Made by a program: the position numbers and the translations under genes. From the NCBI GenBank assembly GCA_947259165.1, contig CAMYKY010000053.1:1-36943 (forward strand): a DNA stretch of 36,943 bases, given 5' to 3'. The notes below the pieces were generated by a model. The model ran no database searches. It saw only the letters and a list, made by a program, of their open reading frames with translations, and had not been told where the DNA came from. How positions within the stretch are numbered: position 1 is the first letter of the stretch; every line of letters begins with the position of its first letter. Shown here piece by piece: positions 1 through 36,943 of the stretch. Source of the DNA: an uncultured Acidobacteriota bacterium. Lineage in GTDB: Bacteria; Acidobacteriota; Vicinamibacteria; Marinacidobacterales; SMYC01.

Positions 1-44
1 ACCGCGGCGAGCACTACACACCAGCCAATTCTTCGCAAAATCAT
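1..44 (-). CDS. N-terminus of a secreted protein, cut by window edge
   Basis: On the minus strand an ATG at 44-42 opens a frame reading MILRRIGWCVVLAAV before the window ends. This has the shape of a signal peptide: a short basic n-region followed by a hydrophobic core. A GGAG motif lies 8 bases upstream of the ATG, which supports the start. The upstream gene on the same strand stops at 67-69, so the two are about 22 bp apart and probably co-transcribed. Function cannot be told from 15 residues. Confidence 0.6.
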   Translation of the reverse strand, partial: MILRRIGWCVVLAA

Positions 45-66
45 ATCGTCGGCTCCATCATGTCGG

Positions 67-2805
67 TCACGGGATGGGCCAGGGGATGCCGTGCACCCTG
101 CCGCTAGAGTCGCTCACGTACAGCATGTTGCTCCGGAAAGCTGGGCCCCCGAGCACAGATGTCGTGATCGGCCAAAATCGCATGCCGGGAATATTCGTCG
201 CTGTTGCGAGATCGAGCGTGATCTCGTGAAGATCCCCGTTCCCGGCACCTACGAAAAACTGATTCAGCCCCGGTACGACGAGTGGAGGGGACGCTGTTCC
301 GGCGGCCAGCGGAATGCTCCAGTTTTGGCACGGCAGAGGCGCGATGCAACCGGCGGTGGCCGCGATCTGCAGAGAGTTGATCATGGTCGACGTCGTAAAG
401 ACGACCGTGTCGCTCGGCCAGACTGGAAAAATGGGCGAATTGACCGGGCCGTCGCTATACGACGGTGTGTTCCACAGTGGAGTCGTGCCCACGTCGTTGT
501 AGCCGTACACCCGGCTGTTTCGGGTTCCGACGAGAAGCAACCCGTTGTAGAGCGTGGGGCCGGAGTCAATCGGCCCTGGCGTGCCGTCCGACCAAATCTC
601 GACCGGCGGCGTCGGGAGTCCAGTCACGTCGAGCGACCAAACGTTGCGCGTCGTCCCTCCAGAGCCGCTGTCCGACGTAAAGAAGACAGGTCCGGTCGGA
701 TACTTGACGGCGATACCAGTAATCGCGCCAATATTCGTGGCTACTCCAACGTCGTCGAAACGCACGACGCGCGCGCCCGTTTGAAGCTCGAGAACCTCCA
801 ACGAGTTCGAGCTAAGGTCGGAGGTACCTACGAATACTTTGTCCGCGCTCCCACCGGTCGCCCCATAGAGGGCCACGAGGGCGGCAGGTGCGGCGTTGAT
901 CGACGTTCCTAGAACTTCACTTTTCCATACGAGGCGGCCCGTCGTCGTACTCACTGCATAAACACGGCCGTCTTGCCCGCCGAGCAGCGCCGTCGGCACA
1001 CCCAGAACGTCGACGATCACGGGGCGATGTTGAACGGTCGTCGGCAATCGGTACGGCGCCCAAGCCGTCAGCGGCCACTCGCCCGCGCTCGGCCCAGAGC
1101 CTCCTTGCATCGCGTGGAGAAAGTTGTCGTTCGAAACCACGAACGCGTCGGCTCCTCGAACTCCTGCAGGATCGAGAGTCGCCGCGTTGGTCGCGTACGT
1201 CCACGCCGGCGGGTCGGCAGCGATGTCGACCGGCATCCCCCTCACGCTCGCCTCTTTGGAGAAGTTGCCTCCGAAGTCGTAGACGAACGCCGAGTAAAAA
1301 TACTCAGTACCGTTGACGGGTGACAGGGAGTCGGGACACTGACCCCGGGTCCCAGGCGAAGGCCCGGCAAACGTACAGGTCACCGTCCCATCGGCCGGCG
1401 CGAGAGGAAACGTCGCCGGGGCGCGAACGACCTCGACATAGTTCATTGGACCGAAGTCCGGGTGTTGCCACTCGAGCTGGACCTGAGTATCCCCCGATTT
1501 CGCTGTCAGAATCTTCACAGGATTCGCTGACGAGCTATCCGCCTCATCCGCGCCGATATCGACATTCACCCCGCGCGAGCGACCATCCACGTCGTCGGTT
1601 ACCGTGCTACCCCCACTAATTTGGCCCACCAGAACACTCGTCCGTAGAATGTGGAGGTCCGGAAACGCCGGCGGTGCCACCGCCAAGACGAAGGCGACGT
1701 TGAGGAGTGGGACGTTGGGAACACCGAAGTGGACCCCGCCGCTGGGATCACTGGACCAGTTGTCGCTGCTCGCTGGGCTCGGCGCATTCGCATCGAAGTC
1801 GAGCCCGTTCGAGTGAGCCAGATTCCCGTTCATGACGATGACGTTGTTATCGAGAGATGGGCTCGGCAGCACCGTTGAGTGGAGCCCGATCACGTTCTGG
1901 TAGAACGTGTTGTGGAAGAACTCGAACACCCCAGGCGATACCGGCAGCAATCCGTTGACGTGGACTCCGTGATTTAGGCCCGTGAGCACGTTATTGGAAA
2001 GACGAACTTTGGCCTGGTTGTCGTTGACGTGAAACCCGTGGGTGTTTGCGTTGTCATCGTAGAACATCACGTGGTGCACATCGACTTGGCTATTGGGTCC
2101 GACATTTGTCACGAGAATCTGTTCGGGCCCATCACCACGGTGAAGCTCGATCCACTCGACGGTCACGAATCCGGTCTGGATATCGATCAGGGGAGCGCCC
2201 AGCGCACCGCCGTCCAGGATGACGCCGGTATTGAACACGCCGTGATGTCGGTTCGGTGGAGTAACCGTCAACGTGATCGTGTAACCAGCGGCGGTGAGAG
2301 CGTTGGTGAGCCGGAGCCGTTCGCCACCGGTGTTCATGAAGAACACGGAGTCGTTGTAGGCGACACCCACCTCGATCCGCTCGTCCGTCGGCAGACTCGG
2401 ACCCGTCACTCCCAAACAATTGGGAAGCACGATGACGGTCCCTTCGACACACTCTTCCCAGTCCTTGAGCATCTTGAACTTGCGTGCAATCGTGTACGGT
2501 TCGGCAAACGTCGTCGCCCCAGCGTAAGGCTGGGTAAGAGTGAGCTCGTTCTCGGCGTCGACCGAGAGAATCGTGTAGGGCACGCCCGCGAGGTCAATCC
2601 GATCGCCGCGGCCGCGATTCGCCGTCTTCCAGTTGACGGTGGGAGAGCCGATCACGTGGGTCTCCCCGTTCACCGCGGTCACCGTTCCGCTCGTGTAGTC
2701 GGCGGCAGCGCCGATAGAGCGGTAATGGGTCGTCGGCGGCGCCGCGGACACACCGACGGCTACCAACAGCGCACACAGCGCGGGCACGGCACCGTAACGC
2801 AGCAT
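67..2805 (-). CDS. Secreted beta-helix / FnIII / beta-propeller protein
   Basis: This is a 912-residue exported protein with no recognisable catalytic motif. I chose the ATG at 2805 because it opens a clean signal peptide (MLRYGAVPALCALLVAVGVSAA); the frame extends 28 codons upstream without signal-like character. Residues about 25-120 form a beta-rich module seen in large secreted proteins of marine and deltaproteobacterial genomes (text such as RGRGDRIDLAGVPYTILSVD and DWEECVEG). Next comes an Asn- and His-rich region typical of right-handed parallel beta-helices, ending in VDIGADEAD near residue 424. An FnIII-like domain (about 434-530) and a C-terminal PQQ-like beta-propeller (about 532-912, repeats with GxVYAV and VYGYND) follow. 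The likely role is cell-surface or extracellular binding; this is inference from architecture. It is followed at 22 bp by another secreted protein. Confidence 0.8.
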   Translation of the reverse strand: MLRYGAVPALCALLVAVGVSAAPPTTHYRSIGAAADYTSGTVTAVNGETHVIGSPTVNWKTANRGRGDRIDLAGVPYTILSVDAENELTLTQPYAGATTFAEPYTIARKFKMLKDWEECVEGTVIVLPNCLGVTGPSLPTDERIEVGVAYNDSVFFMNTGGERLRLTNALTAAGYTITLTVTPPNRHHGVFNTGVILDGGALGAPLIDIQTGFVTVEWIELHRGDGPEQILVTNVGPNSQVDVHHVMFYDDNANTHGFHVNDNQAKVRLSNNVLTGLNHGVHVNGLLPVSPGVFEFFHNTFYQNVIGLHSTVLPSPSLDNNVIVMNGNLAHSNGLDFDANAPSPASSDNWSSDPSGGVHFGVPNVPLLNVAFVLAVAPPAFPDLHILRTSVLVGQISGGSTVTDDVDGRSRGVNVDIGADEADSSSANPVKILTAKSGDTQVQLEWQHPDFGPMNYVEVVRAPATFPLAPADGTVTCTFAGPSPGTRGQCPDSLSPVNGTEYFYSAFVYDFGGNFSKEASVRGMPVDIAADPPAWTYATNAATLDPAGVRGADAFVVSNDNFLHAMQGGSGPSAGEWPLTAWAPYRLPTTVQHRPVIVDVLGVPTALLGGQDGRVYAVSTTTGRLVWKSEVLGTSINAAPAALVALYGATGGSADKVFVGTSDLSSNSLEVLELQTGARVVRFDDVGVATNIGAITGIAVKYPTGPVFFTSDSGSGGTTRNVWSLDVTGLPTPPVEIWSDGTPGPIDSGPTLYNGLLLVGTRNSRVYGYNDVGTTPLWNTPSYSDGPVNSPIFPVWPSDTVVFTTSTMINSLQIAATAGCIAPLPCQNWSIPLAAGTASPPLVVPGLNQFFVGAGNGDLHEITLDLATATNIPGMRFWPITTSVLGGPAFRSNMLYVSDSSGRVHGIPWPIP

Positions 2806-3013
2806 ATCGTCTCGAAATCTCGTTTGTAGGGTTGGTTGACATCCAAAACTAAGCAAACCTCGTGCCGGAACGGCATTCGACCTAAACAACTGAAAACAAA
2901 AATGTTATGTACAAGGCGCAAACGGGAATCGTGGGGTTTTGCCCCGTGAGAGTGTCGTTCGCCGTCACCGGGCTGCCCCAAAGCTCGTCCGGGGCGTTAT
3001 CCTTATTAGAACG
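2806..3013. other. Divergent intergenic region
   Basis: This 208-bp stretch separates the minus-strand secreted protein from plus-strand arfB and must hold both promoters. Bases around 2880-2915 are clearly AT-richer than the neighbouring genes. Immediately before the arfB ATG there is no Shine-Dalgarno motif, but a TATTAG hexamer at 3004-3009 could be a -10 element that would give a very short or absent leader. No convincing -35 box is visible. Confidence 0.4.
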
Positions 3014-3436
3014 ATGATCTCGATCACCCCAACCCTCGCCCTCGACGACTCCGAGCTCGACTTGAAGTTCGTACGCTCGGGCGGCCCTGGCGGGCAGCAC
3101 GTCAACAAAGTGGCGACAGCCGTGCAGCTTCGTTTCGACGTGCTCGCTTCACCGTCGCTTCCTGACGATGTCCGCGACCGGCTGATCACGCTCGCTGGCA
3201 ACCGGATCTCCGATGAGGGCGTTCTGAGCATCGAAGCTAGCCGTTACCGCTCGCAAACGCGCAACCGTGAAGACGCCGTCGAACGCCTCGTTCAACTCCT
3301 GCGACGAGCGACCGAGCGACCGAAGAAGCGCCGGGCCACGCGTCCCTCGGCGAGCGCAAAGAAACGACGCCTCGAAAACAAACGACATCGCTCCTCGACG
3401 AAACAGCGAAGGCGCCCTGTCCACGACGAAGACTAA
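3014..3436 (+). CDS. arfB: Alternative ribosome-rescue factor ArfB (class I RF-like hydrolase)
   Basis: ArfB (YaeJ, the bacterial ICT1 homologue) enters ribosomes stalled on mRNAs lacking a stop codon and hydrolyses the peptidyl-tRNA. The 140-residue length is that of the family. The GGQ catalytic motif sits at residues 26-28 within RSGGPGGQHVNK, and the C-terminal 40 residues are a Lys/Arg-rich tail, which in ArfB inserts into the empty mRNA channel. There is no codon-recognition domain, which separates it from RF1/RF2. I chose the ATG at 3014 because the homology begins there; an upstream in-frame ATG at 2939 adds 25 unrelated residues. There is no Shine-Dalgarno sequence. It is followed at 15 bp by a UPF0145 gene on the same strand. 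Confidence 0.9.
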   Translation: MISITPTLALDDSELDLKFVRSGGPGGQHVNKVATAVQLRFDVLASPSLPDDVRDRLITLAGNRISDEGVLSIEASRYRSQTRNREDAVERLVQLLRRATERPKKRRATRPSASAKKRRLENKRHRSSTKQRRRPVHDED

Positions 3437-3451
3437 CGAAAGGAGTCCAAC

Positions 3452-3766
3452 TTGATCTTGAGTAATACAGAAACCGTCCCCGGGCGAACGATCCTGGAGT
3501 TCTACGGCGTCGTTACCGGCTCCACGGTACGCGCCAAGCATATCGGCCGTGACATCATGGCCGGATTCAAAAACATCGTCGGCGGCGAGCTGAAAGGCTA
3601 CACCGAGCTTCTCGTCGAAGCGCGCCAGGAGGCGATTCAACGTATGGTGGCTCAAGCCCATTCGATGGGCGCCAATGCTGTGATCAACGTCCGATTCACG
3701 ACGAGCTCAGTCGCGCAAGGTGCGGCGGAGCTTTTCGCCTATGGCACCGCGGTCAAGGTGCAATAA
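3452..3766 (+). CDS. UPF0145 (YbjQ-type) protein
   Basis: This is a 104-residue cytosolic protein of the UPF0145/YbjQ family, which forms small ring-like oligomers of unknown function. The family core is visible: TxxxxxGRTILEFYGVVTG, an internal GGELKGYTELL segment, and the terminal GANAVINVRF ... AYGTAVKV. The start is a TTG, supported by AAAGGAG about 7 bases upstream; there is no nearby ATG. It lies between arfB and a membrane-anchored paralogue that begins 2 bp after its stop, so both are surely translated from one message. The function is not known for the family; the pairing with an M48 peptidase downstream suggests a role at the membrane, which is inference. Confidence 0.88.
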   Translation: MILSNTETVPGRTILEFYGVVTGSTVRAKHIGRDIMAGFKNIVGGELKGYTELLVEARQEAIQRMVAQAHSMGANAVINVRFTTSSVAQGAAELFAYGTAVKVQ

Positions 3767-3768
3767 CG

Positions 3769-4254
3769 ATGCCGACAGAGGCGTTGATTCAATTGTTGAT
3801 CCCGCTCCTGCTTCTGGTCGGCGCCTATTTCATCGGCACGGAGCTCGAGCGAAGACACTACCGCTCCCTTCGAGCCCGCGAGCACGCATCACGGCGATTC
3901 CTCACCGTCACGTTCCCCTACGAACCACCGGACCAAGACCCCGTCGACGTCATGATGGTCACCGGAAGCGTGGTCGTCTCGGTCGACTACTTCAAGCGCT
4001 TCCTCGCCGGCTTGCGCATGCTGGTCGGCGGGCGCGTCACCTCGTACGAAACTCTGCTCGACCGAGCGCGGCGCGAAGCCATCATGCGGATGAAAGACGA
4101 AGCCAAACGCAAGGGATTCACCGCGGTGATCAATGTACGCCTCGAAACGTCACGGATCGCCAGCTCTAGCGGCAACAACAAAGGCACCGCGGCGATCGAG
4201 ATTCTCGCGTTTGGCACGGGAGTCAAACTGAGACCCCGAGCAACCGCTGCGTGA
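3769..4254 (+). CDS. Membrane-anchored UPF0145 (YbjQ-like) paralogue
   Basis: A 161-residue paralogue of the preceding gene. Residues 6-23 (LIQLLIPLLLLVGAYFIG) form one transmembrane helix, then a charged linker with several Arg. A UPF0145 core starts near residue 42, with VMMVTGSVVVSVDYFKRF, GGRVTSYETLLDRAR and the terminal GFTAVINVRLETS ... AFGTGVKL. It thus matches the soluble neighbour plus an added anchor. The stop codon overlaps the start of the M48 peptidase gene (GTGA at 4251-4254), which indicates translational coupling. The anchored copy could tether a UPF0145 ring to the membrane beside the peptidase; this is a hypothesis from gene order only. Confidence 0.85.
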   Translation: MPTEALIQLLIPLLLLVGAYFIGTELERRHYRSLRAREHASRRFLTVTFPYEPPDQDPVDVMMVTGSVVVSVDYFKRFLAGLRMLVGGRVTSYETLLDRARREAIMRMKDEAKRKGFTAVINVRLETSRIASSSGNNKGTAAIEILAFGTGVKLRPRATAA

Positions 4255-5081
4255 AATTCGAGCCCCGGCTCCCCCGAGACGACGTCAACGTCACCGCACG
4301 CCATCCGTTGAAAGAGGGCGCGGTGATGCTCGCCGGCGTGTTCGCTGTCGTCGCGATTTTACTCGGCGCGGCGGTGCTCGTCGTCGATCGACTCATCCCG
4401 TACCTCCCGCCATCGTGGGAGGCGAGCATTTTCCCTGCTTTCGATGCGATGCGGCACGTGCCGAGCCTCGACGTGGAACGGGCGCAACAAGAAAAACTCG
4501 AAGCCATTTTGGAGCGACTCGTGGCCCACTGGCCGGAGCACCCCGAGTCGCTGCGGGTAGGTCTGATCGACTCGTCTCAGCCGAATGCGCTCGCGTTTCC
4601 CGGGGGTCTCATTCTCGTCACGACGGGCCTCATGGACCAGGTCGAAAGCGAGAACGAGCTCGCGTTCGTGCTGGGACACGAGCTCGGCCACTACCGCGGA
4701 CGAGATCACGTCCGGAGCCTGGGACGAGGTCTAGCACTTGGATTGATCCTCACGGCGATAGGACAAAGCGGCAGCGCTGGCGAGCTCATCGCCTTTACGG
4801 GACAGCTCACGAGCCGGAGTTTTAGCCGAGAGCAAGAATCGAGCGCGGACACCTTCGGGCTGTCACTCGTCGTAGCCGAATTCGGTCACGTCGAAGGCGC
4901 GACGGATTTCTTCGAGAAACTACCGTCGCCGGATTCTTCCCTCGAACGCTCGCTCGCGACCTACTTGGCGACCCACCCACTGAGTGATGCACGAGTGGAA
5001 GACATGGAGCGTCTCTCCGAAGAAAACGGTTGGTCCCTGCGAGGCGAGACGACTCCGATCGAAGCTGACGTGGTGCCGTAG
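4251..5081 (+). CDS. Membrane-bound M48-family zinc metallopeptidase
   Basis: A 276-residue M48 peptidase. One transmembrane helix lies at about residues 26-45; the catalytic domain follows. The zinc motif HELGH is at 143-147 and the third ligand is probably Glu196 in SREQESSAD, the usual M48 ExxxAD pattern. The late ATHPLSDARVEDM segment is the conserved THP motif of the family. M48 enzymes (HtpX, BepA, LoiP relatives) act in membrane or envelope protein quality control. The start is a GTG that overlaps the previous stop by 4 bp. The gene ends 10 bp from the stop of the convergent minus-strand gene. The peptidase sits as last gene of an operon with two UPF0145 proteins, an arrangement whose meaning is unknown. 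Confidence 0.9.
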   Translation: MKFEPRLPRDDVNVTARHPLKEGAVMLAGVFAVVAILLGAAVLVVDRLIPYLPPSWEASIFPAFDAMRHVPSLDVERAQQEKLEAILERLVAHWPEHPESLRVGLIDSSQPNALAFPGGLILVTTGLMDQVESENELAFVLGHELGHYRGRDHVRSLGRGLALGLILTAIGQSGSAGELIAFTGQLTSRSFSREQESSADTFGLSLVVAEFGHVEGATDFFEKLPSPDSSLERSLATYLATHPLSDARVEDMERLSEENGWSLRGETTPIEADVVP

Positions 5082-5091
5082 GAAGTAAGTC

Positions 5092-6879
5092 CTATGGAAG
5101 CACACCACCGATGAGGATAGACTCGATCTCCTTTGCCAATCGTTCGGCAGTGTCGAGATCGGGAAGCCTTTTCGCAGCCACCCGCGCGCTTCCGTCGCGC
5201 TCACGAATCTCGAGCTGGTAGAACAACTTGTTGCCGGATTGCATCCCTCGCTTGGGTCCGACCTTCTCGACGTCGGAGCTCGAGAGATGGCGCCGTCTGC
5301 CGCCAAACAACCCTGCGGCATAGGTCAAGCCACCGGGTCTCACCTCGATGTGACTCGAGAAAAACCACACGTCCAGCACTCCGAGCAAGAGAAGCGCGTC
5401 GAACAACCCAAACACCCACGGGAAGAGGCGCGGCGCGTCGGACACCCAAAGTCCGACGCAGATCGCGCTCCACACAACGAAAAACACCGAAAGACCCGCG
5501 GCTGTACCCAGGTGCCGCGCCATGGGGAACACGAACCGTTTGCCGGACGTCGTTTGTTCGACACGAGCTCCCGATTTTATGAGCTGCTGTGCGAGAGGCA
5601 CCTCGATGCGGTAGGCGCGGGCTGGAGCGGCGTTCGCGCCAGCCTCTTCGGCAGGCTCCGTTGAGCTGTACTCGGTTCGAAAGACTGGCACGTCGAACTG
5701 AACGTGGTAGTCGACCCCGCGCACGCTCGCGGCGACCTCCAATCTCCAAATCTTCTGATTGTCCGTGTCGTCGACATCCGTCGGCGAACATTCGAAAGGC
5801 ACGTGGAACGCTAGGGGCACGCCGCCGTGCGATCGATCCCGCGCGACATGGTAGGAGCTCTGCCACAAAACATTCTCCGTCGTGCGGCGATTCTTGCCGC
5901 TCCCCGACCGGTAGCGGCGGATTGAGCTCAGTGTCACCTCGAATCCGTTTTCCGGGCGAACGTCGACACTGGTTCGCAGCGTGCCTTCGAGGGGGCCGCC
6001 GATGACGCCCGGGAGTGTTCGCATCTCGAAGGTCGACTCACCGAACTTCCGCCAGCGAACGAAACTTCGTCCCGCCCAGAACGCGAGTCCGGCACCCACC
6101 GCTGGGAACATGAGAGCGATGAGCGCAATACGGTTGTCGGGATCGAAGACCTGCTCGTGCGCGAAAACAAGAACTGGCAGCGATATCAAATTCCACGTCC
6201 CCGCAAAGACAGCGCTTGCAATGAACGCAGCGCGGGTCGAGGAGCGTATCCGACCCTCCTGCCACTCCTGTTTGTGAAGCCACGGCTCCTCGGGATGCAG
6301 GGCCTTCAACGCCTCTTCGCGCTTTAGGGCGCGCGATCCGTACAGTCCCGTCGCCATGATCCCAAAGCCCGCGCCTCCGAACAAGATGACGAACAGGAGG
6401 TAGAAGCCGACAAGCTCAAACCGAAGCCCACGATGGAGAACCGCCTGCGAGGGGTCGTCCGGATCCACAAAACACGAGACCGTCTTCCCGCGGCGGGACG
6501 ACAGCTCGGAGTAGAGGTCGCGGTGGTAGTCGCCGATGTTGTCCGCGCCGCCATGGAGACCGACCCGGGATCCGGTGTACTCCCGAGTGTCGTGAAAGTA
6601 GCGATAGCTCGCGGTCACCTCGTATGTGGTCGAGTCGGAGTCGCTATGTTCTCGCAAATTCACCGCGACCAGCTCGGCATCGACACGCACCCACGACCGC
6701 ATCGAGTACCAATCGACGATCGCGGTTGCGGTGAGATAGCCCATAAAGACACCAACACCGGCAAATGGGAGGGCAAACAGAAACAGACAGCCGACACTGC
6801 CCCATCTCGATCTTTTTTTCTGCGCGGGCAAACGAACGTCCTGGGTTTTGTGGGTACGTTTTATTATGCCAGGACTCAA
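5092..6879 (-). CDS. Polytopic membrane protein with DUF3592 domain
   Basis: A 595-residue membrane protein. A first helix lies near residues 30-55, then a DUF3592 domain (about 60-150; the YxYxxxxREYTGSRV and CFVDPDDPSQAVL features are typical), further helices near 153-178, 217-237 and 249-270, a soluble beta-rich region (about 290-430), and a last pair of helices near 460-515 before a C-terminal PH-like stretch. The start is a TTG whose following A completes a TTGA overlap with the stop of the preceding 60-codon gene, so it is read by translational coupling. Function is unknown; proteins of this type are often seen as membrane proteins of signalling or stress operons, but nothing here fixes a role. 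Confidence 0.75.
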   Translation of the reverse strand: MSPGIIKRTHKTQDVRLPAQKKRSRWGSVGCLFLFALPFAGVGVFMGYLTATAIVDWYSMRSWVRVDAELVAVNLREHSDSDSTTYEVTASYRYFHDTREYTGSRVGLHGGADNIGDYHRDLYSELSSRRGKTVSCFVDPDDPSQAVLHRGLRFELVGFYLLFVILFGGAGFGIMATGLYGSRALKREEALKALHPEEPWLHKQEWQEGRIRSSTRAAFIASAVFAGTWNLISLPVLVFAHEQVFDPDNRIALIALMFPAVGAGLAFWAGRSFVRWRKFGESTFEMRTLPGVIGGPLEGTLRTSVDVRPENGFEVTLSSIRRYRSGSGKNRRTTENVLWQSSYHVARDRSHGGVPLAFHVPFECSPTDVDDTDNQKIWRLEVAASVRGVDYHVQFDVPVFRTEYSSTEPAEEAGANAAPARAYRIEVPLAQQLIKSGARVEQTTSGKRFVFPMARHLGTAAGLSVFFVVWSAICVGLWVSDAPRLFPWVFGLFDALLLLGVLDVWFFSSHIEVRPGGLTYAAGLFGGRRRHLSSSDVEKVGPKRGMQSGNKLFYQLEIRERDGSARVAAKRLPDLDTAERLAKEIESILIGGVLP

Positions 6880-7058
6880 CCCTCACGCAAGAAGAACAAG
6901 GCGAACAGGTAAACCCAGTAAAGCACCATCGAGATCGCGAGAGCCTTAGCGAGCTCTCGCGCCTTGTCGAACCACTTCCGTTTGCGCTCGGCGGGGGTGA
7001 AGGCGTAGATGGCCGTGATCAGAAGGGCGAGGGTGACAATGGCACGAATGCGAAACAT
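6876..7058 (-). CDS. Small membrane protein, 60 residues
   Basis: This short protein begins MFRIRAIVTLALLITAIYAF, a transmembrane helix with a basic N-terminus, then a charged middle (PAERKRKWFDKAREL) and a second hydrophobic helix (ISMVLYWVYLFALFFL). It therefore looks like a two-helix hairpin membrane protein. It starts 18 bp after the rapA stop and overlaps the DUF3592 gene by 4 bp (TTGA), so it is embedded in an operon, which supports it being real. No family recognised. Confidence 0.65.
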   Translation of the reverse strand: MFRIRAIVTLALLITAIYAFTPAERKRKWFDKARELAKALAISMVLYWVYLFALFFLREG

Positions 7059-7076
7059 GTGGGTCAGCGTCTTCGC

Positions 7077-9974
7077 CTACTGCGGCTCGGGCGGCTTCTC
7101 CGTTTTCCAAATCAGGCGCAGTGCGTCGAGCCGAAGACTCGCCGAGCCGATCGCACGGTCGAGCTCTTCTGTTTCCGCACGAAGACGCTCGATCTCCTCC
7201 GGTCGAACGTGATCATTGACCTCAGCGAGCGCTTCGACTCGCCGTAGCTCCTTCTCCATCACCTCTCGCATGGCGCTGCGACTCGAGCGAATGCGCTCGG
7301 GTCGCTGGCTCTCAGCAAGCCCGCGGGCTTTGCCGATCATCTTCGGCAACAGCTCATCCTGCCAACTGCGGTCGGTAAAGCGCAAGACTTGACGCCCATC
7401 CTGAAGCTTTTTTGCGAGCGCTTTGCCTCCAAACGACGCGGTGACGTCCTGCAGACGTTGATCGACGACGATGCGAAGCGGCGTCGGGGGCAGGAATCGG
7501 TCCACGTAGAGCTCGGGTGGCGCCACGACGTCGAGCACGAACAAGGTTTCGAGCAGGAGCGCATCCGGGCCCGGCATCTTGAGGAAAGCGACGGTGCTGT
7601 TGCCCTGCTCGGAGCTCGTAAGAAGCTCCATCACCCCGGTTACGAGAGGATGGTCCCAGGTCAAAAAATCGAGCTCACCTTGTCGCGTCGCGGTATCGCG
7701 GTCCGAGGTCATCGCGACCTCGGCACCTCGAAAACCTGGAAGGTCGTCAACAATGAGCTGATTCCCTTTCCTGAAGACGAACGTGCGCGGCGAGACTTCT
7801 TCGAGCTCGACTCCGAGTTGATCCAACGCGTCGTGGACGTAGTGGTCGAGTCCCTCGTCGTTATCGGCGTCACGAATGGCTTCAATGAGAGCACGCGCGG
7901 ACTCGGCTCGGAACGAACCGAGCTCCAATAAACGATCCCGCCCTTTTGCGAGTTTTCGGGTCACGTCGTCCCGAAAGGCCCGCGTTTTCTCCAGAAGCAG
8001 CGCGACGTCACCCGGCAATGGCCTCGAGGGATGGGACTTCGACGACTCGCTCGGCTCGAGCGCGAGCTCACGCGCGAGCTCGGCAAGCTCGTCGAAGTAG
8101 GCACCACTCGGAAGACTCTTTTCGAACGCATCGAGACCTTCGTGGTACCAGAGATACAAGATCTCCTGCGGACTGCCCGTCAGGTACGGAACGTGAATCT
8201 CGACGGTGTGTTCCTGCCCGATCCGGTAGAGGCGACCGATTCGTTGTTCTAGCAACTCGGCGCTGAGTGGCAGATCGAAGAGAACGAGATGATGAGCGAA
8301 CTGGAAGTTGCGCCCTTCGCTTCCGATCTCCGAGCAGATGAGGGCCTGGCCGCCGTCGGCGGCGTCATCCGCGAACCACGCGGCGTTGCGGTCTCGCTGC
8401 AGGAGTGACAGATCTTCGTGGAACAGACCCACCTTAATGCGAGTTTTTGCACGCACCGCCTCATGGAGAGCCGCCGCTTTTTCCTTGAACCGGCACAACA
8501 CCAGAACTTTTTCGGGAGCGAGCTGCTTCAACAGATCGATCAACCACGCGGCGCGAGGATCATCGGCGTAGTCGTAAGCTAGAGGGGTGTCGGTCTCACG
8601 AGTATCGGTCAGAAACTCGCAGGCCAACTGTTGGCCAAGCTGGGCCCGATCGGATGGCCATTCGAGCTCGATGCCATGCGCGCGCCGCTCCGGGACCCGG
8701 TCGAGAACGTTGCGAGCGTTTCGAAACACAACGCGCCCTGGGCCGTGTTGATCGAGAAGCTCCTCGATGAGTCGTCGCCGCACGGCTGGTTCACCGAACG
8801 CCATGGATTGCACTCTTGCTCGAAGCGATGTGGCGCGGGCGGGAAGATGCTCGGCAAGCTCTCGAGCCTTCTCCTCGGTCAACGCGTCGCCGTCGAGCAG
8901 AGCGGAGGCGATCGAAGCGACCTTCCGGTAGTGCTGAGCCTCGGCTTGGTACCGTTCGTAGCTCGGGTATCGAGCCGCGTCGAGCAAACGAAGCCGCGCG
9001 AAATGGCTAGCCTCGCCGAGCTGCTCGGGAGTGGCAGTGAGCAACAAAAGCCCGGGCGCGGACCGAGATAGAGCATCGACGAGCTCATAAGCGGGCGAGT
9101 CCGCTTCGAGATGGTGGGCCTCATCGACGACGACCATGTCCCAGGACGCGTCGCGAATTTCAGCCGCGCGCCGCGGGTTGTGTGCCACCCAATCGATGCT
9201 GACGATGGTCGTCTGGGTCGAAAGGAACGGGTTGGTGGCTTCGTCGGCCTCGTAGGGCTCGTCGGGGTCGACCGAGTGGACGGCCTCGCAGTACGAATCG
9301 TTCACGATGGTGAACGAGATATGGAACCGACGGAACATCTCCACGAACCACTGATGCACGAGCGGCTCGGGTACGAGCACGAGCACACGAGAGATCTGGC
9401 CACTGCGCAACAAACGGTGCATCACCAACCCGGCCTCGATCGTCTTGCCGAGGCCCACTTCATCGGCAAGCAGCGCCCGGGGAATGGGCCGGCTGGCAAT
9501 CTCGCGACTAATGTAGAGCTGGTGCGGGATGAGCTCGATGCGAGCGCCGAGAAAACCGCGCACTGGCGATTTCCGCGTTTGGTACTGGTGCATCAACGTG
9601 CGCCGACGCAGATCGAAGCTCCGGGATTCATCCCAGAGTCCAGCGAGCAACCGCTCCTCCGGCTTGCTGAAGCGGAGCGTCCCTGCGAGCTCCGTCTCGG
9701 CTAACCGCTTCCCACCGCCGCGGTAGACCAAAAGCCCCTCTTGTTCCTCGATGCCCTCGACTCGAAACTTGAACCCTTCGCCATCCTCGACCTCGTCGCC
9801 GACCCGAAAGGCCACGCGCTTGATCGGGGCGGAGCTCGAAGCGTACTGCCTCACGGTGTTACTCGCGGGAAACTGAACCAACACCCGTCGGTTAGCAATC
9901 TGCGCAACCCGACCCAGCCCCAGCTCCGGCTCCGCCTCGCTGACGAAGCGCTGACCGAGAACAAACGACGACAT
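7077..9974 (-). CDS. rapA: RNA polymerase-associated SWI2/SNF2 ATPase RapA (HepA)
   Basis: RapA binds RNA polymerase and uses ATP to recycle stalled or post-termination polymerase. At 965 residues it matches the length of the E. coli protein (968). The N-terminal beta-barrel region (FVLGQRFVSEAEPELGLGRV) is RapA-like, and the Snf2 core follows: Walker A DEVGLGKT at 171-178, DEAH at 284-287, motif III LLLLTATPEQ, helicase-C motifs VLCRFKEKA and SEIGSEGRNFQF, and motif VI QRIGRLYRIGQ. A long C-terminal region without known motifs follows, ending in a charged coiled-coil-like tail (RPEEIERLRAETEELDRAI). It heads an operon with a tiny membrane protein and a DUF3592 protein, an unusual setting for a transcription factor. 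A general SNF2 helicase is the alternative reading, but length and N-terminus favour RapA. Confidence 0.85.
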   Translation of the reverse strand: MSSFVLGQRFVSEAEPELGLGRVAQIANRRVLVQFPASNTVRQYASSSAPIKRVAFRVGDEVEDGEGFKFRVEGIEEQEGLLVYRGGGKRLAETELAGTLRFSKPEERLLAGLWDESRSFDLRRRTLMHQYQTRKSPVRGFLGARIELIPHQLYISREIASRPIPRALLADEVGLGKTIEAGLVMHRLLRSGQISRVLVLVPEPLVHQWFVEMFRRFHISFTIVNDSYCEAVHSVDPDEPYEADEATNPFLSTQTTIVSIDWVAHNPRRAAEIRDASWDMVVVDEAHHLEADSPAYELVDALSRSAPGLLLLTATPEQLGEASHFARLRLLDAARYPSYERYQAEAQHYRKVASIASALLDGDALTEEKARELAEHLPARATSLRARVQSMAFGEPAVRRRLIEELLDQHGPGRVVFRNARNVLDRVPERRAHGIELEWPSDRAQLGQQLACEFLTDTRETDTPLAYDYADDPRAAWLIDLLKQLAPEKVLVLCRFKEKAAALHEAVRAKTRIKVGLFHEDLSLLQRDRNAAWFADDAADGGQALICSEIGSEGRNFQFAHHLVLFDLPLSAELLEQRIGRLYRIGQEHTVEIHVPYLTGSPQEILYLWYHEGLDAFEKSLPSGAYFDELAELARELALEPSESSKSHPSRPLPGDVALLLEKTRAFRDDVTRKLAKGRDRLLELGSFRAESARALIEAIRDADNDEGLDHYVHDALDQLGVELEEVSPRTFVFRKGNQLIVDDLPGFRGAEVAMTSDRDTATRQGELDFLTWDHPLVTGVMELLTSSEQGNSTVAFLKMPGPDALLLETLFVLDVVAPPELYVDRFLPPTPLRIVVDQRLQDVTASFGGKALAKKLQDGRQVLRFTDRSWQDELLPKMIGKARGLAESQRPERIRSSRSAMREVMEKELRRVEALAEVNDHVRPEEIERLRAETEELDRAIGSASLRLDALRLIWKTEKPPEPQ

Positions 9975-10078
9975 AGCGCTATCTTACCGCCAAACCCCAA
10001 CCGCTTTTTCACCACGGAGGCAAACCCATACTTCCGCTGGCTTGCGGGTTTCGGTATTCTGTTTGCAGACACCTCACT

Positions 10079-11422
10079 ATGCGTCCATTTTCGTTGCTTC
10101 TTGGTTCAACGGCTTTTCTGAGCGCCCTCGTGGGGGTGGCTTGTCAGCCGGAGATCGTGCCGGAGCCTTATGTGCCTACGGGTGCGCACGACGCTTACCG
10201 TCACGCGCTCGTGGAGTCGGGGCTCCGCGAGACGGCTTTGGGTCGCGATTGGGAAAAGGTGGGCGACGCGGCGCTTCGCTCGCCCGTCAACATCGACGCG
10301 CCGTTCAGGGAGACGGTGTACGTTGATTCGACCCGGGCGTTTGCGGCGAGCTACCGCTTCGCGGTGGTTCGCGGTCAACGGACCGAAATCCAGCTCTCGC
10401 TCGAGCCCACCTCCGATTGGCGGATCTACCTCGACCTGTTCCGCGAACCCGATGAGCCGGCTGAGCCGCCCGTGCACGTTGCGAGCGGCGGGGAGGGAGA
10501 CCTCCGCCTCGCGTTCGAGCCGCGCGAGGACGGCCGGTATCTGCTACGACTCCACTCAGAGCTGCTACGTGGTGGCAGCTGCACTCTAGAGATTCGAAAC
10601 GTCGCCTCGCTCGACTTTCCGGTCGCCGGGCATGATACCAGCTCGATCGGCTCGACGTTCGGAGCTGAGCGCGAAGCCGGTCGTCGGGAGCACCACGGCG
10701 TCGACATCTTCGCAAGGCGGCACACTGACGTGCTCGCGACGTCGAACGCTCGGGTCCGGCGCGTCGATGAGTGGAAGCTCGGGGGCAACATCATCTGGCT
10801 CGAGGATCCTGAACGCGGACTTCGCATCTATTTCGCTCACCTACAGACGCAAGACGTCGAAGAAGGGGTCTGGGTCAACGCGGGAGACCGAATCGGCACG
10901 GTCGGCAACAGCGGCAACGCGCGCACGACGCCGCCCCATTTGCACTTCGGGGTGTATGTTCGCGGCGAGGGTCCCATCGATCCGTTCCCATTCTTGCAGC
11001 AGCCGACACGAAAACCTCGTGACATCCGCGTGAAGCTCGACCCTCTTGGAGGGTGGCTCCGGACGAAACAAGACAAAGTGGCGCTTCGCCCCCAACCGGG
11101 TGGCGAGCCCACGCTAGGGGAAATTGAGAAACATACCGCGCTGTACGTCGCTGGCGGCTCGAGTCGAAGCTACCGTGTGGTCCTGCCGAACGGACTCATC
11201 GGCTATGTTGCGGAAAGCGAGACCGAACCCTTGAGTAAGTCCGTCGACACGCTCTCCGTCGTGGAAACGGCACCAGTGCTCGATCGACCTGCGTCGGACG
11301 GAGCGGTGATGGAACGGATCGATGCCGGCGCGACGCTCGACGTCCTGGCAAGGTACGCGAGCTACGTCTGGGTTGATTCCGACTTGCCCCGACCCGCGTG
11401 GATCCAGACCTCCAGTCCCTAG
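10079..11422 (+). CDS. M23 (LytM) peptidase-domain lipoprotein with C-terminal SH3-like repeats
   Basis: A 447-residue lipoprotein. The signal ends in a lipobox-like LVGVAC with Cys22 as the lipidation site. A beta-sandwich (about 70-175) precedes the M23 domain. The M23 zinc motifs are H205-x3-D209 (HHGVD) and HLH at 287-289, with H254 in YFAHLQ as the further conserved His, so it looks catalytically intact. Two bacterial SH3-like segments follow (about 325-385 and 390-445; text such as VALRPQPGG and VLDRPASDG). The likely role is cell-wall peptidoglycan hydrolysis or its regulation in the periplasm. Its TAG stop (11420-11422) lies in the first bases of a 99-bp repeat, so the present C-terminus may have been set by insertion of that repeat. 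Confidence 0.88.
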   Translation: MRPFSLLLGSTAFLSALVGVACQPEIVPEPYVPTGAHDAYRHALVESGLRETALGRDWEKVGDAALRSPVNIDAPFRETVYVDSTRAFAASYRFAVVRGQRTEIQLSLEPTSDWRIYLDLFREPDEPAEPPVHVASGGEGDLRLAFEPREDGRYLLRLHSELLRGGSCTLEIRNVASLDFPVAGHDTSSIGSTFGAEREAGRREHHGVDIFARRHTDVLATSNARVRRVDEWKLGGNIIWLEDPERGLRIYFAHLQTQDVEEGVWVNAGDRIGTVGNSGNARTTPPHLHFGVYVRGEGPIDPFPFLQQPTRKPRDIRVKLDPLGGWLRTKQDKVALRPQPGGEPTLGEIEKHTALYVAGGSSRSYRVVLPNGLIGYVAESETEPLSKSVDTLSVVETAPVLDRPASDGAVMERIDAGATLDVLARYASYVWVDSDLPRPAWIQTSSP

Positions 11423-11516
11423 TGCATGGACCCGCTGATCCTGTCGGTAAATTCCGACGTCATTTTTGGTGCTGACAAGGCGCTCCGACGAATTCATATC
11501 TAGATATTCGGAGGAG
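11418..11516 (+). repeat. 99-bp structured repeat, copy 1
   Basis: The 99 bases here match 36845-36943 with a single substitution (T at 11467, G in the other copy). The unit has two inverted repeats: GTCGG (11443-11447) with CCGAC (11454-11458) around a 6-base loop, and CTCCGA (11483-11488) with TCGGAG (11508-11513). The second encloses the perfect palindrome ATATCTAGATAT (11496-11507), so an RNA copy would fold as a long hairpin with a 7-base bulge. A GGAGGAG sequence closes the unit. It lies between the M23 lipoprotein, whose stop it provides, and the PATAN gene that starts at 11586. No coding frame is credible inside it. It may be a small mobile element or a conserved RNA leader. Confidence 0.9.
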
Positions 11517-11585
11517 GCCTGAGTCACAGCTGGCAGCGGAGTCCCCCCTTAAGCTGGTCAGACCAACCGGAGGTCGACCGAAGTT

Positions 11586-13040
11586 ATGACAAGTGTAGCC
11601 ACAGAGCCGGGCTGGATGGGCGCTTTCTCGCCTGTCGCCCTCACCAACGTATTGAAACGGGTCGCGAGCGAATCCTGCTCGGGCGAGCTTCAAGTCGTCA
11701 GCGGTAATTGGATCAAAACCATTCGCGTGGACGACGGCGCCATACGCTTTGCCAAAAGCAACATGCGCCAGGATCGTCTCGGCGAGAGCATGTTGGCGCA
11801 CGAGTGCATCTCGAGAAGCGACTACCGTCTCGCGAGCGAAAAGATGGCGGCGGACGGGTGCCGCTTTGGGGAGGCGCTCGTCGAAATGGGTTGCCTCGAT
11901 CGCAAAAAACTCCACCGGGAGCTCGGCGTCCAGGTCCAGCGAATCGTCCTGTCGCTGTTTCGAGTGCGCGACGGCCTCTACAGTTTCGAAGAAGCCGGCC
12001 CCAACGAGACCCCGCTTCCGTTCTCGCTGCCGGTGCCGCCCCTTCTGCTGAAAGGGCTCCGCAGGATCGACGACGGCCGGCTCATCCTCTCGGCGCTGCC
12101 TCCCGCGGACACGCTCGTCCGAATGGCGGAAAAGCCAACCTACAACCTCGATATCACCAAGCTCGCCGCGCTCGAACGGAGTGTTTTGGAAAAGGCCAGC
12201 GACGGCGCAACCATCGGCGACATTGTCCGTGACGGCTCGCACGAGCGTAGCAGCGCGCTGAGAGCTTGCTATACGCTTCTGAGTCTCGGCCTCCTCGAGG
12301 TCGAGGCGCCTCAACCGAGCGAGGCGAGCGAGGCGATACGCGAGCTGATCGAGTCGCAATTCGAACGACTCGAGTCGACGAGCGAAGAGGACATGCTCGG
12401 CGTCACCCGGGAGACGCCGGAGGAGCCGCTGCGCGAAGCGTATGCGAGTCTGTGCGGTGAGTGGGCCAACGTGCGCGAGGAGACGGACGACGACACCCTG
12501 ATCGAAAAGATCGACGCAATCGAGTTCAGGCTCGCTGCCGCCTACCATCAACTTCTCGTGGAGCGAAATCGCGTGAGCGAAACCGTGGCCGCGGAGCCCC
12601 TCGACGAGCCCACGGAACAAAGCGAAGGTGACGACGCCTCGCGCCACGCTCGGGTCGAACAGCTCGAACGAGACTCCAAGCTCCACCTTCAAGTCAAAGA
12701 CTGGACCGGCGCAATCTCCCTGCTCCACGAGCTCGTCGCCCTCGCCCCGGAAAACGCCGAATATCAGTTGATGATGGGGCAAGCGATGCAATTCCATCCG
12801 ACGCTCAAATCGGCTGCTGAAGAGCACTTCGTCCAAGCGGTAACTCTAGCGCCCAACGACGCCCCCGCTCACGTGGGCCTGGGTCGCTACTACCAACGGG
12901 CCAAGAAACACGCACGCGCGAGCGCCGCGCTCGAGCGCGCCCTCGAGCTCGACCCGAGAAACGAAGACGCGAAGCGGTATCTCGAGGCAGGTCGCCAGCC
13001 GACACGGATGAGCCGACTGTTCAAGAAGATCTTCCGCTAG
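11586..13040 (+). CDS. PATAN (DUF4388) protein with degenerate J-like domain and TPRs
   Basis: This 484-residue cytosolic protein has three parts. Residues 12-160 form a PATAN/DUF4388 domain (FSPVALTNVLKRVASESCSGELQVV, GAIRFAKSN, GEALVEMGCL, YSFEEAGP), common in Myxococcota and cyanobacterial two-component and gliding pathways. Residues 262-325 resemble a J-domain (LGVTRETPEEPLREAYASLCGEW ... RLAAAYHQL) but lack the HPD tripeptide, so it should not stimulate DnaK. Residues 362-465 are TPR repeats. The C-terminus is basic (MSRLFKKIFR). The role is probably as an adaptor in a signalling or motility-type complex; the partner is unknown. A GGAGG lies 13 bases before the ATG, a long spacing. It follows the 99-bp repeat by 69 bp and faces the DCC gene with an 8-bp gap. 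Confidence 0.8.
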   Translation: MTSVATEPGWMGAFSPVALTNVLKRVASESCSGELQVVSGNWIKTIRVDDGAIRFAKSNMRQDRLGESMLAHECISRSDYRLASEKMAADGCRFGEALVEMGCLDRKKLHRELGVQVQRIVLSLFRVRDGLYSFEEAGPNETPLPFSLPVPPLLLKGLRRIDDGRLILSALPPADTLVRMAEKPTYNLDITKLAALERSVLEKASDGATIGDIVRDGSHERSSALRACYTLLSLGLLEVEAPQPSEASEAIRELIESQFERLESTSEEDMLGVTRETPEEPLREAYASLCGEWANVREETDDDTLIEKIDAIEFRLAAAYHQLLVERNRVSETVAAEPLDEPTEQSEGDDASRHARVEQLERDSKLHLQVKDWTGAISLLHELVALAPENAEYQLMMGQAMQFHPTLKSAAEEHFVQAVTLAPNDAPAHVGLGRYYQRAKKHARASAALERALELDPRNEDAKRYLEAGRQPTRMSRLFKKIFR

Positions 13041-13048
13041 GGACCCTT

Positions 13049-13456
13049 CTAGGGAAGAAATCGGGCGGCGTCGGTTGTCCCCGGCAAACGGCAGGCGTCG
13101 TGCTTGCCGAACCAGCGGTATCGGTGCTTCGCGATGACGCTGTACACGCCGTCGCGCAGGACGCGTGGGACGAACCGCGACCAAGAAAGCACCGCCCAGG
13201 CGCCCCCAAGATCCCGCAAAATCTCGACCGCGGCGCCCGAGCGCTCGTAAACCCGTTCGTCGTCACCTCCCATTCCTCGGACATAGAGGACCGTCGATAA
13301 GTCTGGGTCGAGGTCCGGATGGCGCGACAATACGGCGCGTGCGGTCTCGCCTTGAAGCGGCGCGTAGTGAAGACGTTTCTGGAGGTCGACGCTCAGGAGC
13401 CATCGCACCGACGCGTCGCAAAGTGCGCACACACCATCAAAAAGCACGACCCGCAT
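13049..13456 (-). CDS. DCC-family thiol-disulfide oxidoreductase-like protein (YuxK type)
   Basis: A 135-residue protein of the DUF393/DCC family. The signature is the opening MRVVLFDGVCALCDASVRWLL, with the CxxC at Cys10 and Cys13 in the DxxCxxC context, and a later YSVIAKHRYRWFGKHDACRLP tail typical of the family. It is predicted to be a thiol-disulfide redox protein. I chose the ATG at 13456 because the family homology begins at its first residue; the open frame extends to 13591 but overlaps the gene upstream. It begins 10 bp after the stop of the small anchored protein on the same strand, so the pair is probably an operon. Confidence 0.85.
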   Translation of the reverse strand: MRVVLFDGVCALCDASVRWLLSVDLQKRLHYAPLQGETARAVLSRHPDLDPDLSTVLYVRGMGGDDERVYERSGAAVEILRDLGGAWAVLSWSRFVPRVLRDGVYSVIAKHRYRWFGKHDACRLPGTTDAARFLP

Positions 13457-13466
13457 CGACGCCAAG

Positions 13467-13925
13467 CTACTGCCCGGCAATGCCGCGGTCGACGCGAACA
13501 ATCGTCCACGCAGATCGTTCTCGTTGCAGACGTGCGACCACGAGCTCCGGCTGGAAAGGAGTTCCGAGGGCGATGATGCGATCCTCGCCACGCACCGCTA
13601 CCACCACGAGCTCGAACCGCGCCGTGGCCTCTTCACCCTCCACCTCCACCTCCACTGCTTGGACGGTCACGTTCAGTCGATCGACGCGGCTAAACGCGTC
13701 TTCGACACGTTCGGAAAACGCGAGCCGGTCACCGTGCAGGTAATCCGAGTAGTCCGCGGCGAAATAGGAGAGAAACGTCGCCGCGTCCACGTTTTCGGCG
13801 GCGGCGGCAGCGGACTTGATCGCCCGCTCTACCCGAGCCTGAGGTGAGAGGAACCCTGTCCACGACGAGTAGAAAATCACGATCGCGGCCGCGCCGCCTA
13901 CGATCGCCCATCCCTTCTTGCCCAT
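13467..13925 (-). CDS. Small signal-anchored protein, possible NTF2-like fold
   Basis: A 152-residue protein with an N-terminal anchor (MGKKGWAIVGGAAAIVIFYSSW). The rest alternates an alpha-helical start (VERAIKSAAAAAENVDAATFLSYF) with beta strands (VDRLNVTVQAVEVEVEGEEATARFELVVVAVRG). This pattern resembles SnoaL/NTF2-like domains, but I cannot name a family with certainty. The ATG at 13925 is preferred over an upstream start at 14009 because the latter overlaps the divergent Nudix gene and lacks protein-like character. It stops 10 bp from the DCC gene downstream, and starts only 17 bp from the divergent Nudix start. Confidence 0.65.
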   Translation of the reverse strand: MGKKGWAIVGGAAAIVIFYSSWTGFLSPQARVERAIKSAAAAAENVDAATFLSYFAADYSDYLHGDRLAFSERVEDAFSRVDRLNVTVQAVEVEVEGEEATARFELVVVAVRGEDRIIALGTPFQPELVVARLQRERSAWTIVRVDRGIAGQ

Positions 13926-13931
13926 GAATTG

Positions 13932-13944
13932 ATTGTGACACAAT
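13932..13944. promoter_or_regulatory. Perfect 6-1-6 palindrome between divergent starts
   Basis: ATTGTG-A-CACAAT is a perfect inverted repeat sitting in the 17-bp gap between the two divergent start codons and touching the Nudix ATG (13943-13945). A dimeric repressor binding here could control both genes at once. This is inference; no regulator gene is nearby. Confidence 0.4.
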
Positions 13945-14464
13945 GACCCTCGTCGTGAAGAGCTTGAGGGACATCGATTGGGATAACTGGAAGCCCAAAG
14001 ATCCCGCAACCCTCGTGTTCGTTACCGAGGGCGAGCGGGTTCTTCTCATCCGCAAAAAGCGCGGGCTCGGTGCCGGAAAAATCAACGCTCCCGGCGGGCG
14101 CCTGGAGCCCGGAGAAACACCCCTCGAAGCCGCAATCAGAGAGACGCAGGAGGAGCTCCGCATCACGCCGAAGCAGCTATCGTACGCGGGCGAGAACCTC
14201 TTCCAATTCGTGGACGGCTACTCCATCCACGTCTATGTCTACGCCGCCACCGACTACGACGGCGAGCCCACGGAGACCGAAGAAGCATCCCCAATCTGGA
14301 CGGACACCAACGCCATTCCCTACGAGGAGATGTGGGAAGACGACCGCCTCTGGGTCCCCCTCGTTCTCGAAGGCGTGAGCTTCTTCGGCCGCTACCTGTT
14401 CGACGACGACGTCATGCTAGACCACGATCTCGAAGTCAACGTCTCTACTGGGGGAACGAGCTAG
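13943..14464 (+). CDS. MTH1-like Nudix hydrolase (oxidised purine dNTP diphosphatase)
   Basis: A 173-residue Nudix hydrolase that removes damaged or unwanted nucleotides. The Nudix box lies at 52-74 (GRLEPGETPLEAAIRETQEEL), with REtqEE present. Beyond the box the resemblance is to animal MTH1/NUDT1 rather than MutT: the lead-in RKKRGLGAGKINAPGG, and the distal IPYEEMWEDDRLWVPLVLEG matching the MTH1 region IPFKDMWPDD. W131, D133 and D134 occupy the positions of MTH1 residues W117, D119 and D120, which bind the 8-oxo-purine. Prediction: 8-oxo-dGTP or 2-OH-dATP hydrolysis. The ATG at 13943 has no clear ribosome-binding site; in-frame GTG (13955) and TTG (13964) codons are possible alternatives. 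The 3' end overlaps the convergent peroxidase remnant by 20 bp. Confidence 0.88.
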   Translation: MTLVVKSLRDIDWDNWKPKDPATLVFVTEGERVLLIRKKRGLGAGKINAPGGRLEPGETPLEAAIRETQEELRITPKQLSYAGENLFQFVDGYSIHVYVYAATDYDGEPTETEEASPIWTDTNAIPYEEMWEDDRLWVPLVLEGVSFFGRYLFDDDVMLDHDLEVNVSTGGTS

Positions 14465-15185
14465 GCGGCGAATCCCTATACCCTTCGCCCTCGAGAGACT
14501 CCATCATCGCAACGAGTGCATCCACTTCCTCATCCGTCAGGTTCAGAGGTTGCACTTTCGGGTCGAGATGAGGGTTGGCGTCGCCGCCCCGATCATAGAG
14601 CTCGACCACGTCTCGCAGCGTCGCGACCGACCCGTCGTGCATGTACGGGGCCCGTAGGGTCACTTCGCGGATGGTCGGCGTCTTGAACGCCCCGGTCTCG
14701 CTTTCGTCTTGCGTGATCGCGAAACGGCCCGGGTCCGCGAACGCACCACTGTCCGGGTCATAACCGACACCGAGGTTGTGGAAGAGCGTGTCGGTGAAGT
14801 TGTAGCCAAGGTGGCATTGGTTGCAGCCCGCCTTGTCGAAGAAGAGCTCGTCTCCAAGCTTCACTTGCTCCGAGACCGCGCTCTCGTCGCCGGCTTTCCA
14901 GCGATCGTAGGGTGAGTTGCCGCTCATCCGCGTCCGCTCGTAATCGGCGATCGCCTTGGCCACGCGATCGGTGGTCACCTCGGGCGAGCCGAACGCTTCC
15001 TCGAAGTACTTCGCGTAACCGTCGATGCCTCCGAGTGTGGCAATCATGTCGTCGTGGGTGTTGCCCATCTCGATTGGGTTTTCGACGGGACCGAGAGCCT
15101 GGTCCTCGAGAGACGCGGCGCGTCCATCCCAAAACGTATGCGGCAACAGGGCCCACGCCGCGAAGCCGAGGCCCGGCGCTCTAAC
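14445..15185 (-). pseudogene. 5'-truncated di-heme cytochrome c peroxidase (CcpA/MauG family)
   Basis: The C-terminal domain of a bacterial di-heme cytochrome c peroxidase is intact: HTFWDGRAASLEDQALGPV, the heme motif CNQCH, and the PYMHDGS axial-Met region. The family has a signal peptide and a first heme domain with its own CxxCH of roughly 100 or more residues before the FWDGRAAS segment; here none of it is present. In-frame homology reaches back to VRAPGLG at 15185 and is then stopped by a TGA at 15186-15188. Sequence beyond is AT-rich and non-coding. A translated remnant could start from a TTG near 15146 but would lack the signal peptide needed for heme attachment. I call it a pseudogene. 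Confidence 0.75.
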
Positions 15186-15314
15186 TCACTGAGTTTCGCC
15201 GCGACGTCCATAAAAGTGAGTGAAGTGTAGCCATATCAATATGAAATATCAATTGATATTCGTTATCAACCTCACTAAGATTCACACGACCCGGAAAAAC
15301 TAGGAGGTGGTCGT
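15186..15314. other. AT-rich intergenic patch between peroxidase remnant and CMD gene
   Basis: These 129 bases are markedly AT-richer than both neighbours. They hold a 7-bp inverted repeat (ACTCACT at 15184-15190 with AGTGAGT at 15215-15221), a 16-bp perfect palindrome AATATCAATTGATATT (15245-15260), a Fur-box-like site (15254-15268), and the strong Shine-Dalgarno AGGAGG at 15302-15307. The patch marks the breakpoint where the peroxidase 5' end has been lost. Confidence 0.6.
15254..15268. promoter_or_regulatory. Fur-box-like 7-1-7 inverted repeat
   Basis: TGATATTCGTTATCA matches the Fur 7-1-7 consensus TGATAATnATTATCA at 12 of 14 informative positions. It overlaps the end of the palindrome at 15245-15260, giving extended NATWAT-like repeats. 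It lies 46 bp upstream of the GTG of the carboxymuconolactone decarboxylase-family gene and next to the truncated peroxidase, so it could regulate the former or be left over from a lost iron- or heme-related gene. The site is in an AT-rich patch, so a chance match is possible. Confidence 0.4.
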
Positions 15315-15884
15315 GTGAGTCGGATTCCCGAGCTCCAGAGGCACCAGCTTTCTCCCGAGCAGACGAAGGTCTATGACGCGATCCTGGCGTCGCGCGGCAG
15401 CCTACACGGCCCGTTCCGGGCTTGGCTCCATAGTCCGGAGCTAGCTCAAAAAGCTCAGCAGCTGGGCGAGCACGTGCGATTCCAATCCACGGTTCCGGAC
15501 CGACTCCGAGAGCTCGCTATCCTCGTCACGGCACGATTTTGGGACGCCCAGCTCGAATGGTCGATCCACGAACCGGTCGCGCGCGAGGCTGGTATTCCCC
15601 ACGCCGCCATCGAAGACATCAAACGGCGGCGGACCCCCAACTTCGAGCATCGGGACGAGGAAGCTGTCTTCCACTACACGTTCGACCTCTTGCGAGATCA
15701 CTTCGTCGACGACAACGTCTTCGCTGAAGCGTCCGAGCTCATCGGGACTCGCGGGCTCACCGAGCTCACCATCCTCATCGGCTACTACAGCCTCGTCGCG
15801 CTCTCATTGAACGCATTTCGTGTCCTAGTGCCGGCGGACATGAGACCGCTCCTGCCAGACGCACCCGGGGAGCGCGAACGTTAG
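15315..15884 (+). CDS. Carboxymuconolactone decarboxylase (CMD/AhpD-like) family protein
   Basis: A 189-residue all-alpha CMD-family protein. The conserved core RELAILVTARFWDAQLEWSIHEPVAREAGI is the family's helix-turn with the substrate-binding His. The AhpD CxxC redox pair is absent: no Cys at all is seen, so it cannot be a peroxidase-type member and resembles the gamma-carboxymuconolactone decarboxylase branch. The start is GTG at 15315, set by AGGAGG 7 bases upstream. Substrate unknown; no aromatic catabolism genes are near. A Fur-box-like site lies 46 bp upstream. Confidence 0.85.
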   Translation: MSRIPELQRHQLSPEQTKVYDAILASRGSLHGPFRAWLHSPELAQKAQQLGEHVRFQSTVPDRLRELAILVTARFWDAQLEWSIHEPVAREAGIPHAAIEDIKRRRTPNFEHRDEEAVFHYTFDLLRDHFVDDNVFAEASELIGTRGLTELTILIGYYSLVALSLNAFRVLVPADMRPLLPDAPGERER

Positions 15885-15896
15885 ACGGGTTTATGG

Positions 15897-16370
15897 CTAG
15901 CGGGATCCGGAGTCGGCTCGATACCGACGAGCGCGTGCTAGCGTCGCGCTGAGCAAACGCTCGAGCTTGTCGTCAGCTAGCAGCGTGTCCACCGTGAGCT
16001 CGACGACGAGAGCCGGCTTCTCATCCGAGCGCCCAACGGTGGCCCCATCGTCGTCGAGAAAGGCCTTTTCGCCTTCATTCGCTCGAGCAAGTTTCAAAAG
16101 ACATTTCGATACGAGATCTTCGATACCGGGATGGCTCGCAAGCACGCGCTCGAACGTGTCGGCAACGCGGAGTCGCTCCATCCAGCGGCTGTCCAGCGCT
16201 TCGAAGCGTTCCTCTCGTATATCGACGATCTCGATGCCCTGCACCGCCTCCATCTCTTCACGGAACTCAGCTTGGATCTCCGAGCCTGTGCCACGCAAAG
16301 CGACGACCAGCGCTTCTTCGACGAGCTCACGAGCAACATCGATTGGAACCAGCCCTCGTTCGACCTTCAT
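15897..16370 (-). CDS. Hypothetical protein, 157 residues
   Basis: The frame starting MKVERGLVPIDVARELVEEALVVALRGT is acidic, mostly helical, and I recognise no family. A VELTVDTLLADDKLERLLSAT segment near the C-terminus is amphipathic. An in-frame GTG at 16430 would add 20 residues, but that leaves only 37 bp to the divergent nfeD start, so I prefer the ATG at 16370. Codon use looks like that of neighbouring genes. The 3' end lies 12 bp from the CMD gene on the opposite strand. Function unknown. Confidence 0.55.
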   Translation of the reverse strand: MKVERGLVPIDVARELVEEALVVALRGTGSEIQAEFREEMEAVQGIEIVDIREERFEALDSRWMERLRVADTFERVLASHPGIEDLVSKCLLKLARANEGEKAFLDDDGATVGRSDEKPALVVELTVDTLLADDKLERLLSATLARARRYRADSGSR

Positions 16371-16467
16371 AGCTCGGTTGTCGCCTTTGCTCCAAAAGTA
16401 AACCACGGTAACTTCCCCGGAAGCAAGCACTTTGGTTCACCGGTGTTGTAGAATAGAGGGCAACGAC

Positions 16468-17874
16468 GTGACGCAAAACCGACGCAGGGCACTCTGGCCA
16501 ATCTTGTTATGCCTGGGTGTCGGCGGTCACGTCCTCGCGCTGCAAGAAGGTAGCGACGAGCCCACCGAACCGGCTCAGGTCCCCAAATCCGCCACGGTCT
16601 TTCGAATCCCCATCGAAGGGACGGTCGATCTCGGGATGGCTCCGTTCGTCGCCCGCATCATCGAAGAAGCCACTCACGTCGAAGGTGGCGTCGTGCTTCT
16701 CGACATCGATACCTTCGGCGGACGAGTCGACGCCGCGGTGCTCATCCGCGACGCGATCCTCGAAGCTCCGATTCGGACCGTTGCCTTTATCCATCCCCGA
16801 GCGATCTCCGCTGGAGCTCTCATCTCGCTCGCGTGCGAGAACATCGTGATCGCGCCCGGAGGCTCGATCGGAGCGGCCACACCGATCAGTGGTGGCGGTG
16901 GCGACGAAGAGCCCACGGCAGTGGGCGAAAAATACATGTCGTACATGCGCGCCGAGATGCGCACGACCGCCGAGACCCGCGGACGGCGCGGCGATGTTGC
17001 AGAAGCCATGGTGGATCGCGACATCGAGATCGAAGGTATCATCGAGAAAGGCAAACTGCTGACGTTGAGCACGGACGACGCCCTCGAAGTCGAGATCGCC
17101 GACTACAAAGCAGCGACGCTTCTCGAGGCCCTCGAAGTGCTCGAGCTTTCCGGCGCCGAGGTCGAGGATCGCGAGATGAACTGGGCCGAAGTCATCGCGC
17201 GCGCGGTGTCCGAGCCAACGGTGAGCTCTCTTTTGATGAGTATCGGGTTCCTCGGCATCATGATCGAGCTCTACCAACCGGGATGGGGCCTGCCGGGCAG
17301 CCTCGGCTTGGTCGCGCTCGGGACGTTTTTCTTTGGTCACTATGTGGCGAACCTCGCCGGCTGGGAAGAGCTCTTGCTGTTCGCAGTCGGGGCGGCGCTT
17401 CTCGCGCTCGAAGTGTTCGTTATTCCCGGGTTCGGGATCGCGGGCGTGAGCGGGGCGGCGTTGATGCTCGCGGGCGTGGTGTTATCGCTGATCGGACTCG
17501 ATCTCCGCGTTTCCTGGGATCTCGGCTTCGTGAACCAAGCTCTGGTGATGGTGTCGACGTCGATCGTCCTGACCGCCGTCGGTGGCGCGATCCTGGTGCG
17601 CCTGCTTCCAGCAACCGGTGCGACTCGGCGTTTGGTTTTGGGACAATCGCTATCGGTGGACGAGGGATTCAGCTCGCACGACCCCACCGAAAAGCAGGAT
17701 TTTCCGACCGGCACCGGAGGCGTTGCGCTGACCGACCTGCGACCCGCAGGCAAGATTCGCGTGGGCGCCGACCGAATCGACGCTGTCTCCGAGGGCGAGT
17801 TCGTCGCCGCGGGCTCCAACGTCACGATCATTGGATGGCGATCGGGTAACGCGGTCGTACGTGAGGATGCCTGA
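16468..17874 (+). CDS. Long NfeD-type membrane serine protease (ClpP-like domain)
   Basis: A 468-residue NfeD protein. Residues 1-26 are a signal peptide. A ClpP/SppA-type protease domain follows (about 40-240), with TFGGRVD and the predicted nucleophile Ser114 in AISAGA. Lys155 sits 41 residues later, the same spacing as the S97-K138 dyad of Pyrococcus PH1510, so the domain should be active. Several transmembrane helices (about 255-370) and an OB-fold domain (about 400-468; GVALTDLRPAGKIRVG) follow. Long NfeD proteins act with flotillins or stomatins in membrane microdomains. I chose the GTG at 16468 because AGAGGG lies 7 bases upstream. It is first gene of the operon nfeD-nfeD-floA and stops 3 bp before the next start. 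Confidence 0.9.
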   Translation: MTQNRRRALWPILLCLGVGGHVLALQEGSDEPTEPAQVPKSATVFRIPIEGTVDLGMAPFVARIIEEATHVEGGVVLLDIDTFGGRVDAAVLIRDAILEAPIRTVAFIHPRAISAGALISLACENIVIAPGGSIGAATPISGGGGDEEPTAVGEKYMSYMRAEMRTTAETRGRRGDVAEAMVDRDIEIEGIIEKGKLLTLSTDDALEVEIADYKAATLLEALEVLELSGAEVEDREMNWAEVIARAVSEPTVSSLLMSIGFLGIMIELYQPGWGLPGSLGLVALGTFFFGHYVANLAGWEELLLFAVGAALLALEVFVIPGFGIAGVSGAALMLAGVVLSLIGLDLRVSWDLGFVNQALVMVSTSIVLTAVGGAILVRLLPATGATRRLVLGQSLSVDEGFSSHDPTEKQDFPTGTGGVALTDLRPAGKIRVGADRIDAVSEGEFVAAGSNVTIIGWRSGNAVVREDA

Positions 17875-17877
17875 GCG

Positions 17878-18378
17878 ATGTCGGATCCCGCAGTCACCGT
17901 GGTTGCCCTTCTGGTCACCGGGTATCTGCTCCTGGCGGCCGAGATTTTCGTCATTCCGGGCTTCGGCATCGCCGGGGTCTCGGGACTGCTTTGCCTCGCA
18001 GCGGGCTGCTACTTCGCTTACCAGAGCTATGGGCCGGCGTACGGGGTATTCGTGATCGTTTTCGTGTTGGCCTCCGCGACCGCGGTTTTACTTTGGATAC
18101 CCAAGAGCCCCTTCGGCCGTGACGTCGTTCACTCTTCGAGCCTTGCCGACGCGCGGGCTGCCGACACCGACCTCACCGCGGGCACCGTCGGCATGACGGA
18201 ATCCGATCTCCGCCCTGCAGGCTTCGCCCGGTTTGGAGACCTCCGACAAAGCGTCGTTACTGAAGGCGAGTTCATCACCGCTGACTCACCCATCGTCATC
18301 ACCGAAGTTCATGGCTCCCGAATTGTCGTCGAGCTCGCACCACCCGGGAATCAAATCGAAGACACCGAGCCTACTTAA
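17878..18378 (+). CDS. Short NfeD protein (membrane plus OB-fold)
   Basis: A 166-residue short-form NfeD: hydrophobic helices at about residues 6-30, 33-50 and 55-75 (EIFVIPGFGIAGVSG, shared almost exactly with the helical part of the preceding gene) and a C-terminal OB-fold (GTVGMTESDLRPAGFARFGD ... EGEFITADSPIVITEVHGSRIVVE). It lacks a protease domain. The near-identical hydrophobic motif in both NfeD genes points to a shared ancestor. Short NfeD (YuaF-like) helps anchor or assemble flotillin. It is followed by floA at 15 bp. Confidence 0.88.
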   Translation: MSDPAVTVVALLVTGYLLLAAEIFVIPGFGIAGVSGLLCLAAGCYFAYQSYGPAYGVFVIVFVLASATAVLLWIPKSPFGRDVVHSSSLADARAADTDLTAGTVGMTESDLRPAGFARFGDLRQSVVTEGEFITADSPIVITEVHGSRIVVELAPPGNQIEDTEPT

Positions 18379-18393
18379 GAAGGAGTTTCGCTC

Positions 18394-19371
18394 ATGGGAC
18401 TAGCTGCCATTGCTCTGCTGATTCTTGTTGGACTGATATTCTTCCTCTACTTCGTACCGGTCGCACTTTGGATCGCAGCGTTTTCGTCCGGAGCCTCCGT
18501 CGGCATCGGGACGCTCGTCGCAATGCGGTTGCGCCGAGTGCCGCCTTCGCTGATCGTCAACCCGCGCATCAGCGCCGTCAAAGCGGGACTGCAAATTAGC
18601 ATCAACCAGCTCGAAGCACATTACCTCGCGGGCGGTCATGTGGATCGCGTCGTCAACGCGCTCATCTCCGCGGACAAAGCCAACATCAAGCTCGCCTTCG
18701 AGCAGGCGGCCGCCATCGACCTCGCGGGACGCAATGTGCTCGAGGCCGTGCAAATGAGCGTCAACCCCAAGGTCATCACCACGCCGAAGGTCGCCGCGGT
18801 TGCCAAGGACGGCATCCAGCTCATCGCACTGAGCCGGGTCACGGTGCGCGCCGACATCGATAGGCTCGTCGGCGGCGCTGGCGAAGAGACGATCGTTGCG
18901 CGCGTCGGAGAAGGCATCGTCTCCACGATCGGCTCATCCGACTCGCACAAAGCCGTTCTCGAGAACCCGGATGCCATTTCGAAGACCGTGCTCGCCAAAG
19001 GCCTCGATGCGGGAACCGCGTTCGAGATTCTCTCCATCGATATAGCGGACGTGGACGTGGGCTCGAACATCGGCGCAAAGCTTCAGACTGAACAGGCCGA
19101 GGCCGACAAGCAGATCGCGCAGGCGAAAGCCGAGAGCCGCCGCGCCATGGCGGTGGCACAAGAGCAAGAGATGAAAGCGCGCGTCGGCGAGATGCGTGCG
19201 AAAGTCGTCGAAGCAGAAGCCGAAGTGCCCATGGCCATGGCCCAGGCTTTTCGCGACGGCAACCTTGGCGTCATGGATTACTACAACATGAAGAATGTTG
19301 TCGCGGACACCGACATGCGAGATTCGATCTCCCGCTCGAGCGACCCCGGATCCGACAAGCCTAGCGAGTAA
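18394..19371 (+). CDS. floA: Flotillin-like protein FloA
   Basis: FloA (YqfA family) is a membrane scaffold of bacterial functional membrane microdomains. At 325 residues it has the family length. A strong N-terminal hydrophobic hairpin (residues 2-45), the SPFH-like core ([46 protein letters not shown]) and the coiled-coil Ala/Glu-rich segment ([21 protein letters not shown] ... [15 protein letters not shown]) are all present. The [15 protein letters not shown] ending is also FloA-like. AAGGAG sits about 8 bases before the ATG. It is the third gene of the nfeD operon and is followed 4 bp later by a 50-codon ORF. Confidence 0.94.
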
Positions 19372-19375
19372 TCAA

Positions 19376-19528
19376 ATGCCCAGGCTCGAACAAAAGAAAT
19401 TCCTCGAGGGGGTTTTCAGCGATCCCCAAACGCTCAGGAAGAAGCTCGTGCTTGCCATTGCGTTGGCCCCTCCGAAGTCACGCCCGTCGAAAGCAACCGG
19501 CGTGAGGCGACGTCCGCGAAAGAGGTAG
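19376..19528 (+). CDS. Small basic protein in flotillin operon, 50 residues
   Basis: MPRLEQKKFLEGVFSDPQTL opens a 50-residue ORF that ends in a strongly basic tail (RPSKATGVRRRPRKR). A LRKKLVLAIALAPPKSRP segment lies in the middle. It starts 4 bp after the floA stop and its TAG overlaps the ribosome-binding region (AGAGG) of the next gene, so it fits tightly in the operon. No family recognised, and 50 residues is short, so the support comes from position, start spacing and amino-acid composition. Confidence 0.5.
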   Translation: MPRLEQKKFLEGVFSDPQTLRKKLVLAIALAPPKSRPSKATGVRRRPRKR

Positions 19529-19534
19529 CTCGGC

Positions 19535-21088
19535 GTGGACTCTGGCGATTTCATCTACCTCATCTTTTTCGTCCTCTGGTTGTTCGGACAGATCGCCGCC
19601 GTCCGGAAAAAGCACCAGCAACGGCAGTTAGAGAAACAGCGAGCCGCGGCGGCGCAGGGCGCTCCTGCTGCGCCGCAGCAATCGCCGACGCGGCCCGCGC
19701 CCCCGCCCGTCCTTCCGGGCCCCCAACGACCTCGAGTCGTTTCGCCGTCTCCGGGCGAGCGCCTGCTCACGAGCTTGAGCGATCTCGGGGCCGAGATCGC
19801 GGCGACCCTACCGGAGCTCGACGAGCGGGTGCGCGCCCAAGTGTCTTACCTCGTCGACAACGACTTCCAGGACAAAACACGGGATCTTCAGATCGAGCTC
19901 AGAAACGAGTCCGCGTCGGAGTTCGCTCGCGCGGCCCAGGAGACCCAGTGGCTCGCATCTCACTATCGTGGCGTGCTCCAAACCGCGCGCGTCCATTCAG
20001 GGCTGAGGCAACGTCGCGAGCTCGCAGGAGCCCAGGCGGTCGCGGACGGTCTCGTCACCGAGTTGGACCACCCGAGAAACGTCGTCGCGGCCCTGCCCCC
20101 GCCGGTCGCAATCGTGTGGGACGTCGCCGCGAACGATCGATTGCGCGAGTCGGCGCTCGCTGATTCCACGCTGTTCGTGCCTCGCACCGTGGTGCAAGAT
20201 GCGTCGCATTGGTCGCTCATGGCGCCTGAGATCGCACGCTACCTCGGAGCGTCAGCGCCGGCGCTCTACCAGGACATCTACGAAGGCTTGGAGCTACGAG
20301 TCGACGAGGCCCAGGTAGGCAACGATCCCCAGGCACTCACTCGGGTGTTGTTCGGATCTTGGATAGGGCGTATCGTCGCCGACGCGGTGGGTGCGCTCTT
20401 TTTTGGGCCGGCCTATCTTCTGTCGGTCGCACAACTCTACGCACAACCCCAGGCGCCGGCACGGGTGACGTCGATCGTCCTCAATCAGGACGGCACCGTG
20501 GGCGCCGAGCCCCCCGTTCACGTGCGGGTGCATGTCATCGGGGAATGGGTCGCCCGCATGGGCTACGCGTCCGAAGCAACCCCAATCGTTCGCGATTGGG
20601 ACGAGCGGCACGGCTCTCCGAGTGCGCTCGGCTTCTGGGGCTCGATGACGAGCCTTCCCGCGGGTCCAGTCCTCGACGTCGCCAAAGAGCTGACGGACAT
20701 TTTGTTCCAGCTACCGCTCGAGGCGTTCGGCAATGTCCGGCTCGCTCACGTACCGGGGCTCTCCGGTTGGGAAAGCCATGCGCGGGAGGCCACGGAAGCG
20801 AAGGCATCGCTGCTCTCGGGAGCACGAGCACAGGGAGCCGCTCGCGCAATCGTCGCGGGCGCTATCGTAGCCGCCCTCGAGAAGCCCGAAGCCAACGCGA
20901 CCCTCAATGCCGCACTCTACGAATCGATTACCGGAATCGCGATGCGACCCACGCCGTCCATCGTGACCCAGCCGCGAGCGCACGCGCCCAAGCTCGTCCC
21001 CACGTCGCAACGCCCGATCGTCGATTTGGCCGAGCTAACCGCGAGGGATGTCGGCGAAGCCCTGATTCTCGGCGAGATCGTTTTGTAG
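19535..21088 (+). CDS. Membrane-anchored protein of unknown function in flotillin operon
   Basis: A 517-residue protein starting with GTG. One N-terminal transmembrane helix (FIYLIFFVLWLFGQIAAV, residues 6-23) is followed by a basic coiled-coil, a Pro-rich linker (about 45-75) and a large helical domain. The middle contains APEIARYLG ... FGSWIGRIVADAVGALFFGPAYLLS and a later EPPVHVRVHVIGEW. This recalls a pattern seen in some putative metalloprotease-like proteins (HExxH, then W-x-E-x3-AD-x2-G, then HPP), but the HExxH is missing here, so I infer a non-catalytic or unrelated fold. It is the last gene of the nfeD-nfeD-floA cluster, so it may be a client or partner of the flotillin scaffold. 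The next gene, a kinase, starts 88 bp later. Confidence 0.75.
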   Translation: MDSGDFIYLIFFVLWLFGQIAAVRKKHQQRQLEKQRAAAAQGAPAAPQQSPTRPAPPPVLPGPQRPRVVSPSPGERLLTSLSDLGAEIAATLPELDERVRAQVSYLVDNDFQDKTRDLQIELRNESASEFARAAQETQWLASHYRGVLQTARVHSGLRQRRELAGAQAVADGLVTELDHPRNVVAALPPPVAIVWDVAANDRLRESALADSTLFVPRTVVQDASHWSLMAPEIARYLGASAPALYQDIYEGLELRVDEAQVGNDPQALTRVLFGSWIGRIVADAVGALFFGPAYLLSVAQLYAQPQAPARVTSIVLNQDGTVGAEPPVHVRVHVIGEWVARMGYASEATPIVRDWDERHGSPSALGFWGSMTSLPAGPVLDVAKELTDILFQLPLEAFGNVRLAHVPGLSGWESHAREATEAKASLLSGARAQGAARAIVAGAIVAALEKPEANATLNAALYESITGIAMRPTPSIVTQPRAHAPKLVPTSQRPIVDLAELTARDVGEALILGEIVL

Positions 21089-21176
21089 CCCTACCTGCGG
21101 GTAGTTGAGTGTCCGCGTGCTTCTGGGAGATAATCAGCGCGGCCGGTGCCTGTAGCGCCGCATTCCTCGATACTTC

Positions 21177-24100
21177 ATGCACTGCCCCCATTGTGGTTCA
21201 GAGACCTCGGCCCCGCAGGGTCGGTGTACGGCGTGCAATACCCTCATCCCACCGTTCAGCCCTGATCGGGAGGAAGGCGATGACGCTACCCACGTCATTG
21301 TCGGCGGTGTTCCTGCTCACGGTGGTAATGCTTCCGCGATCCCGGACCCCGAGGCGCCGACCATGCTCCCGGTGTCCACCCCTCCACCCAGCTCGGATGC
21401 CGCTACGGAACTTCGCCACTCGGAGAACAGAGGTCCTCTCGCCCAAGGTCAGGGGTTTGGACATCGCTACCACATCGTTCGTCTGCTAGGCAGCGGCGGA
21501 ATGGGTGCGGTCTATCAGGCGTGGGACGCGGAGCTCGGCATCGCTGTCGCCCTGAAGGTCATTCTGCCGGAGTCCGCGGACGATCCGGCTACGGCGCAGG
21601 AGCTGGAAGCGCGATTCAAGCGCGAGCTACTACTGGCGCGTCAGGTGACTCACAAAAACGTCGTGCGGATCCATGACATCGGTGAGATCGAGGGCATCAA
21701 GTACCTCACGATGACCTATGTCGAAGGGGCGGACCTGGCGAGCCTTCTGAAAAAGCAAGAGAAGCTGCCGGCAGCGCGCGCACTGCGTGTGGTTCGGCAG
21801 GTCGTTTCGGGCTTGCACGCAGCGCACGAGGCGGGCGTCGTGCATCGAGACCTCAAACCGGCGAACATTATGATCGACGACACCGAGGACGAGGCGTTGA
21901 TCATGGATTTCGGGATCGCGCGCTCGTCGGGGGGGCGCACAGCGGAACGTGGTTCCGGGAGCCTAGCTCTCAACGAGGCACCCGATCAGGCGGCGGTGAA
22001 CCTGGGCGAGACGATGCGCGGGGCCGTCGTCGGAACACTGCAGTACATGGCGCCTGAGCTAGCCCAAGGAAGTGAAGCCGGACCCCAATCCGATATTTAT
22101 GCGCTCGGCCTGATTTTCTACGACATGTTGGTAGGGCCGCGGCGGTCCGAAAAGACGCCGAGCCCGATGGCCGAGCTGACCGCTCGCATGAAGTCGGCGC
22201 CGCCACCGGCGCGCTCCATCGACGCCGGTATTCCCGAAAGCCTGAGCGCGGTGATTGCCCGGTGCCTCGACCCGGATCCGGCGGCGCGCTACCAGTCGAC
22301 GGGAGAGCTCGCGGCGAATCTTGAACGGCTGGATGACGAGGGGATACCGCTGCCGATGACGAGGCGCCTGAGTTTGTGGCAGGTCGCCGCACTTCTCGGC
22401 GTGGTAGTAGCTTCGTTGGTGAGTGTCTGGTGGTTCTCGAGCCCGACGGGGCCACCGGTTGAGCCCGATCCGGTGTCGGTTCTCATCGCCGATTTTCAGA
22501 ATGACACCTCGGATCCGACTTTCGATCGCACGCTCGAGCCGATGCTGAAGTTCGCGCTGGAGGATGCCGACTTCATCACCGCCTACGGTCGCGCCGAGCT
22601 CAGCCGCGGCCTAGGCGTCCAGCCTCCCGAGAATCTCGATGACGTCGCGGCGCGCGAGATCGCGGTGAATCACGGTCTGGGCGTGGTCCTGTTTGGGTCT
22701 GTCGAGCACGAAGACAGCGGTTACCGGCTGTCAGTGACGGCGACTCAGGCGGTGACCGGTGACGTCATCGCAAGCGCCGACGATCGAGCGTCCGACAAAA
22801 ACGAAGTGCTCGCTGTGGCGGCGAATCTGGCGAGGGACGTTCGCGAAGCGCTCGGCGACGACACGTCGGACTCCGCTCAACGCTTCGCGATGGAAACTCT
22901 TTCGGCTACCACTCTAGACGTCGTGCACGAATATGCGGAGGCGATGTTGGCTTTGTCCGACAGCCGATTCGAGAACGCGCTTCAGGGTTTTGCGAAAGCG
23001 GTGGAGCTGGATCCCGAGTTCGGCCTCGCCTACGCGGGTATGGCGATCGCGTCGAGGAACCTCGACCGGCAGGAGGACGCCGAGAAGTACGTCGGAGAAG
23101 CTCTTCGACATCTCGACGGGATGACGCAGCGCGAACGCTACCGCACCCGCGGTCTCTTCTATATGGTGACCGGCGATCATCCGGCGTGCGTGAAGGAATA
23201 CGGCGATTTGATTGCCCGTTATGAGGCGGACGCCGCGGCTCGCAACAATCTTGCGTTGTGCTCGACCTATTTGCGCGACCTGCCCAGGGCCCTAGACGAG
23301 ATGCGGCGGGTGGTCGAGATCCTGCCAAACCGTGCTCTCTATCGGGAGAATCTGGCGCTCTACGCCAGCTACGGCGGTGATTTCGAGGCTGCGGAGCAAG
23401 AGGCGCGCGCCATGGAAGAGCCAGGGTTGTTCGGCTTGCTTGCCCTCGCTTTCGCTCAGCTAGGGCAAGGCCAGCTGGATCGAGCGACGCAAACCTATCA
23501 GGAGATGGAGTCGATTGACGCGCAGGGAGTGTCGTATGCGGCGTCCGGTCTCGGCGACCTCGCGTTGTACGAAGGGCGCCTCTCAGAGGCGGCGCGGATT
23601 TTCGAGCAAGGCGCTATCGCGGATGTGGCGGCTGGGGATATTTACCGAGGTGCCGCGAAGTTCACTGCGCTTGCCCATACCCAACTGCTGCGGCAACAGC
23701 GGGCCCGAGCCATTGCAGCCGCGGAGAATGCGCTTGCGAATAGCCAAGCCGTGAAGATCCGATTCCTAGCGGCAAGAGTCTTCGTCGAAGCGGGGGAGAG
23801 CGACCGCGCGCAATCGCTCGCCGCCGGGCTAGCGTCTGAGCTCCAGGCCGAGCCCCAGGCCTATGCGAAAATCGTCGAGGGTGAGGCAGCTTTGAACAAT
23901 GGCGACGCACGCGGGGCGATCGACACCCTCACCGAAGCCAACGGCCTTCTGGACACGTGGATGGGCCACTTCGTTCTCGGGCGCGCCTATCTCGAAGCTG
24001 AGGCGTATCCGCAAGCCGATTCCGAGTTCGACCGCTGCATCGCGCGCCGCGGCGAAGCGGTGTCGTTGTTTCTGGACGAGGAGCCAACCTACGGCTACTT

Positions 24101-24248
24101 CCCAAGGGTGTATTACTACCAGGGGCGTGCCCGCGAAGGGCTCAACAGCATCGGCTCTACAGAGCCGTATCGCACCTACCTCGATATCCGCGGCGCTGCG
24201 GCCGAAGATCCGCTCCTGCCAGAAGTCCGCCGCCGCGCTGGTCAATAA
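21177..24248 (+). CDS. Receptor-like Ser/Thr protein kinase with N-terminal zinc ribbon and TPR ectodomain
   Basis: A 1023-residue PknB-type kinase. Residues 3-20 are a zinc ribbon (CPHC ... CTAC), then a Pro/Asp-rich linker. The kinase domain (about 97-355) has the glycine loop GSGGMG, the ATP lysine Lys127, the catalytic HRDLKPAN with Asp225, DFG at 244-246 and the APE-type activation loop GTLQYMAPE, so it should be active. One transmembrane helix lies at about 398-420 (LWQVAALLGVVVASLVSVWWF). The outer part begins with a TolB-like segment (VLIADFQNDTSDPTFDRTLEP) and then long TPR repeats to the C-terminus. It probably senses an envelope signal and phosphorylates Ser/Thr on cytosolic targets; the ligand is unknown. 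The kinase is convergent with the protease gene, with an 18-bp gap. Confidence 0.92.
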   Translation: MHCPHCGSETSAPQGRCTACNTLIPPFSPDREEGDDATHVIVGGVPAHGGNASAIPDPEAPTMLPVSTPPPSSDAATELRHSENRGPLAQGQGFGHRYHIVRLLGSGGMGAVYQAWDAELGIAVALKVILPESADDPATAQELEARFKRELLLARQVTHKNVVRIHDIGEIEGIKYLTMTYVEGADLASLLKKQEKLPAARALRVVRQVVSGLHAAHEAGVVHRDLKPANIMIDDTEDEALIMDFGIARSSGGRTAERGSGSLALNEAPDQAAVNLGETMRGAVVGTLQYMAPELAQGSEAGPQSDIYALGLIFYDMLVGPRRSEKTPSPMAELTARMKSAPPPARSIDAGIPESLSAVIARCLDPDPAARYQSTGELAANLERLDDEGIPLPMTRRLSLWQVAALLGVVVASLVSVWWFSSPTGPPVEPDPVSVLIADFQNDTSDPTFDRTLEPMLKFALEDADFITAYGRAELSRGLGVQPPENLDDVAAREIAVNHGLGVVLFGSVEHEDSGYRLSVTATQAVTGDVIASADDRASDKNEVLAVAANLARDVREALGDDTSDSAQRFAMETLSATTLDVVHEYAEAMLALSDSRFENALQGFAKAVELDPEFGLAYAGMAIASRNLDRQEDAEKYVGEALRHLDGMTQRERYRTRGLFYMVTGDHPACVKEYGDLIARYEADAAARNNLALCSTYLRDLPRALDEMRRVVEILPNRALYRENLALYASYGGDFEAAEQEARAMEEPGLFGLLALAFAQLGQGQLDRATQTYQEMESIDAQGVSYAASGLGDLALYEGRLSEAARIFEQGAIADVAAGDIYRGAAKFTALAHTQLLRQQRARAIAAAENALANSQAVKIRFLAARVFVEAGESDRAQSLAAGLASELQAEPQAYAKIVEGEAALNNGDARGAIDTLTEANGLLDTWMGHFVLGRAYLEAEAYPQADSEFDRCIARRGEAVSLFLDEEPTYGYFPRVYYYQGRAREGLNSIGSTEPYRTYLDIRGAAAEDPLLPEVRRRAGQ

Positions 24249-24266
24249 CGCGACGGCGGGCCTGGT

Positions 24267-27200
24267 TTATTTCAGCGTAATCTCGGCCACATCCGTGAAC
24301 GTCTGACCCGTCTTCTGGATGGTGATGTCGACGATGTAGGTTTTCTTTGGCAGCTTCGCGCCGGTCTCGTCCACCGTTTGCCAGTTGAAGTGCCAGGTCC
24401 AGCTCGGGCTCGAGGGCAGCCGGAAAGAGCTATTGCCTGGGTCTTCCGCGGTAAACGTGAATACCATCAACGGATCCTCAGCGCGCCGGATGGTGATCAT
24501 CGGGTCCGTATCGGAGCTATCGACAACAAGCCCGTCCATCGTGAACTTCCACTGAAGAGGGACCGAGCTGCCAGCTCTGAATTTCTTACCGCCCGGCGGC
24601 GGAAGGTTCTTGACGGGCTCGAGCCCGTACGCCATCGACACAACAGTGACGGTGACGAAATTGGACGGGCCGCTCGTGGCGCCGTCGGCGAACTCCGCCA
24701 CGACCCAGTACGTGTAGTCCCCAGAGGCGAGGTCCGTGTTATCAGTGAACTCATAATCGACGAGACCCGGCCCGGCGGAGACAGTGCCGACTGCCACCGG
24801 GCTGCTCGCGGGTGTAATCGTAGCTCCTTCCACGCGGAAGACGAGGTATTGAGTGACACTCCCCACGTTGGGCGCCTTCCATGCGAGCTCCGTCGTATCG
24901 TCGACTCTCGCCGCCGTCAATAGATACGGAGGACTGTTCCCCAACGCTGTGGCCGTCCCGCGGTCTATCTCGAAAACACCGTCGTCCGCGGCGACTCCCA
25001 GGTCGCCCCGTCCGAGGTCACCACGTCCGAGGTCGCCTCTGCCCAAGTCGCCGCGACCCAAGTCGCCACGTCCGAGATCCCCGCGGCCCAAGTCGCTCTG
25101 ACCCAAGTCGCCTCTGCCCAAGTCGCCGCGACCCAAGTCGCCACGTCCGAGGTCGCCTCTACCGAGATCGCCGCGACCGAGATCGCCACGACCCAAGTCA
25201 CCGCGGCCCAGATCGCCACGACCGGAGTCGAGGGACATAGGCCCCATGAATGCCACGAACTCTCCCGTCTCGGGATTTTGTACGAAGAACCATCCACCGA
25301 CATTGCGCCTGCTGGCGCCCTGGTTCAGGCGGAGGTTGTCCCAGTCGTTCGACCCGTTGAGTGGTTCGGCGGGTTGTTCAACCGTTGGTGAGCCATCCAA
25401 GTTGAGGTCCTGCGCTAAAGACGAATCCGACGAATCGCCGTCCGCATTCCAGTCGATCGGGTCGATGGTGCGGCCAGTGCCGTCGATGCGGACCATGTCC
25501 ACGTCCGTGTCCAGGAGCGGCGAGCCATCGCAATGGCTCATTGCCACCGGGATTCCTAGAATGTCACCCAGGCTCCCCGGGGCAACAGGCGCATACCATG
25601 CAGTCCGGTAAGGCGCGTCGACGCCCAAACCGGCGCTTTCGTCGAGATCGTTCTCATCGAGCATCGGGAACATATCGCTGGAGAAGTCGACCCGAGGCAT
25701 ACCCGTGACGTCGAACAACCCGCGCAACTGGAACAGGTAGTTCATGACGCTCAAGTAGTTCGGTTTGCAGTTGGGCTCGAATGGATCTCCGCCGTGCCTC
25801 CGCCCCAAGTTGTGTCCCAGCTCGTGCATCAGCGTCGAGGCTTGCCAGAAGTCGGTTCCGACCGGGTTGCCGTTGAAATCGTCGAAGGCGCCGAGCGTCA
25901 CCATGAGATCGCCGCCGAGGTAGTCGCCGACACCCGTGAACGTGGCGGGCACGTGGTAGTCGGGATTCGTCGCCATACAAGCCTCGTCCGGATAACCGAA
26001 GTCCAGGCTCGCCTCGTCTTCCACTAGACATGCCGCTTTGGGCACACCGAGTGCGTGGGCGAACAACGCGTAGCGGAAAATGTCCTTGCGGTTGCGATCG
26101 AAAACCCGTTCGCACGTGGTGGAAGGATTGCCGTCGCTCTCGGCGAGCTCGCATTCGTCGTCGGTGAGGGTGAGCGGTCTGTCCCGGAAGAATCGAAAGC
26201 CGCTCTTCCAGCCCACGGTGCCCGGATGTTCGGAGAACTGGCAAACCCAGGGAGCGTCAGGGTCGAGCTCACACGATTCGACCGTGTCCTGTTCGTCCAT
26301 GGAATCGCCGCCCCGGGCGTACGCTGCCGGAACGACATAGGGACCGGCGACGGCCTCCCAACTTGGATAGGTGGATCCATACGTACTGCCGACATCGAAA
26401 TGCGCGCGGATCCCTTTGTCGGCAAACGACTCGCCCACCAATCTCAGCGCCTCGGGCGTGGGTAGATGCGTGTGGGGACCTTTCACCGACGCGTCGGTAC
26501 CACTACCGTAGGTAGCGTTCTCGTCGGTAAACAGGTAGCTGATTTCGATGAAGAGATCCTGCTGATACGGGTCCGCACCCATGGCGGCAAGGTTCGGAAG
26601 GACCACGCCGTTCGGATCCTGCAGATCGTTTTCCGACGATTCCCAGATATCGAGGAGCCCATCGTGATCGCTGTCCTGGACCTCGGTTTGATAGATGACC
26701 GCGCCCCAGGTTAGACAATCGAACGAGCTGAAGCCCTCGTGATCGACCGAAGTCGTCACGTAGGGCAGAGTCGGAATGGCGAGCTCGTCGATGGTGACGT
26801 TATCCCACTGCGGACCCTCGGACGCATCGAACTCGTTGAATAGCGGCGGCGTTCCGGGCACGAGCAGGCGTTCCGATTTGTTGAACTGTCCGCTGCCCAC
26901 GATGTGGGTGATTTTGGGGAGCGTTAGCGGCGTGGGTGAAGGATCGTAAAACCCTTCGATCGTCTGGGTCATCATGTCCGTGTCGTTGTTCATCGTGTGG
27001 CCGCCGTCGTACATGACGATCGCGCTCAGGGACGCCGTAGGGTCGGGGTCCCGGTAGATCACCACAAGGCTCGCGCCGAGCGCATTCGGAACTCCGTTCC
27101 CGCTGCCCGAGTCGGGCAGCTCGATGGTGAGCGGCGGCTTGCCGTGTGCGGCCAAGTCGTCGTCATTGAGCAGGTGCTTTCCGAAATTCTGAACGTTCTC

Positions 27201-27677
27201 TTGGTCGCCGACCGGCAAGAACCGCAGAACGTCGGCGCGATACGTGTACGTCTTATGCGATCCGCCCGACGTGCCCGTTCCGCCACCCGAGCTCCAGCAC
27301 GGAGCGGTTCCGGCCTGATCCAGCACTTTCGCGAGCGGGCCGTAAGACGTGCTGAGCGGGTAGCCGTTGAACGACGCACCGGCGATACCCGAATCCGGGC
27401 CGAGGCTTTCTTTGGACACGATTTGCCAATACAAGAACGCGCCCAAGATCTCCGCCTCGGCCGGCACCTCGTTCGCATTGCCCACATTGAAGTTGAGAGT
27501 GCCGGTTGCAATACCATCGACACCCGTGCCGCTCACACCGACACCGGCGACCTCGTAGCTACCGGTGACGAAGTAGTTCTTGAAGAAGCTCAGGTCCTGA
27601 GCGTGCGTTAGCTGCGCGGAAAAAAGAACAAGGCTGAGACTGACGGCCGCTAGGGCGCTGTACGATCGTGTGGGCAC
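24267..27677 (-). CDS. Secreted metzincin-like zinc protease with RGDLG pentapeptide array
   Basis: A 1136-residue exported protein. The signal peptide runs to about residue 26 (ends QLTHAQD). A beta-rich N-terminal domain (about 30-370) is followed by a calcium-binding type DSDHDGLLDIWE. The zinc site HELGHNLGRRH is at 618-628 (HExxHxxGxxH), with a Met-turn-like SVMNY downstream; these are the metzincin hallmarks. Residues 820-894 are fifteen tandem pentapeptides, RGDLG in all but one (QSDLG, ninth). FnIII-like (about 915-1010) and a C-terminal beta module follow. The start is GTG with a strong AGGGGGAGGG upstream. The protein is probably an extracellular protease; the RGD copies might mediate attachment, but that is inference. 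Confidence 0.88.
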   Translation of the reverse strand: MPTRSYSALAAVSLSLVLFSAQLTHAQDLSFFKNYFVTGSYEVAGVGVSGTGVDGIATGTLNFNVGNANEVPAEAEILGAFLYWQIVSKESLGPDSGIAGASFNGYPLSTSYGPLAKVLDQAGTAPCWSSGGGTGTSGGSHKTYTYRADVLRFLPVGDQENVQNFGKHLLNDDDLAAHGKPPLTIELPDSGSGNGVPNALGASLVVIYRDPDPTASLSAIVMYDGGHTMNNDTDMMTQTIEGFYDPSPTPLTLPKITHIVGSGQFNKSERLLVPGTPPLFNEFDASEGPQWDNVTIDELAIPTLPYVTTSVDHEGFSSFDCLTWGAVIYQTEVQDSDHDGLLDIWESSENDLQDPNGVVLPNLAAMGADPYQQDLFIEISYLFTDENATYGSGTDASVKGPHTHLPTPEALRLVGESFADKGIRAHFDVGSTYGSTYPSWEAVAGPYVVPAAYARGGDSMDEQDTVESCELDPDAPWVCQFSEHPGTVGWKSGFRFFRDRPLTLTDDECELAESDGNPSTTCERVFDRNRKDIFRYALFAHALGVPKAACLVEDEASLDFGYPDEACMATNPDYHVPATFTGVGDYLGGDLMVTLGAFDDFNGNPVGTDFWQASTLMHELGHNLGRRHGGDPFEPNCKPNYLSVMNYLFQLRGLFDVTGMPRVDFSSDMFPMLDENDLDESAGLGVDAPYRTAWYAPVAPGSLGDILGIPVAMSHCDGSPLLDTDVDMVRIDGTGRTIDPIDWNADGDSSDSSLAQDLNLDGSPTVEQPAEPLNGSNDWDNLRLNQGASRRNVGGWFFVQNPETGEFVAFMGPMSLDSGRGDLGRGDLGRGDLGRGDLGRGDLGRGDLGRGDLGRGDLGQSDLGRGDLGRGDLGRGDLGRGDLGRGDLGRGDLGVAADDGVFEIDRGTATALGNSPPYLLTAARVDDTTELAWKAPNVGSVTQYLVFRVEGATITPASSPVAVGTVSAGPGLVDYEFTDNTDLASGDYTYWVVAEFADGATSGPSNFVTVTVVSMAYGLEPVKNLPPPGGKKFRAGSSVPLQWKFTMDGLVVDSSDTDPMITIRRAEDPLMVFTFTAEDPGNSSFRLPSSPSWTWHFNWQTVDETGAKLPKKTYIVDITIQKTGQTFTDVAEITLK
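24996..25220 (-). repeat. 15-unit, 15-bp tandem repeat coding for (RGDLG)n
   Basis: Fifteen copies of a 15-bp unit lie in frame within the protease gene; 14 code RGDLG and one (the ninth from the N-terminus) QSDLG. Wobble positions vary. A higher-order period of 75 bp is also visible: a block of over 40 bases starting near 25033 recurs near 25108, so the array grew by duplication of five-unit blocks. The D-L-x-x-G spacing fits the A(D/N)Lxx pentapeptide-repeat pattern, so a beta-helix of nearly four coils is possible. Confidence 0.92.
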
Positions 27678-27982
27678 CGGTATCCCTCCCCCTTAAAGAA
27701 CGACCGGCAGACGAGAACTAGCGTTCCACCGCCAAATCATTCAAGATGTGATTCTCGGAACTGCAAATCCTCGGGTGCGGCGTCACGCCAATCCACCCAC
27801 CCCCCCAGATAGACCCACTCCCGAGCGTGGCGAGTGTTCGATCGGCTACCCGCACGGAGGAGCGAGCGAAAGAGTAGGACAGATCGCCCTGCGATGGCAA
27901 CCGGTATCCGTCGACTTCGTCTCGAGTTCGTCCAGCTCCCGCCTGCCACGCCGGATAGCGTAGATTCCAGTGAGACGCTATC
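27678..27982. other. Divergent intergenic region upstream of protease and metX
   Basis: This 305-bp gap holds the promoters of the secreted protease (minus) and metX (plus). Visible features are the protease ribosome-binding site (minus strand, about 27685-27694), a C-tract around 27797-27806, a 5-bp stem CACTC/GAGTG (27816-27820 with 27832-27836), a small ATCGC/GCGAT hairpin near 27885-27900 and a perfect 8-bp hairpin at the metX start. No gene, tRNA or well-matched riboswitch is seen. Confidence 0.55.
27954..27982 (+). promoter_or_regulatory. Hairpin abutting metX start codon
   Basis: GATAGCGT (27954-27961) and ACGCTATC (27975-27982) are perfect complements around a 13-base loop, and the second arm ends immediately before the metX ATG (27983). 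In the mRNA this would place the initiation region next to a stable stem. No Shine-Dalgarno is seen outside it, so it could be a translational control element. It could also be an operator at DNA level. Confidence 0.45.
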
Positions 27983-29197
27983 ATGCAGCAAATGACGCAG
28001 ACTGGACCCAAAACACGGGAAGGCTCTGTCGGCGTTGTCGAAACGCAGTTTCTCGACTTGCCGGGCCCGCTCCCACTCGATTGCGGTCGCGAGCTATTTC
28101 CGGTCCGGATCGCGTACGAGACCTACGGGTCGCTCTCCCCCACTCGCGACAACGTCATCCTCGTGTGCCATGCGTTGAGCGGAGACGCCCACGCCGCCGG
28201 CTACAGCGCTGCACCACCGCAAGAGAGCGCCCGCGACGGCTTCGGCGCCGACGAGCGCGATGTCGCCAAGAAAGCCGGGCTCGGCTGGTGGGACGGTATG
28301 ATCGGTCCCGGCAAGGCGTTCGATACTGACCACTATTACGTCGTGAGCACCAATCTACTCGGGGGCTGCCGCGGCTCGACCGGTCCCTCGTCGCTGAACC
28401 CCGCCACGGGCAAGCAATACGGCACCGATTTTCCGGTCATCACCGTGGCTGACATGGTACGCGCGCAGCGGGCGTTTTTGGACGAGCTCGGCATCGAATC
28501 CCTGCATGCGATCTCCGGCGGCTCGCTCGGCGGGATGCAGGCCCTCACGTGGGCAGTGCTCTACCCGAGCCGGGTGCGGCACATCGTGCCCATCGCCAGC
28601 ACTCATGCCTTGAACTCTCAGGGTGTCGCGTGGAACGCGATTGCCAGACACGCCATCACCGCCGATCCCGATTGGCAGCACGGTCATTACTATGGGACTG
28701 GTCGGGCGCCGCTCGCAGGGATGGGCGTCGCACGCATGGTCGGTCACATCACCTACCTCTCCGCGTCATCCATGAAGGAGAAATTCGCGCGCCGCTTGCA
28801 GCGAAGCGACGACATCGCCTACGAGCTCACCGTGCCCGAGTACGAAGTGGAGAGCTACTTGCATCACCAGGCGGGAAAATTCGTCAAACGTTTCGATGCG
28901 AACACATACCTCTATACGTCGCGGGCGTTGTCGTATTTCGACCTCGCACGCGAGTACGGCGGCGGAAGCCTCGCGGTCGCGGTGCGGAACATCGAAGCGA
29001 AGACGTTGCTGATCTGCTTCAGCTCGGACTGGCTGTACCCGCCAGAAAACTCCGAAGCTCTCGCGCAAGCGCTCGAAGCGTGTGGCAAGTCCGTCGAGCT
29101 TCACGTCATCGACGCACCGTACGGGCACGACTCGTTCCTTCTCGAGGAAGCCCGACAAATCCCAATGATCCGCAAGTTTCTCTCCGACGAGTTGTGA
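27983..29197 (+). CDS. metX: Homoserine O-acyltransferase MetX
   Basis: MetX activates homoserine with an acyl group (acetyl or succinyl, not decided here) for methionine synthesis. It is an alpha/beta-hydrolase-fold enzyme of 404 residues, a normal family length. The nucleophile Ser181 lies in GGSLGGMQ, with Asp349 (SSDWLYPPE) and His382 (GHDSFLLE) completing the triad. The family motifs CHALSGDAHAAGY, GWWDGMIGPGKAFDTD and NLLGGCRGSTGPSS are all present. The ATG at 27983 immediately follows a hairpin; a second ATG at 27992 is possible. It is followed at 178 bp by metY, its pathway partner. Confidence 0.95.
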   Translation: MQQMTQTGPKTREGSVGVVETQFLDLPGPLPLDCGRELFPVRIAYETYGSLSPTRDNVILVCHALSGDAHAAGYSAAPPQESARDGFGADERDVAKKAGLGWWDGMIGPGKAFDTDHYYVVSTNLLGGCRGSTGPSSLNPATGKQYGTDFPVITVADMVRAQRAFLDELGIESLHAISGGSLGGMQALTWAVLYPSRVRHIVPIASTHALNSQGVAWNAIARHAITADPDWQHGHYYGTGRAPLAGMGVARMVGHITYLSASSMKEKFARRLQRSDDIAYELTVPEYEVESYLHHQAGKFVKRFDANTYLYTSRALSYFDLAREYGGGSLAVAVRNIEAKTLLICFSSDWLYPPENSEALAQALEACGKSVELHVIDAPYGHDSFLLEEARQIPMIRKFLSDEL

Positions 29198-29225
29198 AGA
29201 CGCCGGGGGCGGGCCGACGAAGAGA

Positions 29226-29347
29226 GGACGAGTCGTGGGGGTGGGGGTGGCGAAGACCGTACACTTGCCGGGACAACATTGTTAGCAGCAAAATCAACCG
29301 CTGTCCGTAGCCGCGAAGGCGGCGGAGGACGAGTCGTGGGGGTGGGG
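29226..29347 (+). repeat. G-rich direct-repeat pair between metX and metY
   Basis: A 21-bp G-rich sequence (beginning GGACGAGTCGTGGGG) is exactly repeated at 29226-29246 and 29327-29347, 101 bp apart. The context upstream is also similar (gcgaag/gaggac forms). Both end in runs of G. The second copy forms the left arm of the hairpin listed next. A short AACATTGTT palindrome lies between them. A regulatory leader for metY is possible. Confidence 0.5.
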
Positions 29348-29356
29348 CCCCACGAC
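29333..29356 (+). terminator. Strong GC-rich hairpin before metY
   Basis: GTCGTGGGG (29333-29341) pairs perfectly with CCCCACGAC (29348-29356) around a 6-base loop, a 9-bp stem. It is followed by ATTAATTAAGGAG, which includes the metY ribosome-binding site. With no T-run it is not a classical terminator; it may be an attenuator, a processing site or an mRNA stabiliser between metX and metY. Confidence 0.45.
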
Positions 29357-29375
29357 ATTAATTAAGGAGACACCC

Positions 29376-30692
29376 ATGGAACAGTCCCGTGAGTTCGGCT
29401 TCGAGACCCGTCAGGTTCACGCGGGGCAGAGGCCCGACCCCAACACCGGAGCGCGCGCCGTTCCGATCTTCCAAACAACGAGCTACGTGTTCGAGGATCC
29501 GGAATCCGCGGCCGCGTACTTCAACCTCAAGGAATACGGCAACACCTATTCCCGCATCATGAACCCCACCGTGGCGGCGTTCGAAGAGCGGGTGGCGAAT
29601 CTCGAAGGTGGCTGCGGCGCGGTCGCATTCGCGAGTGGGATCGCGGCCCAGGCCGGCGCGCTGTTTACTCTTCTCGAGCCGGGAGACCACGTCGTTGCCT
29701 CGTCCGCGCTCTACGGGGGCACCGTCAACCAGCTCAAGCACTACTTCCGCAAGATGTCGGTGGAACTGACCTGGGTCGACCCCGACGACCTGGACGCATG
29801 GAAGGGTGCGACCCGGGATAACACCAAACTGTTCTACGGTGAGACCATCGGAAACCCCGGCGGGAACGTGCTCGACATCGAAGCACTCGCGTCGATGGCG
29901 CACGAGCACAACACGCCGCTGATGATCGACTCCACATTCGCGACCCCCTATCTGTGCCGCCCGATCGAGTGGGGCGCGGACATCGTCATCCACTCCGCGA
30001 CGAAGTTCATCGGTGGCCACGGCACGAGCATCGGAGGGGTCGTCGTCGAGTCCGGCGAGTTCGATTGGTCGAACGGCCGCTTCCCCGTCGTCGCAGACCC
30101 ATCGCCCGCCTACCACGGGCTCTCGTTTCACGAAACTTTTGGGACGTACGGCTACCTCATGAAGCTTCGGGCGGAAACGCTGCGCGATTTAGGCGCCGCG
30201 ATGAGTCCGTTCAACGCATTCTTGTTTCTTCAGGGCTTGGAGACGCTGTCGCTTCGCATGGAGCGCCAAGTCGAAAACGCCCTGGCCGTTGCGAACTACC
30301 TCGACGCGCATCCCATGGTGGAGAGGGTGACCCATCCAGGCCTTGCAAAGAGCAAGTACCGCTCGCTCGTCGACAAGTACCTCCCCAAGGGGGCAGGAGC
30401 CGTTTTTTCGTTCGATGTTCAGGGCGGTCGTGAGGCAGGACAAGACTTCATTCGGGGCGTCTCACTCTGGTCGCACCTCGCCAACGTCGGCGATTCGAAG
30501 AGCCTCATCATCCACCCCGGGAGCACGACGCACCGCCAGCTCAACGACGACGAGCTCGCAGCCGCGGGGGTCGGGCCGGGTACCATCCGGCTTTCCGTCG
30601 GCACCGAGAACATCGACGACCTGATCTGGGATCTCGATCAAGGTTTCACCACGGTCGAGAAGTCCGCGAGCGAGGAGGTCGTTCGAGCATGA
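29376..30692 (+). CDS. metY: O-acetylhomoserine sulfhydrylase MetY
   Basis: MetY is a PLP enzyme that makes homocysteine directly from O-acylhomoserine and sulfide. The 438-residue length and sequence are typical: FETRQVHAGQRPDP, TTSYVFEDPESAAAYFNL, the PLP-binding Lys210 in HSATKFIGGHG, and the late HPGSTTHRQL. The start ATG has AAGGAG 6-7 bases upstream. Together with metX it forms a direct sulfhydrylation route, so no cystathionine step is needed. The 3' end overlaps the CoA-binding gene by the ATGA at 30689-30692. Confidence 0.95.
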   Translation: MEQSREFGFETRQVHAGQRPDPNTGARAVPIFQTTSYVFEDPESAAAYFNLKEYGNTYSRIMNPTVAAFEERVANLEGGCGAVAFASGIAAQAGALFTLLEPGDHVVASSALYGGTVNQLKHYFRKMSVELTWVDPDDLDAWKGATRDNTKLFYGETIGNPGGNVLDIEALASMAHEHNTPLMIDSTFATPYLCRPIEWGADIVIHSATKFIGGHGTSIGGVVVESGEFDWSNGRFPVVADPSPAYHGLSFHETFGTYGYLMKLRAETLRDLGAAMSPFNAFLFLQGLETLSLRMERQVENALAVANYLDAHPMVERVTHPGLAKSKYRSLVDKYLPKGAGAVFSFDVQGGREAGQDFIRGVSLWSHLANVGDSKSLIIHPGSTTHRQLNDDELAAAGVGPGTIRLSVGTENIDDLIWDLDQGFTTVEKSASEEVVRA

Positions 30693-31183
30693 GCGATGCC
30701 GCATTCGACCTGACGCGCTACCAAGACACGACTGTCGTCCAGCAGGTTCTTCACAACGCCAAAACCATCGCCGTCGTGGGGCTATCGAGCAATATCCTCC
30801 GGGCGAGCTACTTCGTCGGTTTCTACCTGAAGCGGCACGGCTACCGTGTCGTGCCGGTGAACCCGAAAGAGACCGAGATTCTCGGCGAGACGAGCTACAA
30901 AAGCTTGAGCGATGTGCCCTTCCCGGTTGATGTCGTCAACGTGTTTCGTGCCCCCGCCGCGCTGCCCGGCATCGCCGAGGAAGCGGTCGCAGTCAAAGCA
31001 TCCAACCTCTGGTGTCAGTTCACCGTCATCAACGAAGAGGGTGGCCGCATCGCCGAAGCGGGTGGGCTCTCGGTCATCATGGACCGCTGCATCAAAGTCG
31101 AGCACGCGCGCTACGTCGGACGAATGCATTGGCTGGGGTTCAACACCCACCGCATCACTTCCGTTCGTGGTGGACTCCAGTAG
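30689..31183 (+). CDS. CoA-binding domain protein (YccU-type)
   Basis: A 164-residue single-domain Rossmann protein of the CoA_binding family. The nucleotide-binding IAVVGLSSN loop (residues 27-35), YFVGFYLKRHGYRVVPVNPKE, FPVDVVNVFRAPAALP and the late GLSVIMDRCIKVEH are family features. The family binds CoA or acyl-CoA; the physiological role of this stand-alone form is not known. Overlap with metY by 4 bp shows co-translation, which hints at a link with sulfur or acyl-CoA metabolism; inference only. Confidence 0.88.
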   Translation: MSDAAFDLTRYQDTTVVQQVLHNAKTIAVVGLSSNILRASYFVGFYLKRHGYRVVPVNPKETEILGETSYKSLSDVPFPVDVVNVFRAPAALPGIAEEAVAVKASNLWCQFTVINEEGGRIAEAGGLSVIMDRCIKVEHARYVGRMHWLGFNTHRITSVRGGLQ

Positions 31184-31191
31184 GAATCACC

Positions 31192-31908
31192 GTGTTGTGG
31201 GTACTCATGATGGCGCTACAAGCTAGCGGGGCGATCGTGGCGACGACGCCTGGCGTTCACGAGCTGACGCTCGCTCGCGACGACGCGGAGGCGATCGTCT
31301 ACACGCTTTCCCTCCCCGAGAACTTTGATCCCGAAACGCCCAGCCCGGTCGTGATCGCGCTCCACTACGGCGGGATCAACCAGCGTCATTTCGGCCGAGG
31401 TGTTCTCACCGGACTCATCGAGCCCGGCCTCAGAAGCCTCGACGCAATCATCGCGGCACCCGATAGCCCCGCAGGAGGTTGGACCAACGATGAGGCGGAG
31501 CGGATGGTCCTCGATCTGCTGGATTTCCTGGTCGAGCGCTACCCCGTCGACCCCGACCGTATCGTGATTTCCGGCTACAGCCTGGGCGGGATGGGCACCT
31601 GGTATCTAGCCGCCAGAAATCCGGACCGATTTTCCGCCGCCATCCCAATGGCTGGAGCCCCGCGCAGCGTGAGCGACGAGCAGCTGCGCGCGCTCGTGGA
31701 CATGCCGTTGTACGCGATCCATTCTCTCGCCGACGACGTGGTCCCCATCGGACCGGGACGCGAGGCCGTCGAAAAGCTCCGCGCGCTGGGCGCGCAACGG
31801 GTGGAGCTCGAAATCGTCGACGCCGTCACCCACTACAACGTTCCGGGATTCGTCCCTTATCTGCGGGAGGCGGCCCGCTGGTTGTCTGAGGGCTGGCCGA
31901 AACGCTAG
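31192..31908 (+). CDS. Exported alpha/beta hydrolase (dienelactone hydrolase/esterase-like)
   Basis: A 238-residue hydrolase. The catalytic triad is visible: Ser130 in GYSLGG, Asp181 or Asp182 in LADDVVP, and His214 in VTHYN. The fold is that of carboxylesterase/phospholipase-like alpha/beta hydrolases with ALHYGG as the oxyanion element. I chose GTG at 31192 (GGA 8 bases upstream); the first 21 residues MLWVLMMALQASGAIVATTPG look like a signal peptide. It starts 8 bp after the CoA-binding gene, so it ends the metY operon. Substrate unknown. A hairpin overlaps its stop. Confidence 0.8.
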   Translation: MLWVLMMALQASGAIVATTPGVHELTLARDDAEAIVYTLSLPENFDPETPSPVVIALHYGGINQRHFGRGVLTGLIEPGLRSLDAIIAAPDSPAGGWTNDEAERMVLDLLDFLVERYPVDPDRIVISGYSLGGMGTWYLAARNPDRFSAAIPMAGAPRSVSDEQLRALVDMPLYAIHSLADDVVPIGPGREAVEKLRALGAQRVELEIVDAVTHYNVPGFVPYLREAARWLSEGWPKR

Positions 31909-31925
31909 AGTTTTCCATAAACTCT
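31907..31925 (+). terminator. Hairpin after hydrolase gene
   Basis: AGAGTTT (31907-31913) pairs with AAACTCT (31919-31925) around a 5-base loop and overlaps the TAG stop at 31906-31908. Only a short T run follows, so termination may be weak or Rho-assisted. It fits the end of the metX-metY-CoA-hydrolase operon. Confidence 0.35.
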
Positions 31926-32057
31926 TGCGGCGACCGCGCCAAGTTGCTAGTCTTTTCATGCCGTCCACAACTTTGTGACTTGGCGGGAGCCCACCTGCAG
32001 AGTTTGCAGCATTTCGCGAGCGCCCCCGTTCGCCAAATAGGAGTAACTCAGACAACC

Positions 32058-32300
32058 ATGGCCAAGAAAGTGACCAAGAAAACCGTGACCAAGAAGACAG
32101 GGACCCAAAAGAAAGTCGCGACGCGGAAACGCACCGCGGCCAAAAAATCCACGAAGAGCGCAATCGCCGCGACCTCCGTTTCCGAGGCGCAGGTCCGCGT
32201 TCGTGCCTACGAGATTTTTTGCTCGGGCAGGAATGCGAGCAACCCAGACGCGGATTGGCTTCAGGCCGAGCAAGAGCTGACGGTCGAGCTCCGGCCCTAA
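32058..32300 (+). CDS. Lysine-rich N-tail plus DUF2934 protein
   Basis: An 80-residue protein in two parts. Residues 1-40 are a Lys/Thr/Ala-rich, histone-H1-like tail (AKKVTKKTVTKKTGTQKKVA). Residues about 44-80 match DUF2934 (VRVRAYEIFCSGRNASNPDADWLQAEQELTVEL), a small domain common in proteobacteria but of unknown function. The tail suggests binding to DNA or RNA and thus a nucleoid-associated role; this is inference. I took the ATG at 32058; an AGGAG lies about 14 bases upstream, a long spacing. Confidence 0.75.
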   Translation: MAKKVTKKTVTKKTGTQKKVATRKRTAAKKSTKSAIAATSVSEAQVRVRAYEIFCSGRNASNPDADWLQAEQELTVELRP

Positions 32301-32408
32301 CCCGAAACGCTACCGCCAGCTTTACAACAACCGCTTTTTTCCCATATGCTTAGGGCCCTTTGTCCAAAGACGAGACACTAGATCCAGGGATCAGCAGGAC
32401 GGAGCGGA

Positions 32409-32543
32409 GTGCAAACAACGGCGGTCAACTTCCTAAAAGAGTTCGTCAGCAGTCCCCCCGAGCGCCGGTTTCGAGCGGTCGAGCGCAGCGGCGTCGTCTG
32501 GCGTAGCGTTCCTCCCGCCGTCATTTATTACTGCCAGCGTTAG
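32409..32543 (+). CDS. Possible 44-residue protein before DUF983 gene
   Basis: A short frame starts with GTG at 32409 (VQTTAVNFLKEFVSSPPERR and on) and ends in a TAG 12 bp before the DUF983 start. Codons have the high third-position GC of the neighbours, and GGAGCGGA precedes the start. No homology is recognised and the length is small, so it could also be chance. Confidence 0.35.
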   Translation: MQTTAVNFLKEFVSSPPERRFRAVERSGVVWRSVPPAVIYYCQR

Positions 32544-32555
32544 TGGACGAGGACG

Positions 32556-32900
32556 ATGCCGGAGCCGCGCACGCGCTGGAGCGCAATCGTTTCCCGTCGG
32601 TGTCCCCGGTGCCTCGAGGGTTCGGTCTACGCCAAGATCTTCGAGCCCAACGCTGAATGCCCCACGTGCGGCCTCGTATTCGAACGAGAGCCCGGATATT
32701 TTCTCGGCTCGTTCTATGTCAGCTACGGGATGGGAGCAGCGGTGGCGATCCCGACCGTGCTCGTGGCGATCTTCCTGGAACTGCCCTTCTTGTGGCTGTT
32801 TCCGATCGTCGCCGTCTGGGTGGGGCTATTCGGCCCCCTCATCGTCACGTACTCCCGCGTGCTGTGGTATCACCTCGATCAGGTGGTCGATCCTCGCTAG
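32556..32900 (+). CDS. DUF983 membrane protein
   Basis: A 114-residue DUF983 protein. The N-terminus carries a four-Cys zinc-ribbon-like signature (CPRCLEGSVY then CPTCGLVFEREPGYFLG), and two transmembrane helices follow (about 58-74 and 77-98). The LWYHLDQVVDPR end is also typical. The family function is unknown. It is convergent with the MFS gene, with a 26-bp gap. Confidence 0.88.
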   Translation: MPEPRTRWSAIVSRRCPRCLEGSVYAKIFEPNAECPTCGLVFEREPGYFLGSFYVSYGMGAAVAIPTVLVAIFLELPFLWLFPIVAVWVGLFGPLIVTYSRVLWYHLDQVVDPR

Positions 32901-32926
32901 AGTTTGTTTTTGTTGAACCAGTCCCC

Positions 32927-34216
32927 TCAGGCCTCGCGGTGTCGAGGCGGTTTGAGGATCAGCGTCATCGCCGCAGCGGCGATTAGCAGGACTGCTGAGA
33001 AGTAGTAAGCGGAGTTGAAAGAGCCACTTTGATCGAAGACTCTACCGGCGAGCAACGCGAGCATGAAGCCGCCGACTCCCCAGGCGGTGAACACTAGGCC
33101 GTAATTCACCCCAAAGTTCTTCAGCCCGTAGTAGTCCTTCGTCACCGACGGAAACAATGCCAGATTCGCGCCGTAATTCGCGCCGATCAAAGCCGATAAC
33201 ACGGCGAGCGGGAACGTCGAGGCCAGAAAAGAGCCTTCCGTCGTCTGAGACAAAGCGACGATCAGCATCGCTTGTAGAACGAACGCGATCAGGAAACTGG
33301 CTTTGCGTCCGATCTTGTCCGACGCCATCCCGGCCACAATACGGCCCGCGCCGTTTCCGACAGCCAACACCGCAACGAGGACGAATCCCAAGCTGAGACC
33401 GGCCTGGACGGACGCAATCTGCGCAAGCTTGGAAATGATCATGAGCCCAGCGCCAGCGCCGCACGCATACATGAACCACAGTGAGTAGAACTGCCACGTG
33501 CCGAGCATCTCTCGCGGAAGGTAGTCGACTTTCGCCTGACCGGAAACCGTTGCCGCTGGCGGCGGCGTTCCCGTAGGCACCCACCCTTTTGGGGGAGCCG
33601 CGAGCAGCTGCGCCAGCCCCACGACCACGATCAGGAACGCGATGCCCAGCGACATCACCGCCGTCGGTAAACCGAAGCGTCCGATGAGCCACTGTGAGAG
33701 CGGAGCGGCGTAGACGGACGCCAAGCCAAACCCGGAAACGACGATACCAGCAATCATTCCTGTCTTCTTGGCGGGAAACCATTTCACTGCCGGCGGGGTC
33801 GCCGACGCGTACCCGAAGCCAATGCCCGCACCCGCCAACAAGCCGAACCCGAGTACGTAGCCTAGAGGCGTCGTGGTGAAGCTGGCGAGGATCATCCCGA
33901 CACCGACGAGAACTCCCCCGACGGTGGCGACGATGCGCGGCCCGACGCGATCTTGAATACGCCCCGCAGGGACCATCACCAGACAAAACACCAGACACGC
34001 CACCGCGTAGGGCCAAGATTTGTCCGACTGGGACCAACCCCACTCTTCGGGTACCCCGCGACTGATGACGCTCCAGGTGTAGAGGATGCCCAGCGCCAAA
34101 TTGATGCCGAGCCCAGCCAGGGTGACGCGCCAGCCCAGGTTCTCGACCACCGCAGTGGAATCGCTTTCGCTCAACGTGAACCCCGATTCTCCCACGTCAG
34201 TGGCGTGGGTGCCCAA
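32927..34216 (-). CDS. MFS transporter, OFA (oxalate/formate antiporter-like) type
   Basis: A 429-residue transporter with about 12 transmembrane helices and a central loop (about 205-235). The first helix region GLGINLALGILYTWSVISRGVP and the later FGYASATPPAVKWFPAKKTGMIAG and ANYGANLALFPSVTKDYYGLKNFGVNYGLVFTAWGVGG are the conserved segments of the oxalate:formate antiporter family. The substrate cannot be told. The start is a TTG at 34216 with weak Shine-Dalgarno; starts inside the first 15 codons are also possible. It is divergent from the secreted hydrolase (145 bp gap). Confidence 0.88.
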   Translation of the reverse strand: MGTHATDVGESGFTLSESDSTAVVENLGWRVTLAGLGINLALGILYTWSVISRGVPEEWGWSQSDKSWPYAVACLVFCLVMVPAGRIQDRVGPRIVATVGGVLVGVGMILASFTTTPLGYVLGFGLLAGAGIGFGYASATPPAVKWFPAKKTGMIAGIVVSGFGLASVYAAPLSQWLIGRFGLPTAVMSLGIAFLIVVVGLAQLLAAPPKGWVPTGTPPPAATVSGQAKVDYLPREMLGTWQFYSLWFMYACGAGAGLMIISKLAQIASVQAGLSLGFVLVAVLAVGNGAGRIVAGMASDKIGRKASFLIAFVLQAMLIVALSQTTEGSFLASTFPLAVLSALIGANYGANLALFPSVTKDYYGLKNFGVNYGLVFTAWGVGGFMLALLAGRVFDQSGSFNSAYYFSAVLLIAAAAMTLILKPPRHREA

Positions 34217-34360
34217 GAAGGAGTCTTGAATCGTGGCAGTCTAGCCGAAAACCGTGCGGAAAGGCAGTGCGATTCAAAGTTGCCATGCGGAGGTCGCTCC
34301 TCCATAATTCTCGCTATCTTGTTGCGGACCTCTAATGCTCAATGCTCACTCACTCTTTTG

Positions 34361-35719
34361 TTGCGCCGAGTGCGCCTGCCATTCTTCGCCAGCCTGCTCG
34401 TGCTCATGTTGACCGTCCTGGACTCGTCTCGCGCTGACGCCGCCGACACACCCATCCTCTTTGTTCACGGCAACGGCGACACGGCCGCCTTGTGGCACAC
34501 GACTCTTTGGCGCTTCGAGTCGAACGGTTACGACGCGAGCCGGCTGTTTGCGATCGATATGCCGCATCCGTCCGCGCGAGCAAACGATTTGCAGGAAGAA
34601 GCCAATCGGAGTTCGACTCGGGATCAGCGAGAATCGCTCAGCGCGGAGGTCGACCGTATTCTCGCAGCGACTGGCTCGGAGAAGCTCGTGCTCGTGGGTA
34701 GCTCGCGCGGCGGCAACGCGATTCGCGACTACGTGAGCCACGGTGGCGGCCATCAAAAAGTCGCCATCGCGATCCTGTGTGGTACTCCCAATCACGGCGT
34801 CGTAGCTCGGCCGAGCGGCCTCGAAAACGAGTTCAACGGAATGGGCCCGTTTCTCGACAATCTCAACAAACTCCATGAAGACTCCGAAGTCCACCCGGAC
34901 GTGAAATTCGTGACCCTGCGCAGCGACACCAACGACAAGTATGCACAGCCGACCGGCGAAGTCCTCGGGTTTCCCGGCGAACCCACCGGCGTGAACTACG
35001 ACGGTCCCGAGCTGCGTGGTGCGACGAACTTGGTCTTGCCGGGACTCGATCACAGAGAGGTCGCGTTTCACGAACACGCATTTCGAGAGTTGTACCGCAC
35101 CATCGCCGGTGTCGCGCCTGAGCGGCTCGAGATACAACCGCAAGCAAAGCCGGTCCTCGACGGGATGGTCAGCGGCTACGACAACGCCGCCGCCACGAAT
35201 CTGCCGGTCGCCGACGCCCGGGTCGAGATTTTCGAAGTCGACGCAAAAAGCGGGCTACGCCAAGGGGATGCACACCACGAGGCTGTCACGGGCGCGGACG
35301 GCCGCTGGGGGCCTTTCGAGGCATCCGAAACGGCCTCGTACGAGTTCGTCTTATCGGCTGACGGGTACCCAACACTTCATTATTACCGTTCCCCGTTTCC
35401 CCGTTCGAGTCGCTACGTCCATCTGAGGCTCGCACCGCGCGCCGCGCTGCTAGGAGACGGTGCCCAGCCCTGTACGGGCAGCGCCGTTCAAATGACACGG
35501 CCGCGCGGCTATTTCGGTCACGGGCGCAACCGATTCACGCTTGGCGGCGACGTGCCGGACGGGATCGACCAGGGCGTGCCGGCCACTTCCGCGGCGCTCG
35601 GCTGCTTCAGCAGCGACGAGCCGCTGTCCGTTCCCGCCGTCTTCGATGAAGAGACGATCGTCGTTCGCACCCATCCTCTAGAAAAGGGACACATCACGAT
35701 CGCCGAGTTTCACTACTGA
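34361..35719 (+). CDS. Secreted lipase-like alpha/beta hydrolase with regulatory-type C-terminal domain
   Basis: A 452-residue exported hydrolase. After a signal peptide (basic RRVR, then LPFFASLLVLMLTVL, cut near ADA|AD), an alpha/beta hydrolase domain follows with FVHGNGDTAALW and the GSSRGG nucleophile elbow (Ser115). Candidate His residues are in LDHREVAFHEHAF. Residues about 285-375 form a carboxypeptidase-regulatory-like beta domain (KPVLDGMVSGYDNAAA ... TGADGRWGPF). Substrate likely a lipid or polyester; not certain. The start is uncertain: TTG at 34361 gives a good signal peptide; TTG 34358 and GTG 34370 are alternatives, and no Shine-Dalgarno is clear. The stop region overlaps the convergent mnmA by 26 bp. 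Confidence 0.8.
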   Translation: MRRVRLPFFASLLVLMLTVLDSSRADAADTPILFVHGNGDTAALWHTTLWRFESNGYDASRLFAIDMPHPSARANDLQEEANRSSTRDQRESLSAEVDRILAATGSEKLVLVGSSRGGNAIRDYVSHGGGHQKVAIAILCGTPNHGVVARPSGLENEFNGMGPFLDNLNKLHEDSEVHPDVKFVTLRSDTNDKYAQPTGEVLGFPGEPTGVNYDGPELRGATNLVLPGLDHREVAFHEHAFRELYRTIAGVAPERLEIQPQAKPVLDGMVSGYDNAAATNLPVADARVEIFEVDAKSGLRQGDAHHEAVTGADGRWGPFEASETASYEFVLSADGYPTLHYYRSPFPRSSRYVHLRLAPRAALLGDGAQPCTGSAVQMTRPRGYFGHGRNRFTLGGDVPDGIDQGVPATSAALGCFSSDEPLSVPAVFDEETIVVRTHPLEKGHITIAEFHY

Positions 35720-36758
35720 TCGTCGCACCGCCCAGACAAACGTCCCCGTCGTAGAAGACGGTGAATTGACCCGGCGCCACACCGGGCTCTTTGCGACCGA
35801 GTTGTACGGCCGCGCGCCCATCGGACACGTCGACGGTGGCATCGAAGACGGCGGGGCCGTGCCGGAGCTTGACTTGAAGATCGCGCCGTCGCGGAGGCTC
35901 ATCAATCCAGTGAAGTTGCTGCACCAAGTACGCGTCGCGCGACGCTTTGCCGAGGACATCCGCGTGCGCCACGTAGACGATGTTGCGGTCGATGTCCTTG
36001 CTGTGGACGAACCACGGTCCGTGCGAAAGACCCAGGCCTTGCCGCTGCCCGATGGTGTGAAACCAATAACCTCGGTGCCGGCCCAAAACGACGTTCGTTC
36101 CCTTCTCGACGATTTCGCCTTCGCGCACGCCGAGGTGGTGTCGAACGAACTCGCTGTATTTGATCTTCCCTAGAAAACAGATTCCCTGACTGTCTTTTCT
36201 CGCTTGACTCGGAAGATCCAGTTTCACCGCGCGGGCACGGACTTCGTCTTTGGTCAGATGGCCGATGGGAAAAAGCGCTCTTTGAAGCTGAGCCTGGGAC
36301 AAGTGCGAGAGGAAGTACGTTTGATCTTTGACCGGATCGAGACCCTTTCGCATCTGCACGCCGCCGCTGCCCCGCTCGAGTCGCGCGTAGTGCCCCGACG
36401 CGACGCGCTCGAAGCTGTCGTCAATCTCATCGTAAAACGCACCGAACTTGATGCGCTGGTTGCAGAAGATATCCGGGCTCGGCGTCCTCCCGGCTCGTAG
36501 CTCGTCGAGGGTGTAGCTGACCACCCGATCCCAGTAAGCCTTTTGAAGGGAGCGGATCTCGAGCGGTACATCAAAGCGATCGCACACCGCGCGGGCGAAT
36601 TCGAGGTCTTCCTCCCAGGGGCACTCTCCGAGGTAGGCCAGCTCGTCCTCGAGCCAGACCTTCAGGTAGAAGGCAGTGACGTCATGCCCGTCGTCCTTCA
36701 ACAGGCTCAACGCAACGGAGCTGTCCACCCCCCCGGACAGCAAAATCGCGACTTTCAT
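35694..36758 (-). CDS. mnmA: tRNA-specific 2-thiouridylase MnmA
   Basis: MnmA inserts sulfur at C2 of wobble U34 in tRNA-Lys, -Glu and -Gln. The 354-residue protein has the PP-loop SGGVDSS (8-14), nucleophile Cys99 in IFCNQRIKFG, and the second catalytic Cys194 in DSQGICFLGK, so it is complete. The C-terminal FYDGDVCLGGATI is the family end. The ATG at 36758 starts the PP-loop domain exactly. No Shine-Dalgarno precedes it, but a TATATT box lies 6 bp upstream, as expected for a leaderless transcript. The last 26 bp overlap the convergent hydrolase gene. Confidence 0.95.
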   Translation of the reverse strand: MKVAILLSGGVDSSVALSLLKDDGHDVTAFYLKVWLEDELAYLGECPWEEDLEFARAVCDRFDVPLEIRSLQKAYWDRVVSYTLDELRAGRTPSPDIFCNQRIKFGAFYDEIDDSFERVASGHYARLERGSGGVQMRKGLDPVKDQTYFLSHLSQAQLQRALFPIGHLTKDEVRARAVKLDLPSQARKDSQGICFLGKIKYSEFVRHHLGVREGEIVEKGTNVVLGRHRGYWFHTIGQRQGLGLSHGPWFVHSKDIDRNIVYVAHADVLGKASRDAYLVQQLHWIDEPPRRRDLQVKLRHGPAVFDATVDVSDGRAAVQLGRKEPGVAPGQFTVFYDGDVCLGGATISSETRRS

Positions 36759-36764
36759 GCGTTT

Positions 36765-36770
36765 AATATA
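36765..36770 (-). promoter_or_regulatory. Possible -10 box of a leaderless mnmA transcript
   Basis: On the minus strand TATATT ends 6 bases before the mnmA ATG, the distance at which transcription normally starts. With no ribosome-binding site present, a leaderless mRNA is plausible. No clear -35 box is seen. Confidence 0.35.
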
Positions 36771-36844
36771 GACGCAGCGGGGTTTCGTTGTCGCGCGGTT
36801 CAGCATTCAACGCCTACCGGCAACTTTTTGCCTTGCCTCAACGT

Positions 36845-36943
36845 CCTAGTGCATGGACCCGCTGATCCTGTCGGTAAATTCCGACGTCATTTTGGGTGCT
36901 GACAAGGCGCTCCGACGAATTCATATCTAGATATTCGGAGGAG
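36845..36943 (+). repeat. 99-bp structured repeat, copy 2 (reaches window edge)
   Basis: This is identical to 11418-11516 except for one base. It is in the same orientation and lies in the intergenic region beyond mnmA, so it would again precede whatever plus-strand gene starts to the right. It runs to the last base of the window, so the true element may be longer than 99 bp. Both inverted repeats and the ATATCTAGATAT palindrome are conserved. Confidence 0.9.

Follow-up and report, generated by a model that had tools for sequence, protein, structure and literature searches.

MITEs are usually regarded as transient remnants, each produced by deletion from a single transposon within a single lineage. 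Among described systems, RUP of Streptococcus pneumoniae is an IS630-Spn1-dependent MITE of 107 bp that is present in ~100 non-coding, intergenic copies (PMC2229807). The Acidobacteriota element described here shares with RUP its non-coding and intergenic character, a copy number of about 100, TA at the termini and IS630-like ends (PMC2229807). However, RUP depends on a single IS element in a single species, whereas the Acidobacteriota element carries several end types on one core, occurs phylum-wide and, unlike RUP, is palindromic over its whole length of 165-168 bp. The Correia (NEMIS) elements of Neisseria likewise form a long stem-loop with TA at the termini and fall into two length classes (~107 and ~155 bp; PMC2229807) that differ by one internal module. 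Their hosts and TIR size are different, and in Acidobacteriota the module takes the element from 165 to ~221 bp, with the core found in many genera. Enterobacterial ERIC, a small repeat of 127 bp, also has TA at its termini and a stem-loop that appears in transcripts (PMC2229807), but by description it has a short 7-bp TIR and other hosts. Correia, RUP and ERIC were all set apart from the element by hosts, lengths and TIR sizes as described in one review (PMC2229807). IS630-family transposons in the same class of Acidobacteriota have matching TIRs and a CTAG target, yet they span 1.1-1.5 kb and encode a transposase, where the miniature element has a palindromic core and no coding sequence. Our survey of open-access papers returned no account of this element family. 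New relative to the searchable literature is one core common to different IS630 ends over a phylum, at a fixed length of 165-168 bp.

The window, meaning the whole stretch of DNA analyzed, is the entire 36,943-bp contig G000:C53 of an Acidobacteriota draft genome (5.02 Mb, 172 contigs, 84% complete), hereafter the source genome. Two same-strand copies of a repeat lie at 11419-11517 and 36846-36943 with 99% identity over 99 bp, in agreement with an initial annotation that had reported two copies in one orientation differing by a single base. The annotation had placed the first copy at 11418-11516; the length of 99 bp stands, but the start shifts by one base, because nearly all other copies begin at CTAG, and the preceding C (11418) agrees between the window copies by chance. 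Copy 2 stops at 36943 because the contig ends there, and several further contigs of the same genome also terminate inside the element, as expected when a repeat breaks assembly. A hairpin pairing CTCCGA with TCGGAG around ATATCTAGATAT is present as first described, and there is indeed no transposase near the repeat. Complete copies elsewhere carry on with AGCAACGCTGTCAGCGCC...GCACTAG, a continuation absent from 11419-11517; this copy is 3'-truncated and has lost its right TIR. We also considered the terminal GGAGGAG as a ribosome-binding site and rejected it, as the ~20 nt that follow it contain no start codon and the next gene begins at 11586.

Table 1. Features of the two window copies and their neighbors.
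Feature	Position	Strand	Remark
3'-truncated element copy (left 99 bp of ~165-bp unit)	11419..11517	+	matches left part of complete copies exactly or at 99%
CTAG target site (TA duplication inferred)	11419..11422	.	TAG inside is the upstream gene's stop codon
Left terminal inverted repeat, TIR type 1, CTAGTGCATGGACCCGCTGATCCTGTCGGTAAATTCC	11419..11455	+	inverted partner at right end of complete copies
Left part of conserved core, TCATTTTTGGTGCTGACAAGGCG...GACGAATTCATATCTAGATATTCGGAGGAGG	11460..11517	+	also in elements bearing other TIRs
Apical hairpin CTCCGA...ATATCTAGATAT...TCGGAG	11483..11513	+	covaries among copies
Second copy, cut by contig end (assembly break in repeat)	36846..36943	+	window is the entire contig G000:C53
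M23 peptidase gene (PF01551), upstream of copy 1	10079..11422	+	stop codon from the element's CTAG
DUF4388 + TPR protein gene, downstream of copy 1	11586..13040	+	
mnmA-like tRNA thiouridylase gene (PF03054), beside copy 2	35694..36806	-	unrelated to copy 1 neighbors

Although the window holds two copies, as annotated, dozens are present genome-wide. Pattern counts across the 5.0-Mb draft gave ~142 element ends of two types (67 of type 1; 75 of type 2, allowing up to one mismatch for the latter), or ~90 elements. Other genomic copies extend past GGAGGAGG into an inverted partner, and the short complete form is a near-perfect palindrome of ~165 bp, CTAGTGCATGGACCCGCTGATCCTGTCGGTAAATTCC ... GGAATTTACCGACAGGATCAGCGGGTTCGTGCACTAG. 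A long form of ~221 bp has one extra internal module at a fixed point. Type 2 elements have quite different ends, CTAGTGGACTGTAACAG...CTGTTACAGTCCACTAG, but share with type 1 the core, both length classes and the module. Complete members start and finish with CTAG and carry TIRs at both ends; as in MITEs generally, the copies are short (<~300 bp), non-coding, numerous and dispersed. The extra module of ~56-60 bp (GCCGCCTTCCGCAGCGAGCTTGTCGAGCGGAGGG..AGGCCGAAGGCC) keeps its insertion point across end types and genera (L069:134-354 and other long forms).

A segmental duplication, or an assembly artefact, involving two copies might be suspected from the position of copy 2 at a contig end and from the contigs that break inside the element. 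However, the dozens of copies have different flanks, many lie within long contigs, and homologous elements occur in other assemblies, all of which exclude a repeat confined to two copies with full flanking homology and leave this explanation barely credible. Truncated copies of the source genome include pairs (L001/L002, L115/L126, L127/L141 and L019/L020) with a common breakpoint and unrelated right flanks; simple random deletion does not explain the shared breakpoints. Separately, 25-bp palindromes, CTAGTGGACTGTAACAGTCCACTAG, at unrelated loci in two genera (L079, G000:C75:28293-28317; L103, G002:C191:27787-27811) consist of two element ends joined directly.

The initial description of a structured repeat applies to complete copies, which fold as a single hairpin with z scores of -13.5 (DNA) and -13.9 (RNA) versus shuffles, but not to the 99-mer alone, whose fold is not significant (z -1.26 and -0.98) since it contains no more than the left half of the palindrome. 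Among 27 complete copies with several end types, 94.9% of cells were paired, as compared to 82.0% for shuffled sequences and 31-45% when partners were slid. Both sides were altered in 29 of 47 pairs; the corresponding count for 37 core sequences across the class was 28 of 31. Covariation had been proposed at the outset as a means of telling an RNA from a mobile element. Covarying stems were found, but they do not discriminate between these readings. Covariation in a palindrome of this kind is no proof of an RNA, because arm-to-arm correction, or both ends fitting one transposase, would also yield it. The strips flanking the apical hairpin (A3 columns 36-52 and 81-95) reach a conservation of 0.87-0.88 versus 0.54-0.75 elsewhere and include positions unpaired in the consensus; arm correction alone does not explain these strips, and model-based choice of hits inflates their conservation.

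Complete copies covary and fold strongly, which is compatible with the other reading offered initially, a structured RNA leader, here understood as a cis-acting or riboswitch-like control of the downstream genes. Nevertheless, the copies do not precede related genes. At the 41 source-genome loci analyzed, spacers holding elements are tandem in 26 cases, convergent in 10 and divergent in 3, with both relative orientations represented and unrelated neighbors. Taken together with TIRs on both ends, the absence of an Rfam covariance-model match for the element and a window copy that holds just half the structure, this distribution makes an RNA leader very unlikely.

The M23-peptidase locus provides a view of the insertion site. 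In G003, a family relative of the source genome, the ortholog terminates at the equivalent residue (WIRSLSP versus WIQTSSP) and is followed by a DUF4388-type gene with no element between; the intergenic sequence there is too diverged to read an exact empty site, and the contig of a second family relative, G002, stops before this point. Given that this gene pair lacks the element in G003, insertion most likely occurred at the natural stop codon of the M23-peptidase gene in the source lineage, loss from the G003 lineage being less likely. A rough ORF caller applied to 41 source-genome loci placed 17 ORF ends, from 16 of the loci, on a terminal CTAG, which fits insertion at CTAG with regeneration of TAG stops. 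TAG can be read from CTAG on either strand, so an element that inserts at a stop codon restores that stop, and such insertions would be tolerated for that reason. Active targeting of stop codons was considered and set aside, as CTAG sites outside coding sequence in the window frequently form stop codons in any case and tolerance suffices. At L133 (G000:C56, element 40271-40435), two convergent ORFs each take their stop codon from a terminal CTAG of the element. The MITE reading of the initial annotation is supported by TIRs, CTAG at both ends, many copies, unrelated neighbors in both orientations and the element-free gene pair in G003.

Relatives of the element are widespread in Acidobacteriota, to which our genome searches with core models were confined. 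Both G002 and G003 contain further end types on the same core. With element ends left out of the models, a core covariance model (R1) matched 75 of 193 genomes of the class at E <= 0.001, many matches falling between 1e-8 and 1e-15 and some near the threshold, while a broader model (R2) matched 48 of 396 phylum genomes at E <= 1e-6, including 29 outside the class. CTAG was found on both sides near the expected place for 24 of 50 checked core-model hits versus none of 50 control windows, and 23 of these 24 span 165-168 bp. The ends of core-model relatives are of several types, and conservation of the core among these hits is partly ascertainment, as they were selected for model likeness. The TIR type 1 pattern occurs only in the source genome, plus once in G002. 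Searches of IMG/VR and of plasmids did not find the core pattern, and a viral contig carrying CTAGTGGACTGTAACAG (L108) had no element around it and was dismissed as a chance match. A structured core conserved across a phylum with exchangeable ends is unusual for a MITE.

A candidate mover was sought among IS630 transposons, the transposase family covered by our search (PF13358). IS630 transposase genes are present in 76 of 193 class genomes, and several of the 30 class loci fetched for end comparison are flanked by CTAG-starting inverted repeats that match miniature-element ends. The closest correspondence is between IS630 L164 (CTAGTGTCCTGTCTCAGTGGTTCGTGACATAAAT) and MITE L211 (CTAGTGTCCTGTCTCAGTGATTCGTGGCATGAGT), which agree at 17 of 17 terminal bases with an alignment score of 21 versus a shuffled maximum of 8. 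IS630 L166 agrees with MITEs L093 and L217 at 15 of 17 terminal bases, and the match of IS630 L158 and L169 (CTAGTGGCCTGTAACAG) to CTAGTGGACTGTAACAG (L068) is limited to the outermost ~17 bases, with a gapped score not above shuffles. TIR types with an IS630 match are CTAGTGG.., CTAGTCCCCTGG.. and CTAGTGTCC... For TIR type 1, the type found in the window, no IS630 partner emerged from these loci, the best score not exceeding shuffles; its putative tie to IS630 runs only through the shared core and CTAG ends. In G002, an IS630 (L067/L134) is preceded by CTAGTGGTCC and followed by a 9-bp inverted match, but this is near chance level and was discarded as evidence. Because no full IS630 transposase gene scored above cut-off in the 84%-complete source assembly, G001 or G003, the mover of the source-genome elements is lost, unassembled or elsewhere.

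By sequence alone, CTAG at both ends looks the same whether TA or all four bases were duplicated. An IS5-group MITE that duplicates all 4 bp of a CTAG target would equally leave CTAG at both ends, and MITEPsy1 of Pseudomonas syringae, reported to duplicate CTAG or YTAA (PMC3189936), supplies a precedent. However, it is IS630 transposase genes, the only kind searched for, that are surrounded by matching ends and CTAG flanks in several lineages, and we regard an IS5-group origin as unlikely. For IS630, the TA of CTAG is the favored target and is duplicated on insertion (Tenzen and Ohtsubo 1991, as cited in PMC2170065). Mobilization as a REP/REPIN-type repeat by a tyrosine (HUH) RAYT transposase would suit a palindromic, high-copy, intergenic element, but a 165-bp unit with long TIRs and symmetric CTAG ends departs from the 20-40 bp hairpin and tetranucleotide tag of REPs. 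With element ends that match IS630 in our IS630-directed search, this origin appears highly improbable.

We conclude that the window repeat is very probably a truncated MITE copy, from a family that IS630 (Tc1/mariner-type) transposases move in trans. The superfamily works like an IS630-dependent MITE and, for several end types, is one; by its core and CTAG ends, the window copy belongs to it as well. The transposase would recognize the TIRs and excise the element, which would then be inserted at the TA of CTAG, with TA duplication giving CTAG on both sides, a scheme drawn from sequence and known IS630 behavior. The anatomy, the copy number, the CTAG ends, one ortholog locus lacking the element, the covariation and the IS630 end matches of other end types are direct observations; mobilization, the partner of TIR type 1 and the role of the core are what we infer here. 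The terminal ~17 bp vary by lineage and match different IS630 transposons, whereas the ~60-bp apical core is constant. The core may therefore have been kept as a stable scaffold for end replacement while new ends were acquired as transposases changed, and its retention most likely served hairpin formation or mobility. More tentatively, the apical core (CAAGGCG..GACGA..hairpin..GAGCAACG) could be a functional module, either protein-binding DNA or an RNA structure, preserved phylum-wide while its ends were exchanged to keep pace with changing IS630 transposases, by replacement of one end and subsequent arm-to-arm correction of the palindrome. A hybrid element (L143, G000:C41:26746-26908) combines a type 1B end and a CTAGTCCCCTGGAACAG end on opposite sides of one core, and may represent an intermediate of end exchange.

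A length-locked palindrome with a conserved core and differing recognition ends in many families resembles a long-lived parasite of changing transposases, and makes it testable how a gene-less sequence persists and whether such cores have a function. In Acidobacteriota drafts, the element is also a frequent cause of contig breaks. Elsewhere in the window, positions 24952-25260 form a tandem array of 15-bp units that encode 5-residue protein repeats within a large ORF on the minus strand (24267-27677).
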